From Defluviitaleaceae bacterium (GTDB lineage: Bacteria; Bacillota; Clostridia; Lachnospirales; WQUN01): DNA of 45,127 nt. Position 1 is the first letter of the stretch. Every line of letters begins with the position of its first letter. Of this stretch, positions 1 through 45,127 are shown piece after piece. The DNA lies in NCBI GenBank assembly GCA_009786685.1, contig WQRQ01000009.1, forward strand, positions 1 to 45,127, in the 5' to 3' direction. The translations under genes were made by a program, and so were the position numbers. The notes under the pieces are model-generated. The model searched no databases. It saw only the letters and a program-made list of their open reading frames with translations, and was not told where the DNA came from.

Positions 1-301
1 TGCCGTCGGGATTTTTTATATCGCAAAAAAACCGTGCTGTTCTGCCGGGGCCGGGTCGCCACGGAAGCAAAGTAAGCGTCGCAGGGTCGGGAAAAAGGAA
101 CAAATCCGACTGTGTGATGTCCCTAAATCCCTTGATTGCGTAGCCGTCAAAGGTGATTCCGTTTTCGAATGCGGCGGGTAATTCCTCCGCCATTATCGAA
201 ATATTTTTTTGAAAGCCAAGCAAATCACAAAAGCCCAAGCGTATAAATTTTACGTCGTTTTCCTTTACAAACTTCAGTACTTCATTTGTGGTTGTTTCCA
301 T
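1..301 (-). CDS. glnA: Glutamine synthetase, N-terminal part (cut by window edge)
   Basis: Only the first ~100 codons are present; the gene runs off the left edge. It starts at the ATG at 301-299, preceded by AGGAGG 5 nt upstream. The translation reads METTTNEVLKFVKEN, then DVKFIRLGFCDLLGFQKN, ITFDGYAIKGF and DLFLFPDP, followed by LLPWRPGPGRTARFFCDI. These match the beta-grasp N-terminal domain of type I glutamine synthetase in order and spacing. The enzyme makes glutamine from glutamate, ammonia and ATP in the cytoplasm. It is the last visible gene of the nitrogen operon, 10 nt after glmS, so the enzyme supplying glutamine is co-transcribed with those consuming it. The catalytic domain is outside the window. 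Confidence 0.9.
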   Translation of the reverse strand, partial: METTTNEVLKFVKENDVKFIRLGFCDLLGFQKNISIMAEELPAAFENGITFDGYAIKGFRDITQSDLFLFPDPATLTLLPWRPGPGRTARFFCDIKNPDG

Positions 302-311
302 GTAATTCCTC

Positions 312-2090
312 CTATTCGACCGTAACTGATTTTGCCAGATTGCGAGGTTTGTCAATGTCCAGTCCCTTGTTTGCTGCTACGTAGTAGCTGAAAAGCTGTA
401 ATACGATAACGGAAAGTGACGGAGAAAATAATTCGTTTATTTGCGGTAGCTTTATCAGGGAAAGCTTGTCGGTTTCTTCGGTTTTGCAGTTGCTTACGAA
501 TAGTACCTTTGCGCCTCGGCTTATTACTTGCTCCGCATTGCTTAGGATTTTGCCGTGGAGACGTTCGCAGCAGGCGATTGTTACTACCAGAGTATTTTCT
601 TCCACCAAGGAAATTGTGCCGTGTTTTAGCTCGCCGCCTGCGTAGGCTTCCGAGTGGATGTATGAGATTTCTTTTAGCTTTAGTGAGCCTTCCAGCGCGA
701 TGGCGTAGTCTATGTTTCTCCCTATAAAGAAGATACTTTTGTATCCGATACATGCGGCGGCGTATTTTTGGATATAGTCTACATGTTCAAAGATTTCTTG
801 GATTTTGTCGGGGATTGTTTTTAACTCATCCATTAGGCTTTCTGACCCTGAAAACTTAATGGCCAGCGTGTACAGCAGCACAAGCTGTGTAGAAAACGCC
901 TTTGTGGTAGCCACGGCAATTTCGGGGCCTGCGGCAGTGTAGATAGTGTGGTCTGTTTCTTTTGCGATGGTGCTGCCGATTACGTTTACGATAGAAAGCG
1001 TTGTCGCGCCTTTGTTTTTTGCCTCGCGCATTGCGGCTATGGTGTCGGCGGTCTCTCCCGATTGGCTTACAAGGATGACAAGCGTGCGTTTGTCCACGAT
1101 AGCGTCCTTGTAACGGAACTCGCTCGCAAGCTCCACCTCGCAAGAAAATCTGCAAAGCCTCTCGAATACATATTTTGACACAACGCCCGCATTGTATGCA
1201 GAGCCGCAGGCCGTTACCACGATTTTATCAAAATCTTTGATGTTAATTGCGTCGATTACTTTTTTATTTTCTCCCGCGATAATCGTTTGTATTGTGTCGC
1301 GCATTACCTTTGGCTGCTCCATTATTTCTTTTAGCATAAAGTGCGGGTAGCCGCCTTTTTCCGCGCTGTCTACGCTCCATGTTATTGTCTCGAGCTGTTT
1401 GGTAATCGGCTCTTTGTCCATGTTGTAAAATTGTACGCTGTTTTTTGTTATCACTGCGATTTCTTTGTCGTCCATGTAGTATACCTTGTTTGTGTGTTCC
1501 AAAATCGCGGGTACGTCGGACGCTATAAAATTTCCTGCTTCGGAGACGCCTACTATCAGCGGGTTGTCTTTTTTTACGGCGATTATGGTGTCGGGGTCGT
1601 CCAGACACATAATGCCCAGTGCGTATGAGCCTTCCAGTGCGTTTGTGGTTTTTATTACGGTGTTTAATAAATCGCCGTCGTAGTAGCGTTCGGCCAATTG
1701 TGCTACTACCTCGCTGTCTGTTTGGGATACAAATTTTATGCCGCGTTGCTCCAGCCGTTCTTTTAGGTGCTTGTAGTTTTCTATGATTCCGTTATGGACT
1801 ACCGCGATTTTGCTTGTGCTTCCCAAATGCGGGTGAGAATTTATATCCGAAGGCTCGCCGTGGGTAGCCCAGCGGGTATGTCCGATTCCCATGAAGCCGC
1901 TAATCGGGGTGCTTTCCAGCTTTTTTTCCAATGCAGAAAGACGACCCTTTTGTTTTGCCACCTCAAAGCCGTCTTTTCCGAATACGGCTATCCCTGCCGA
2001 GTCGTAGCCCCTGTACTCCAGACGTTTTAATCCGTCAACGATAATTGGTACTGCGCATTCATCCCCTGCGTAACCGATGATACCACACAT
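312..2090 (-). CDS. glmS: Glutamine-fructose-6-phosphate aminotransferase (isomerizing)
   Basis: 592 residues, normal length. It converts fructose-6-P and glutamine to glucosamine-6-P and glutamate, the entry step to peptidoglycan amino sugars. The N-terminal glutaminase domain begins MCGIIGYAG with the catalytic Cys2 and contains LKRLEYRGYDSAG and GHTRWATHG. The C-terminal half has two SIS domains, with VSQSGETADT (around residue 340) and the family-typical C terminus NLAKSVTVE. Start ATG with AAAAGGAGG 7 nt upstream. It follows the GXGXG glutamate synthase gene after 110 nt containing a GC-rich repeat and precedes glnA. No glmS ribozyme fits in that gap; being inside an operon, control is probably by the upstream leader or by the repeat. 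Confidence 0.97.
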   Translation of the reverse strand: MCGIIGYAGDECAVPIIVDGLKRLEYRGYDSAGIAVFGKDGFEVAKQKGRLSALEKKLESTPISGFMGIGHTRWATHGEPSDINSHPHLGSTSKIAVVHNGIIENYKHLKERLEQRGIKFVSQTDSEVVAQLAERYYDGDLLNTVIKTTNALEGSYALGIMCLDDPDTIIAVKKDNPLIVGVSEAGNFIASDVPAILEHTNKVYYMDDKEIAVITKNSVQFYNMDKEPITKQLETITWSVDSAEKGGYPHFMLKEIMEQPKVMRDTIQTIIAGENKKVIDAINIKDFDKIVVTACGSAYNAGVVSKYVFERLCRFSCEVELASEFRYKDAIVDKRTLVILVSQSGETADTIAAMREAKNKGATTLSIVNVIGSTIAKETDHTIYTAAGPEIAVATTKAFSTQLVLLYTLAIKFSGSESLMDELKTIPDKIQEIFEHVDYIQKYAAACIGYKSIFFIGRNIDYAIALEGSLKLKEISYIHSEAYAGGELKHGTISLVEENTLVVTIACCERLHGKILSNAEQVISRGAKVLFVSNCKTEETDKLSLIKLPQINELFSPSLSVIVLQLFSYYVAANKGLDIDKPRNLAKSVTVE

Positions 2091-2101
2091 ATAATTCCTC
2101 C

Positions 2102-2197
2102 TTTTAAATGGGGGCTACGCCCCCAAGCCCCCTCGCTACACGGGGCAAAGCCCCGTTCCGCTCCGCTCCCGCGTACCGCGCTCTGCGCGGCAGGTGG
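2102..2197 (-). repeat. GC-rich palindromic repeat, copy R1
   Basis: This fills the gap between the GXGXG subunit gene and glmS. It contains the hairpins GGGGGC-TAC-GCCCCC (2110-2124) and CGGGGC-AAA-GCCCCG (2141-2155). Read on the minus strand it ends GGGGGCGTAGCCCCCATTTA directly before the glmS ribosome-binding site. Copies R2 (17717-17812) and R3 (42637-42684) share this 3' part and the same orientation relative to the following gene. Confidence 0.8.
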
Positions 2198-2200
2198 ATT

Positions 2201-2917
2201 TTAATTTTCTACATACATTTGTTTGTACGGATTTTTGGCATTCGGTTTTAGCACTAAAAACCTGTCGTTAAGTAAGCTTTGGTTTTCCGCGCCAAAATAC
2301 TCGGAAAACTCGGAGATATATGGGCGTATTTCTTCTAACTCCTCCGGTGTGGCTTCTTCTGTTACTACTTGGGTGGGTAGTGCGCTAAGGCTTTTATCCG
2401 TGCGGATAAAAATACGACCGCCGTGCATTCCTGTGCCTGTAAAGTGGCCTACGGGTATCTCATTTGTGTTTTTCCCCAGCACTATTATTAGGCCGCCTGC
2501 AAGGTATTCGCCTAAAAAACTGCCTACGCTGCCGCCTATTATTATTACGGGTTTTTTATCATTGTATTCCTTCATGTGGATACCTGTGCGATATCCTGCG
2601 TCGTTTTTTACAAAAATTGTGCCGCCGCGCATTGCATAGCCCAGCGCGTCGCCCGCGCTGCCGTGTATTATTATTTTTCCTTCGTTCATTGTGTCGCCTA
2701 CCGCGTCTTGTACATTTCCGTTTACGTTTATTTTCGCGCCGTTTAGGTACGCGCCCAGTGCATTGCCGGGTGTGCCGTTTATTATCACGGTTTTTTCTTT
2801 CGCGCCGCTTGCGATAAATCTTTGGCCGAGGCAGTTGTTTATGCACACTTCTCCTTGTGCTGATTTTACCATTTTATTTAATTCCTGAAAATGTAATGTT
2901 GCGGCTTCTATCGTCAC
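2201..2917 (-). CDS. Glutamate synthase GXGXG-domain subunit (stand-alone)
   Basis: 238 residues forming a right-handed beta-helix like the C-terminal GXGXG domain of large-subunit glutamate synthase. The repeated pattern is visible: NGTPGNALGAYLNG, NGNVQDAVGDTMNEG, HGSAGDALGYAMRGG, GGSVGSFLGEYLAGG and TGTGMHGGRIFIRTD. In clostridial and archaeal split enzymes this domain is a separate polypeptide that works with the amidotransferase and FMN subunits, whose genes lie about 6 kb upstream in the same operon. It starts with GTG at 2917, overlapping the TGA of the preceding oxidoreductase gene as GTGA, behind GGAGGGG. The overlap implies translational coupling. The same fold occurs in formylmethanofuran dehydrogenase subunit C, but the context argues for glutamate synthase. 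Confidence 0.88.
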   Translation of the reverse strand: MTIEAATLHFQELNKMVKSAQGEVCINNCLGQRFIASGAKEKTVIINGTPGNALGAYLNGAKINVNGNVQDAVGDTMNEGKIIIHGSAGDALGYAMRGGTIFVKNDAGYRTGIHMKEYNDKKPVIIIGGSVGSFLGEYLAGGLIIVLGKNTNEIPVGHFTGTGMHGGRIFIRTDKSLSALPTQVVTEEATPEELEEIRPYISEFSEYFGAENQSLLNDRFLVLKPNAKNPYKQMYVEN

Positions 2918-4143
2918 GATGCTTCCCCTCCAAGCTTTGTTGCTCTGTCTTTTTTGGAAAACGCCATCAGCCCCGGTTTTTCGCAGATTAGCGCGAAATC
3001 TATGGTGTCTAGGGGCGTGCGTTCGCGGATTAGGCTTGTGTATATTCCTGCTTTTTGGATTTCATCTATCATTATATAGCCGTTAAGCTTGTTATCGCCA
3101 TAGAATAAGCGTTTGTAGATGTTGTTTTCTTTTGCTTCAAAGGTTTCGCCTGTGTAATTGCCCGCTGTGATTATGTTTAGGCCGCAAAATCCGATTGCGT
3201 TCATAGGGATGGCTTTGTCAAAGGATTTTTCGCCGCCCGCCATGTTTATGCCTGCGCATTCGCCTTGCATATATGCGTTTGGCAGGAGAGCCATTATTTT
3301 GCTTTGCCCGTCGGATATGTCGGTGGATAGAGTGCAATCTCCTGCGGCGTAGATGTCTGCGGCGGATGTTTGTGATTTTGCGTTTACTTTTATGCCCTTA
3401 TCAATTTCTGCGATGTCACGGAGCAAATCCGTGTTTGGCCTAACGCCCACGGCAAGTATTAGTATATCAAATTCATATGTTTCTCCGCTTTCGAATGTGG
3501 CGGTGTTATTGTTAAAGCTTTTTACGCCGCAGGAAAGCTTAAAATTTATACCCTTGCCTTCCAAGTGTTTTTGCATAAGCCCTGCACCGTGGTCGTCCAG
3601 TATACTGGACAAAATACGCGGCGAAAGGTCTACCACTGTGATGTTGGAGACTTTATCAAGCATACCCTCGGCGCATTTTAGCCCTATAAGCCCCGCGCCG
3701 ATTATCAGCACATTTGTTTTTTTGGTTAAAAGCGTTCCAACCCGCTCCACGTCTGCTTTTGTTGTAAATGTGAATTTGTTTTTTACGGTGTCCAAGCCTT
3801 CAAATGGCGGCGTAAAAGGTGATGAGCCTGTGGCAACAAGCAGCTTATCGTAGGGCAAGCTGTTGCCGTCGTCTGTGGAAATACATTTTTTGTCTGCGTT
3901 AACCTCCGTCACGGAAACCCCTGCAAGTAGTTTGCAGTTGTTTTTTTCATAGAAGTCTGCCGCCCTGTAGCACATGTTTTCTTCCGAGACTTTTCCGCGT
4001 AGGCTGTATGAGATTAGCGGGCGCGAGTAGGTATGAAACGGCTCATTAGAAATTATTGTGATTTCGCCGTTTTGGTCTATTTGCCTTATGCCCTCGACCG
4101 CGCCTATGCCCGCTGTGGAGTTGCCTATGATTACGTATTTCAT
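2914..4143 (-). CDS. FAD/NAD(P)-dependent oxidoreductase of the glutamate synthase cluster
   Basis: 409 residues, pyridine nucleotide-disulfide oxidoreductase fold. The N terminus MKYVIIGNSTAGIGAVEGI is a FAD-binding GxGxxG-type motif. A second Rossmann motif, VLIIGAGLIGLKCAE, lies near residue 150, and IYAAGDC is the second FAD contact. No CxxxxC redox disulfide is seen, so it resembles NADH:ferredoxin or rubredoxin oxidoreductases. The ATG at 4143 has AAAAGGAGG 7 nt upstream; a much longer reading frame extends upstream but lacks a better start and overlaps the ferredoxin gene. It overlaps that gene by 4 nt (ATGA). Inferred role: moving electrons between NAD(P)H and the iron-sulfur subunits for glutamate synthase. 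Confidence 0.85.
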   Translation of the reverse strand: MKYVIIGNSTAGIGAVEGIRQIDQNGEITIISNEPFHTYSRPLISYSLRGKVSEENMCYRAADFYEKNNCKLLAGVSVTEVNADKKCISTDDGNSLPYDKLLVATGSSPFTPPFEGLDTVKNKFTFTTKADVERVGTLLTKKTNVLIIGAGLIGLKCAEGMLDKVSNITVVDLSPRILSSILDDHGAGLMQKHLEGKGINFKLSCGVKSFNNNTATFESGETYEFDILILAVGVRPNTDLLRDIAEIDKGIKVNAKSQTSAADIYAAGDCTLSTDISDGQSKIMALLPNAYMQGECAGINMAGGEKSFDKAIPMNAIGFCGLNIITAGNYTGETFEAKENNIYKRLFYGDNKLNGYIMIDEIQKAGIYTSLIRERTPLDTIDFALICEKPGLMAFSKKDRATKLGGEAS

Positions 4144-4568
4144 ACCGCCGCCTCCTTTTCCGAAAAGATAATCGCGCCGTTTGGACAGCCGTTTACACAT
4201 GCGGGAGAATTTTCGCATAGCTCGCATTTTTGCACTGCTCCGCTTTCGGACGGGGATACCGCGCCGTATGGGCAGGATAGAATGCAGGTGTAACAGCTTA
4301 CGCATTTTTCTTTTTCTATTGTGATTACACCGTCTGCAATGGAAATCGCGCCTGTTATGCAGGCTTTTTTGCATAGTGGCTCTTCGCAGTGGCGGCAGTT
4401 TACGGCAAAGGATATGCCGTCTTTTTCTTCTATGTTTATGTTTGGGATTATTTTTCTTCCCTTTAACGCTCGCGCCATGTCTTTTTGGTCTGTTGCGGCA
4501 AAGGCGCAGTAATACTCGCATAGGCGGCAACCTAAGCACCAGTCCTCATTTACGTAAATGCGTTTCAT
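4140..4568 (-). CDS. 4Fe-4S polyferredoxin-type electron-transfer subunit
   Basis: 142 residues with four cysteine clusters: CLGCRLCEYYC (residues 11-21), CRHCEEPLCKKAC, CVSCYTCILSCP and CELCENSPACVNGCP. This is the HycB/NrfC-like layout for four [4Fe-4S] clusters. It probably shuttles electrons between the adjacent flavin oxidoreductase and the glutamate synthase core. The start ATG overlaps the purA stop by ATGA, and its own end overlaps the oxidoreductase start by ATGA. Such ferredoxin genes are typical partners of clostridial split glutamate synthase; here it is separated from the FMN subunit gene by three purine genes. Confidence 0.9.
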   Translation of the reverse strand: MKRIYVNEDWCLGCRLCEYYCAFAATDQKDMARALKGRKIIPNINIEEKDGISFAVNCRHCEEPLCKKACITGAISIADGVITIEKEKCVSCYTCILSCPYGAVSPSESGAVQKCELCENSPACVNGCPNGAIIFSEKEAAV

Positions 4569-5833
4569 TTTTGCCCCCTCATAAAGTAATCCTCGCGCCC
4601 CGCGCCTACGGATACGTATTTAATCGGACATTTTACGGCGTTTTCGATGTAGTCGATGTAGTTTTTTGCTGCTGCGGGAAGGTCGTTTTCGTTTTTGCAT
4701 TTGGAAATGTTGGTTTTAAAGCCCTCCAAGTATTCGTAGATGGGTTTTGCGTTTTGCAGCTTTTCGCCGCTTGGGAAGCTTTTTGTTATTTGTCCGTCTA
4801 CTTCGTAGGCTACGCAAACGGGGATTTTTTCCATGTAGGATAGGACATCCAGCTTTGTTAGGGCAAGCTCTGTCGCGCCTTGCATTTGGATTCCGTACCT
4901 GCTTGCGGGTATGTCGAAGCCGCCTACACGGCGTGGGCGGCCTGTTGCCGCGCCGTATTCTGCACCTGCTTCGCGTAGGGCTTCCGCTTCCTCGCCAAAT
5001 AATTCTGCGGTAAAAGGCCCTTCGCCCACACAGCTCGAGTACGCCTTTATCACGCCAATCACGCCGTCGAGCCGCGCACCGGGAACCCCCGCGCCAATGG
5101 TAGCATAGGCGGCAAGCGTCTGCGAAGAAGTAGTGTACGGATAAATCCCGTAATCAATATCCCGTAAAGCCCCAAGCTGCGCCTCAAACATGATTTTTTT
5201 GCCCTGCTCCCGGGCTGTGAGAAGGTACTCGGTGGTGTCGGTGATGTAGGGCATGATGGTTTTTTTGTATTGGTTTAGCCAGCTTAGGCTTTTTTCAAAA
5301 TCGGCCTCGGCATTGTAGCTTTTTAGGGTTAGATTTTTCCATTCTATCAGCTCCGCAAGTCTTTCCGTGTTTTCATTAAAAAGGTCGTACATCCGCAGAG
5401 CCTTTTTCATGTATTTGTCGCCGTATACGGGGGCTATTCCGCGCTTTGTAGAGCCGTATTTTTTGTCGGCTAGGCGGTCTTCCTCCAATATATCCTGCGA
5501 TTTGTGGTATGGCATACATATGAAGGCCTTGTCGCTGATTTTTAGGTTTCTTGGGGTGATTTCTATGCCTTTGTTTGTTAGCGAGGCGATTTCGTTTGAT
5601 AAATGTTCGAGGTCTATTACCATGCCGCCGCCCATTACGTTTACTGTCTCACTGCGCAAAATACCCGACGGCAACAGGTTTAAGACAAACTTACCCTTGT
5701 CGTTTATTACGGTGTGGCCTGCGTTGTTTCCGCCTTGGTAGCGGCAGATTATGTCGTAGCTTTCTGATAACAGGTCTACCATGCGGCCTTTGCCTTCGTC
5801 TCCCCAGTTTATTCCTACTATTGCTGTTAGCAT
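4565..5833 (-). CDS. purA: Adenylosuccinate synthetase
   Basis: 422 residues, full length. It joins IMP and aspartate using GTP to give adenylosuccinate. Visible motifs are GINWGDEGKGRMVDLL (phosphate loop; most families have GDEGKGK, here Arg replaces the last Lys), NNAGHTVIN with the catalytic His, and KAYSSCVGEGPFTAEL, where many bacteria have KAYTTRVG. C-terminal GRPRRVGGFD is standard. The start ATG overlaps the end of purB by 7 nt. With purB directly upstream, the pair converts IMP to AMP. The substituted motifs probably reflect the lineage rather than loss of function. Confidence 0.96.
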   Translation of the reverse strand: MLTAIVGINWGDEGKGRMVDLLSESYDIICRYQGGNNAGHTVINDKGKFVLNLLPSGILRSETVNVMGGGMVIDLEHLSNEIASLTNKGIEITPRNLKISDKAFICMPYHKSQDILEEDRLADKKYGSTKRGIAPVYGDKYMKKALRMYDLFNENTERLAELIEWKNLTLKSYNAEADFEKSLSWLNQYKKTIMPYITDTTEYLLTAREQGKKIMFEAQLGALRDIDYGIYPYTTSSQTLAAYATIGAGVPGARLDGVIGVIKAYSSCVGEGPFTAELFGEEAEALREAGAEYGAATGRPRRVGGFDIPASRYGIQMQGATELALTKLDVLSYMEKIPVCVAYEVDGQITKSFPSGEKLQNAKPIYEYLEGFKTNISKCKNENDLPAAAKNYIDYIENAVKCPIKYVSVGAGREDYFMRGQK

Positions 5834-7254
5834 TGGATTTCCCCCGTTTCTGTGGTTATTAGGTCTTGATTTTTGTCTATGATGGGTTTTACGGTCTTTA
5901 GAAATTCCTCGGTTTGCTCACGCGCTCGGCCTGTAAAGTTTTCTGCCTGCATGATGTTTTCCAATTCGGTTTCTGTAAGGTCAAATGCTTTGTCGTTTTT
6001 GATAAAGGTTATCAGGTCGTTTTGGCCGCCGTTTTTTATGTTTTCTGCTGCTTTTATGGAGTGGATTCTTATTTGCTCATGTAATACTTGGCGGTCGCCG
6101 CCTTTTTTTACACAGTGCATTAGAATATTTTCTGTTGCCATAAATGGTAGCTCTTCAGCGAGGTGCTTTTCTGCCATTTTGGGGTAGATTACCGCGCCGC
6201 GTAATATGTTTATTTGAAGGGAAAGAATCCCGTCCACCGCCAAAAATGCCTCCGGTATGGAAATCCGCCTGTTTGCACTGTCGTCGAGGGTGCGCTCCAG
6301 CCATTGTGAGCTTGCGGTGAGTGCGGGGTTTAGGGCGTTTGTAATTACGTGGCGAGCAAGAGAAGCTATGCGCTCGCTACGCATGGGATTTTTTTTGTAC
6401 GCCATTGCAGACGACCCGATTTGGTTTTTTTCGAACGGCTCGTCTGCGATTTTTAAATGCGTCATCAAGCGAAAATCATTAGAAAATTTATAAGCACTCT
6501 GCGCAATCGCGGACAATACAGACAAAATATAATAGTCCACTTTGCGAGAATATGTTTGCCCGCTTACGGGGTAGCACTCATCAAAGCCCATTTTTTGTGC
6601 AATCATCTGCTCCAGCTTTATTACCTTATCGTGGTCGCCTTCGAATAATGCGAGAAAGCTTGCGCCTGTGCCTGTTGTGCCTTTGCAGCCGAGCAATTTA
6701 ATATTCCCCAGCATGAAGTCCAGTTGCTCCAAATCGAACAGCAAATCCTGTAGCCACAGTGCGGCGCGTTTTCCCATCGTAGTAGGCTGTGCCGCTTGGA
6801 AATGTGTGTAGGCCAAGCATGGCAGGCTTTTATGTTTCTCCGCGAAATCGTATAGTGCGGCGATTGCGTTTATTAGTAGTTTTTTTACATACAGCATGGC
6901 TTCGCGCTGTACGATTATGTCTGTGTTGTCGCCTACGTAGCATGATGTCGCGCCCAGGTGTATGATGGGTTGGGCAGTTGGGCATTGTTCGCCGTAGGCT
7001 TTTATGTGCGCCATCACGTCGTGGCGGGTTTGTTGCTCGTGTTTTTTTGCGGCTTCGTAGTTTATGTTGGTGGCTTGGGTTTTTAGCTCGGCGATTTGCT
7101 CCAAACTTATGTTAATGCCCAGCGCGGCTTGGCTTTCTGCCAAGGCAATCCACAGTTTTCGCCATGTTGTAAATTTATTGTCGTCAGAAAAAATCTGCTG
7201 CATTTTTTTGCTTGCATAGCGTTTACATAGTGGGTTTTCATAAATTTGGGCCAT
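5827..7254 (-). CDS. purB: Adenylosuccinate lyase
   Basis: 475 residues of the fumarase/aspartase superfamily. It acts twice in purine synthesis: SAICAR to AICAR, and adenylosuccinate to AMP, releasing fumarate each time. The N terminus YENPLCKRYASKKM and FTTWRKLWIALAES is the longer eukaryote-like PurB form also found in Clostridia. The signature GSSAMAYKKNPMRSE (around residue 290) contains the flexible catalytic-loop serines, and HLGATSCYVGDNTD carries a substrate-binding segment. ATG start with GAGGTG upstream; 12 nt after purC and overlapping purA by 7 nt. It is the natural partner of both neighbours. Confidence 0.96.
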   Translation of the reverse strand: MAQIYENPLCKRYASKKMQQIFSDDNKFTTWRKLWIALAESQAALGINISLEQIAELKTQATNINYEAAKKHEQQTRHDVMAHIKAYGEQCPTAQPIIHLGATSCYVGDNTDIIVQREAMLYVKKLLINAIAALYDFAEKHKSLPCLAYTHFQAAQPTTMGKRAALWLQDLLFDLEQLDFMLGNIKLLGCKGTTGTGASFLALFEGDHDKVIKLEQMIAQKMGFDECYPVSGQTYSRKVDYYILSVLSAIAQSAYKFSNDFRLMTHLKIADEPFEKNQIGSSAMAYKKNPMRSERIASLARHVITNALNPALTASSQWLERTLDDSANRRISIPEAFLAVDGILSLQINILRGAVIYPKMAEKHLAEELPFMATENILMHCVKKGGDRQVLHEQIRIHSIKAAENIKNGGQNDLITFIKNDKAFDLTETELENIMQAENFTGRAREQTEEFLKTVKPIIDKNQDLITTETGEIQC

Positions 7255-7266
7255 TTTGGCGACACC

Positions 7267-8115
7267 TCAATCTGTTAGTTTTTGTATGCACTCGGCATAG
7301 ATTTTTGCCGTTTGGTTGTAGATTTCGTCGGGGATATTTTCGAACTGCTTGTTATTGGCGATTAACCAATCTCGCAAAAACTGCTTGTCGTAGCTTTTTG
7401 GCGAAATTCCGACCTCGTACTCGTCGAGCTTCCAAAAACGGCTGGAGTCGGGGGTAAAAATCTCGTCGGCTAGGATTAAATTATTGTTTTCGTCCAGCCC
7501 AAACTCAAATTTTGCGTCGGCTATTATGATTCCTTTTTTGTACGCGTGGGTGTAGCAAAAGTCGTAAAGGCGCAGGCAGATTTCTTTTATTGTGCTTGCC
7601 AAGGAGTAGCCGATTTCTGTCGCCATTTTTTCGTAGGTAATGTACTCGTCGCCTTTTTCCGATTTTGTGGACGGCGTAAGAATTGGTGTTTTTAGCTTTT
7701 CGGCTAATTTGTATTCGCCGTTTTTGCCTACTTCGTCCCATAAATGGCCAAACATGTAGCCGCGTACAATAAATTCATAAGGCAGGATTTTTAGTTTTTT
7801 TACCAACACCGTACGATTTTCGAATTTATTATTTTGAAAAAATTGCGGCATGGTGCGTAGGTCGCTTGAAATAACATGGTTTGGCACAATTTTTTTTGTT
7901 TGCTCAAACCAAAAAAGCGATAGCTTGTTTAGGATTTCTCCTTTGCCCGCGATGGTTTTTGGCAGAATTTTGTCAAAGGCTGATATTCTGTCGCTGGTGA
8001 CCAGGACGAGTTCTTTTTCCGAGATTTCGTAGATATCCCGGATTTTACCCATGCGCGGCGCAGTGTCCGCGCAGGTGCGCGGATAACCCGCCGCGCAGTT
8101 TTTATTCACCTGCAT
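7267..8115 (-). CDS. purC: Phosphoribosylaminoimidazole-succinocarboxamide (SAICAR) synthase
   Basis: 282 residues. It couples CAIR and aspartate with ATP to form SAICAR, the substrate of adjacent PurB. Motifs: GKIRDIYEI, LVTSDRISAFD, FIVRGYMFGHLWD and ADAKFEFG. The ATG at 8115 overlaps the end of the FMN subunit gene by 14 nt. The first ~21 residues are not family-like and are encoded by a GC-rich nested palindrome (8052-8097). The alternative ATG at 8052, just before GKIRDIY, has no ribosome-binding site, so the upstream start is preferred with moderate certainty. The palindrome probably inserted into the 5' coding end without breaking the frame. Confidence 0.93.
   Translation of the reverse strand: MQVNKNCAAGYPRTCADTAPRMGKIRDIYEISEKELVLVTSDRISAFDKILPKTIAGKGEILNKLSLFWFEQTKKIVPNHVISSDLRTMPQFFQNNKFENRTVLVKKLKILPYEFIVRGYMFGHLWDEVGKNGEYKLAEKLKTPILTPSTKSEKGDEYITYEKMATEIGYSLASTIKEICLRLYDFCYTHAYKKGIIIADAKFEFGLDENNNLILADEIFTPDSSRFWKLDEYEVGISPKSYDKQFLRDWLIANNKQFENIPDEIYNQTAKIYAECIQKLTD
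8052..8097. repeat. GC-rich nested palindrome in the 5' end of purC
   Basis: Outer arms TGCGCGGCG (8052-8060) and CGCCGCGCA (8089-8097) are perfectly complementary over 9 bp. Inner arms TCCGCGCA (8066-8073) and TGCGCGGA (8076-8083) are perfect over 8 bp around a 2-nt loop. The composition contrasts with AT-rich surroundings and resembles the GCGCGG segment of repeat R1. It encodes the non-conserved PurC N terminus. Confidence 0.75.
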
Positions 8116-9601
8116 GTTTTATACCCAGGATTTCCAGTTCGTTTGAGTTTAAGCCTACTCCGCGCAGCATTAGGCGATTACCTTTTAGGCTTTCTATGGA
8201 GTTTATCCCCATGCCACCCATCATTTCCTTTATTTCGTGTTTCCATGCGTTCATTAGGTTTATCAGGCGTTTGTGGGCGATTTCGGGGTTTAGGCGTTTT
8301 ACGAGGTGGGGGACTTGTGTGGCTATTCCCCAGTTGCATTTTCCGCCGTGGCAGCTTCTGCATAGATGACAACCGAATGCCAGCAGCACTGCCGAGCCGA
8401 TGTAGCAACAGTCTGCGCCCAGCGCAACGGCTTTTACAATGTCCGCGCTGCTGCGGATACTTCCGCCTACTATTAGGGATACGTTGTCGCGTATGCCCTC
8501 GTCGCGAAGGCGTTGGTCTACGCAGGCAAGGGCAAGCTCTATGGGAATACCAACATGGTCGCGCATACGAGTAGGCGCGGCTCCCGTGCCGCCACGGAAA
8601 CCGTCTATTGCGATAATATCCGCTCCGCTCCGCGCAATCCCGCTTGCGATTGCTGCGACGTTATGAACGGCGGCTATTTTTACGATTACGGGCTTTGTGT
8701 AGTCCGTTGCTTCTTTTAAGGAGAAAACAAGCTGGCGCAAGTCCTCGATGGAGTAAATATCATGGTGAGGCGCAGGCGAAATCGCGTCCGTGCCTTCGGG
8801 AATCATACGTGTGCGAGAGATGTCACCGACTATTTTCGCGCCCGGTAAATGGCCGCCTATGCCGGGTTTCGCGCCTTGCCCCATTTTTATTTCTATTGCC
8901 GAACCGCTGTTTAGGTATTCCGGATGAACGCCAAAACGCCCCGACGCCACTTGCACCACGGTGTTTTCTCCGTATTTGTACAGATTTTTATGAAGGCCGC
9001 CTTCGCCTGTGTTGTACATAATGCCAAGCTCTGCCGAGGCGCGTGCCATACTTTCGTGGGCGTTGTAGCTTATTGAGCCGTAGCTCATCGCGGAAAACAT
9101 CACGGGCATAGACAGGGATATTCTTGGGGGTAGGTTATTTACAATGTGACCGTTTTGGTCGCGCTCTATGTTGGTCGGCCTTGCGCCGAGATGTACTTTT
9201 GTTTCCATCGGCTCACGCAGGGGGTCTATGGACGGGTTTGTCACCTGTGACGCATTAAGCAGAATTTTATCAAAGTAAACGGGGTAATTTTCGGGATTTC
9301 CCATACTGGAAAGCAGCACCCCGCCGCTACCCGCTTGGCGATAGATTTCGTTTATGGTTTTGCCGCTCCAGTTTGCGTTTTGCTTGTAGGTGTTTCCGCT
9401 TTCTGTGATTTTTAGTGCGCGGGTGGGGCATAGTGCAACACAGCGATGGCAGTTTACGCATTTTGCATCGTCGGCTGTCATCGTGTTTTCTTCTTGCAAA
9501 AATTCGTGGGCTTCGTTGGCGCATTGCCGCTCGCATACGCGGCATGTTATACACTTGTTGGGGTTCCTTACAATCTCGTAATCAGGATAAATGAAATTCA
9601 T
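8102..9601 (-). CDS. Glutamate synthase, ferredoxin plus FMN synthase-domain subunit
   Basis: 499 residues. The N terminus carries two [4Fe-4S] motifs, CITCRVCERQCANEAH (about residue 17 on) and CVNCHRCVALCPTRAL (about residue 48 on). The rest is the TIM-barrel glutamate synthase domain with FSAMSYGSISYNAHE, YNTGEGGLHKNL, KMGQGAKPGIGGHLPG and IDGFRGGTGAAP (FMN/2-oxoglutarate site). C-terminal CHLCRSCHGGKCNWGIATQ matches the 3Fe-4S cysteine region. It makes two glutamates from 2-oxoglutarate and ammonia delivered from glutamine. ATG at 9601 overlaps the amidotransferase stop as TGATG, with GGGGGTGA upstream. It lacks GATase and GXGXG domains, which are encoded separately in this operon. Confidence 0.95.
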   Translation of the reverse strand: MNFIYPDYEIVRNPNKCITCRVCERQCANEAHEFLQEENTMTADDAKCVNCHRCVALCPTRALKITESGNTYKQNANWSGKTINEIYRQAGSGGVLLSSMGNPENYPVYFDKILLNASQVTNPSIDPLREPMETKVHLGARPTNIERDQNGHIVNNLPPRISLSMPVMFSAMSYGSISYNAHESMARASAELGIMYNTGEGGLHKNLYKYGENTVVQVASGRFGVHPEYLNSGSAIEIKMGQGAKPGIGGHLPGAKIVGDISRTRMIPEGTDAISPAPHHDIYSIEDLRQLVFSLKEATDYTKPVIVKIAAVHNVAAIASGIARSGADIIAIDGFRGGTGAAPTRMRDHVGIPIELALACVDQRLRDEGIRDNVSLIVGGSIRSSADIVKAVALGADCCYIGSAVLLAFGCHLCRSCHGGKCNWGIATQVPHLVKRLNPEIAHKRLINLMNAWKHEIKEMMGGMGINSIESLKGNRLMLRGVGLNSNELEILGIKHAGE

Positions 9602-10692
9602 CACGCTTCACCCCCGTTAAATTTTATTATTACAGGCTGGCCGCCCTTTGGGGCCCATACCTTTTCCAAATTTGGTTGGATTATGCGGATTGCGGCTTCT
9701 TCGCTGGCGATGTATACGGTGTCGCCGCTTTCGGCTACTACCATGCTGCGTAGTTTTAGCCTGTCGTTTAAGGCCATCAACCCGCCTTCGAAGCCCACCA
9801 GTATCGAAAAAGGCCCCGTTATAAGCTGCGCAGAAAACATTGCGCGTAAGTACTCATGTGTTTCGCGTTCTTTTTGCGGCATTTGTTCTATTGTCTGCCA
9901 AAAAGGTGCGGCGATTACCGAGGCGATTTCTTCGAATGCAAGGCCTTTTTTGCGATGAAGATAATCTATGATGTAGGTGATTACCTCTGTGTCGGTTTGC
10001 AGCGTGCATTTATAGCCATACATCTCGATTGCGCGGCGGTTTGCGTCGTAAGACGAGATTTCGCCGTTATGCACCACGGAGTAATCCAGCAATGCAAAGG
10101 GGTGCGCGCCGCCCCACCAACCGGGGGTGTTTGTGGGATAACGCCCATGTGCCGTAAAGCACCAGCCTTCGTATTCTTCCAATTTATAAAATCTGCCTAC
10201 ATCCTCGGGGTAGCCTACCGCTTTAAACACGCCCATGTTTTTTCCGCTGGAAAACACATATGCCCCATCTATCCGCGTATTTACACGAAAAACGCATTTT
10301 GCCGTAAACTCGCGCTCGCTTAGCTGACTATCCACCAGCTTTGTGGGTAAGGGCGTCACAAAATACCGCCAAATCAGCGGCTCATCTGTAATTTCCTTAA
10401 TTTTGCGCGTAGGAATTTTTGAAAGATTGATAATGTCAAAGTGCCTTTCCAAAAACTCCTCACAATCCCGCTTTACATTAATGGAGTCGTAAAATATGTG
10501 AAATGCGTAATAGTCCTTGTATTCGGGGTAAATACCATAAGCCGCAAAGCCGCCGCCCAAGCCGTTTGAGCGGTCGTGCATTATCCCGATGGATTTTATG
10601 ATATCCTCGCCGCTCATGCGCTTGCCGGATTTGTTTACTATCCCCGAAATCGCACAGCCCGATGGTATTCTTACTTCCCCTTCTTTTTTCAT
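9601..10692 (-). CDS. Glutamate synthase class II glutamine amidotransferase subunit
   Basis: 363 residues from the ATG at 10692, which has AAAGGGGA 8 nt upstream; an in-frame extension to 10752 runs into the leader and is rejected. The N terminus has IPSGCAISGIVN, where the cysteine near residue 13 is the expected nucleophile, and the body has CFTAHGRYPTNTPGWWGGAHPF and VVHNGEISSYDANR, hallmarks of class II glutaminase domains. It hydrolyses glutamine and channels ammonia to the FMN subunit encoded next. It is the first gene of the operon, downstream of a promoter and leader hairpin. PurF was considered but no phosphoribosyltransferase domain is present. Confidence 0.92.
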   Translation of the reverse strand: MKKEGEVRIPSGCAISGIVNKSGKRMSGEDIIKSIGIMHDRSNGLGGGFAAYGIYPEYKDYYAFHIFYDSINVKRDCEEFLERHFDIINLSKIPTRKIKEITDEPLIWRYFVTPLPTKLVDSQLSEREFTAKCVFRVNTRIDGAYVFSSGKNMGVFKAVGYPEDVGRFYKLEEYEGWCFTAHGRYPTNTPGWWGGAHPFALLDYSVVHNGEISSYDANRRAIEMYGYKCTLQTDTEVITYIIDYLHRKKGLAFEEIASVIAAPFWQTIEQMPQKERETHEYLRAMFSAQLITGPFSILVGFEGGLMALNDRLKLRSMVVAESGDTVYIASEEAAIRIIQPNLEKVWAPKGGQPVIIKFNGGEA

Positions 10693-10718
10693 ATAAAAAT
10701 CCCCTTTGTTTTTCATAT

Positions 10719-10733
10719 GCAACCACAGGTTGC
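10719..10733 (-). other. Small hairpin before the amidotransferase gene
   Basis: GCAACC-ACA-GGTTGC, a perfect 6-bp stem with a 3-nt loop, lies between the leader terminator-like hairpin and the ribosome-binding site. It may be part of the leader fold. Confidence 0.4.
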
Positions 10734-10737
10734 ACGC

Positions 10738-10795
10738 AAAAAAGGCGTCCACCGCATAGTGTCCCTCACGTGAATACCGTACGGCGAACGCCTTT
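10738..10795 (-). promoter_or_regulatory. Leader hairpin with U-tract (probable attenuator) of the nitrogen/purine operon
   Basis: On the minus strand AAAGGCGT (10795-10788) pairs with ACGCCTTT (10748-10741) and is followed by TTTTTT to 10738, the form of an intrinsic terminator. The 39-nt interior folds further: CCGTA with TGCGG, then GGT with ACT and TTC with GGA, giving a rod with 1x1 mismatches and an ACGTGAG loop. It begins a few nucleotides after the predicted transcription start and ends 45 nt before the first gene. A terminator there implies read-through control by an RNA-binding antiterminator or ligand. No known riboswitch consensus was matched with confidence. Confidence 0.6.
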
Positions 10796-10810
10796 GTTCA
10801 TCCATCGGGT

Positions 10811-10839
10811 AGTATAAATTATTGCGAAAAAAAAAGCAA
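10811..10839 (-). promoter_or_regulatory. Promoter of the glutamate synthase/purine/glmS/glnA operon
   Basis: TTGCTT (10839-10834), a 17-bp spacer and TATACT (10816-10811) on the minus strand fit a vegetative sigma-A promoter. The start would be near 10804, just before the leader hairpin. Confidence 0.6.
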
Positions 10840-10928
10840 GGATTTTTCATAAAAACGATTAAGTTCTACATCGTCTCCCTTTTTCATATATATAAGCTAA
10901 CGCTATATTATAAGGGAGGGCCACTTCT

Positions 10929-11195
10929 GTGAAAACCTATATAGAAGAACGGGCCGTAGAAGTAGCAAATTTTATCATCAGTTCCAACGCAACCGTACGC
11001 GAAACCGCCAAAAAGTTTGGCATAAGCAAATCCACTGTACATAAGGATGTAACAGAAAGACTAACAAAAATAAATCCAAACTTGGCGGGCGAGGCGCGTC
11101 GGGTGCTGGAAGTAAACAAGTCCGAGCGTCACATACGCGGCGGAATGGCGACAAAAGAGAAGTACCTACAACACACACCATTTAAAAAGCTGTAA
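10929..11195 (+). CDS. spoIIID: Stage III sporulation protein D, transcription factor
   Basis: 88 residues, the usual size. SpoIIID is a small DNA-binding protein of the mother cell that activates and represses sigma-E genes and helps switch to sigma-K. The central helix-turn-helix reads TVRETAKKFGISKSTVHKDV (about residues 22-41), followed by the typical basic tail with SERHIRGGMATKEKY. GTG start at 10929 with AAGGGAGGG 8 nt upstream. It is divergent from the nitrogen operon and ends in a shared terminator. The 73 bp directly upstream are AT-rich, with no sigma-E promoter I can defend. It shows that the organism belongs to a sporulating lineage. Confidence 0.95.
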   Translation: MKTYIEERAVEVANFIISSNATVRETAKKFGISKSTVHKDVTERLTKINPNLAGEARRVLEVNKSERHIRGGMATKEKYLQHTPFKKL

Positions 11196-11206
11196 ATAAA
11201 AAAGAT

Positions 11207-11247
11207 AAAACGGCCCGACATTGTTTTTAAAATGCCGAGCCGTTTTT
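11207..11247. terminator. Bidirectional terminator between spoIIID and the DUF4340 gene
   Basis: AAAACGGC at 11207-11214 pairs with GCCGTTTT at 11239-11246. The stem continues inward with two mismatches to a loop around 11222-11231. T runs on both strands suit both convergent genes. Confidence 0.8.
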
Positions 11248-11262
11248 CTATTGAGACACGCC

Positions 11263-12696
11263 CTAAAGCAGCCCTTCAATAAACGAAATCAAACGCTCCA
11301 CCGCACGGCGATTTGTGACAAACATAGCCGCGTCGCTATCTCCGCCCACCGCAAAAAAATTCGCATTAAAATCATAGAATCGCAACTGAAAATCGGGACT
11401 GTCAAAGCGGTGGTAGGTGATAATAACCTCCGGCTCGCCTTCCGGGTAAAACGGCTCGATATCGGCGTCGGCGAGCAGGCTAATCGCATGAAAGTACGCC
11501 GTTCGGAAATCATCCGCGTCTACGCTCTGCCCGTTAATTGTCGGCTCTATGTCAAAGGTATCGGGAATGTGATTCATGGTAAGTGTAAAGCTTCGCGCCC
11601 CTGCTTCTATAGTCAGCATTTCCACATCCGCAATATGAATAAGCGCGAGAAAACGGTCCGCGATATCCAGTGGGTTTATGCCCATTACCGTAGCGGGGTG
11701 TTCTCGCTCGGCTATAAAAACATGCGGCCGCCCGACAACCTTTACATAGATAAATTCCATGCCGCCATGGGTAAAGCTATCTCCGAATTTCAAATGCACA
11801 TCGTTTCCGCCATGCCATGTGATAAATTCGAATTCTAAAACAGGCTCATCCAGCCCAAATACCGCGAGGCTTTGCGGTGTTACCTCCGCAACCTCGCGCA
11901 AACGCACCTGCGTCATAGGGTGTATTATCTGCTCAATCAACCTCGAAGTGCTAAGCTGCAAGCCAAAAAACGGCTCATGCATTACCAAATGCTCGCCCCC
12001 CAACTCGGGTATAAGTCCATCCAGCGGGTGTGCTGGCATATCTGCGGTACGCATAGCAAGCACAACAGGCGGCTTACCCGCCTCGGTAACCCGAATATAA
12101 ACAGCCTCCTCGATATGAATAAGCGGCAAAGTCAAATCAATCATATCCGCAACATCAGTCAGCAACCGCTCGCCCAAAACCAAGCTAATCAAATAAATAG
12201 CAGGGTCGTCGTCAATCATCAAAAAATAAAATTGGTAATCAATGGTGGCACTGCCCAGTCTAAGTGTATGAGTGCTACCGTCATCAAAAAACGACGTAAC
12301 GGTAAGCAAAGGCGGCGCAAGCCCAAATTCCGCAAGCTCCACCTCCGTAGCGTCCTCGTGCGCAACATCCAACGCCGCCAAAAGCCAAGCAGGACGCACC
12401 TTATCCCGCGCAGCATGGATATCAAGAACAAAACCTTCCGCCTCCGAATGCGCCCACTGAATGCGCCCCATTTCATCCAAAAAAGGCGTCATATACTCCC
12501 GCGCCCCATCGTAAGAAAACTCAACCCGCACAACCTCGCTCTCTTTACGCTGCAACAACTGCACAGCACTAGGCGGCGGAGCCTCCGGCGTTACCTCACC
12601 GGGACGGTGCACCGCCCAAAAATACGCAAAAAGCATAAGCGCGATAACGGCCAGCGTTATGGATAAATTAACGATACGTTGTGTTTTTCTGCTCAT
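11263..12696 (-). CDS. DUF4340-domain membrane-anchored protein
   Basis: 477 residues. One N-terminal transmembrane helix (about residues 10-30, LSITLAVIALMLFAYFW) is followed by a long extracytoplasmic domain with repeated beta-type units such as VVRVEFSYDGAREYM and LTVTSFFDDGSTHTLRLG. This is the layout of DUF4340 proteins, which in many bacteria are encoded next to a GldG-like protein and ABC subunits. The last member of that set here, the GldG-like gene, lies 2.7 kb upstream on the same strand, separated by an inserted cassette. ATG start with AGGGAG upstream, 1 nt after the VOC gene. Function unknown; gliding or surface export roles are known only from distant Bacteroidetes Gld systems. 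Confidence 0.75.
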   Translation of the reverse strand: MSRKTQRIVNLSITLAVIALMLFAYFWAVHRPGEVTPEAPPPSAVQLLQRKESEVVRVEFSYDGAREYMTPFLDEMGRIQWAHSEAEGFVLDIHAARDKVRPAWLLAALDVAHEDATEVELAEFGLAPPLLTVTSFFDDGSTHTLRLGSATIDYQFYFLMIDDDPAIYLISLVLGERLLTDVADMIDLTLPLIHIEEAVYIRVTEAGKPPVVLAMRTADMPAHPLDGLIPELGGEHLVMHEPFFGLQLSTSRLIEQIIHPMTQVRLREVAEVTPQSLAVFGLDEPVLEFEFITWHGGNDVHLKFGDSFTHGGMEFIYVKVVGRPHVFIAEREHPATVMGINPLDIADRFLALIHIADVEMLTIEAGARSFTLTMNHIPDTFDIEPTINGQSVDADDFRTAYFHAISLLADADIEPFYPEGEPEVIITYHRFDSPDFQLRFYDFNANFFAVGGDSDAAMFVTNRRAVERLISFIEGLL

Positions 12697-12697
12697 T

Positions 12698-13072
12698 TTA
12701 GCAACTCCCTACCATAAAACCCCACCAAATACCAAGCTTGTCCGCAAAGTTACCAACAAGCGCGCTATATGGCGTCGTAACAAAAGGATGGCCGTCCTCG
12801 CCGTCCTTTTTCAAAACATCGTAACAAGCCAGCAGCTCCTCCGCAGTCGTAAACGTCACAATCAAATGCACAGGAAAATCGGACGCACCTTCCCTCCCCG
12901 CAAAAAATTCATTGTCATTAAGGTACACCGTCTGCCCGTGGATTTTCATGTTGGCGTGGTTGATACATTTATCACCACGGTCAATGCCGTCGGCCTTGGT
13001 GTTAAATGCTTTCTCGTACAAGGCAATTGCCTTTTCGCATTCTCCGTTAAAATGTAAGTGTGGTATAACCAT
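12698..13072 (-). CDS. VOC (glyoxalase/PhnB-like) family protein
   Basis: 124 residues. MVIPHLHFNGECEKAIALYE and GDKCINHANMKIHGQTVYLND, with TFTTAEELLACYDVLKKDG and a C-terminal GNFADKLGIWWGFMV, follow the PhnB/YjdN-type pattern in the vicinal oxygen chelate superfamily. Members bind small molecules or metals; the reaction cannot be predicted. It sits 3 nt after the DUF3990 gene and 1 nt before the DUF4340 gene, so it is co-transcribed with the cassette. Confidence 0.85.
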   Translation of the reverse strand: MVIPHLHFNGECEKAIALYEKAFNTKADGIDRGDKCINHANMKIHGQTVYLNDNEFFAGREGASDFPVHLIVTFTTAEELLACYDVLKKDGEDGHPFVTTPYSALVGNFADKLGIWWGFMVGSC

Positions 13073-13075
13073 AGA

Positions 13076-13609
13076 TTATAAACATCTCCATTCCGACCAT
13101 TCGCTATTCATCAACTGCTCCTGATACCAAATAGCAGCGATGTCAATATATTTTAATGCGTGAGGGGAGTGCAGGCTCACTTGTAGTGCATTAGGCAGGG
13201 CTTTCACTCGTGAGATAGCTTCTTCTGCGGTGGTTTTTCTTTTTATGTAATCTTCCACGACAAAATTAACCTTATCATTTGCAATAGGACCTCGTACGAT
13301 ACCGTGTGTGTGACGCAGTTTATTTTCCGGCTCTCCTTTGCGCCTGTTATCCCGCACAAAGTTTAGCCATGCTAGCGATGGCACGTCAAAGACGAGAGGG
13401 TTTACTTTCTTATCAAAGAATACGCTATCATCCAATGAATATTTCATCACAACGGGTATGCCGGAAAACGCGGCCCGGCTTTTTGCCCAGCGTTGTGCCA
13501 CGCCAAGGTCGCTGCCTAAATAAAAACCTTGCCCAAAGTCCGTGCGGTGACGGCCTTTTACTAAGTCTATTTCATGTATTATTTGCGTTGTGCCGTGGAA
13601 TAGTTCCAT
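13076..13609 (-). CDS. DUF3990 protein, ADP-ribosyltransferase-like putative toxin
   Basis: 177 residues. The N terminus MELFHGTTQIIHEIDL followed by TDFGQGFYLGSDLGVAQRWA matches the DUF3990 pattern. HGT, then FGxGFY with WA, resembles the NAD-binding core of ADP-ribosyltransferases. NDKVNFVVEDY, then ALQVSLHSPHALKYI in the C-terminal third, is also typical. It begins 1 nt after the stop of the small DUF3791 gene with no strong ribosome-binding site, so translation is probably coupled. DUF3791/DUF3990 gene pairs recur in gut Firmicutes and have the look of toxin-antitoxin modules. The enzymatic activity is inferred from fold resemblance only. Confidence 0.8.
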   Translation of the reverse strand: MELFHGTTQIIHEIDLVKGRHRTDFGQGFYLGSDLGVAQRWAKSRAAFSGIPVVMKYSLDDSVFFDKKVNPLVFDVPSLAWLNFVRDNRRKGEPENKLRHTHGIVRGPIANDKVNFVVEDYIKRKTTAEEAISRVKALPNALQVSLHSPHALKYIDIAAIWYQEQLMNSEWSEWRCL

Positions 13610-13610
13610 T

Positions 13611-13826
13611 TTAAACCGCCTGTGCGCTTGCCAACTCGGAAGTCAGTAGCTCCGCCATATATTCAAATCCCTGCGTATGAAATGAATCGTAACCGGCCAA
13701 CACCTTCTCAACAAAGCCATGCTGCTCCAATAGACGTGTTGTTTCTGTCACGGGTTTTTGCAACGCGTCAGCAGTGTACTGCATTACATGTACCAGCCAC
13801 ACCGCCCTATCTGCTTCTGTATGCAT
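13611..13826 (-). CDS. DUF3791 small protein, putative partner or antitoxin of the DUF3990 protein
   Basis: 71 residues from the ATG at 13826. An in-frame GTG at 13835 overlaps the AGGAGGT ribosome-binding site (13834-13840), which decides the start. The all-helical pattern AVWLVHVMQYTADALQKPV, LLEQHGFVEKVLAGYDSFHT and QGFEYMAELL matches DUF3791, where an HTQG element is characteristic. It is immediately upstream of the DUF3990 gene, as in other genomes, and probably forms a complex with that protein. Short length and order (small gene first) suit an antitoxin. Confidence 0.8.
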   Translation of the reverse strand: MHTEADRAVWLVHVMQYTADALQKPVTETTRLLEQHGFVEKVLAGYDSFHTQGFEYMAELLTSELASAQAV

Positions 13827-13888
13827 TAACCACACCTCCTACCTACAGCGTATTGATAATTATATCACGGTCATAATTACACTGTCCA

Positions 13889-14485
13889 TCAATTGCACCA
13901 AATCCCAATCCCTGCCTCATACACTGCTCTCAAATGCCTATCCCAATTTCTCTTCCGCAATTCCATATTAAATGTTGATGTCCCATCCAGCACAATCAAT
14001 TCCTTCTCTTTTACCCTGTCGTAAAGCCTATCACTTAACATCGCCGTTTTTATGCTCTCATATTGCCCTGTATCCTTAATCTGCTCTATCGGATTTCCTG
14101 CAATGCAAATCACAAGCCCTTTCTCCAAGGTTTTCATAGTCCTATTATCGCCATACGCAAAACCATATGTCCAAACACGGTCAAACCAGCCCTTTAGCTT
14201 TGCAGGGACATCCGCCCAAAACACGGGATAAATAAACACAATCACATCGCACAAATTTATTTTAGCCTGCTCCGCCGCCACATCATCAGACATAGGTAAA
14301 TCCGCAACACAGGCGGATTCACGGATATACTCCCCTTCGCTCATATCCGTCCTAAAATCCATCTTATACAAATCGGAAATAACATAACTATGCCCCGCGT
14401 CCGTAAGCCCCTCAATAAACCTATCCCTCACACATCGCGTAAAAGAATCCTCACTTGGATGGGCATAAACAATTAACACCTTCAC
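13889..14485 (-). CDS. Flavodoxin-fold NAD(P)H quinone reductase family protein
   Basis: 198 residues of the Flavodoxin_2/NQO1-like family. MKVLIVYAHPSEDSFTRCV is the FMN/FAD phosphate-binding start, and DVIVFIYPVFWADVPAKLKGWFDRVWTYGFAY is the family signature region split around the flavin ring. It probably reduces quinones or nitro/azo compounds by two electrons with NAD(P)H. GTG start at 14485 overlaps the NUDIX stop as GTGA, with GGGGG upstream. The pair is translationally coupled and could form a small detoxification unit. Confidence 0.88.
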   Translation of the reverse strand: MKVLIVYAHPSEDSFTRCVRDRFIEGLTDAGHSYVISDLYKMDFRTDMSEGEYIRESACVADLPMSDDVAAEQAKINLCDVIVFIYPVFWADVPAKLKGWFDRVWTYGFAYGDNRTMKTLEKGLVICIAGNPIEQIKDTGQYESIKTAMLSDRLYDRVKEKELIVLDGTSTFNMELRKRNWDRHLRAVYEAGIGIWCN

Positions 14486-14946
14486 CTATAAACCCCCATC
14501 TTCCCATCAAAAAAATCATTAATCGCGTCCATATGCTGCTGCGCAAACAATGGCGGCAAGCTATCCCTGGCAAAAAACTTCAAATCAAATGTCTCCACCC
14601 CATCCGCAAACAATGTCCCGCCTACAATATTCCCCTTAAACACATAACAAATAGCCTGCGCCTTATCGCCATTAGAATACTCAAAACAATATTTAGAATA
14701 AACCCCGACCAGATATTCCATCTCCACATCCAGCCCCGTTTCCTCTTTCACTTCCCTGATTGCGGCTTCCTCAATAGACTCCCCGACCTCAAGCGCACCA
14801 CCCGGAAAGCCCCAAATATCTTCTGTACCGCTCCGCTTTTGAAGCAACAACTCACCATTATCATTAACCAAGCAAGCACCCGAAAAATTCAAGATAATCC
14901 TATCATGCCCTACCTTACCCCGTATCCACTTAATATAATCGCGCAT
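14482..14946 (-). CDS. NUDIX hydrolase
   Basis: 154 residues. The Nudix box GX5EX7REUXEEXGU is complete: GGALEVGESIEEAA followed by IREVKEETGLDVE (about residues 49-75). LLQKRSGTEDIWGFPGGA precedes it. It hydrolyses nucleoside-diphosphate-linked compounds; the substrate is unknown. ATG with GGGAGGG upstream. It is the first gene of the cassette downstream of the nested inverted repeat and overlaps the quinone reductase gene by 4 nt. Confidence 0.93.
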   Translation of the reverse strand: MRDYIKWIRGKVGHDRIILNFSGACLVNDNGELLLQKRSGTEDIWGFPGGALEVGESIEEAAIREVKEETGLDVEMEYLVGVYSKYCFEYSNGDKAQAICYVFKGNIVGGTLFADGVETFDLKFFARDSLPPLFAQQHMDAINDFFDGKMGVYR

Positions 14947-15059
14947 ACCATCCCTCCCGAATTTTTGATGTTTTTGAAAAAACCGCTCCAGCCCATATGA
15001 TTACAGGGCTTTTCGGCATTTACCATTTTTTACTTGTTTTTTTGGTTAAAAGCATGACA

Positions 15060-15093
15060 CCCCGCATAATCACGGCCTTGCCGGGGTTTTTTT
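15060..15093 (+). terminator. Terminator-like hairpin without an upstream plus-strand gene
   Basis: CCCCG (15060-15064) pairs with CGGGG (15082-15086), followed by seven T residues. No plus-strand gene precedes it, so it may be a remnant or terminate antisense transcription. Confidence 0.45.
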
Positions 15094-15127
15094 ATCGGTA
15101 TAACCACCCCCGCTCGACACTAACCCA

Positions 15128-15345
15128 ATTTTGTCCGTGTTGCATCCGTGCGGGATTATTTTGCCTATCCTTAGGGGTCGTCCACTCATCATGTAGCTCA
15201 GCGGAGGGGATTCTTTCGGAGGATTTTCACGTACTGCCGGAGAAAGATTCCCCTCCGCTGAACTCCCAATTTTCATAAGCGGGCGTACACTCTTCTTAAC
15301 GTAAAAGGCGAAATAATCCCGCACGGCGGGTGTAACGCAGCATAG
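15128..15345. repeat. Nested inverted-repeat (MITE-like) element
   Basis: Outer arms 15145-15164 (CCGTGCGGGATTATTTTGCC) and 15308-15327 are inverted repeats of 20 nt with one mismatch, with weaker similarity beyond. Inner arms 15198-15217 (TCAGCGGAGGGGATTCTTTC) and 15242-15261 are also 20 nt with one mismatch. The element looks like two inverted copies of an ~85-nt unit and carries no transposase. A reading frame across it has no conserved protein pattern. Confidence 0.65.
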
Positions 15346-15358
15346 TAGGGCAGGGGTG

Positions 15359-16828
15359 TTAGTTATGCCGCCGCCTAAGCCACACAAAAGCCCCAACACC
15401 AAGAAAAACAATCGGCAGCCCCCCCATGGCAATCCCGCCGATGATGTTGGCTTCACTCCCCGTAATCAAAAGCGGCATTTGCCCCGGCGGCACACGCCCC
15501 GGAACCCAAATACTAGGCGGTTGGTCCTTCATCCACTGTAGCGAATTCAATACAAAATGCCAGTTCCCCTCACCGATATAAGCGTTATACCACGGGCTGT
15601 AAATAAGGCCGTTAACCGCCACAATCCGCGTGTAGTAAGCCGTTCCGTCCAAAAAAATCCTATCGGTAACAGCAATCGCCAGCGGAAACTGCCCCCCCAC
15701 ATCGGTAGGAAAACGCGCAAAGGAAGCGGCCTCCGAGTAAGGGCTGCGCACAAAAGCACTATCGGTGGTCATCCAAAGCGGCTCGATATCTAGCGTCGTC
15801 CTTCTGACACTGTTAATCTGCATTTCCGCGGACAAAAACGGCGCGATATTATTAAACCCTCGTACAAAAAGGCTTTCGGTAATGGGATGGCGCACCAAAT
15901 TAGGAATAATATAATCAAACCGACCGGGCAAAATATGCCGTTCATCGCCTTCAAAGATAAAGTACCCTGTAAGCGAAAGCCCATAATCGTCCAGCACGTT
16001 AGCTAAATTAGGCGTTTCGGCAAGAGCATGGTCAAGCGCGAAAAACGCCCGCCCCTCATCCTCCAAAAAGGTCAAAATCCGCGAAGCTTTAGTCTCCGTC
16101 CAGTCCCGCGTGCGTTCGGGCATAGGAATAAAAAGAATATCAGCGTCCTCGGGAACATCGTGCAAAACAAGATTAACTTCCCGCACCTCAAAGTTTTCCG
16201 CCTCAAGGAATTCAACAAACTGCGGCGGAAGCGGGTCTTCACCGCTGCCCGTTACATAGTAAACCACGGTAGCCGCGCCCATCGACACATGATGAATCGC
16301 CCGCGTAATTTCGCGCTCGATGTTGTAGCTTGTAATCCGCATAATCTGCCCCGTAAACGGGTTTATATCAAAATCCACCATTTCATATGATTGCACAACA
16401 CGAATTGCGTCGGCAGATTCCACCACAACACTATGGCTGGAAATCCCCCCCTCAATTCCCGCGTCCGCCGCAAAGCGATGTATCAACGCAGGGTTTAGCA
16501 AAGGGTCTCGCTGCTCAATTCTGATATAAGAAGAAGCCGCGTCATATTCGGTAAGCAGATGGCTGATAATGCGCGACATTTCTGCCAGCCCACCGGGCAG
16601 CTCCTGCCCAACTCCCGCAATCAGCGTAAGCGTAACATCTCGGTCAAGCCCCTCGACAAAATCTCGGCTCTGCTCCGTAAGCGTAAAAATCTGCTGCGCC
16701 GTAAGGTCGATATTTCTATCAAACTCACCCGCGAGCAAATTTGCAAGTACAAAAATAACAACGGCAAAAAGCACCATAACAGTAGAAAAAGTCCCATAGC
16801 GGAAGCGTTTGTCCTTAAAAATTTTCAT
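15359..16828 (-). CDS. GldG-like ABC-associated auxiliary membrane protein
   Basis: 489 residues. A transmembrane helix near the N terminus (TVMVLFAVVIFVLANLLA, about residues 17-34) and one at the C terminus (IGGIAMGGLPIVFLGVGAF, before a final RRRH stop-transfer) flank a large extracytoplasmic domain. FDRNIDLTAQQIFTLTEQS and VTLTLIAG are typical of the GldG/ABC-type uncharacterized family. ATG at 16828 lies 10 nt after AGGAGGT; an earlier in-frame GTG overlaps that site. The gene begins 2 nt after the permease stop and completes an ATPase-permease-GldG order. The substrate is unknown; the DUF4340 partner lies beyond the cassette. Confidence 0.82.
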   Translation of the reverse strand: MKIFKDKRFRYGTFSTVMVLFAVVIFVLANLLAGEFDRNIDLTAQQIFTLTEQSRDFVEGLDRDVTLTLIAGVGQELPGGLAEMSRIISHLLTEYDAASSYIRIEQRDPLLNPALIHRFAADAGIEGGISSHSVVVESADAIRVVQSYEMVDFDINPFTGQIMRITSYNIEREITRAIHHVSMGAATVVYYVTGSGEDPLPPQFVEFLEAENFEVREVNLVLHDVPEDADILFIPMPERTRDWTETKASRILTFLEDEGRAFFALDHALAETPNLANVLDDYGLSLTGYFIFEGDERHILPGRFDYIIPNLVRHPITESLFVRGFNNIAPFLSAEMQINSVRRTTLDIEPLWMTTDSAFVRSPYSEAASFARFPTDVGGQFPLAIAVTDRIFLDGTAYYTRIVAVNGLIYSPWYNAYIGEGNWHFVLNSLQWMKDQPPSIWVPGRVPPGQMPLLITGSEANIIGGIAMGGLPIVFLGVGAFVWLRRRHN

Positions 16829-16830
16829 AA

Positions 16831-17694
16831 CTAACGCCACCTCCTTTTTTCAATCACATTAACGGTAAGATAAATAAAAAGCGCGGCAAACGAAATATAA
16901 TAAACGATATCACTAATCCTCAAAGCCCCCCGCGCAAAAAAATCAAACCGCGTAAAAATAGAAAACCATAAAAGCACGCGCACGATAATCCCGTCAAAAA
17001 TCAAATCATTAAAAATATAAAGCCCACCTGCCACAGCCAGCCCAATAATCCCAACAATAACCGCAGCCAAAATCCGTCGCGTGGAGTTATACCAAACCGC
17101 CACAACGCAAGCAATAACAAAAAGCACAAACATAAGCGAAGCAAAAGTAGAGGTAGGCATACTAACAGCAATTGCGTCGCTCAAAAACATAACAAAAATC
17201 GCGCCCATAGTACCCACAGCCGCGATAATCTGGCTTTCCGTAAGCACAGAAACAAAAACTCCAATAGCAATACAGGCCGCCCCCAAAAGCACAAACCCGA
17301 TATAAGCTCCCGCAATTTGCGCAACAGGCAAATCCCCATAGTTACGCAACAAAAACGGCATAACAACGGTAACAGCCACGCCAATCAAAAAAAGCGAAAG
17401 CGCGGCAAAAAATTTCCCAAGCACAATCCCTGTAACGGTAAGCGGGCTGGTATAAAGAAGCTGGTCGGTCTTCTGCCGCGACTCTTCGGAAAAAAGCCGC
17501 ATAGTAAGCACCGGCACAAGAATAAAAAAGAACACAGTAACATTAGCCAGCACAAAATGAAAATTACCGTCCATGCTGCGCACATTAAGCAAGGTAAAAA
17601 ATATCCCGATAAGCAAAAGCAAAAAAGCCAAAAAAACATAACCCATCATATTAGTAAAATACGTGCGCATTTCCTTCTTATAAATCGCTAACAT
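16831..17694 (-). CDS. ABC transporter permease, GldF/ABC-2 type
   Basis: 287 residues with about six hydrophobic helices, including MMGYVFLAFLLLLIGIFF, FFFILVPVLTMRLFSEESRQ and LIGVAVTVVMPFLLR. RLFSEESRQKTDQLLYTSPL after helix 2 is a family hallmark of ABC-2 permeases of the GldF/NosY type. ATG at 17694 has GGAGG 8 nt upstream. It overlaps the 3' end of the ATPase gene by 17 nt. The overlapping segment lies just past the GC-rich repeat R2, so the repeat sits directly upstream of this gene's translation start. Confidence 0.88.
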   Translation of the reverse strand: MLAIYKKEMRTYFTNMMGYVFLAFLLLLIGIFFTLLNVRSMDGNFHFVLANVTVFFFILVPVLTMRLFSEESRQKTDQLLYTSPLTVTGIVLGKFFAALSLFLIGVAVTVVMPFLLRNYGDLPVAQIAGAYIGFVLLGAACIAIGVFVSVLTESQIIAAVGTMGAIFVMFLSDAIAVSMPTSTFASLMFVLFVIACVVAVWYNSTRRILAAVIVGIIGLAVAGGLYIFNDLIFDGIIVRVLLWFSIFTRFDFFARGALRISDIVYYISFAALFIYLTVNVIEKRRWR

Positions 17695-18727
17695 CTTCGG
17701 CAACCTCCACTTCATCTAAATGGGGCTCTGCCCCAAGCCCCGCCGCTCCCGTCGGGCAAAGCCCGTCGTCCGCTTCCTCGGCGTAGCCTCCGGGACACGC
17801 TTCGCGTGCCGTCAAGGAAAGAAAAACTTCCTCCAGCGACAATTCATTAGACTTCATCATCAAAATCGGAAAATCATTCCGCGCACAGCAGCGGAAAATC
17901 GCCTCGCGGATATCCGCGCCTTCTTCTCCGTTTAAAATTAATTCCACCGTGCCTTCTTCTTTTACATCCGCAAAATCCAAGGAGGTTATCACGGGTACAT
18001 CACTAAATGCTGCGGAAACTTCCTCGCGGCCTCCCTTTACGCGTACCTGCATTTGTCCCTTCTGCAAGCCCTCGGAAAGCCCTTCGGGCGTACCCTGTGC
18101 CACGATTTTCCCCTTATTTATTATCATCACACGGTCACAAACCGCGCTAACCTCCTGCATAATATGGCTCGACAAAATAACGGTATGCCGCTCCCCAAGC
18201 CGCTTTACAACATCCCTCATCTCGATAATCTGCTTTGGGTCAAGCCCAATGGTAGGCTCGTCCATGATAATCACCTTAGGCTCGCCAATCATGGCCTGCG
18301 CCAGCCCAACCCGCTGCCGATACCCCCGCGACAGATTTTTAATCAGCCGCCGCTCCATATCCAAAATACTAACCTGTTCCATCACATGGGTGAGCATTTC
18401 CTTACGCCCTTTTCGCACCTTTTTGATATCCGCAACAAAATTAAGATATTCCCGCACCCGCATATCGCCATAAACAGGCGGCGTGTCCGGCAAATACCCG
18501 ATATTAGCCTTAGCCATCTCCGGCTCGGCCAAAATATCCACTCCGTTAATACTAACCTCGCCGCTTGTCGCCGCGATATATCCCGTCATAATATTCATGG
18601 TGGTAGTTTTCCCGGCTCCGTTAGGCCCCAAAAAGCCCACAACTTCACCGGCATTTATAGTAAAGCTCAACTCGTCAATAGCCTTACGCGCCCCGTATTT
18701 TTTAGTCAAATTCCGTACTTCAATCAA
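17678..18727 (-). CDS. ABC transporter ATPase with repeat-derived C-terminal tail
   Basis: 349 residues. LGPNGAGKTTTMNIMTG (Walker A, about residue 33), NLSRGYRQRVGLAQAM (signature), KVIIMDEPTIGLDP (Walker B) and a switch His in LSSHIMQEV are all intact. The start is taken as TTG at 18727 behind GGAG with 7-nt spacing; a longer frame runs into a terminator palindrome and is rejected. Members of this family normally end near LSLEEVFLSLTARE. Here about 40 extra residues rich in Gly, Ala, Glu and Asp follow, encoded by GC-rich repeat R2. It energizes the adjacent permease and GldG-like protein. Confidence 0.88.
   Translation of the reverse strand: MIEVRNLTKKYGARKAIDELSFTINAGEVVGFLGPNGAGKTTTMNIMTGYIAATSGEVSINGVDILAEPEMAKANIGYLPDTPPVYGDMRVREYLNFVADIKKVRKGRKEMLTHVMEQVSILDMERRLIKNLSRGYRQRVGLAQAMIGEPKVIIMDEPTIGLDPKQIIEMRDVVKRLGERHTVILSSHIMQEVSAVCDRVMIINKGKIVAQGTPEGLSEGLQKGQMQVRVKGGREEVSAAFSDVPVITSLDFADVKEEGTVELILNGEEGADIREAIFRCCARNDFPILMMKSNELSLEEVFLSLTAREACPGGYAEEADDGLCPTGAAGLGAEPHLDEVEVAEDVSDL
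17717..17812 (-). repeat. GC-rich palindromic repeat, copy R2 (inside coding sequence)
   Basis: Contains GGGGC-TCT-GCCCC (17722-17734), CGGGC-AAA-GCCCG (17753-17765) and a CACGC/GCGTG stem near 17795. On the minus strand its end GGGGCTTGGGGC, GAGCCCCATTTA parallels R1. It lies in the 3' end of the ABC ATPase gene and just upstream of the permease start. Confidence 0.75.
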
Positions 18728-18793
18728 AAAAATCACTCCATTCAAAGTCCAACGAACTATATCATAACCGAATTTTGGAAGAATTAAAATAAA

Positions 18794-18830
18794 AAATCCA
18801 ACTGACGATAAATTATCGTCAGTTGGATTT
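18794..18830. terminator. TGACGATAA palindrome, copy P1 (terminator)
   Basis: A 37-nt perfect palindrome with 18-bp arms (AAATCCAACTGACGATAA) around one central base, with T-rich sequence on both sides. It lies 17 nt downstream of the 2-hydroxyacid dehydrogenase gene on the minus strand and ends that operon before the ABC ATPase gene. Similar palindromes are P2 (36077) and P3 (41836). Confidence 0.8.
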
Positions 18831-18846
18831 TTCACATGCCGGGAAT

Positions 18847-19773
18847 TTATTGATTTTTCAAATCCCTAATAATATTCTCTGCGGCCATTCTGCCCATTTG
18901 TTCGGTTGCGCCTACGGTGGACGCGGCGCAGTGTGAGCCGATTACTACATTATCCAATGAAAACCATGCTGTATTTGTGGGCGGCTCTTGTTCAAAGGCG
19001 TCTAAGCCTGCGCCGTAGATTTTATTGCTTTGCAACGCTTTTAGCAGGGCGTCTTCGTTTATAATGCCGCCGCGGGCTGTGTTTATTATTACGGTGGTGG
19101 GTTTCATGGTGGCTATTTCTGCTTCACCTATCATGTTGCGTGTTTCTTCCGTCAGCGGAACATGTAGGCTTATAAAGTCGGCTTCCTTATATATGCGAGG
19201 CAGGTCGGCTTTTTCTATGCCCTCTTTTGTGGCGTAGTCGTTATCCCAAAACACGTCGTGAGACAAAACCTTCATGCCGAAGCCCTTTGCTCTGGCGGCT
19301 ACGCCCTTTGCAATTGCACCAAGCCCAATCAGTCCCATTGTTTTTCCGAAAACATCTATGGAGGTAGATTTTCCCCAGTCCAGCTTGCGGCAGCCTATGT
19401 CTATGGGAATAACCTTTCGTGCCACTGCCAGTACCAGCGCAAAGGCGTAATCCGCTACGGCGTTAGCATTTGCACCTACGGTGCGTGACACGGTTATATC
19501 GCGTGCCTTACATGCATCCAGGTCGATATTGTCTACACCTACGCCGTATTTTGCTATGGCTTTAAGGTGGGGGGCATTGTCTATTACTTTTTTTGTAAAA
19601 GGGTCTACGCCCAAAATTACACCATGGCAATCGCTTACAAGGTCGCTGATTTGTTCCTCGCTTAGTATGCCTCCGGAATTATTACATACAATCTCCAGCC
19701 CTGCGTTTTTTAACACATCAAAAACCGAAGGGTCTGTTTTGCCAAAAGAACGTGGCGTTACAAGCACTTTCAT
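18847..19773 (-). CDS. D-isomer-specific 2-hydroxyacid dehydrogenase (SerA-like)
   Basis: 308 residues, about the length of phosphoglycerate dehydrogenase without ACT domains. The NAD-binding motif is GLIGLGAIAKGVAARAKGFG (about residue 142). The catalytic set is visible: Arg in INTARGGIINEDALL, Glu in DAFEQEPP and His in GSHCAAST. It reduces or oxidizes a 2-keto/2-hydroxy acid. It overlaps the kinase gene by ATGA and closes the minus arm of the catabolic cluster. Serine biosynthesis is possible, but the neighbours suggest a sugar-acid intermediate as substrate. Confidence 0.9.
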   Translation of the reverse strand: MKVLVTPRSFGKTDPSVFDVLKNAGLEIVCNNSGGILSEEQISDLVSDCHGVILGVDPFTKKVIDNAPHLKAIAKYGVGVDNIDLDACKARDITVSRTVGANANAVADYAFALVLAVARKVIPIDIGCRKLDWGKSTSIDVFGKTMGLIGLGAIAKGVAARAKGFGMKVLSHDVFWDNDYATKEGIEKADLPRIYKEADFISLHVPLTEETRNMIGEAEIATMKPTTVIINTARGGIINEDALLKALQSNKIYGAGLDAFEQEPPTNTAWFSLDNVVIGSHCAASTVGATEQMGRMAAENIIRDLKNQ

Positions 19774-20867
19774 ACATGCTCACTCATCTCTGCTTTTAAT
19801 TCCGCCCTGGTGGGCGACGCGCCGTTACGTAGGTAATGCCCGCTTACGCAGTTGCCGACCATTAGGCGTTCCTTTAGGGTTAGGCCGCCTTTTTCTGCGA
19901 TGGCTGCCATATACCCGCCGTTAAAGTTATCGCCCGCGCCTGTTGTAACAAGCGGTTTTGTGCAGTAACGCTGCGGCACTACGACGTTGCCTTCGAAAGC
20001 TGTGGCGGCTACAGCAAAAAACGGCGTGTGTACCACAAGCTCGTCCAGGCCTGTTTGTTGGCGCACATATTCTATGTCTTTGTCCGCATTGTCCGCATTT
20101 TTCCAGTCAAACACCTTGTCGTAATGCGAGAAAAGAATGCTCGCTTCGTGTTCGTTTAGGCTAAGGGTGGCAGGGGTTTTTTTGCTTAATTTCGCCAGCA
20201 CCTTCAGCGTATTCATTAATGCTTGTTTGTCGCGCTTTCTGATATCGGCAAAGTCGAAGAATATTCTTGTGTCGGGCTTTAGCAGGTTTTCGCATATTTT
20301 TGTAATCAGGTTATCGAAGTTATCCAACAAAGACCAGTAGCCGATACCTACAACCGTAGCGTTGCAAAAAGCCGCACTCAGTTCTTCCTTGGAAAGTGCG
20401 CCTGTGAGTGTACTCCAGTCCACGGTATTAATGCCTGCCACATACGGGAACATCATTTTGCCGTCGTTAAATTCATAGGCGGGGCATAGACCTGTATTAC
20501 CGATGGAGTATACCTTGCAGTTATCGGAAAACGTCTTGTAAACAGGGTCTAACCCGCCGCCGTCTTTATCAAACATGCCTATGAGGGTGGTATCTATGCC
20601 CAAGTTGTCCACGGCTTCGCCTGTGTGGGCGGTAAAACCGCCATGCGAGCGACGTTTGCGCACCATCTCGTTTGCATAACCCCCCGCGCCTACATCGTAA
20701 ACGGATTTTGCAAAGTCCTGCATTTTGTCATACAACTCGTATTCTGTGGGACTGGTGCGCACCTTTATTATTTGCCACACTTCGTCCACAAATCCGTCTA
20801 TACCCAATGCAACTTTTCCCTTTTGGGTTTCAAAATAATTCATAATTTTTTCGATATTAACGCTCAT
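19770..20867 (-). CDS. PfkB-family carbohydrate kinase
   Basis: 365 residues of the ribokinase/PfkB family. The C-terminal signature TTGAGDNFNGGYMAAI supplies the anion hole and catalytic Asp, and DVGAGGYANEMVRKRRSHGG is a Gly-rich substrate-region element. The N terminus VALGIDGFVDEVWQI is divergent from ribokinase. It would phosphorylate a sugar or sugar acid made by the cluster. ATG with GGGAGGG upstream, 43 nt after the phosphotriesterase-like gene. The substrate cannot be told from sequence. Confidence 0.88.
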   Translation of the reverse strand: MSVNIEKIMNYFETQKGKVALGIDGFVDEVWQIIKVRTSPTEYELYDKMQDFAKSVYDVGAGGYANEMVRKRRSHGGFTAHTGEAVDNLGIDTTLIGMFDKDGGGLDPVYKTFSDNCKVYSIGNTGLCPAYEFNDGKMMFPYVAGINTVDWSTLTGALSKEELSAAFCNATVVGIGYWSLLDNFDNLITKICENLLKPDTRIFFDFADIRKRDKQALMNTLKVLAKLSKKTPATLSLNEHEASILFSHYDKVFDWKNADNADKDIEYVRQQTGLDELVVHTPFFAVAATAFEGNVVVPQRYCTKPLVTTGAGDNFNGGYMAAIAEKGGLTLKERLMVGNCVSGHYLRNGASPTRAELKAEMSEHV

Positions 20868-20910
20868 TATTTACCCTCCCAAAGCGCGCACCCTTTGCGC
20901 GCTATACTAT

Positions 20911-21858
20911 TTAAAATGCGAATGCAACAGACGGGTTTTCTACCATAAATTTATTTGAAACAGAAGCACTAATGCCTCCTTGCTCCAAAAGCGGCAGAAA
21001 GCCTTCTTTTATATAGCCAAGCCCCGGCTCGCCGCCGTAAGACTTAAAGCGTGTGCGCGTAGAATCCAGCCCAAGCAAAATTTTGTCGTTAAACCCTGCG
21101 TCCAGCATACGCTGTATTATTTCCAGCTCCGCCATGTCCGTGTGGTATTTTTGTCGATAGATTGTGTCGTATTCTACGTAGCTGCCGCGTTTGCATAGCT
21201 CTATATGGGTGGATAGTTCTTCCACGGCGCGGTCAAGATGGCAATAAATACGCTTGGTCGGGTCTACGCCCGCTTGTGTTAAAAATTCGTCGAGTACAAC
21301 CGGGTTGGAGCCGTTATCTATGTGGATTATCATGGGCGCGTTTGTTTTTATCTGCGCTTTTGCGGCGGCAGAAAACAATTTTTTATATTGCGGGGTTAGC
21401 CCAACTATGTCATAGGCTACTTTTATGACGCCGGCTTTGTGGCTTTCGTAATTTGTTGGTGACCCTGTTTCGGTGTTTGTGTACATTCCCTGCGTAAGCT
21501 CATGTACAAACAATTCCTCCAGCTCGCTTTCGCCGAAAGAAAACACCCAGCTATCACCATAATACAATGCCATCTTATGAAAGCCCGTGGCGGATACTAC
21601 ATGTATGCCACTCTGCTCCGATAATTTTGCAAGCTCGGCAGACATTCGCCCCGCACCTACGGGTTGGCAGTCAACTATTGCACTGCCACCCACTCGTTTA
21701 AAAAGCCGCAGCTCCTCCAGTGACTTATCATAATCATCCATACAAAGGGCAGGGTCTACCTCGGCGGGTTTACCCTTTGCTACCATTATATGGTCGTGGC
21801 TATGACAAAACCCCAGCGTCTTTGGGTCTATGCTGCCACGTATCGTTTGTATTTTCAT
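20911..21858 (-). CDS. Phosphotriesterase-family metal hydrolase (possible sugar lactonase)
   Basis: 315 residues of the amidohydrolase superfamily, phosphotriesterase-related branch. All expected metal ligands appear: HSHDH near residue 19, a Lys in AGVIKVAYD (bridging carbamylated Lys), His in MIIHIDNGS, His in RIYCHLDR and Asp in LLGLDSTRTR. Many members are lactonases rather than phosphotriesterases, and in a sugar oxidation cluster a lactonase following a dehydrogenase makes biochemical sense; this is inference. ATG, 4 nt after the cupin gene, with only a weak GGAAA ribosome-binding site. Confidence 0.85.
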   Translation of the reverse strand: MKIQTIRGSIDPKTLGFCHSHDHIMVAKGKPAEVDPALCMDDYDKSLEELRLFKRVGGSAIVDCQPVGAGRMSAELAKLSEQSGIHVVSATGFHKMALYYGDSWVFSFGESELEELFVHELTQGMYTNTETGSPTNYESHKAGVIKVAYDIVGLTPQYKKLFSAAAKAQIKTNAPMIIHIDNGSNPVVLDEFLTQAGVDPTKRIYCHLDRAVEELSTHIELCKRGSYVEYDTIYRQKYHTDMAELEIIQRMLDAGFNDKILLGLDSTRTRFKSYGGEPGLGYIKEGFLPLLEQGGISASVSNKFMVENPSVAFAF

Positions 21859-21862
21859 AGGC

Positions 21863-22438
21863 TTATTTCCATTTTGGGTTGTCGATAACTTCGGGCTTGC
21901 CGTCTTTTTCTACTATCAGCTTACGGTAGCCTTTTTCTTCTATTGTGCCGTAGTCATGCCCTGCGTCTCCACGGAACGTAAAGAATGTAACCAATGGCGT
22001 AGTGCCTGTGTTTATGCTGCGGTGTGCGTATCGCTTAGGCACATATACCATTTTACCGGGTTCCAGCTTGGCGGCTTGCCAGTCGCCTTCCGGGTTTTCC
22101 ATCAGCATGTAGCCTTCACCGGATAGGGTGTAGTATGTTTCGGCAGTTTCCAATATTGTATGAAAATGCCCCTTTGTCATAAAGTATTCGTCGCCTACCT
22201 TGCCGGGGTATACGATGGATGTACCTGCGGCGAGGTCTCCCGCGTATTCCGGCGCACCAAGCTCGTAAAATTCATATACAAGCGGGTCGCCGTTTTTTAT
22301 CAATTCCGCCTCGGCTGCGGCATCTGCGTACATATTTTTCATCTGAGAAAGCAAGCGTTTTGTAGATTTTGCGGTCTTGGACATACCTGTATTTTTATCG
22401 AAGTCTATTGTAAAGCCTTTTTCCCATTCATATGCCAT
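21863..22438 (-). CDS. Cupin-type glucose-6-phosphate isomerase
   Basis: 191 residues, the size of the archaeal-type cupin phosphoglucose isomerase. TKGHFHTILETAETYYTLSG provides the metal-binding His residues and Glu; VYVPKRYAHRSINTG provides the second cupin motif with the fourth His. This family is metal-dependent and unrelated to classical Pgi. In this cluster it may isomerize a phosphorylated aldose/ketose pair produced by the PfkB kinase. ATG preceded by AAAGGAGG, 14 nt after the AroE-like gene. Confidence 0.88.
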   Translation of the reverse strand: MAYEWEKGFTIDFDKNTGMSKTAKSTKRLLSQMKNMYADAAAEAELIKNGDPLVYEFYELGAPEYAGDLAAGTSIVYPGKVGDEYFMTKGHFHTILETAETYYTLSGEGYMLMENPEGDWQAAKLEPGKMVYVPKRYAHRSINTGTTPLVTFFTFRGDAGHDYGTIEEKGYRKLIVEKDGKPEVIDNPKWK

Positions 22439-22452
22439 TTTAACTGCCTCCT

Positions 22453-23382
22453 TTATATGCTTTTTGCGATATCGCTTAATTTTTCCAGAGTTTTGCCTTC
22501 TATCGGAATTTTAAATACTTCCGAGATTACCTGTGTCCAGCCGTGTATAAAATAAATCCAACCGTCTTCTACATGAAGGTTGTTTTCTTTTTGCTGCGAT
22601 TGGGCTTGGTACATAAAAATCAAGTCGCCGCGGTAGTTGATTTCCCACACAAGGCTGTTTTTTGGATATTTTACGTTATCCGTGGTGGGCGAGCCGGGAG
22701 CGTCTTTGCCTAATCCTGTAGCGTTAACCACCAATGAATACGGCGGAAGGTTGGCTATTACCTTATCGTTGCCTTCCGGCGTGGGATTATGCACATACTC
22801 AAGGTTTATGCGCTCCGTCACACGTTTTAAATGTTCTTTTGCGGATTCCAGCCTCGGGGTGCTGCGATTGCATAAAATTACTTTTTTAGGCACATTGTCG
22901 CCAAATTTTTCTTGCGCAAAATACAAGGACATGGCAAGTGAGCTACCGCCTGCACCCAGTAACGCTACATGACCGCCATGCTTTTTCCAAAAACCTTCTG
23001 GCACAAAGCGTTCCAGAGATAACCCGCTGGAAATAGGGTCTTTTGCATGAGCGCAAAACTTTCCTTCGCTTTTGGAAAGACAGGACACCTCGCTTAATTC
23101 TTCTGCAAAAGGGTCTATAAAGTCGAACATATCCTTGCAGGCGTTAAACAAGTCTATTTTGTGAGTGGTTACCAGCGCGCCCATGGATAGCGGGTCGTTT
23201 TTGAGAAAATCCACTACTTTTCTGTAGTCCTCCACGGGGGCGTGCAGGGGCAGGTCTATACCTTTTATTACAGTATCCTTTAGACCCAGTGCGTCTGCCC
23301 ACTTTGGAAAAACCTTCATAATGGATGAAGCTCCTGTGGTTACTCCTATAAAATAAAGAGTTGGTTGTGTTGCTGATGTCAT
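22453..23382 (-). CDS. Divergent shikimate dehydrogenase-like (AroE-fold) oxidoreductase
   Basis: 309 residues from the ATG at 23382 with AAAGGAG 8 nt upstream. The Rossmann motif is VALLGAGGSSLAMSLYFA, followed by LCNRSTPRLESAKEHL and LVVNATGLGKDAPGSP, all AroE-like. The catalytic Lys is kept in LVTTHKIDLF and an Asp in HAKDPISSG, but the conserved Asn-Val-Thr-x-Pro-His-Lys and Gly-x-Asn-Thr-Asp contexts are altered, and the C-terminal helix reads IYFIHGWTQV instead of the usual Gln-Ala pattern. The substrate is therefore probably not shikimate. It is first in the minus arm, behind a strong promoter and probable operator. Confidence 0.82.
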   Translation of the reverse strand: MTSATQPTLYFIGVTTGASSIMKVFPKWADALGLKDTVIKGIDLPLHAPVEDYRKVVDFLKNDPLSMGALVTTHKIDLFNACKDMFDFIDPFAEELSEVSCLSKSEGKFCAHAKDPISSGLSLERFVPEGFWKKHGGHVALLGAGGSSLAMSLYFAQEKFGDNVPKKVILCNRSTPRLESAKEHLKRVTERINLEYVHNPTPEGNDKVIANLPPYSLVVNATGLGKDAPGSPTTDNVKYPKNSLVWEINYRGDLIFMYQAQSQQKENNLHVEDGWIYFIHGWTQVISEVFKIPIEGKTLEKLSDIAKSI

Positions 23383-23433
23383 GTAAACGCTCCTTTCAGT
23401 TTTAGGCAGAATATTTTTGAGAATCAATTCCCA

Positions 23434-23451
23434 GCAAACGAAAGCAAACGA
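23434..23451. promoter_or_regulatory. Candidate DeoR-family operator (direct repeat)
   Basis: GCAAACGA occurs twice with a 10-bp period (23434-23441 and 23444-23451), so both copies lie on the same DNA face. It sits about 14-31 nt downstream of the predicted start of the minus-arm promoter, a repressing position. DeoR proteins commonly bind short direct repeats, and a DeoR gene is in the divergent operon. Confidence 0.5.
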
Positions 23452-23471
23452 TTGCATTCGCTAGTGACTTG

Positions 23472-23501
23472 ATTATATTCATCACAATATGCAAATGTCA
23501 A
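23472..23501 (-). promoter_or_regulatory. Promoter of the minus catabolic arm
   Basis: TTGACA (23501-23496) and TATAAT (23477-23472) are both perfect consensus hexamers, separated by 18 bp. Transcription would start near 23465. Confidence 0.75.
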
Positions 23502-23530
23502 TAAGATATAAAAATTCACAACGATAATCT

Positions 23531-23558
23531 TTGTTTTACCCTTGTGAAATTGTACAAT
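23531..23558 (+). promoter_or_regulatory. Candidate promoter of the plus catabolic arm
   Basis: TTGTTT (23531-23536), 16-bp spacer, TACAAT (23553-23558). It is weaker than the opposing promoter and implies a ~210-nt leader. Confidence 0.35.
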
Positions 23559-23603
23559 GATTACATTGCATTTTGTTTTTGTAACGCGTCTGAAACATCG
23601 ATA

Positions 23604-23617
23604 TGTGATATATCACA
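23604..23617. promoter_or_regulatory. Perfect 14-bp palindrome, possible regulator site
   Basis: TGTGATATATCACA is a perfect palindrome lying downstream of the plus-strand promoter candidate. The half-sites resemble CRP/FNR sites but are separated by 4 rather than 6 bp. Confidence 0.35.
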
Positions 23618-23773
23618 AATTTACAGGCGTAAATCCTTATTATTATGTATGTTATCACTATTTACACATTCCCCATCGTGTTTTATTATTTCTTGCAAGC
23701 AAGCAATTTTTTCGCACCAAAACCAAATCAACCACCACCATACGATAACATATGAAAACAAGGGGGATTACTC

Positions 23774-24790
23774 GTGAAAAAGACAGGTATCTGTGTAATA
23801 GGCAGCGGCAGAGCGGGTATGATACATGCAGAAAATTTTGTTAAAAACGTACCACACGCAAAACTCGTGGCTTTGGTTGACCCCGTGGAGCAAACCGCAA
23901 AAGACGCCTGCGCGTCCCTTGGCATAGACACATATTACTTAGATTATAAGCAGGTGCTGGAAGATAAAAATGTTGACGCTGTGGTTATAGTAACCCCTAC
24001 AAAGTTTCACGTAGATATAGCGGTAGATTCTGCAAAAGCAGGCAAGCACATTTTATGCGAAAAACCAATGGCAATGACGGCAGAAGAATGTCAAAAAATG
24101 AACGCCGCAGCCAAAGAGCATAAGGTTATTCTGCAAATAGGCTTTATGCGAAGGTTTGACGCAGGGTTTGTGCAAGCCAAAGAAATCGTAGACTCCGGAG
24201 CAATAGGCGACGTTGTAATGGTACGCTCCAACACACGCGGCCCCAGCATTCCCCAACCTTGGATGTATGACTTGAAAAAATCCAACGGTCCGCTTGCCGA
24301 GGTTAACAGCCATGATATTGACACATTACGCTGGTTTACCGGCAGCGAATTTAAAACGGTTTATGCCATAGGCGGCAATTTCCGTTCGCCGCAGGCGACA
24401 AAAGATTTTCCGGATTTTTATGATAACGTAATTGTAAGTGCGTCCTTTGCAAACGGAATGCAGGGCATGATAGACGGTGCGCAGGGCGTAGGCTACGCTT
24501 ACGATTCTCGGGTAGAGGTGCTGGGCACAAAGGGTTGCGTTTTTATTGGTCGCATAAACGATAACGCCGTACTAACCTGCACAGCCGACACAAAGCACGG
24601 CAACTATCCACTGGTAAGCAGCTGGACAAAATTATTTAAAGAAGCCTATTTAGCGGAGGACATAGCCTTTACGGATTCTATATTAAACGGCAAACCACCC
24701 AGAGCGTCCGGCCACGACGGTGAGATGGCTGTACGGGTAGTAGCGGCAGGCAATTTGTCTATAGCCGAAAAAAGAATAGTAGAGGTGTAA
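23774..24790 (+). CDS. Gfo/Idh/MocA family dehydrogenase (inositol 2-dehydrogenase-like)
   Basis: 338 residues. The Rossmann motif is GICVIGSGRAGMIHAENF, the catalytic-Lys motif is ILCEKPMAMT, and NSHDIDTLRWF supplies the Asp/His of the active site, in the arrangement of myo-inositol 2-dehydrogenase. It oxidizes a hydroxyl of a cyclic polyol or sugar with NAD(P). GTG start at 23774 behind an AAGGGGGA ribosome-binding site. It is first in the plus operon and is followed after 2 nt by the alcohol dehydrogenase gene. The call IolG is possible but other iol genes are absent. Confidence 0.88.
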   Translation: MKKTGICVIGSGRAGMIHAENFVKNVPHAKLVALVDPVEQTAKDACASLGIDTYYLDYKQVLEDKNVDAVVIVTPTKFHVDIAVDSAKAGKHILCEKPMAMTAEECQKMNAAAKEHKVILQIGFMRRFDAGFVQAKEIVDSGAIGDVVMVRSNTRGPSIPQPWMYDLKKSNGPLAEVNSHDIDTLRWFTGSEFKTVYAIGGNFRSPQATKDFPDFYDNVIVSASFANGMQGMIDGAQGVGYAYDSRVEVLGTKGCVFIGRINDNAVLTCTADTKHGNYPLVSSWTKLFKEAYLAEDIAFTDSILNGKPPRASGHDGEMAVRVVAAGNLSIAEKRIVEV

Positions 24791-24792
24791 AA

Positions 24793-25842
24793 ATGAAAAA
24801 GATGCTAGCCGCCAGATTATATGGAAAAGAAGATATACGCTTGGAAGAAGTACCCATACCGGAAATTAACGAAAACGAAATCCTGTTAAAAGTAAAAGCT
24901 GCTTCGATATGCGGCACAGACCTCCGTATGTATAAAAACGGACTAGACGGTGTAAATGAAAACAACCCACGCATACTGTGCCATGAGTTTGCCGGTACGA
25001 TAGAGCAGATTGGTAAAAACGTAATGGGCTACACCATAGGCCAACGCGCAACCGTAGCACCAAACATAGGCTGCGGAATATGCGACTTATGTGTTTCCGG
25101 GCAAAGCCATCATTGTAGTAAACTCACCGCTATCGGCATACATTTAGACGGCGGCTTTGCGGAATATGTAAAAGTTCCCGCTATCGCGGTAACGCTGGGT
25201 AATGTTACCCCAATAGCAGACAGTGTCAGCTACGTAGCCGCCGCTTCTAACGAAGCATTATCTTGTGCATACAGCGCGTTTGAGCGGTACATGGTTAACC
25301 CCGGTGAAACCGTAGTTATAGTAGGCGCGGGTGCTATCGGTTTAATGCACGCAAAGTTAGCAAAAATGGCAGGCGCAGCAAAAATTATATTAAACGATAT
25401 TTCGGAAGAAAGGCTACGCGAATGCGCCGCTATAGCTCCATACATTATTACAATAAAAGACGACCTCGTTAACCGCATAAACCAAGAAACAAACGGTGCG
25501 GGCGCAAATGTGGTAATTACGGCATGTAGTGCTGCGCAGGCTCAGTACGAGTCGTTTAATCTTGCAGGCTTGGATGGTCGCGTAAACTTCTTTGGCGGCT
25601 TGCCAAAGGGCAAAGAACATGTAGAGCTAGACACAAACATCATCCACTATAAGCAATTGACAGTTACAGGCACTACCCGTTCTTCCCATGAGCAGTATCG
25701 TCGCACCCTGCAATTTATAGCGGCAGGATTGTTGGACGTAGATTCACTTATTACGCATAAGTATCCCCTTGACCAAATAATAACCGCTCTGGAAAACGCG
25801 ATAAAAACAGTTGGCTTGCGCCACGCCATAATATTTGACTAG
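24793..25842 (+). CDS. Zinc-dependent medium-chain polyol/alcohol dehydrogenase
   Basis: 349 residues. Catalytic zinc ligands are in ASICGTDLRMY and ILCHEFAGTIEQIG (Cys replaces the usual Gly before His-Glu). The structural zinc loop CGICDLCVSGQSHHC has all four Cys. The nucleotide site is VVIVGAGAIGLMHAKLA. Sorbitol and L-threonine dehydrogenases are close relatives. It is tightly coupled to the Gfo/Idh gene and probably performs a second oxidation or reduction on the same substrate. Confidence 0.9.
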   Translation: MKKMLAARLYGKEDIRLEEVPIPEINENEILLKVKAASICGTDLRMYKNGLDGVNENNPRILCHEFAGTIEQIGKNVMGYTIGQRATVAPNIGCGICDLCVSGQSHHCSKLTAIGIHLDGGFAEYVKVPAIAVTLGNVTPIADSVSYVAAASNEALSCAYSAFERYMVNPGETVVIVGAGAIGLMHAKLAKMAGAAKIILNDISEERLRECAAIAPYIITIKDDLVNRINQETNGAGANVVITACSAAQAQYESFNLAGLDGRVNFFGGLPKGKEHVELDTNIIHYKQLTVTGTTRSSHEQYRRTLQFIAAGLLDVDSLITHKYPLDQIITALENAIKTVGLRHAIIFD

Positions 25843-25854
25843 AGGGTGCATATT

Positions 25855-26637
25855 ATGAAATTATCACCGCTTTTTGCAGAAGAGCGTAGGCACGAAATCG
25901 CAAAGCTACTAAGCGATAACGCAAAATTGCTTACGCCGTCGTTATGCAAAACTTTCGATGTATCCCCCGCGACAATCCGAAACGACCTGCGCACCCTTGA
26001 GCGGGAAGGGATACTAAAGCGCACACATGGTGGCGCAATACCTGCCGGTAAAACCGCCTACGAGTTAATAGGCAAAAGCAAAGAAGTAGAATGCATAGAA
26101 GAAAAACGCAAAATCGCCATGTTTGCAGAAACGCTGGTAGAAGACGGCGACACAATAGTGTTAGACACAGGCACTACCACAATGGAACTGGCAAAACTCT
26201 TAACCGACAAAGAAAACCTAACCGTAGTAACCAGCGACATAAAAATCGCGCTTTACTTGGAAGAAAATTCTTCCGCAAACATATATCTTTTGGGTGGCAT
26301 GATAAGGCGTAACTTCCACTGTGCCATGGGTGCGGAAACGATTAATCAGCTAAAAGGCCTAAGTACAGACAAGGCATTTATAGCAGTAAACGCGCTTAGC
26401 GTAGAAAAAGGATTTACCACCCCCTCTATTGAGCTTGCTAATGTAAAGGCTGCCATGGTGGCCACCGGTGCTACGGCTGTTTTTCTGGCAGATTCTCAAA
26501 AGCTAAACCGCGCCAGCTTTGCACAAATCGTAAGCTTGGACAAAGCCCACATTATAGTAACAGATTCAAAGGCGGACAGAAATTTTATTAACAGGTTAAA
26601 GTCCGAAAACAAGCACCTGGAAGTAGTAGCTGTCTAA
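25855..26637 (+). CDS. DeoR-family transcriptional repressor
   Basis: 260 residues. The N-terminal helix-turn-helix LLTPSLCKTFDVSPATIRND and LRTLEREGILKRTHGGA is the DeoR signature. The C-terminal DeoRC domain has DTGTTTMELAKLL, VVTSDIKIALYL and LLGGMIRRNFHC, which sense a phosphorylated sugar in characterized members. ATG at 25855 with GAGGG upstream is preferred over an in-frame GTG at 25846. Its place inside the plus operon indicates autoregulation and control of the divergent arm through the 23434-23451 repeat. Confidence 0.93.
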   Translation: MKLSPLFAEERRHEIAKLLSDNAKLLTPSLCKTFDVSPATIRNDLRTLEREGILKRTHGGAIPAGKTAYELIGKSKEVECIEEKRKIAMFAETLVEDGDTIVLDTGTTTMELAKLLTDKENLTVVTSDIKIALYLEENSSANIYLLGGMIRRNFHCAMGAETINQLKGLSTDKAFIAVNALSVEKGFTTPSIELANVKAAMVATGATAVFLADSQKLNRASFAQIVSLDKAHIIVTDSKADRNFINRLKSENKHLEVVAV

Positions 26638-26648
26638 CTTGTATTTTA

Positions 26649-26677
26649 CGCTATATATAGGAAAATCCTTGATAGCG
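26649..26677 (+). other. Short hairpin before the substrate-binding protein gene
   Basis: CGCTAT (26649-26654) pairs with ATAGCG (26672-26677) in the 84-bp gap after the DeoR gene. It may mark a processing point; no T-tract follows. Confidence 0.3.
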
Positions 26678-26721
26678 AAAAATAAAAAATCTTTGGAAAG
26701 TAATGAGAGGAGAAACATCAA

Positions 26722-27855
26722 ATGAAAAAGAACCTTCTTAAAGTGCTATGCTTTGCACTAATGTTTACCATGTTGCTGGGTCTGACAGCATGTGGTAACG
26801 ACGACGCGGACGACGGCACCGTAACCGTACGTATTGGCTGGACACCACCCGACGTTACAGGCGTATTTGCTACAGTTACACAGTTTATGGAGGCAGCAAT
26901 TGCTTCTGCCGCTCCATATGGTATCAACATCGAAATAGTAGAACGTCCACCCACAGACCACGCCGGTGTAGCCGAGCAAATTGCAGTTATTGAAAACTTC
27001 ATACTGCAAGAGGTAGACGCTATCATGGTTTCGCCTACGGACGTAGACGGTGTTACACCTGTACTGCGCGAGGTAAACCAAGCCGGTATACCACTGCTTA
27101 TGGTTAACATGATGTCGGAAATAGCCGGCGTTAACGTAACCAGCTTTGTAGGCTTTGATAACCGCATAGCCGCAGAAGTAACAGGCTGGTCTGCGATAAA
27201 CGCATTAGGCGGTCCGGGTCCGTTGCCGCAGGCAGCAGGCGGTGCCATGAGCGTACCCGCGAGCGAACATCTTAACGTACACTGGTGGCGTGACCTTTAC
27301 TCCGGTTTCGACAAAAACTCTATCAGCGGTAATGTTGCCATAATCGAAGGTATTCACGGCGACTATTTCTCTAATGCTCGTAACGCCGGATTCTTGGATG
27401 TTATAAACCAGTTCCCTAACATTAACGTATTAACAATTCTGCCCGGCGACTGGAACAGAGCGCGCTCCGTAGAGCAAGCAGAAAATATTCTGCATATGTT
27501 TGGCCCCGGTGAAATCGACGCTATCTTTGCACCCAGCTCCGAAATGGGTTTTGGCGCACGCATAGCCATAGAAAGTGCCGGCCGCGAAGAAGTTCTTGTG
27601 CTTACACACGGCGGTACAATGGAGTCCGGCGATTGGATACGTGACCAACGCCTACTTGTAGATACATGGCATGGTTTCCCGGACTGGGGTTGGTATGGTG
27701 TAAAATTTGCTGTTATGTCTGCATTTGGACAGGATGTTCCATATATGTTTGACATAGGCTCTCGTACACAATGGTACGGCAATGCCGATATGTTCTTCCC
27801 CAACGTGCAACTCGCGCCTATCCCATGGCAAGAAATTTTGGACAACAGAAGATAG
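26722..27855 (+). CDS. Sugar ABC transporter substrate-binding lipoprotein (RbsB-like)
   Basis: 377 residues. A lipoprotein signal ends in the lipobox LTAC with Cys24. After an acidic linker comes a type I periplasmic-binding fold: VTVRIGWTPPDVTGVF, LQEVDAIMVSPTDVDGVTP, IPLLMVNMM and DAIFAPSSEMGFGARIA. It captures the substrate outside the cell and delivers it to the permease encoded two genes on. ATG with GAGAGGAGA upstream. No family member with a known ligand is recognisable by eye. Confidence 0.9.
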   Translation: MKKNLLKVLCFALMFTMLLGLTACGNDDADDGTVTVRIGWTPPDVTGVFATVTQFMEAAIASAAPYGINIEIVERPPTDHAGVAEQIAVIENFILQEVDAIMVSPTDVDGVTPVLREVNQAGIPLLMVNMMSEIAGVNVTSFVGFDNRIAAEVTGWSAINALGGPGPLPQAAGGAMSVPASEHLNVHWWRDLYSGFDKNSISGNVAIIEGIHGDYFSNARNAGFLDVINQFPNINVLTILPGDWNRARSVEQAENILHMFGPGEIDAIFAPSSEMGFGARIAIESAGREEVLVLTHGGTMESGDWIRDQRLLVDTWHGFPDWGWYGVKFAVMSAFGQDVPYMFDIGSRTQWYGNADMFFPNVQLAPIPWQEILDNRR

Positions 27856-27877
27856 TAATAATTTTAAAAAATTAAAT

Positions 27878-27912
27878 CGTGGGGGCACTTTATAAGGGGG
27901 GAAGCCCCCACG
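27878..27912 (+). other. Strong intergenic hairpin between binding-protein and ATPase genes
   Basis: CGTGGGGGC (27878-27886) pairs perfectly with GCCCCCACG (27904-27912). It follows the abundant lipoprotein gene and precedes the ATPase ribosome-binding site, a place where mRNA-stabilising hairpins set uneven expression in transporter operons. No T-tract follows. Confidence 0.6.
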
Positions 27913-27937
27913 GTTATAATTTTAAAGAGGTGAGGAC

Positions 27938-29431
27938 ATGAGCGAATATATTCTTGAGATGAAGAATATCACCAAGGGCTTTTATGGCACGATAGTTCTG
28001 CGAGACGTTAACTTTGGTGTAAAACCGGGTGAGGTGCATGTTTTACTTGGAGAAAATGGTGCAGGTAAGTCTACGCTTATGAAAATCCTTTCCGGCGTAC
28101 ATAAACCGGATGGCGGCGAAATTGTAATAGAAGGCGAGAGCAGACGCATACGAGAGCCGGTGCATTCATTACGGCTGGGTATAGGCATGGTTTATCAAGA
28201 GCTTTCCCTCGCGCCTAATTTAAGTGTGTTAGAAAATATTTGGCTGGGCAATTTGCCCACAAAGGCAGGCTTTTTTGTAGACTGGAAAAAAGCAAAAGAA
28301 GAAACGGAAAAGGTTTTTTCACAGTTGGGCATTCCTGTAAATGTGCTGCGCAAGGTATCCCATTACGATTTGGGGTTGCAGCAGCTTGTAGAAATTTTCC
28401 GCGTTGTTTCCCAAAAAGCTAAATTAATTATTTTAGACGAGCCCACGAGTACCCTTTCCGAAATAGAGGTTAAAAAGCTGTTTGAAACCATTAATCTGCT
28501 GCGCGACCAAGGTATTTCCTTCATATATATTACTCATAAGCTGGACGAGGTTTTTGAAATAGGCGACAGAGTAACGGTTTTGCGCGATGGCCAGGTAATC
28601 GGTGATACCATGGAAAACGTAAAAGAGCTAACCAAGGACGACTTGATAAAACGTATGGTAGGCAGAACCCTCGACGAGCAATATCCAAAAGAAGTTGCCG
28701 TAACAGAAGAAGTTTTGCTTGAGGTTAAAGACCTCTCCGACGGTGAGTATTTTAACAATGTTTCGTTTAACATAAGAAAAGGCGAGGTGCTGGGTGTAGC
28801 GGGGTTGGTCGGTGCAGGAAACAGTGAGTTGGCGCAGGCTATATTTGGGCTACGCAAAATAAAAAACGGCACTATACGGCTAAACAGCAGCGAATACAAC
28901 ATAAGCAGCCCCGTAGACGCCATATCACGAAACGTAGGGTTATTGACACAGGACCGCAAGGACGGGTTATTGCAACATATGCCAATATACGTAAATGTAA
29001 GCGTGGCGCAAAAGAATGAAATGAGCAAGCTAGGGTTTAGGCTTCGCAAAAAAGAAAAAGCGCAGGCACGTGATTATATAGACAAGCTAAAGGTAGAAAC
29101 AACATCGGAAAACAAACTGGTGCGTAACCTAAGCGGCGGAAATCAACAAAAAATAGCCGTAGCAAAATGGATATGCAACGGCACAACCTTGTTCATAATG
29201 GACGACCCTACCCGTGGTGTAGACGTAGGCGCGAAGGTGGAAATATACAAAATAATAAACGAGCTAACTGCAAAGGGATACGGCGTGTTAATGATATCTT
29301 CCGATATGCCGGAGCTATTAGCCATGTCGGATACCATTATGGTAATGAAAAAGGGGGAAGTTACTGCAATTTTACCGGCAAGCGAGTGTACGCAAGAAAT
29401 AATTTTTGAAAAAGCAGCGGGGAGTGACTAA
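27938..29431 (+). CDS. Sugar ABC transporter ATP-binding protein, two fused domains (RbsA/MglA-like)
   Basis: 497 residues, standard for the CUT2 family. Domain 1 has LLGENGAGKSTLMKILSG (Walker A), LIILDEPTSTLSE (Walker B) and FIYITHKLDEVFEIGDR. Domain 2 begins near residue 265 with GVAGLVGAGNSELAQ, where the P-loop is degenerate as usual in this family, and has NLSGGNQQKIAVAKWI and LFIMDDPTRGVDVGAK. ATG behind AGAGGTGAGG. It powers the ribose-type importer with the single permease next to it. Confidence 0.94.
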   Translation: MSEYILEMKNITKGFYGTIVLRDVNFGVKPGEVHVLLGENGAGKSTLMKILSGVHKPDGGEIVIEGESRRIREPVHSLRLGIGMVYQELSLAPNLSVLENIWLGNLPTKAGFFVDWKKAKEETEKVFSQLGIPVNVLRKVSHYDLGLQQLVEIFRVVSQKAKLIILDEPTSTLSEIEVKKLFETINLLRDQGISFIYITHKLDEVFEIGDRVTVLRDGQVIGDTMENVKELTKDDLIKRMVGRTLDEQYPKEVAVTEEVLLEVKDLSDGEYFNNVSFNIRKGEVLGVAGLVGAGNSELAQAIFGLRKIKNGTIRLNSSEYNISSPVDAISRNVGLLTQDRKDGLLQHMPIYVNVSVAQKNEMSKLGFRLRKKEKAQARDYIDKLKVETTSENKLVRNLSGGNQQKIAVAKWICNGTTLFIMDDPTRGVDVGAKVEIYKIINELTAKGYGVLMISSDMPELLAMSDTIMVMKKGEVTAILPASECTQEIIFEKAAGSD

Positions 29432-29432
29432 A

Positions 29433-30392
29433 ATGAAAGATAAAGCAAATGCAGTATCTGTTGGTGTGTTAATTCAGAGGTTTAGCCCAATATTCATTTT
29501 AATTGTGCTAATAATTTTTATGAGCTTGGCTAACGACAGATTTTTTCAGGTAGCAAACTTTATTAATATTTTTCGACAAATAGCTATACTCGGAGTAGTT
29601 TCCATGGGTATGACGCTGGTAATCTTAACCGGGGGTATAGACCTTTCTGTAGGGCCTATGATGGCAGTTAGTGCCGCTATCATGGGGGTAGCGGCTACCC
29701 AATGGGGTATTGCTCCCGTCCCTGCGGTGGCCTTGGGCTTGGCCGCAGGTACAGTGCTTGGCGTTATTAACGGGATGGTTATTACAAAAGGGCAGATACA
29801 GCCGTTTATAGCCACGCTGGGTATGATGGTGGCGGCGCGGGGGGTTGTGCTTTTGCTTACGGGCGGGCTTGCCGTGCGTGGCATTCCCGAGCCTATGCTT
29901 ACCATAGGCAGCCGTTTTGTAGGCAGGATTCCGCAGAGCGCGTTTGTACTGGTGGCTGTTGCTGTCGTGGCTTGGATATTGCTTAACAAAACAACCTTTG
30001 GGCGTAACATCATGGCAATAGGCGGCAACTCCGAGGCGTCCCGTACATCCGGTATCAGGGTTGACCGTGTTAAAATTATCGTTTATGCAATATGCGGATT
30101 CTTTTGCGCTATTGCCGGCTTCTTGTATATGGGTCGTGTAAACTCGGTGCCTCCTCTTATGGCAAGCGGCATGGAACTGCAAGCCATTACCGCCGTTGCA
30201 CTGGGCGGCACAAGCCTTTCCGGCGGTAACGGCAGCATAATGGGTACAGTAATAGGCGTAATCACCATAGGCGTGCTAAACAACGGACTTAACCTTATGA
30301 ATGTTTCTGCCGCGTGGCAGCAGGTTATACTCGGTATTATGATAACCATTGTTGTAATACTGGATTCTTGGAGAAAGCGCAAATTTGACTAA
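29433..30392 (+). CDS. Sugar ABC transporter permease (RbsC-like)
   Basis: 319 residues with about 8-10 hydrophobic segments, for example FIFIVLIIF-like helix at the start (PIFILIVLIIFMSLA) and MGMTLVILTGGIDLSVGPMM, the hallmark of CUT2 permeases. NSVPPLMASGMELQAITAVA and LGGTSLSGGNGSIMG carry the ATPase-coupling EAA-like loop. ATG at 29433, one base after the ATPase stop, with GGGGAG 8 nt upstream. It probably forms a homodimeric channel. Confidence 0.92.
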   Translation: MKDKANAVSVGVLIQRFSPIFILIVLIIFMSLANDRFFQVANFINIFRQIAILGVVSMGMTLVILTGGIDLSVGPMMAVSAAIMGVAATQWGIAPVPAVALGLAAGTVLGVINGMVITKGQIQPFIATLGMMVAARGVVLLLTGGLAVRGIPEPMLTIGSRFVGRIPQSAFVLVAVAVVAWILLNKTTFGRNIMAIGGNSEASRTSGIRVDRVKIIVYAICGFFCAIAGFLYMGRVNSVPPLMASGMELQAITAVALGGTSLSGGNGSIMGTVIGVITIGVLNNGLNLMNVSAAWQQVILGIMITIVVILDSWRKRKFD

Positions 30393-30408
30393 ATGCCGGG
30401 AGGTTACT

Positions 30409-31173
30409 ATGGACAATAATTTACGGCTCAATAATAAAGTAGCGGTCATAACAGGTGGAGCGTCGGGCATTGGCAAAGAAATTGCGATGTTATTTTCTGC
30501 CCATGGTGCAAAAGTCGCGCTTGTTGACTTGGACGAAAGTAAGCTAAACGAAGTAAAAAATGCCATTGGCAAAAATGCCGAAATATTTTGTACGGACATC
30601 ACCGACGAGGACAGCGTAAAAAGCACGGTTAATAAAATAGAAGCCACCTTTGGTAAGCTGGATATTTTAATAAACTGTGCAGGAATATACGCCGCCGGTA
30701 AAATTACAGAAACCAACTACGCAGACTGGAATAAGATTTTAAACGTAAACCTTAACGGTGCGTTCTTATGTAGCAAATATGCTATAGAAGCCATGTTAAA
30801 AAACAAAAAAGGCGCGGTTGTAAATGTGGCGTCTGAGGCAGGGCTGGCTGCCATAGCAGGGCAGGTGGCATACAATGTGTCTAAGGCGGCGATGGTATCG
30901 CTTTCCAATTGTATGGCGGTGGATTATGCCACATTTGGTATACGCGTAAACTGCGTTTGCCCCGGGCGAATCTTAACCCCGCTGGTGCAGCACATTATCG
31001 ATAGCTCCGATAATCCCGAAGAAACCTTTAACGTCCTAAGCCATGACCGCCCGCTTATGCGAATGGGTACAACCGGTGATATCGCGTATGCCTGTTTACA
31101 TTTTTCGGACGACAGTATGCCGTATGCTACAGGCAGTGTAATGTCTGTAGATGGTGGATACACGGCGCGTTAA
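30409..31173 (+). CDS. Short-chain dehydrogenase/reductase
   Basis: 254 residues, classical SDR. The cofactor motif is ITGGASGIGKEIA, NNAG appears as INCAGIY, the catalytic Ser lies in VNVASEAGL and Tyr-Lys in AYNVSKAAM. C-terminal YATGSVMSVDGGYTA is typical. It starts at the ATG at 30409 behind GGGAGG; a longer frame overlapping the permease is rejected. As the last gene of the plus operon it adds another NAD(P)-dependent step. It ends overlapping the convergent hypothetical gene by 4 nt. Confidence 0.93.
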   Translation: MDNNLRLNNKVAVITGGASGIGKEIAMLFSAHGAKVALVDLDESKLNEVKNAIGKNAEIFCTDITDEDSVKSTVNKIEATFGKLDILINCAGIYAAGKITETNYADWNKILNVNLNGAFLCSKYAIEAMLKNKKGAVVNVASEAGLAAIAGQVAYNVSKAAMVSLSNCMAVDYATFGIRVNCVCPGRILTPLVQHIIDSSDNPEETFNVLSHDRPLMRMGTTGDIAYACLHFSDDSMPYATGSVMSVDGGYTAR

Positions 31174-31745
31174 TTTTTTTGTTGCTTGTACTCGAAGGTT
31201 AACCCGTCCTTCAGTCGAATAATCAAACTGTCCCCCGACTGCGAAAACATCAGATTATCGAACCGTAGCTGTTCGCACGGCTCGATTAATACAACGTTGT
31301 CGGGGCTGATGGTAAAATCGCCATGCAAAATGCCATTGTCTCCGTCACCGTCAAATTCATTTGTTTCGAAGGAGCCGTCCTCGTTAAATACATAGTAAAA
31401 ATTACGCTCGTCGCATTGCCATTTTCCCAGTAGCTTGGCTTTTATTGCCGCCGCGCCTACGCCGATAAACAACCCGCCGCCGATTAAGCTGGACAGAGCT
31501 ATCGCAAAGGTATCTGCGGATACCTCGGGCATTTTGGCTTCGGGCTTGGGGGCGTAGCCTGCCGCCGCGTTGCGTTTGCGGACTTCTTCATTATATAGGC
31601 GCACGCATTCTTCCAGCAGCTTTTTATGGGGTGGGCTGTTTATGCTGTCCAGTTTATTTTTTAGGTTAACGATAAATTCTTTTTTCTGTGCAAAGCTTAA
31701 TCCCGCATAATGCTTGCGAAGCTCGTTGATATCATTGTTCTGCAT
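31170..31745 (-). CDS. Hypothetical protein with lipocalin-like C-terminal part
   Basis: 191 residues. An N-terminal charged helical part (EFIVNLKNKLDSINSPPHK, LLEECVRLYNEEVRKR) is followed by a short hydrophobic Gly/Ala segment ALSSLIGGGLFIGVGAAA (about residues 82-100), possibly membrane-associated. The C-terminal third, LLGKWQCDERNFYYVFNEDG then NGILHGDFTI and LTFEYKQQ, resembles small beta-barrel lipocalin-like domains with a GxW opening. It overlaps the MFS gene by 14 nt and is last in the recA operon. No family is recognised with confidence. Confidence 0.65.
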   Translation of the reverse strand: MQNNDINELRKHYAGLSFAQKKEFIVNLKNKLDSINSPPHKKLLEECVRLYNEEVRKRNAAAGYAPKPEAKMPEVSADTFAIALSSLIGGGLFIGVGAAAIKAKLLGKWQCDERNFYYVFNEDGSFETNEFDGDGDNGILHGDFTISPDNVVLIEPCEQLRFDNLMFSQSGDSLIIRLKDGLTFEYKQQKN

Positions 31746-33063
31746 TGGCCGCCCTCACTTTCTCTGCGCGGTTTACATAAAGAAGCCAAAACCCCGCCGC
31801 AACAAATCTTAACACAAAAAACACCGCAAATGCATAAATCAATGCCTGTCGGTCGCCGCCAAGCCCACGATAAAGAGCGACGCCCACCACAGGCATAACC
31901 GCATTGCTAAGCGTAATAAGCATGGTATAAACAGAAATCGAAAAACTGCGGTACTCCTCGTCCACGACTTTTAGCAGGCATTGGAAAAGATTAAGCGTGA
32001 TATTGGCAAAAGCCATCTGCCCTGCCGCGTGTATAAGCAAAAACACGGCAATTCCAATGCCGCCATGGGGAATACTCACCCCAACGATAATCGCAAGCGG
32101 GCTAAACGCCAGCCCAACCATACCATAGGTAAGAGGCCGCTCCACGCCTTGCTTTACGTTGTTTCTGCTCCAGCGTTTAAGCGTCAAAAGCTGCGTAATC
32201 ATCGCGCCTACGGGGGTGAGGCTAAGCAGCACCTCGTTCATGCCCAAGTAATTTCGCTGGCCGATAAAAAACAAGGTCCAGTCTGCGTGCCATGTCATAT
32301 GAAAAAACAAAATTGTGATACAAAAATAAATATACAGCTTATTTTTGGAAAGCCGCCTTGCCGCCGTTTTTATTTCCGCAAAAGAAATCCGTTTTGGCTC
32401 CGAAGGCTTAACCGCCTTTATCTTCCTAAAGTGAATCGCATTTGAAATAAGCATAACCGCTGCGATTACATAAAAAACCTGGTGCGCCGCGATTTTGCCT
32501 TCGTCGCTTACAATCGCCGTAAGAATCGCACCTACGCTAAGCGGCACAACCAGCGACACAATCATAGTCATGCGTGCGCGGAAGGTGAGTACATTGTTAC
32601 GGTTTTCGCGTACGCCTTCTATCCACGCTCCTTCCGGTATAACCTCGGGGAAATATGATTGCCATGAGAGATTGTACATTCCCACAGAAACGGTGGCGAG
32701 AGACAAAAATCCGATAAAAAAATAAACCATATGTACAGGCAAAAAAGCGGCACTGCCCGCCGTAGCGTAAAACACACCCGCCATTACCAAGGCAACTGTA
32801 AGCATACGACGTTTATTGCTTAGGCTGTCGGCAAACAAGCCCATGGGTATGAGTAACAAAAGGCTTAACATCTGCGGCATAAATTGTAGCATACTAAGCT
32901 GGAAGTCGTTAGCCCCCAGGCGTTGTGCAAATAAATTATTATTATTTGCCGCCATGGAGACCGCGCCCAGCGTTAGTATGCCGTCAATGCCGTATTTTAC
33001 CGTAATCGGCTGTGTCTGTATAAAACTGCGGGCATTACGTACCGCTATACTAAAGCGTCTCAA
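31732..33063 (-). CDS. MFS transporter
   Basis: 443 residues with about 12 hydrophobic helices in two halves separated by a basic loop (RKIKAVKPSEPKRISFAEIK, near residue 215). The MFS loop 2-3 motif is present as GLFADSLSNKRRMLTV. The substrate is unknown. TTG at 33063 overlaps the prs stop by 14 nt and has only a weak ribosome-binding site, so coupling to prs translation is likely and the exact start is uncertain. Confidence 0.82.
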   Translation of the reverse strand: MRRFSIAVRNARSFIQTQPITVKYGIDGILTLGAVSMAANNNNLFAQRLGANDFQLSMLQFMPQMLSLLLLIPMGLFADSLSNKRRMLTVALVMAGVFYATAGSAAFLPVHMVYFFIGFLSLATVSVGMYNLSWQSYFPEVIPEGAWIEGVRENRNNVLTFRARMTMIVSLVVPLSVGAILTAIVSDEGKIAAHQVFYVIAAVMLISNAIHFRKIKAVKPSEPKRISFAEIKTAARRLSKNKLYIYFCITILFFHMTWHADWTLFFIGQRNYLGMNEVLLSLTPVGAMITQLLTLKRWSRNNVKQGVERPLTYGMVGLAFSPLAIIVGVSIPHGGIGIAVFLLIHAAGQMAFANITLNLFQCLLKVVDEEYRSFSISVYTMLITLSNAVMPVVGVALYRGLGGDRQALIYAFAVFFVLRFVAAGFWLLYVNRAEKVRAANAEQ

Positions 33064-34069
33064 AGCTAACCGTGCCGTCCGTACTCATAACATCAAAAAG
33101 CTCACCGATGGACTCGTTGTTATGAATACAATTAATCGCATTGGCAAGGTACTCCGCTACGGAAAGCACCGTTACTTTATCAATTCTTTTTTCCGGGGGA
33201 AGCTCGATGGTATCTAGTACAACAAGCTCGCTAATAGGGGAATTTGCCAAGTTTTTAACTGCGTTTCCGCAGAATTTGGGGTGCGTAATACAGGCGAAAA
33301 CATCTTTCGCGCCGTTATCCATTACTATTTTTGCGGCGTTGCAGATTGAACCGCCCGTAGATAGCTCGTCGTCTAAGAGAATGGCGTTTTTACCTTTTAC
33401 GTCACCGATAAAGTGGTCGATTTTGCTTTTTTTATCATCGAGCCTACGCTTGTCAACGATGGCAAGGGGTACGCCTAGTTTTTCTGCAAAATATTTACAC
33501 CGTGCCACGCTTCCAAAATCCGGCGATACGATTACAACGTTTGACAGATTATCGCCTATGCCTTTTTTAATGCGGTAGTATTGCAAAAAGAGATAAATGC
33601 CGCGCAGGTGGTCCAGCGGGATATTAAAGAAGCCCTGTATCTGAGGGCAGTGCAAATCCATGGAGAGTATCCTGTCCGCACCCGCAGAGGTAATCATATC
33701 CGCTACAAGCTTTGCGGTAATCGGGTCGTGAGAACGCGCTCGCCTATCCTGCCGCGCATAGCCAAAATATGGCACAACCACAGTAATGCGCCCCGCCGAA
33801 GAACGCCGCATGGCGTCAATCATAATAAGAAGCTCCATCAAATGGTCATTAACCGGGAAGCAGGTAGACTGGATAATAAAAATGTCGTTACCGCGTACCG
33901 TTTCGTTAATGATTACCTTTGTTTCGCCATCGGGGAAGAAGCCCGTTTCTGCATTGCCAAGCTCTAGGTTTAGTTGCTCGGCTACGCTTTTTGCGAGCAA
34001 TTTGTTCGCGCTTCCCGCAAAAATTTTCATTTCGCCGATACTTTTTACTGTTCCTGTTCGTTTCGTCAT
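33050..34069 (-). CDS. prs: Ribose-phosphate pyrophosphokinase (PRPP synthetase)
   Basis: 339 residues. It makes PRPP from ribose-5-P and ATP for purines, pyrimidines, His and Trp. FFPDGETKVIINETVRGNDI, VVPYFGYARQDRRARSHDP and LSMDLHCPQIQGFF are canonical. The PRPP loop reads LLDDELSTGGSI, where classical enzymes have Asp-Thr-Gly-Gly-Thr, so an Asp is replaced by Ser. ATG with GAGGAG formed by the last codons of recA, 6 nt downstream of its stop. It may be a second or variant Prs of the lineage. Confidence 0.93.
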   Translation of the reverse strand: MTKRTGTVKSIGEMKIFAGSANKLLAKSVAEQLNLELGNAETGFFPDGETKVIINETVRGNDIFIIQSTCFPVNDHLMELLIMIDAMRRSSAGRITVVVPYFGYARQDRRARSHDPITAKLVADMITSAGADRILSMDLHCPQIQGFFNIPLDHLRGIYLFLQYYRIKKGIGDNLSNVVIVSPDFGSVARCKYFAEKLGVPLAIVDKRRLDDKKSKIDHFIGDVKGKNAILLDDELSTGGSICNAAKIVMDNGAKDVFACITHPKFCGNAVKNLANSPISELVVLDTIELPPEKRIDKVTVLSVAEYLANAINCIHNNESIGELFDVMSTDGTVSFETL

Positions 34070-34075
34070 ACTGTA

Positions 34076-35248
34076 TTACTCCTCATCCATGTCCATTATT
34101 TCAATTTCTAAGGATTCGTCGTTGTCGTCCGCGGCTGCTGTCGCTAATGCTTTTTTATCCACTTTTATGAAATTGTCTTCTGATTTTAATGATTCCAGTG
34201 GCTTCATGCCAAAATGCTCTCTTGCTTTGTCTTCGATTTCCTTGCGGATTTCTGCGTGGTCGCGTAGGTATAGCTTTGCGTTTTCGCGGCCTTGGCCGAG
34301 GCGTGTTTCGCCGTAGGAAAACCACGAGCCGCTTTTTTGCGCAAGCCCGATTTCCAAGCCCAAGTCCAACAAATCCGCTTCCTTGGAAATACCTTCGCCG
34401 TACATTATATCAACTTCTGCCGTGCGAAACGGCGGTGCGACTTTGTTTTTTGTAATTTTGATTTTTGTGCGATTGCCCACCTGATTGTCGGAGACTTTGA
34501 TTGCCTCGCCACGGCGGATATCTATGCGCACGGAAGAATAGAATTTTAACGCCCGCCCGCCTGTGGTGGTCTCGGGACTGCCGTAGGTTACGCCTATTTT
34601 GTCGCGGAGCTGATTGATAAAGATGATTATGCAGTTTGTTTTGTGGGTGATACCCGTGAGCTTGCGTAATGCTTGCGACATAAGCCGCGCTTGTACACCC
34701 ACGGTGGATTGTCCCATTTCGCCCTCGATTTCCGCACGCGGCACTAACGCCGCCACGGAGTCCACAACTACTACATCTATAGCCGCCGAGCGTACCATTG
34801 CCTCGGCAATTTCCAAGGCCTGCTCGCCGTCGTCGGGCTGGGAGATATACAGCTCGTCTATATTTACGCCAAGCTTACGCGCATATACCGGGTCCATGGC
34901 ATGTTCTGCGTCTACATAGCCTGCGATACCGCCAAGCTTTTGGCATTCCGCCACTATATGCAGCGCGAGTGTGGTTTTACCCGAGCTTTCCGGCCCGTAG
35001 ATTTCTACGATACGCCCCTTTGGTACTCCGCCAACGCCAAGAGCGGCGTCTATGCTTATTATCCCCGTAGTTACCACAGGAATACTCATATCGCCCATCT
35101 TCTCGCCCATCTTCATTACTGCACCCTTGCCGAATTGCTTTTCAATATTAGCCAGGGCGTTATGTAACGCCTCCTCTTTTGCCGCCTGGTCTTCGAATAC
35201 TATGACTTCTTTGTTCTTTTTAGATTCCGAAGCTTTTTTCTTGGCCAT
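34076..35248 (-). CDS. recA: RecA recombinase
   Basis: 390 residues. It forms filaments on single-stranded DNA for recombination and SOS induction. Walker A is [16 protein letters not shown] (residues 82-97), and [16 protein letters not shown] is Walker [21 protein letters not shown] covers the DNA-binding L2 region and [16 protein letters not shown] follows. The C-terminal tail is acidic ([10 protein letters not shown]), as usual. ATG at 35248 with AGGAG 9 nt upstream; a longer reading frame upstream is not conserved. It heads an operon with prs, the MFS gene and a hypothetical gene. Confidence 0.98.
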
Positions 35249-35403
35249 CTTCTTTTGCTCCTCGTACTTTTTTCTATATTGTAATACAAATAAAATATAA
35301 GGCAAGCATAAACTTAGTTTTTTGTAAAAATATGTATGCGACCTATAACCCGATACTTTGGCCGCGAAAAATTTTTGGGCAACCTGCAAAGGTAAAGCAC
35401 CAT

Positions 35404-35428
35404 TAAAGTTTGATGACATTAAACTTTA
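35404..35428. promoter_or_regulatory. Imperfect palindrome upstream of recA, candidate operator
   Basis: TAAAGTTT (35404-35411) and AAACTTTA (35421-35428) form an inverted repeat; the 25-bp site is nearly symmetrical throughout. It lies about 156 bp upstream of recA. It does not match the GAAC-N4-GTTC LexA box of Firmicutes, and no such box was found in the 274-bp gap. Its role is unknown. Confidence 0.4.
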
Positions 35429-35522
35429 GCATACAAGCCCTAATCGAATAAATAATAAGCGTTAACCATAAACATAAACACTGACCATTTTTTTAGAAAT
35501 TGCAGGTCGTCGGGGAAGGTTT

Positions 35523-36011
35523 TTATTTTATTTCTATTATATTTGTTAGATTAACGCGGTCTATGGCGATTTGTAATGCGGCTATTGTTTCGTTTAGCCA
35601 TTCCAGCTTAGCTTTGCATTCGGTCTTATCGTAGTTTATTACCGTGTATTCTACCGCACCGCCGTAGGTTGAGCGTGTGGTTTTTGCTTCTTTGTTTGCC
35701 AATGTACTTACTATGGCTAACTCGCGGTTTAGCTGCGCCAAATAAACAAGGCACTCGCCCAATGTCATAGAAAACTCCGGTACGACAGTCGTTGCATTGG
35801 AAAGATTTAAAAGGCTTTTAAGCTTACGGATTTCTGCGTCCAATTTACTTATTTTTTCGCGGGTATCGGCAAAGGAATACCCGTTATCAAATCGGTCCTT
35901 CTCGTTTTGATACGTGATTTCGTGAATGCGTGTTTCTTCCACAAGGGTGTCAAATTTGCTTTGCTCCAGCAGCTTAATTTTTTTCATAATTTCCGTATTG
36001 CACATCTTCAT
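35523..36011 (-). CDS. Hypothetical coiled-coil protein
   Basis: 162 residues, mostly helical, with heptad-like runs in residues 1-65 (IMKKIKLLEQSKFDTLVEE, REKISKLDAEIRKLKSLLNL) and near the C terminus (LEWLNETIAALQIAIDRVNL). The layout faintly resembles the DIP1984/DUF6847 family, which also ends with a short helix and a Thr/Asn segment, but this is weak. ATG at 36011 with AAAGGAGG 8 nt upstream. It has its own leader and is separated from recA by 274 bp, so it is probably a single-gene unit. Confidence 0.7.
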   Translation of the reverse strand: MKMCNTEIMKKIKLLEQSKFDTLVEETRIHEITYQNEKDRFDNGYSFADTREKISKLDAEIRKLKSLLNLSNATTVVPEFSMTLGECLVYLAQLNRELAIVSTLANKEAKTTRSTYGGAVEYTVINYDKTECKAKLEWLNETIAALQIAIDRVNLTNIIEIK

Positions 36012-36076
36012 TATAAAAACCTCCTTTTTCCCATGGTATTATACTTTGCTTGCGACGGCAAGAAAAAAAGAAAAAA

Positions 36077-36107
36077 TTCAACTGACGATATTTTACGGTC
36101 AGTTGAA
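36077..36107. repeat. TGACGATAA palindrome, copy P2
   Basis: TTCAACTGAC (36077-36086) pairs perfectly with GTCAGTTGAA (36098-36107). Unlike P1 and P3 it lies between two divergent genes, upstream of both, so it cannot be an ordinary 3' terminator. Confidence 0.75.
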
Positions 36108-36120
36108 AAGTAAAAAAAAT

Positions 36121-36149
36121 TTGACGTAATTGTAATTTTTGTGTAAAGT
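36121..36149 (+). promoter_or_regulatory. Promoter of the DUF3798 transporter operon
   Basis: TTGACG (36121-36126), 17-bp spacer and TAAAGT (36144-36149), 14 bp after palindrome P2. The leader to the ATG is about 80 nt. Confidence 0.6.
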
Positions 36150-36236
36150 GTTATGCGTTACATATCAGTTACACGAAACCTCATATCGTTAAACTGAGAA
36201 TGTAATAAAATTAAGAATAGAAAAGAGAGAGAGAAC

Positions 36237-37517
36237 ATGAAAAAGGCATTAGGAATCATTGCTACACTGTGCATGTTATTGTTTGTTGTAACAGCATGTG
36301 GTACAGACGCTCCTCCCCCTGCACCTGTGGACGGCGGAACTACTGTAGCAGATACAGCTACAACCCCACCGGCAGACACAGGCGCGGCCACCACACCCGC
36401 CGAAACAACCCCCGCTGTTGATGACGACGAACTCTTCCCCGGCATCATCGCGATTGTAACAAACACGGTAGACCAAAACGAAGAAGAATTCCGCAGTGCG
36501 GAAGCTCTGGTAAACAGGTTTGGCTCCGACAGAGTTATCCACAGAACATGGCCTGTTTACTTTGCAACAGAGCCGGAGATGATGATAACGATTCTTGTAG
36601 AGGTTGCATCAAACCTTGACGTAGGCGCGATTATTATTAACCAAGCCGTAGCAAACACAAATGCGGCAATCGATGCAGTGCGCGAAATCCGCGGCGACGA
36701 CATCTTCATAGTAGTAGCGTCTGCGGCAGAAGACCCACGCGACGTATATGCAAGAGTAGACCTTTCTCTTGACATTAACAACCCGGATATCGGCGCGTTA
36801 TTTGTACAACAAGCAGTGGAAATGGGCGCGGAAGCTATCGCTCACTACTCCTTCCCGCGTCACATGGCTATCCCAATGCTTGCGGCACGCCGCGACAACA
36901 TGCGCGAAGCCGCCGAAGCCGCAGGCCTCCGTTTCTACGACCTTCCGTCACCCGACCCCATGGAAGAAGGCGGTATGGCCGCCAGCCAATTGTTTATTTC
37001 ACAAGACGTAGGCAGACAAGTAGAAGCTTTGGGCAGAAACACCGCATTCTTCTCCACAAACTGCGGACAACAAATTCCGCTTTTGCAACAAGTTCTTGCA
37101 TATGGCGCGATGTATGTACAGCCTTGCTGTCCTTCGCCCTTCCACGCGTTCCCGCAGGCTTTAGGCCTTGCCGCTACGCAGGAAGAAGCCGTACAAGGCT
37201 TTAGCATTGGAGAAATCATAGAGGCAACCAGCACTGCGATTGCAGAAGCAGGTATGACAGGAAGACTGGCAAACTGGGCATTGCCGGGCAGCATGGCTTA
37301 CACAACAGTGGGCTTTATGTATGCCGTAGAATGGCTTAACGGCCGCGTTACACAAGAAGTAGGCCAAGTTGATACAGCAGTGCTTATGAGATTGTTTGGC
37401 GATTACGCAGAAGAAGTGATGGGCGAGCGTTTGTACCCCATACTGACACCGCTGCAAATCGGCGCAGACACATTCTCTACAATGTATGTAATCTTAATGC
37501 CGTACATTGTATACTAA
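36237..37517 (+). CDS. DUF3798 lipoprotein, ABC importer binding component
   Basis: 426 residues. A lipoprotein signal ends VVTACG with Cys21, followed by a Thr/Pro/Ala-rich linker (about residues 23-62). The rest is a type I binding-protein-like fold: LFPGIIAIVTNTVDQNEEEF, LVNRFGSDRVIHRTWP, GAIIINQAVANTNAAIDAV and AHYSFPRHMAIPMLAARRDN, the pattern of DUF3798. Two cysteine sites occur in STNCGQQIPLL and VQPCCPSPFHAFPQ. It is first in an operon with one ATPase and two permease genes, so it should deliver ligand to them. The ligand is unknown. Confidence 0.85.
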   Translation: MKKALGIIATLCMLLFVVTACGTDAPPPAPVDGGTTVADTATTPPADTGAATTPAETTPAVDDDELFPGIIAIVTNTVDQNEEEFRSAEALVNRFGSDRVIHRTWPVYFATEPEMMITILVEVASNLDVGAIIINQAVANTNAAIDAVREIRGDDIFIVVASAAEDPRDVYARVDLSLDINNPDIGALFVQQAVEMGAEAIAHYSFPRHMAIPMLAARRDNMREAAEAAGLRFYDLPSPDPMEEGGMAASQLFISQDVGRQVEALGRNTAFFSTNCGQQIPLLQQVLAYGAMYVQPCCPSPFHAFPQALGLAATQEEAVQGFSIGEIIEATSTAIAEAGMTGRLANWALPGSMAYTTVGFMYAVEWLNGRVTQEVGQVDTAVLMRLFGDYAEEVMGERLYPILTPLQIGADTFSTMYVILMPYIVY

Positions 37518-37534
37518 ATAATAACGTATAATAG

Positions 37535-37562
37535 CCGCGGAACGGGTAAAACCGTTCCGCGG
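37535..37562 (+). other. Strong hairpin after the DUF3798 gene
   Basis: CCGCGGAACGG (37535-37545) pairs perfectly over 11 bp with CCGTTCCGCGG (37552-37562) around a GTAAAA loop. No T-tract follows, so it is more likely an mRNA 3'-end protector or partial attenuator than a full terminator. Confidence 0.65.
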
Positions 37563-37588
37563 TATATTACAGCGAAATCAATGAAGAA

Positions 37589-37650
37589 CGGTCTCGTCCG
37601 AGGCGAAAATCGCGAACGCTTCACCGCGTTTTCGACGACGGGCGAGACCG
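37589..37650 (+). other. Second, longer nested hairpin before the ATPase gene
   Basis: CGGTCTCGTCCG (37589-37600) pairs with CGGGCGAGACCG (37639-37650) with one G-U. Inside, CGAAAATCGCG pairs with CGCGTTTTCG with a bulge. It lies just upstream of the ATPase ribosome-binding site (37675-37679). Confidence 0.6.
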
Positions 37651-37685
37651 ATTCTGAATTATTTCGATGTATGCGGAGGCGGAGC

Positions 37686-39278
37686 ATGAGCCGTAATTTA
37701 TTGGAATTTAAAGGTGTATCAAAAAATTATTCGGGCAATCAGGTGTTAAACGACGTAAGCTTTGACATCCGACCGGGAGAAATCCACGCGCTTATCGGCG
37801 AAAACGGTGCGGGAAAATCCACCCTTATGAATATTCTTTTTGGAATGCCCGTCATACATACGACAGGTGGCTACGAAGGCGAAATGGAGCTGAACGGCGA
37901 AAAAATGGAAGTAACATCTCCATTTGACGCCATGGCTTTGGGTATAGGCATGGTTCACCAGGAATTTATGCTAATCCCCGGCTTTACCATTGCAGAAAAC
38001 ATAAAGCTAAACAGGGAAATAGAAAAAGACAATACGGTAAATAAAATAACCTCGACCCTATTCGGCAAGCGTATGAAAACGCTGGATTTTAAGCAAATGA
38101 ACAAAGACGCAAGAATCGCGCTGGACAAGCTGGACATGAGTATAGAAGAATTCACACTGGTAAAAGGGCTGCCAATCGGCTACATGCAGTTTGTAGAAAT
38201 CGCCCGAGAGATAGACAAAACAGGGCTAAAGCTGCTTGTACTTGATGAACCGACAGCGGTGCTTACAGAGTCGGAAGCGGAAAGCCTGCTTAAAGCCATG
38301 CGCAGTATTTCCAAAAGAGGCATTGCCATTATATTCATAAGCCACCGCTTAAATGAAATCATTGCGGCAGCCGACAGAGTAACGATTTTGCGTGACGGCG
38401 AGCTTGTAATAACCAAAGACGTAAAAGACACAAACACCTTGGAAATAGCAGAATACATGGTAGGCAGAAAAGTAAGTATAGAAAGAACAAGCCAACAAAG
38501 GGAGCTAAGCGACGAAATAAAGCTCACCGTAAAAGGTCTGCGAGTAGCCATGCCAAACGAGCGCGTAAAGGGCGTAAGCTTTGAAGTGCGCAAGGGAGAA
38601 ATATTCGGCATAGGCGGGCTTGCGGGGCAGGGCAAGCTTGGCATAGCAAACGGCATAATGGGAATGTACGAGGCAAAGGGCGAAGTCACCATGGGCGACG
38701 TAGCCCTACCGCTAAACGACACAAGAAAAATGCTGGATTCCGGCTTATCCTTTGTAAGCGAGGACAGAAAAGAAGTAGGTCTTCTGGTCGAAAAAGCCAT
38801 TGACTACAACATCATGTTTACGGCAATGAATATCAAATCCGAGTTTTTAAACGCATTTAAAATGACTGACAAGAAAAAAATCCGTAAACATGCACGCAAA
38901 ATGATAGAAATGCTCGACATCCGTTGCACATCGGAAAAGCAGCATACGGGCAGACTAAGCGGCGGCAACCAGCAAAAGGTATGCGTCGCAAGGGCGTTAA
39001 CACAAAAGCCGACCATTTTATTTGTATCCGAGCCAACACGCGGCATAGATATAGGCGCGAAAAAATTAATTCTCGACCTCTTGTTAGAACTCAGCCGTGA
39101 CCAAGGCATGACAATAATAATGACATCTTCCGAGCTTGCAGAATTATGCAGTATCTGCGACAGAATAGCCATCATCTGCGAAGGCGAAGTAGCTGGCATT
39201 CTGCCGCCGGACGCCTCACCGACAAAGTTTGGCCTGCTGATGTCGGGCATTAAAGATTTGGAGGGGGGACAAGCATGA
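37686..39278 (+). CDS. ABC transporter ATP-binding protein, two fused domains (nucleoside/BMP type)
   Basis: 530 residues. Domain 1 has LIGENGAGKSTLMNILFGMP (Walker A), KLLVLDEPTAVLTESEAE (Walker B) and IIFISHRLNEIIAAADR. Domain 2 has IGGLAGQGKLGIANGIMG in the P-loop position and RLSGGNQQKVCVARALTQ with ILFVSEPTRGIDIGAKK, where Ser replaces the Walker B Asp. An insertion of about 60 residues after the Q-loop (NREIEKDNTVNKITSTLFGK) makes it longer than RbsA. ATG at 37686 with GGAGG 6 nt upstream; an in-frame extension to 37581 would cover a hairpin and is rejected. The next gene overlaps by ATGA. Confidence 0.9.
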   Translation: MSRNLLEFKGVSKNYSGNQVLNDVSFDIRPGEIHALIGENGAGKSTLMNILFGMPVIHTTGGYEGEMELNGEKMEVTSPFDAMALGIGMVHQEFMLIPGFTIAENIKLNREIEKDNTVNKITSTLFGKRMKTLDFKQMNKDARIALDKLDMSIEEFTLVKGLPIGYMQFVEIAREIDKTGLKLLVLDEPTAVLTESEAESLLKAMRSISKRGIAIIFISHRLNEIIAAADRVTILRDGELVITKDVKDTNTLEIAEYMVGRKVSIERTSQQRELSDEIKLTVKGLRVAMPNERVKGVSFEVRKGEIFGIGGLAGQGKLGIANGIMGMYEAKGEVTMGDVALPLNDTRKMLDSGLSFVSEDRKEVGLLVEKAIDYNIMFTAMNIKSEFLNAFKMTDKKKIRKHARKMIEMLDIRCTSEKQHTGRLSGGNQQKVCVARALTQKPTILFVSEPTRGIDIGAKKLILDLLLELSRDQGMTIIMTSSELAELCSICDRIAIICEGEVAGILPPDASPTKFGLLMSGIKDLEGGQA

Positions 39279-40324
39279 GCTTGTTAGACTTGCTCAAGAA
39301 AATTCCGTTTTCTACTAGAGTAGTAGGCGGTTTGTATTTGGCGGTTTTGGTGCTGGGCGTAGTTAACGGGTTTAGCATTGCTACATTGATTTCTGCCAGC
39401 TTGCATTTTTTTGGTGTGTGGGCGATTTTCGCGCTGGCCAATGTTCCTTCTATTCAATCGGGGACGGGGCCTAACTTTGCTTTGCCCATTGGTATCGTAA
39501 ACGGACTGCTTGCCATGGTGCTTGTTTTGGCGGCAGGCTTTACAGGGATAGTGTTTATCATCGTGGCGTCGGTGGCGGCTATAGTTTTCGGCAGTTTGTC
39601 CGGCTATCTCTACGGCAGGTTGATGAATGCCGTAAAGGGCAGCGAAATGGCAATCGCGCCCTATACCGGCTTTGCAATAACCGCTGCGTTTGGCCTTGTG
39701 TGGCTTGCCATCCCGATTAATCATCCCAATATGGTGTTTTTTCTCGGTGACGGCCTGCGGCATCAGATTCCGCTGGATTACTTCGGCGCGAATTTAATTT
39801 TGGCAAACTTTCTTTATTTCGAATTATTTGGGATGCAGGTGCGTACGGGCGAGTTATTGGTTGTTTTTGTGGCTTGCTTGCTTATGTATTTGTTCTTCCG
39901 CACAAAGGCGGGGATAGCTATTTCCGCCGTCGGCAGAAATCCCTTATTCGCGAAGGCTACGGGCATAAATGTAGACCGCAGCAGGGTGATTGCAAATATG
40001 ATGTCCACCGCAATCGCCGCGTTTGGCGTAGTTGTTTATGCGCAGGGCTTTGGGTTTATTCAGCTTTATGACTTCCCTATGTTTATGGCTTTTCCTGCTA
40101 TAGCGGGTATTGTGGTCGGCGGCGCGAGTAAGCAACGGGCAAATGTTACAAATGTTGTCGTGGGTACGTTTTTGTTCCAGGGGCTGATTGCTATTGTTTT
40201 GCCCGTGTTTAGCCGCGCACTCGCGGGGACGGACGTTGCCGGCGTCGTTAACCAAATTAGAATGGTAGTACAAAACGGAATCATCCTTTACGCGCTTGCG
40301 CAAATGAGCAAGGGAGGCAAATAA
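39275..40324 (+). CDS. ABC transporter permease 1 of the DUF3798 importer
   Basis: 349 residues with about 8-9 hydrophobic helices (VVGGLYLAVLVLGVVNGF, AMVLVLAAGFTGIVFIIVA, AAIVFGSLSGYLYGRLMNAV). GIAISAVGRNPLFAKATGINVDRSRV is the ATPase-contact loop of BPD_transp_2 permeases, the RbsC/NupP branch, and PAIAGIVVGGASKQRANV follows. Overlaps of 4 nt upstream and 1 nt downstream show tight coupling. It pairs with permease 2 as a heterodimer, the arrangement of NupP-NupQ. Confidence 0.87.
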   Translation: MSLLDLLKKIPFSTRVVGGLYLAVLVLGVVNGFSIATLISASLHFFGVWAIFALANVPSIQSGTGPNFALPIGIVNGLLAMVLVLAAGFTGIVFIIVASVAAIVFGSLSGYLYGRLMNAVKGSEMAIAPYTGFAITAAFGLVWLAIPINHPNMVFFLGDGLRHQIPLDYFGANLILANFLYFELFGMQVRTGELLVVFVACLLMYLFFRTKAGIAISAVGRNPLFAKATGINVDRSRVIANMMSTAIAAFGVVVYAQGFGFIQLYDFPMFMAFPAIAGIVVGGASKQRANVTNVVVGTFLFQGLIAIVLPVFSRALAGTDVAGVVNQIRMVVQNGIILYALAQMSKGGK

Positions 40325-41829
40325 TGACTACTAATGGTATAAGCGGTGAAAAAATCCGCGCCTTTCTTTTTGATAATATCGTAACGATTATTTTCTTGGG
40401 CTTTGTGGTTTTTGGTTTTCTTGTTTCCGATACCTTTACGCCGAGTTCTTTTACCAATGATATTATTTCGCGCTTTTTCCGTAACGGGGTTTTGGTGCTT
40501 TCGCTTATTATTCCTATTATGGCGGGGCTTGGGCTTAACTTTGGTATCGTGGTGGGCGCGCTTGCGGGGCTGCTTTCTATTGTGTTTGTGCGGTATCATT
40601 ATGCCTTGTTCCCCGGGATTGGCGGGCTTTTGCTTTGCTTTGCCATTGCTACACCCATTGCGATTCTTTTTGGATTTTTGACGGGAAAGCTTTATAACAA
40701 AACTCGCGGACAGGAAATGGTCGCAAGCCTTATTGTTGGCTTTTTTGCGGGCGGTTTATATGAAATATTTTTGCTGTTTGGCGTGGGTGGGATTATCCCT
40801 GTGCGCTGGGGACATAGGATGATAAACCCCGTAGCGGAAGGCGTGCGCCCGGTGGGTATTCGCAGCTCCTTCGAAATGGGCTTGCCTGCGGCGGAAATGA
40901 CAGGCCGTGGCTTTGCAAATGAAGTTCCCGGTATGGCCAGGGCGTTAAATAATCTTTGGCGCGTGGAATTTGTTTATGCACTCGCGGCAGTTTCTATTGC
41001 CGTATTTGCCTTCCTTGTAATACGACGCATTTATATGAAGAAAAATGCCGCCGCTTTTTCCGCATTAAACGAGCCGCTATGGGCTTTTTGCGTAAAAATT
41101 GCCTTATGCGGCGCGGTAGTGCTTTTTGCGATTTTCAGCTCCGGGCAAATTTATTACTGGTACCATGTACTGTACAACGACCCGTATATTACAAGGCTCG
41201 ACCTGTTGCCCGGGATTTCCAATTTTGCCGTGGAAATCAGCCGCATAGACCGTGTTCCTGTTGTCACGGGGCTTGTGATTGCTGCTGTTGGTTTGTTTAT
41301 CGTTTATTTTTCCAAGACAAAGCTTGGGCAGGATTGCCGCAGTGTAGGACAGAGCCAGCAAATTGCTAATGTGTCGGGCATTAATGTTGACCGTACGCGG
41401 ATAATTTCTACTATTATTTCTACTGTGCTTGCGGCTTGGGGTATGATTATCTTTTTGCAAGATATGGGACATGTAAGCACCTATACCGTGCATAGAAACA
41501 TTGGCTTTTTCTCCGTAGCGGCGATTTTGGTGGGTGGCGCAACTGCCGCCAGAGCAAGTGTGAAAAATGCCATGGTAGGGCTTTTGCTTTTCCATGCTAT
41601 GTTTATTGTTTCGCCCGCCGTAGGATTGTTTGTGTTTAACGACGGAAACGCAGGCGAATACATGCGCACATTTATGGTTTACGGCGTTATCGGTGTCTCG
41701 CTTGGGCTGTATGTTTGGAAGGCCAATAAAGCCGCTAGGGATAAAGAACGATTAAGAGATAACGATGACAAGCTGATGGCAAATTTACCGATGGTAGGTT
41801 TGAATGAAGCCTCAGGGATGGATGATTAA
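40324..41829 (+). CDS. ABC transporter permease 2 of the DUF3798 importer
   Basis: 501 residues, long for this family, with about 10 hydrophobic helices. IIPIMAGLGLNFGIVVGALA corresponds to the conserved Gly-rich helix of BPD_transp_2 permeases; KLGQDCRSVGQSQQIANVSG and INVDRTRIISTIISTVLAA form the coupling loop, parallel to permease 1. A central segment of about 100 residues between helices (RMINPVAEGVRPVGIRSSF to ARALNNLWR) is predicted extracytoplasmic. Its start is fused to the end of permease 1 as TAATG. It is last in the operon, followed by palindrome P3 and a terminator. Confidence 0.85.
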   Translation: MTTNGISGEKIRAFLFDNIVTIIFLGFVVFGFLVSDTFTPSSFTNDIISRFFRNGVLVLSLIIPIMAGLGLNFGIVVGALAGLLSIVFVRYHYALFPGIGGLLLCFAIATPIAILFGFLTGKLYNKTRGQEMVASLIVGFFAGGLYEIFLLFGVGGIIPVRWGHRMINPVAEGVRPVGIRSSFEMGLPAAEMTGRGFANEVPGMARALNNLWRVEFVYALAAVSIAVFAFLVIRRIYMKKNAAAFSALNEPLWAFCVKIALCGAVVLFAIFSSGQIYYWYHVLYNDPYITRLDLLPGISNFAVEISRIDRVPVVTGLVIAAVGLFIVYFSKTKLGQDCRSVGQSQQIANVSGINVDRTRIISTIISTVLAAWGMIIFLQDMGHVSTYTVHRNIGFFSVAAILVGGATAARASVKNAMVGLLLFHAMFIVSPAVGLFVFNDGNAGEYMRTFMVYGVIGVSLGLYVWKANKAARDKERLRDNDDKLMANLPMVGLNEASGMDD

Positions 41830-41835
41830 ATAAAG

Positions 41836-41862
41836 CAACTAACGATAAATTATCGTCAGTTG
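41836..41862 (+). terminator. TGACGATAA palindrome, copy P3
   Basis: CAACTAACGATAA (41836-41848) pairs with TTATCGTCAGTTG (41850-41862), one mismatch, 7 nt after the permease 2 stop. AT-rich sequence follows. Confidence 0.7.
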
Positions 41863-41880
41863 AATTTTCAGAGTGAAGAC

Positions 41881-41908
41881 AAACCCTCGCCACGGACGGG
41901 GGTTTTTG
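41881..41908 (+). terminator. Intrinsic terminator of the DUF3798 operon
   Basis: AAACCCTCG pairs with CGGGGGTTT around CCACGGA, followed by TTTTTGTT. It backs up palindrome P3. Confidence 0.75.
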
Positions 41909-41987
41909 TTATGTAAAGCGGATTTCGAATTAATCCGCTATACAAGGAAGAAAGTAGGGTGTAGAAATTTTTTTATTTTGCGGAAAT

Positions 41988-42016
41988 TCATATAAGTCAT
42001 GGCTTGTACATAAAAT
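41988..42016 (+). promoter_or_regulatory. Sigma-E-type promoter of spoIIIAF-AG-AH
   Basis: TCATATA (41988-41994), a 14-bp spacer and CATAAAAT (42009-42016) match the sporulation sigma-E consensus (KMATATT, CATACAHT) at 6 of 7 and 7 of 8 positions. It lies 22 bp before the spoIIIAF start codon, giving a very short leader that still contains AAGGGGTGGGG. Confidence 0.72.
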
Positions 42017-42038
42017 CTTTTAGAAGGGGTGGGGTAAA

Positions 42039-42635
42039 ATGCCTGCATTTTTTACGTACCTACAGAATATAACGTACTATCTGGTGTTTGCCACGGTTAT
42101 CGGGATTTTCGCGCCGTCGGGTAAATATAAGAAATTTGTTTCGCTGGTTTTGGGGTTTGTGCTTCTGCTGTTGATGATACAGCCGCTTGCGGGGTTTTTT
42201 AACGGGCGGGATGTTCCTGTCACTCAGTGGTTTGCGGGGTTTTCCGGGGACGGCGGAATTGCTCGGGCGGGAGTGGATTCTGCCTATGCCGACTGGTGGG
42301 ATGGGCATTTGCGTGTGGCTTTTGAGGCGCAGCTGGATGCGCAGATTTCCAGGCTTTTGGAAGGGGAGGGGTTTGAGGTTTATTCTACCGCCTTCACGTA
42401 TACGGACGACTTTGGCGAGTTGAATTCCATCAGGGTTAGCGTAAGCCGAAGAGAAAAAACCGACGACGACACGGGGCGTATCCCCTTCATCAGAATACAG
42501 ACACCGCAGGTTAGGATTATCCAAATCGGTGAGCCTGCTTCCGATAAAAACTGCCCCGATTCCGCTTTGATAAAAAATTTAATTTCGGACTTCTACAACC
42601 TGCCCACTTCACATATATATGTAACTGTACAGTAG
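42039..42635 (+). CDS. spoIIIAF: Stage III sporulation protein AF
   Basis: 198 residues. Two N-terminal membrane helices (YYLVFATVIGIFAP, about residues 12-25, and FVSLVLGFVLLLLMIQPLAG, about 32-51) are followed by an extracellular domain with the pattern FEAQLDAQISRLLEGEGFEV and NSIRVSVSRRE. This is the SpoIIIAF layout. The protein belongs to the mother-cell side of the SpoIIIA-SpoIIQ channel that joins mother cell and forespore. It begins a three-gene unit whose usual upstream neighbours spoIIIAA-AE are missing here. Confidence 0.88.
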   Translation: MPAFFTYLQNITYYLVFATVIGIFAPSGKYKKFVSLVLGFVLLLLMIQPLAGFFNGRDVPVTQWFAGFSGDGGIARAGVDSAYADWWDGHLRVAFEAQLDAQISRLLEGEGFEVYSTAFTYTDDFGELNSIRVSVSRREKTDDDTGRIPFIRIQTPQVRIIQIGEPASDKNCPDSALIKNLISDFYNLPTSHIYVTVQ

Positions 42636-42636
42636 T

Positions 42637-42684
42637 CCACCGCCGCGCAAAGCGAGGGGGCTAGGGGGCGTAGCCCCCATTCAA
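42637..42684 (+). repeat. GC-rich palindromic repeat, copy R3 (short form)
   Basis: In the 70-bp spoIIIAF-spoIIIAG gap. It shares TCCACC-GCCGCGCA and GCGAGGGGGCT-GGGGGC, GTAGCCCCCATT-AAAAG with the minus strand of R1 but lacks about 55 nt of its middle. The hairpin GGGGGC-GTA-GCCCCC is at 42664-42678, directly before the spoIIIAG ribosome-binding site. Confidence 0.8.
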
Positions 42685-42705
42685 AAGAGAAAGGGTGAGC
42701 CGCAC

Positions 42706-43296
42706 ATGACAAAGGTATTTCGCAAGCTTATGGCGGAAAACAAGATGTTGGCAATTGTATTGGTGGTATTTGTGGTGTTGGGCGCGATTTTATTGTTTAT
42801 GGGGAGGTTTATGCGCGAGCCGGAGGAATATATTCGCGACTTTTTTTACGGCGCGGCCGAACTCACCGAAATCACACCCGCTACGCTACAGGAGGTCTTC
42901 CACTACGAGCAAGCGATAGAACGCCGACTGGAGGAGTTTTTCTCCCTCGTAGAAGGCGCAGGAAGTGTACGCGTGATGGTAAGTCCGCTGGGAAGTACCG
43001 AAACGGTTTTTGCCATAGACGTAAACGAAACCCGCGCCCAGTCAACAGAAGCCGATAGCCAAGGCGGCACGCGGGAAACGGAAAACCATCAACGCGCCGA
43101 ACAAACCGTAATAATAACAAACCGCCAAGGAGCCGACACGCCGCTGGTAATACGCGAAATCGAGCCTCGCATAGAGGGTATAGTAATAATCGCCGAAGGA
43201 GGTGACAACCCTCTGGTGAGGGACGCACTCACCCGCGCCGCCCGCGCCGTCTTGGGGCTGGAAGCGCATATGGTACAGGTATTAACAATGAAATAG
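42706..43296 (+). CDS. spoIIIAG: Stage III sporulation protein AG
   Basis: 196 residues. One membrane helix (MLAIVLVVFVVLGAILLFMG, about residues 14-33) precedes a ring-building-motif domain: YEQAIERRLEEFFSLVEGAG, SVRVMVSPLGSTETVFAID, TVIITNRQGADTPLVIREI and EGIVIIAEGGDNPLVRDALT, with ARAVLGLEAHMVQVLTMK at the end. SpoIIIAG forms a large ring in the mother-cell membrane around the forespore. ATG behind GGGTGA. The R3 repeat separates it from spoIIIAF. Confidence 0.93.
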   Translation: MTKVFRKLMAENKMLAIVLVVFVVLGAILLFMGRFMREPEEYIRDFFYGAAELTEITPATLQEVFHYEQAIERRLEEFFSLVEGAGSVRVMVSPLGSTETVFAIDVNETRAQSTEADSQGGTRETENHQRAEQTVIITNRQGADTPLVIREIEPRIEGIVIIAEGGDNPLVRDALTRAARAVLGLEAHMVQVLTMK

Positions 43297-43386
43297 CGGC
43301 ACAGCCGCCTTTCGCCGACCGGTGTTTGGTGGGAATGTCGTCTCGAGCCTTTAAAAATTATAAAAATATGAAAGGGGCAATAAAAA

Positions 43387-44106
43387 ATGTTTGTTTTAAA
43401 AAGAAATCAGGTAATAATCACCGCACTTGTGGTAATGATAGCCGTGGCAGGCTATCTAAGCTGGAGCGATTCCCGCTCGCAGGATGTTGCGTCGGGCTTT
43501 GTGCTGGACGACCAAGGTAATGTTTCCGCACTCATTCCCGACGGCGGAACGCTCGCGAGCCTTTTCCCCGAGGACTACGATGGAATAACGGGCGCGCCGT
43601 GGGCAACAACCCACGACCCTACGATTGCGGTATCGGGGGATGATTTTTACTGGCACACACTTTCGGGCTTGGATTTCAGCGAAATAATTTCGCTGCCGAC
43701 CAACGAAGAATCTCTTCGCGAAGCGGGCGAAGCCATCTTTGTAAACCAAAGCCGCGACTCCTTCTTTGTGCAAAACCGCCTAACCCGCGAGCAAAACCGC
43801 AGCAGCGAACGCAGCGTGCTTAACGACCTAATCAACAATTCAATGGTAGCCGATGAGCAACGCGCCCAAGCCGCCGACCAAATGCTGGAAATGCAACGCC
43901 GCATAGAGCGCGAAACCGCCGCCGAAGCCCTGATAGAATCCAAAGGCTTTGCCGAAGCCTACGTGCGTATTTCCGACACATCCGTAGACGTAATAGTAAG
44001 CAAAGAAGCCCTAACCGACGCAGAACTAGCCCAAATAGTAGAAATAATAAAACGCAAAACCGGCATGGAAGCCACCCAAATCCACGTAAGCCCAATGCGC
44101 CGATAG
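43387..44106 (+). CDS. spoIIIAH: Stage III sporulation protein AH
   Basis: 239 residues. The N-terminal helix QVIITALVVMIAVAGYLSW (about residues 7-25) anchors an extracellular domain. The C-terminal YscJ/FliF-like ring-building motif is seen in ETAAEALIESKGFAEAYVRI, DTSVDVIVSKEALTDAELAQ and KTGMEATQIHVSPMR. SpoIIIAH binds forespore SpoIIQ across the intermembrane space. A linker of about 80 residues between anchor and ring domain is acidic and variable. ATG 9 nt after GAAAGGGG, in a 90-bp gap after spoIIIAG. Confidence 0.93.
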   Translation: MFVLKRNQVIITALVVMIAVAGYLSWSDSRSQDVASGFVLDDQGNVSALIPDGGTLASLFPEDYDGITGAPWATTHDPTIAVSGDDFYWHTLSGLDFSEIISLPTNEESLREAGEAIFVNQSRDSFFVQNRLTREQNRSSERSVLNDLINNSMVADEQRAQAADQMLEMQRRIERETAAEALIESKGFAEAYVRISDTSVDVIVSKEALTDAELAQIVEIIKRKTGMEATQIHVSPMRR

Positions 44107-44117
44107 AAAAGTTTATC

Positions 44118-44146
44118 TTGACGAGCCGTGCCCTCTTTGGTAAAAT
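44118..44146 (+). promoter_or_regulatory. Promoter of the tRNA gene
   Basis: TTGACG (44118-44123), 17-bp spacer, TAAAAT (44141-44146), about 30 bp before the mature tRNA 5' end. Confidence 0.65.
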
Positions 44147-44177
44147 ACCCGTTGCGTGATACGAAAAAATTGCGCGA

Positions 44178-44251
44178 GGGCCCTTAGCTCAGTCGGTTAG
44201 AGCGGCCGGCTCATAACCGGTAGGTCCCGGGTTCAAGTCCCTGAGGGCCCA
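44178..44251 (+). tRNA. tRNA with CAT anticodon, probably tRNA-Ile2 (else tRNA-Met)
   Basis: 74 nt. Acceptor GGGCCCT (44178-44184) pairs with AGGGCCC (44244-44250), discriminator A at 44251, no encoded CCA. D-arm GCTC/GAGC, anticodon stem GCCGG/CCGGT with loop CTCATAA and anticodon CAT at 44212-44214; T-loop GTTCAAGTC. The CTCATAA loop and CCCTTAG start resemble the lysidine-modified Ile2 tRNA more than elongator Met (usually TTCATAC). Decoding cannot be settled by eye. Confidence 0.9.
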
Positions 44252-44252
44252 G

Positions 44253-44294
44253 AAAAACCCCGTAATTTCCTTGTTTGTGGAAAGCGGGGTTTTT
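44253..44294 (+). terminator. tRNA terminator
   Basis: AAAAACCCCG (44253-44262) pairs with CGGGGTTTTT (44285-44294), with an inner TTTCC/GGAAA stem. Confidence 0.85.
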
Positions 44295-44336
44295 ACTTGT
44301 AGGCGTATTTTACACTTTTCTTTTTGTTTGTGCGTA

Positions 44337-44380
44337 GATGTTTTGGTCAAAACCGCTCAAGCCCGCATAATCATTGCATT
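44337..44380. repeat. Short degenerate repeat, copy C
   Basis: GATGTTTTGGTCAAAACCGC followed by TCAAGCCCGCATAATCA resembles 14967-15005 (copy A) and, in its second half, 15036-15075 (copy B, sharing CCCGCATAATCA). All three lie next to terminator-like hairpins in intergenic DNA. Confidence 0.4.
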
Positions 44381-44495
44381 GTCGCTTAGAGAAGTGTCCC
44401 CTTGACAACATCGCCGTTTTTTTATAAATCATCTTTTACCTAGCAAATCCCGCATATTTTTGTTAATCTAAAGAAAAAACAGAAAAGAGATACGC

Positions 44496-45127
44496 ATGGC
44501 TCAAAAAGTTAACGGAAACACGGACGGGATACGTCGCTCATACATTGACCGACTGGAAACAATCTACGGAATGCAAATAGACCGAGGACAGTTTTGCTCG
44601 GAAGAAATCTTGGAGACGTTGGCCTTCTTTACGGAGGCGACGGGGCGCGAAGCTATGGTATACATTGAGCGGAGCGGCCGCATAGAAACAGTAATCGTGG
44701 GCGAGCAAGACCGCGTGAGCCTACCTGTGCTAAAAAAACGTCGCTCGGACATCAGGTTAAACGGAATCCGCTGTATTCATACGCACCCGGGGGGTAATGC
44801 GCACCTTTCACAAGTGGATATTCAGTCGCTCAAGAGCCTAAAGTTGGACGCGATGGCGTCTGTTGGGGTGGTGGATGGGCGTCCGCATTTAATGCAAGTC
44901 GCCATCTTGGGCGAGATTTTGCCTAACGAGGATATTACGGTAAATCTTTTCGGGCTGTATAAAACAAACGAAATCCCCGATGACATCCTTTGGGAAGAAA
45001 TCGAAGCCGCCGACAACAGAATTCGCCCAGCGGAATCAAAAAAAGCCGAAAAAGAAATAGCTCGCGCCATATTGGTAGGCTTGGACGGCGAGCCTGTAGA
45101 ATTGCGTCAACTCGCAGACACGGCGGG
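44496..45127 (+). CDS. hflX: GTPase HflX with clostridial N-terminal extension (partial, cut by window edge)
   Basis: The first ~210 codons are present. The start reads MAQKVNGNTDGIRRSYIDRL, then GQFCSEEILETLAFFTEATG and IHTHPGGNAHLSQVDIQSLK. This His-x-His-Pro domain precedes the HflX N-terminal domain in many Clostridia. The last visible part, ARAILVGLDGEPVELRQLAD, is the start of the ordinary HflX N-domain. HflX is a ribosome-associated GTPase that splits or rescues stalled ribosomes. The G domain lies beyond the window. ATG with a weak AGAAAAGAGA ribosome-binding site. TTGACA at 44402-44407 may belong to its promoter, but no well-spaced -10 was found. Confidence 0.82.
   Translation, partial: MAQKVNGNTDGIRRSYIDRLETIYGMQIDRGQFCSEEILETLAFFTEATGREAMVYIERSGRIETVIVGEQDRVSLPVLKKRRSDIRLNGIRCIHTHPGGNAHLSQVDIQSLKSLKLDAMASVGVVDGRPHLMQVAILGEILPNEDITVNLFGLYKTNEIPDDILWEEIEAADNRIRPAESKKAEKEIARAILVGLDGEPVELRQLADTA

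Follow-up and report, generated by a model that had tools for sequence, protein, structure and literature searches.

We found that three hairpin-rich repeats (R1, R2 and R3) in a stretch of 45,127 nucleotides from a Defluviitaleaceae bacterium, the whole of which is called the window here, appear to be copies of a small non-autonomous mobile repeat, similar in kind to RPE and ERIC, that is placed next to Shine-Dalgarno (SD) sequences and, with few exceptions, in the sense orientation. We assign this reading a probability of about 0.55. Small dispersed repeats are frequent at sites of low cost to the host, such as the space between convergent genes. A repeat lying instead in one orientation before the SDs of core genes (glmS, atpD, dxr, rpsP, groES, ppdK and others) would represent a new insertion specificity.

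R1, R2 and R3 were located by direct reading of the sequence at the positions given in the initial annotation, and each was found, as stated there, to point the same way as the genes and to stop just short of an SD. Genes in the window were identified with Pfam and NCBIfam, the spoIIIAG and GldF-like matches being under NCBI's curated cut-offs. The features are listed below.

2107..2200, minus strand: R1, full-length copy of subfamily A, between the upstream stop codon (2201-2203) and the glmS SD
2177..2191, minus strand: R1 hairpin 1, CCGCGC/GCGCGG
2140..2156, minus strand: R1 hairpin 2, ACGGGGC-TTT-GCCCCGT, with covariation across copies
2110..2124, minus strand: R1 hairpin 3, GGGGGC-GTA-GCCCCC, with the SD 7 nt beyond its end
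2097..2105, minus strand: glmS SD, AAAAGGAGG; an SD is also present at the empty glmS site of G006
312..2090, minus strand: glmS, downstream of R1 (TIGR01135)
17715..17812, minus strand: R2, diverged copy of subfamily B, in frame in the 3' end of an ABC ATPase gene, with the permease SD next
17722..17734, minus strand: R2 hairpin 3, GGGGC-AGA-GCCCC
17704..17708, minus strand: permease SD, GGAGG, read directly and also present in a relative without R2
16831..17694, minus strand: ABC-2 permease, downstream of R2 (Pfam/NCBIfam)
17678..18835, minus strand: ABC transporter ATPase, C-terminal end extended by R2 (comparison with G005)
42632..42681, plus strand: R3, shortened copy of subfamily A of ~50 nt, between spoIIIAF and spoIIIAG
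42664..42678, plus strand: R3 hairpin 3 (sequence read and covariance model)
42633-42635, plus strand: TAG stop codon at the 5' end of R3, apparently supplied to spoIIIAF by R3
42706..43296, plus strand: spoIIIAG, downstream of R3 (TIGR02830, E=3.9e-32, under NCBI's curated cut-off)

The ends of R1 are inferred and accurate to a few bases. The gene on its 5' side encodes a GXGXG domain, and the stop codon of this gene precedes R1. On the coding strand, hairpin 3 is followed by ATT and then by the A-rich SD, which we judged to be host sequence and no part of the element because the empty site in G006 has a glmS SD too. R2 does precede the permease SD, but it is not purely intergenic, since the last part of the ATPase gene upstream reads through it in frame. 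R3 is a member of the same family but lacks hairpin 2, and R2 represents a separate subfamily.

The resemblance among the three repeats is, judged by homology searches, beyond chance, since both blastn and a covariance model find many further copies. With R1 as the query, blastn returned 27 places (E<=1) in this genome, and the top match apart from R1 itself had E=1.5e-29. The covariance model, based on a core alignment (A1) of 18 chosen copies, gave 77 matches at E<=1, of which 45 reached E<=0.01 and 42 reached E<=1e-4, which puts the family at ~42-45 copies in the 2.9-Mb draft genome. Copies were found at or near contig ends on C59, C6, C166, C53, C161, C35, C135 and C137 of this genome; therefore the draft assembly is probably broken at the repeat and the real copy number higher. 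The element is ~50-130 bases long, and the number of inner hairpins differs between copies. The left end is weakly conserved, with exact boundaries accurate only to a few bases, and two subfamilies can be told apart by their ends (GAGGGGGCTTGGGGGCGTAGCCCCCATT in A and GGCGGGGTCGTAGGGGCAGAGCCCCTACTTAAA in B). Matches were present in 23 of 41 genomes searched, which are drafts with gene calls from a simple script. All ten genomes of the genus had matches, and outside it there were 28 in G024 (second genus, g16) and 44 in G021 (third genus, g13). At loci L303, L306 and L315 of G021, ppdK and other genes are preceded by tandem arrays in which the element occurs two or three times; in the L303 and L306 arrays the repeated unit takes in flanking sequence.

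The transcribed strand carries up to three or more GC-rich hairpins, which in full-length copies are separate, the two ends of the element not being paired with each other. The sense strand is G-rich, with a GC skew of +0.29. The helices covary: 9 of 15 pairs were double-changed and 95.9% of cells were paired, compared with 40-54% in slid controls. None of 500 shuffles reached those covariation values, and 111 of 500 did so for the number of further pair types. An intrinsic terminator or attenuator was rejected, as the sequence after hairpin 3 reads ATTnAAA or TACTTAAA before turning to purines, with no T-run. At gathering scores, Rfam gave a single tRNA in the window and no match on the element, the glmS ribozyme included, and a search of 16 element loci at E<=1 returned no family matching the elements. 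Near one element locus (L041, 354-502), a match to RF00557, the leader of ribosomal protein L10, scored 49.5 bits and exceeded the gathering score.

We then analyzed the placement of the copies relative to genes. Labels of downstream genes outside the window (rpsP, groES, ppdK, rpmE, rplT, proC, glgA, carB, tgt, hflX, purF, dxr, atpD and others) are our own reading of the translations and not database annotation. Three of the 45 matches at E<=0.01 in this genome are cut by contig ends, leaving 42 that could be judged. Among these, 39 lie in the sense orientation directly before a start codon, mostly with a clear SD. The other three are a copy in frame near the start of purF, a copy 110 nt before the next called gene (L089) and a weak match of 22 bits (L093) that is probably not a family member. 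In the two other genera, 20 copies or copy clusters per genome were taken by score together with 2 others each. Directly before a start were 21 of the 22 copies examined in G024, one being found beside tRNA-Ser on the other strand, and 20 of the 22 examined in G021, where one was cut by a contig end. One antisense copy, in frame, was seen in carB of G021. At 21 loci in relatives of the same genus, nine copies were directly before a start, one was farther up the leader, six were sense matches inside five genes, one preceded tRNA-Lys and four had no assignable position. The preference for the SD region is not absolute, because the in-frame copies (hflX, tgt and others) and the tRNA-Lys copy do not adjoin an SD. 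By an estimate from the window alone, with crude gene calls, a random intergenic position and orientation would land 12-32 nt before a sense start in 7.7% of cases (0.077).

The initial annotation had argued from three copies of one orientation and proposed a genome-wide search with a tally of orientations; this search did not turn up the mix of both orientations and random sites that would have spoken against its reading. On contig C9, which holds the window, and likewise on C10, C4 and C17 of G024, copies are found on both genomic strands, and every one of them is in the sense direction of the gene it precedes; a replication-strand bias therefore cannot be the cause of the orientation. A reading-frame constraint was also rejected as the reason for the sense orientation of copies inside genes, as the antisense frames are more open (2.5 of 3, versus 1.6 of 3 for sense).

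Comparison with close relatives gives good support to mobility of the element, because filled and empty sites were found at five loci. At glmS, the upstream gene of G006 has the same length and a similar end, with TGATGGAGGTTTTGTTATG in place of the element. Between atpG and atpD, G003, G006 and G007 have CAATAAAGGAGAGGTTTCACTTG and no element; in the present genome the element is found between TAA and AAAGGAGAGGTTTCACTTG, the latter unchanged from the relatives, and AAAGGAGAGGTTTCAC is kept as well. The element is absent between spoIIIAF and spoIIIAG in all seven genus relatives read, and R3 appears to give a new TAG, SpoIIIAF being one residue shorter than in G005. R2 is absent in G005, and the ATPase in this genome is 32 residues longer at that point. 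At the cdsA-dxr junction the copy is absent in six genus relatives, and here it is readable in frame as an N-terminal extension of dxr starting at the stop of cdsA. The earlier proposal of a mobile palindromic repeat is thus supported at R1, R2, R3, atpD and dxr. In addition, the hflX of G004 contains a copy in frame, alongside another repeat, and the 89% identical protein of G002 is without the copy.

The atpD comparison, for which 23 of 30 fetched loci from 32 matches are shown, revealed copies at the same point in G000, G005 (degenerate) and G049 (another genus, short). This suggests that one site has been used repeatedly for insertion, since these copies differ in type and length. A duplication of 2-3 nt (CA) is possible at R3, and A-runs hide the ends at atpD; neither an end-to-end inverted repeat nor a clear target duplication, the marks of MITEs such as ERIC, Correia and RUP, was seen in the copies examined. 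The dxr genes of G006 (L260), G002 (L261) and G004 (L262) were found to hold insertions unrelated to the present element, in frame, ~20-55 residues long and all in one loop that follows IWQC, and it seems that enzymes of this clade can accommodate more than one family of repeats.

The distance from the end of hairpin 3 to the SD was 7-16 nt in 71 of the 73 copies with a recognisable SD (78 copies from three genomes), with the same range in the three genera. Apparent free room of more than 40 nt lay upstream of 25 copies, of which 24 were still within 15 nt of the SD, although several of these gaps are inflated by genes missed by the simple caller and a joint probability is not to be read at face value. 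It looks likely that the SD region is preferred, because copies with room upstream remain this close to it. The initial annotation had also considered a mobile repeat tolerated only at such sites; mobility stands, but tolerance alone is incomplete as an explanation given these 24 copies. The SDs at atpD, spoIIIAG and the permease are the host's, because relatives without the element have the SD region too. In G021, an ATGGAG type of SD was found in 9 of 18 copies versus 1 of 12 background genes, and in the g13 lineage the element may bring an SD of its own.

We propose that the element would insert on the coding strand a few bases 5' of the SD of a gene, so that SD, spacer and start codon of the host stay as they were. 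If the upstream gene extends over the SD, a copy would give that gene a new stop codon (as at R3) or extend its protein in frame (as at R2), and occasionally a copy would land in frame inside a gene. The placement would come mainly from an insertion preference for the SD region and not from selection alone, and we lean towards insertion preference plus selection as its cause. More tentatively, and at somewhat less than even odds, the element may home on the SD region as its integration target and read the strand from it, moved by an as yet unnamed enzyme. Such an element would enter operons sense-only between stop codon and SD, breaking neither gene. The mobilising enzyme would act in trans and would belong neither to the Y1 tyrosine transposases nor to the reverse transcriptases. 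In the mRNA, the stable hairpin that comes to lie 7-16 nt ahead of the SD would weaken the coupling of translation to the gene upstream, and it could also protect or mark an mRNA end. The element would create new stop codons and extend proteins, and the dozens of insertions offer a natural set for measuring the effects of a hairpin near the SD on translation and operon coupling.

Random insertion followed by selection, which would remove all copies except those that spare stop codon, SD and reading frames and are G-rich in the mRNA, is the strongest competitor, though we consider it rather unlikely. In tight operons, the gap from stop codon to SD is nearly the only free space. The G-richness of the sense strand fits this view, and in the reverse orientation exposed C-runs would mask the SD or serve as Rho-loading sites. 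In an in silico test on 38 copies of this genome, among them two without a recognisable SD (L031 and L032), flipping the element lowered the predicted accessibility of the SD (mean unpaired) from 0.41 to 0.33, the native orientation being higher in 27 of 38 (p=0.0016). However, this effect is small, and deleting the element gave a mean of 0.49, not significantly different from native (p=0.06). The copies that stay within 15 nt of the SD despite free room upstream also argue against selection as the sole cause, as does the sense orientation of all in-gene copies except that in carB, given that antisense frames are more open.

A functional cis-regulatory RNA, acting on translation or stability and spreading by its usefulness at gene starts, would account for the covarying helices and the strict spacing to the SD. 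Four downstream genes are shared between this genome and g13 or g16 (ppdK, glgA, an ABC transporter and, judged by eye, the L085/L317 gene), versus ~0.6 expected from copy numbers. We regard this explanation as improbable: the genes that follow the copies mostly have housekeeping roles with no relation to one another, sister species lack the element at most of the orthologous sites examined, some copies lie in frame within enzymes, and the element loci match no Rfam family. A conserved regulon was rejected, as an all-against-all comparison of the downstream proteins gave few shared genes; several pairs in that comparison seem to be paralogues (DegV, aldo-keto reductase, glmS/purF, ABC ATPases).

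It is very improbable that the element is a REP-type palindrome moved by a RAYT/IS200-like transposase, or that a reverse transcriptase moves it as a retro-element or a derivative of a group II intron: hairpins, GTAG near hairpins and single-orientation insertion at a short motif, which is typical of IS200/IS605 elements, fit such an origin, but in these incomplete assemblies (82-96%) Y1_Tnp (PF01797), the RAYT-type transposase domain, was found in 0 of 8 carrier relatives and once in this genome, and RVT_1 (PF00078) in 2 of 9 carriers, being absent in G021 and G024. A mobilising enzyme or autonomous relative was not found in the genomes searched. A phage or plasmid origin was rejected after searches of viral contigs with two exact patterns and distant blastn searches, both without matches.

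To place the element among known systems, we compared it with described families of small repeats. The RPE of Rickettsia, as presented in the relevant part of PMC2229807, are likewise structured, ~100-150 nt long and present in many copies, in frame in conserved proteins as well as between genes. In-frame copies in conserved genes are also a trait of the present element (R2 in the ATPase, hflX of G004, and the N-terminal ends of purF and dxr). However, the sequence and phylum are different, and almost all copies here are sense and straight before an SD. The terminal inverted repeat of ~12 bp given for RPE in Table 1 of PMC2229807 was not seen in the present element, whose full-length copies have separate hairpins. 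ERIC and YPAL are described in the same source as lying between cotranscribed genes and folding in the mRNA, with an effect that depends on orientation; ERIC differs by short terminal inverted repeats and target duplications, and the section of PMC2229807 on these repeats does not mention a sense-only rule before the SD. BOX, RUP and SPRITE are small structured dispersed repeats as well, BOX being modular with variable inner units (sections of PMC3049150), but Table 1 of that paper shows the pneumococcal repeats over-represented between convergent genes, the opposite placement. REP and BIME with RAYT share the short GC-rich palindromes, some of them intragenic (sections of PMC3733652), but have units of 20-40 bp with a GTAG or CGTC tag, and their transposase family is missing in the carrier relatives searched. 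The cited sections describe none of these families as both sense-only and adjacent to the SD. An element of such placement was not described in the titles and opening lines of abstracts in the open-licence literature searched on RPE, ERIC, MITE and Clostridia repeats, which is a weak absence. We file the element as a variant of the small non-autonomous dispersed repeats and as no member of the RPE, ERIC/YPAL or BOX families, with a placement rule (SD-adjacent and sense-only) that appears to be new.

Other repeats were observed in the same sequences. A second repeat, recognised by the stretch around ACACCGGG and CATTCCCTCGAAGCCG, was found at L059 (hflX of G004) and L153 (upstream of atpD in G002); it is in frame in hflX and between genes elsewhere. 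Within the window, positions 18790-18832, 36070-36111 and 41827-41868 hold palindromes (CAACTGACGATAAATTATCGTCAGTTG and relatives) that are 76-88% alike and have T-runs, and these look like repeated terminators or another dispersed palindrome.

Follow-up and report, generated by a model that had tools for sequence, protein, structure and literature searches.

The systems built around DUF3798 binding proteins constitute a separate importer lineage, which stands beside the BMP lineage of nucleoside and riboflavin importers and the CUT2 lineage of sugar importers and is inherited as a four-gene cassette. One such cassette lies in the window, i.e., the whole stretch of 45,127 nucleotides of Defluviitaleaceae bacterium DNA that was analysed, where it forms a bounded operon on the plus strand (positions 36237-41829; Table 1). 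This operon almost certainly encodes an ABC importer, and we infer that it works in uptake. As to the cargo, the gene neighbourhoods of relatives lead us to favour, tentatively and at less than even confidence, an amino or imino acid destined for fermentation, with proline, hydroxyproline and their small peptides as the candidates. It was already known that PF12683 (DUF3798) is one of 45 solute-binding protein (SBP) profiles (Ortega, Matilla and Krell 2022, PMC9602780), and the passages of that paper on the family give neither a ligand nor a description of a transporter lineage. To this, our analysis adds the distinct transporter lineage and the link of the nearest relatives to hydroxyproline fermentation.

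A sequence-only reading had described a four-gene operon for a lipoprotein, a two-domain ATPase and two permeases, and the coordinates of all four genes and their Pfam domains bear this out. The ATPase has two ABC_tran domains and both permeases are BPD_transp_2 proteins, as in CUT2-like double-ATPase importers; the genes for DUF3798, the ATPase, permease 1 (P1) and permease 2 (P2) follow each other in this order, and all subunits fall in DUF3798 clades. The ATPase and P1 genes overlap by 4 bases, and those of P1 and P2 by 1 base. Judged from the lengths of its relatives, which are about 530 aa versus 565 aa for the full ORF, the ATPase probably starts at Met36. The genes around the operon were uninformative as to the ligand.

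Table 1. Features of the DUF3798 operon and its boundaries, in window coordinates.
Feature	Position	Strand	Basis
Promoter-like site TTGACG-17-TAAAGT, 5' of operon	36121-36149	+	Consensus scan only, no evidence of function
DUF3798 solute-binding lipoprotein, 426 aa	36237-37517	+	PF12683 match, lipobox Cys21, class-I fold (predicted)
Double-domain ABC ATPase	37686-39278 (ORF from 37581)	+	2 x ABC_tran; likely start Met36
Permease 1, 349 aa, BPD_transp_2	39275-40324	+	DUF_P1 clade, SH-aLRT 99
Permease 2, 501 aa, BPD_transp_2 with central insert	40324-41829	+	DUF_P2 clade, SH-aLRT 98
Permease 2 insert, ~95 codons, residues ~214-308	40963-41247	+	Alignment with short and long relatives
Terminator-like hairpin closing operon	41881-41905	+	Consensus match only

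The binding protein matches PF12683 with 263 bits against a gathering cut-off of 24.6 (E 3.9e-78). This was its only Pfam match up to E 0.1, the Bmp (PF02608) and sugar-SBP/Peripla_BP models remaining unmatched, so that the earlier assignment to DUF3798 rather than BMP holds. When the family was aligned with the BMP profile by hhalign, 111 columns were paired at 8% identity, with the signal peptide among the aligned columns. The signal peptide, as read from the sequence, has a lipobox (VTA-C, residues 18-21), which predicts a lipoprotein. An AlphaFold model (mean pLDDT 79.7) predicts a class-I periplasmic-binding-protein fold with two Rossmann-like lobes. By VIA, the model aligns with PDB 3QI7 at Z 39.7 over 345 residues, and the best folds thereafter among the matches listed are LsrB (Z 19.2, 285 residues, rmsd 3.8) and then sugar binders. 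PnrA of S. pneumoniae takes ranks 45 and 50 in Foldseek; no PnrA is among the best 50 VIA-align matches, a ranking that leaves room for a likeness. The 3QI7 protein, from C. difficile 630 and deposited as a putative transcriptional regulator, belongs to the same sequence family (phmmer E 3e-22), but is only 20% identical to the SBP studied here and lacks its HYSFPRHM, TNC and CCPSP motifs; our search found no ligand or function for it. Likewise, the papers we found that name DUF3798 report no ligand for it, in agreement with the earlier view of a poorly characterised importer family.

The conserved motifs of the SBP (T75-T77, P106, HYSFPRHM 203-210, D240-P241, TNC 274-276, CCPSP 297-301 and W347) gather in the model just past the ends of beta-strands, a set of 60 sites out of 332 that holds 20 of the 63 conserved positions (P 0.002). 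In class-I binding proteins these sites are the region that holds the ligand, and by this analogy the motifs would line a putative cleft. The same cleft motifs are present in the DUF3798 members linked to HypD. The CC of CCPSP is kept in most DUF3798 proteins and lost in a Treponema clade and in 3QI7; in view of this loss, a role as a metal or haem site was not adopted. Taken together, the lipoprotein, anchored outside the membrane, would capture a small solute in its cleft and hand it to a P1/P2 permease heterodimer, with the double-domain ATPase powering transport.

The resemblance to LsrB and the sugar binders raises the question of whether the cargo could be a sugar, a sugar derivative or an AI-2-like molecule. 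The best NCBIfam match of the ATPase is XylG-like, although well under its cut-off, a GH43 gene overlaps the operon end at one locus (L003), and an alpha-L-arabinofuranosidase gene precedes the operon at another (L096). However, glycosidases occur at few loci, likeness at Z 16-19 is common to all class-I binding proteins, no sugar-SBP Pfam model was matched, and neither the ATPases nor the permeases group with those of sugar importers, making this cargo quite unlikely.

The phylogenies set the DUF3798 systems apart. The DUF3798-linked ATPases form their own clade (SH-aLRT 100), apart from the BMP-type and sugar-type ATPases, and the combined P1 and P2 clade (support 100) lies outside the BMP and sugar permease clades; the trees indicate that the permease pair is the product of its own duplication, independent of that of the BMP pair. 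Clades are shared between the trees of the SBP, the ATPase and both permeases, e.g., L052/L056/L067/L145 and L061/L071 with the termite set. BMP-type importers (NupNOPQ of B. subtilis; PnrABCDE and RfuABCD of T. pallidum) have the same gene order, with a lipoprotein SBP of class-I fold, a double ATPase and two permeases, but differ in SBP family and in ATPase and permease clades. The two-permease CUT2 importers (YtfQRT-YjfF for galactofuranose; LsrACDB for AI-2) share the double ATPase and the BPD_transp_2 permeases, and among the matches listed the closest fold by Z from outside DUF3798 is that of LsrB; the DUF3798 ATPases and permeases nevertheless do not join the sugar clades, and the SBP has no Peripla_BP match. 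The NupNOPQ-like layout that had been noted is thus correct as to gene order but not specific, since E. coli YtfQRT-YjfF has the identical order, and the analogy with nucleoside importers is not sustained, given the lack of a BMP match, the clades outside BMP and the independent permease duplication.

The same evidence weighs against a purine, nucleoside or cofactor importer; the sequence-only reading had suggested a purine or cofactor derivative as a possible ligand. Apart from the BMP-like gene order, its support is scattered: an adenine deaminase gene adjoins L131, a Xan_ur_permease (xanthine/uracil) gene adjoins L041, and an FMN riboswitch with a RibU-like gene lies directly upstream of the operon in three genomes of one genus, where the riboswitch may serve RibU alone. 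Rfam scans of 46 loci yielded, tRNAs aside, only this FMN element and one c-di-GMP-I, and no purine or cobalamin riboswitch was found near the scanned loci at the gathering threshold. We consider such a cargo improbable, its support being weaker than the hydroxyproline and amino-acid context described below.

The four genes occur together much more often than chance would allow. In all of the 30 best matches in the phylum the ATPase gene follows that of DUF3798; over the wider loci it does so for 56 of the 68 testable DUF3798 genes, and all four genes are present in 51 of these 68. The co-occurrence that had been proposed as a check thus shows DUF3798 usually accompanied by these transporter genes. 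Of the 398 genomes sampled in the phylum, 68 contain DUF3798, which also occurs in Spirochaetes and Fusobacteria, human pathogens included.

A proline or hydroxyproline cargo is suggested because the closest relatives adjoin genes of hydroxyproline fermentation. At L004, whose SBP is 69% identical to ours, HypD lies 213 bp upstream on the same strand; L066 has the order HypE-HypD-M24-DUF3798-ATP-P1-P2-M20; and at L061, which together with L071 is the nearest relative outside the termite set, HypD-HypE is divergent from the operon and M24 lies downstream. The identity of HypD is given by PDB 6vxc (1236/1125 bits, the runner-up enzyme scoring 577/555). M24 genes resembling Xaa-Pro dipeptidase recur beside DUF3798 operons, and M24/M20 neighbours were too common to count as a ligand clue on their own. 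It should be noted that HypD or ornithine genes adjoin DUF3798 in a minority of loci only, that neighbours such as HGD-D/double-cubane reductase, corrinoid proteins, RibU with its FMN riboswitch and glycosidases speak for other cargoes, and that Pfam counts over all near neighbours gave no single dominant family.

Across the sampled genomes, DUF3798 and HypD co-occur in 35 (11.4 expected, odds ratio 9.9, kinship ignored), three of which (G176, G184 and G350) have HypD within about 12 kb of DUF3798, against a chance expectation of about 0.3 (Poisson P about 0.004, an estimate). Much of the co-occurrence may reflect amino-acid-fermenting lineages, because the hand-calculated Mantel-Haenszel odds ratio within GTDB families is only about 2.4. 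In the genome studied here (94% complete), HypD and OraE were unmatched, as was Gly_reductase, for which the search equally gave no match in any control. Our confidence in the ligand stays below even because of the missing HypD match; the most likely cargo of this subclade would be proline, trans-4-hydroxyproline or a small peptide containing them, for anaerobic fermentation, and some other subclades may take up ornithine or other amino acids.

Could the cargo here also be ornithine, or another basic or Stickland amino acid, instead of proline or hydroxyproline? At L093, an ornithine cluster (OrtA, OrtB, OraE, Or-4 and Orr by NCBIfam) immediately precedes Alr and the DUF3798 operon, ornithine genes lie within 5 kb upstream at L051, a 2,4-diaminopentanoate dehydrogenase gene is found in the L143 region and, in Treponema L142, three genes ahead of DUF3798, and DUF3798 co-occurs with OraE in 27 genomes (10.9 expected, odds ratio 5.2, kinship ignored). 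Nevertheless, LysR and SIR2 genes intervene at L051, our genome has no OraE match, and the nearest relatives of the system studied here carry HypD/M24 and no ornithine genes; we regard this reading as unlikely.

The ligand may also vary by subclade, the cargo here being unrelated to the relatives' neighbours, e.g., a corrinoid-linked or reductive-metabolism substrate. An HGD-D double-cubane reductase is translationally coupled to DUF3798 at L052 and L145, URO-D and a corrinoid protein lie beside it at L056 and L067, methylmalonyl-CoA mutase adjoins an orphan DUF3798 at L100, and the CC motif is not universal. However, the L052/L056/L067/L145 subclade is deeply separate from ours, whose cleft motifs are those of the HypD-linked members, leaving this option only slightly above the purine one in probability.

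With DUF3798 identified as the protein that binds the solute in an importer lineage of its own, and with its nearest relatives linked to hydroxyproline fermentation, a short list of ligands is at hand for a binding screen. Hydroxyproline use matters in gut ecology, HypD contributing to the fitness of C. difficile in mice (PMC9815643), and we found no named uptake system for hydroxyproline in the literature searched. It is conceivable, if somewhat unlikely, that in gut Clostridia this third double-ATPase lineage is the route by which hydroxyproline, proline or their small peptides enter the cell for HypD-dependent fermentation, and that in the termite gut the cargo could include hydroxyproline from plant cell-wall glycoproteins.

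Finally, permease 2 was indeed found to be unusually long. The structure model of the protein (pLDDT 41) was unusable. Its central insert is missing in short relatives (347-390 aa), is common to one clade of DUF3798 systems and contains two hydrophobic segments; from alignment and hydrophobicity, it is probably a lineage-specific hairpin shared by the long-P2 relatives.

The four genes that the sequence-only reading assigned to an importer proved to be correctly placed, close together on one strand, with a promoter-like site at one end of the operon and a terminator-like hairpin at the other. The ATPase probably starts at Met36, as the relatives are ~530 aa long, and a Pfam search of the lipoprotein up to E 0.1 matched no second family.

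Features of the window and of related loci (L-numbers)
Feature	Position	Details
DUF3798 lipoprotein		426 residues; lipobox cysteine 21; single domain PF12683 (263 bits, cut-off 24.6)
ATPase gene	ORF from 37581; likely start Met36 at 37686	Two ABC_tran domains
Third and fourth genes		Permeases, both BPD_transp_2
Ribose-phosphate pyrophosphokinase-like ORF	33050-34069	Named by eye from translation
RecA-like ORF	34076-35419	Named by eye from translation
spore_III_AF	42039-42635	Domain match
Small divergent gene	35523-36011 (-)	DIP1984/DUF6847 similarity, sub-threshold only
Sugar-type importer	26722-31173	Peripla_BP_4, double ATPase, one permease; with short-chain dehydrogenase
CAACTGACGATAATTTATCGTCAGTTG	18799-18825; 36079-36105; 41836-41862	27-base near-palindrome
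Double-cubane reductase gene	L052 8000-9112; L145 922-2061	Overlaps DUF3798 gene start
FMN riboswitch	L019 207-353; L023 3567-3713; L029 270-416	Upstream of DUF3798 operon
GH43 and alpha-L-arabinofuranosidase genes	L003 12405-13463; L096 7555-9024	Adjoin DUF3798 operons
RNA-dependent RNA polymerase match	L101 1684-5121	Eukaryotic-type; PF05183, E 7e-28
DUF3798-like segment joined to RCC1-like repeats	L108 110-2620	One protein

It is nearly certain that the DUF3798 operon encodes an importer. DUF3798 was present in 68/398 sampled genomes of the phylum vs 0/14 control genomes, and the ATPase gene lay directly 3' of it in all 30 of the strongest matches in the phylum sample; among the 68 genes located away from contig edges in the wider loci, it came next in 56, and all three partners were present in 51. 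The same clades recur in the trees of the solute-binding protein (SBP), the ATPase and both permeases, and the cassette is therefore inherited as a unit. Since PF12683 already appears among the solute-binding profiles in PMC9602780, the binding role is not new, and it is the ligand that would be. Most orphan DUF3798 genes were divergent members whose genomes (G209, G415, G443, G520) carry a complete or nearly complete cassette at another place; a T. pallidum-like genome had two further orphans and Fusobacterium vincentii had one. Orphan proteins are possibly extra binding proteins using one common transporter. DUF3798 genes without transporter genes were seen at L058 (in tandem), L060, L095, L099, L100, L101, L132, L136 and L148; at L101, in a bacterial genome, the polymerase match lies upstream.

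The proposal of a nucleoside importer resembling NupNOPQ was not supported. In a quick ATPase tree, drawn with midpoint and with several long branches, 33 DUF3798-linked ATPases formed one clade (SH-aLRT 100), separate from seven sugar-type (99) and from BMP-type (54) ATPases. In the permease tree, permeases 1 and 2 of the DUF3798 systems paired as sisters with a joint support of 100, the two BMP permeases likewise paired together (95), and a third group held the sugar permeases (98); from these trees, the two-permease design would have separate origins in the DUF3798 and BMP systems, unless the root falls within the DUF3798 clade. The E. coli galactofuranose importer ytfQRT-yjfF has the same gene layout, which is therefore not diagnostic, and hence NupNOPQ is alike in design but not by descent. 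Profile alignment of the DUF3798 protein with BMP proteins gave 8% identity over only 111 columns, which took in the signal peptide, vs 13% over 223 columns with sugar SBPs. That DUF3798 importers are a separate lineage is well supported; the idea that the importer is poorly characterised and has a ligand of its own is also supported, and is narrowed to testable candidates.

The central insert reported for permease 2 was confirmed as ~95 extra residues (about 214-308), holding two hydrophobic stretches within one loop of the sequence alignment. Relatives have short (347-390 residues) or long (413-501) forms; as a group of them shares the insert, it is a lineage trait and not a quirk of this gene.

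The predicted structure of the DUF3798 protein (mean pLDDT 79.7) matched best the C. difficile family structure 3qi7 (Z 39.7, rmsd 2.5, 345 residues), with LsrB (Z 19.2) and likewise sugar-binding proteins far behind. Class-I SBPs bind their ligand just after beta-strand ends. Conserved positions, computed over 43 family members, were enriched just past strand ends (20/63 within 60/332 sites, P 0.002; control sites before strands, 11 in 56). HYSFPRHM, TNC, CCPSP, H303, R343 and W347 are common to the window protein and HypD-linked members; two aligned HGD-linked members diverge at R208, S300 and H303, and one Treponema sequence is missing CC.

The closest public relatives are termite-gut clostridial (Defluviitaleaceae, Oscillospiraceae) and Treponema MAGs, the termite source being judged from isolate names. 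The window's RecA-like, pyrophosphokinase-like and spore_III_AF neighbours give no hint of the cargo, and its genome (94% complete) yielded no HypD, OraE or Gly_reductase match. At L004, with an SBP 69% identical to that of the window, the gene for HypD (trans-4-hydroxy-L-proline dehydratase; PDB 6vxc, 1236 bits vs 577 for the next enzyme) immediately precedes the operon. The order at L066 is radical-SAM activase, HypD (1125 bits), M24 peptidase, DUF3798 operon and M20 peptidase. In the trees, the nearest relatives outside the termite set are L061, where HypD and its activase stand in divergent orientation to the operon, which is followed by an M24 gene, and its sister L071, where an M24 gene encoding a protein nearest to Xaa-Pro dipeptidase-type enzymes lies 7 bp downstream of permease 2. 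HypD lay within ~12 kb of DUF3798 in 3/35 sampled genomes having both (estimated expectation 0.3); in G176 the two are ~10 kb apart, with the DUF3798 gene damaged.

Ornithine-fermentation genes lie upstream of the operon in L093 and L051, and the Treponema loci L142/L143 have a 2,4-diaminopentanoate dehydrogenase nearby. DUF3798 shared a genome with HypD in 35 cases (11.4 expected) and with the ornithine-fermentation protein OraE in 27 (10.9 expected), co-occurrence that is mostly between families, the stratified odds ratio, calculated by hand, being only ~2.4. Proline, hydroxyproline and ornithine are all among the Stickland substrates of C. difficile (PMC9815643), and thus the HypD and ornithine links converge on amino-acid fermentation; the cargo that they point to is a tentative lead, somewhat short of an even chance. 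In the window's subclade, the adjoining glycosidases of L003 and L096, two cases only, would fit arabinosylated plant hydroxyproline.

Ligands may differ among subclades. The overlapping double-cubane reductase gene, found in a Firmicute and a Spirochaete and above the NF040772 cut-off in L052, suggests a coupled function of this type of reductase and DUF3798 in that subclade. Corrinoid proteins are encoded beside DUF3798 in L056 and L067, and the FMN riboswitch occurs in three genomes of one genus, with a RibU-like gene between it and the operon in L075, a wider view of L019.

The sugar-type importer is the second importer of the window and is preceded by two dehydrogenases and a DeoR regulator. 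Two copies of CAACTGACGATAATTTATCGTCAGTTG exactly flank the DUF3798 operon; the repeat, which looks like an intergenic REP-like element, recurs throughout the genome, at ~28 distinct places in G000, where the reversed-pattern control gave none.
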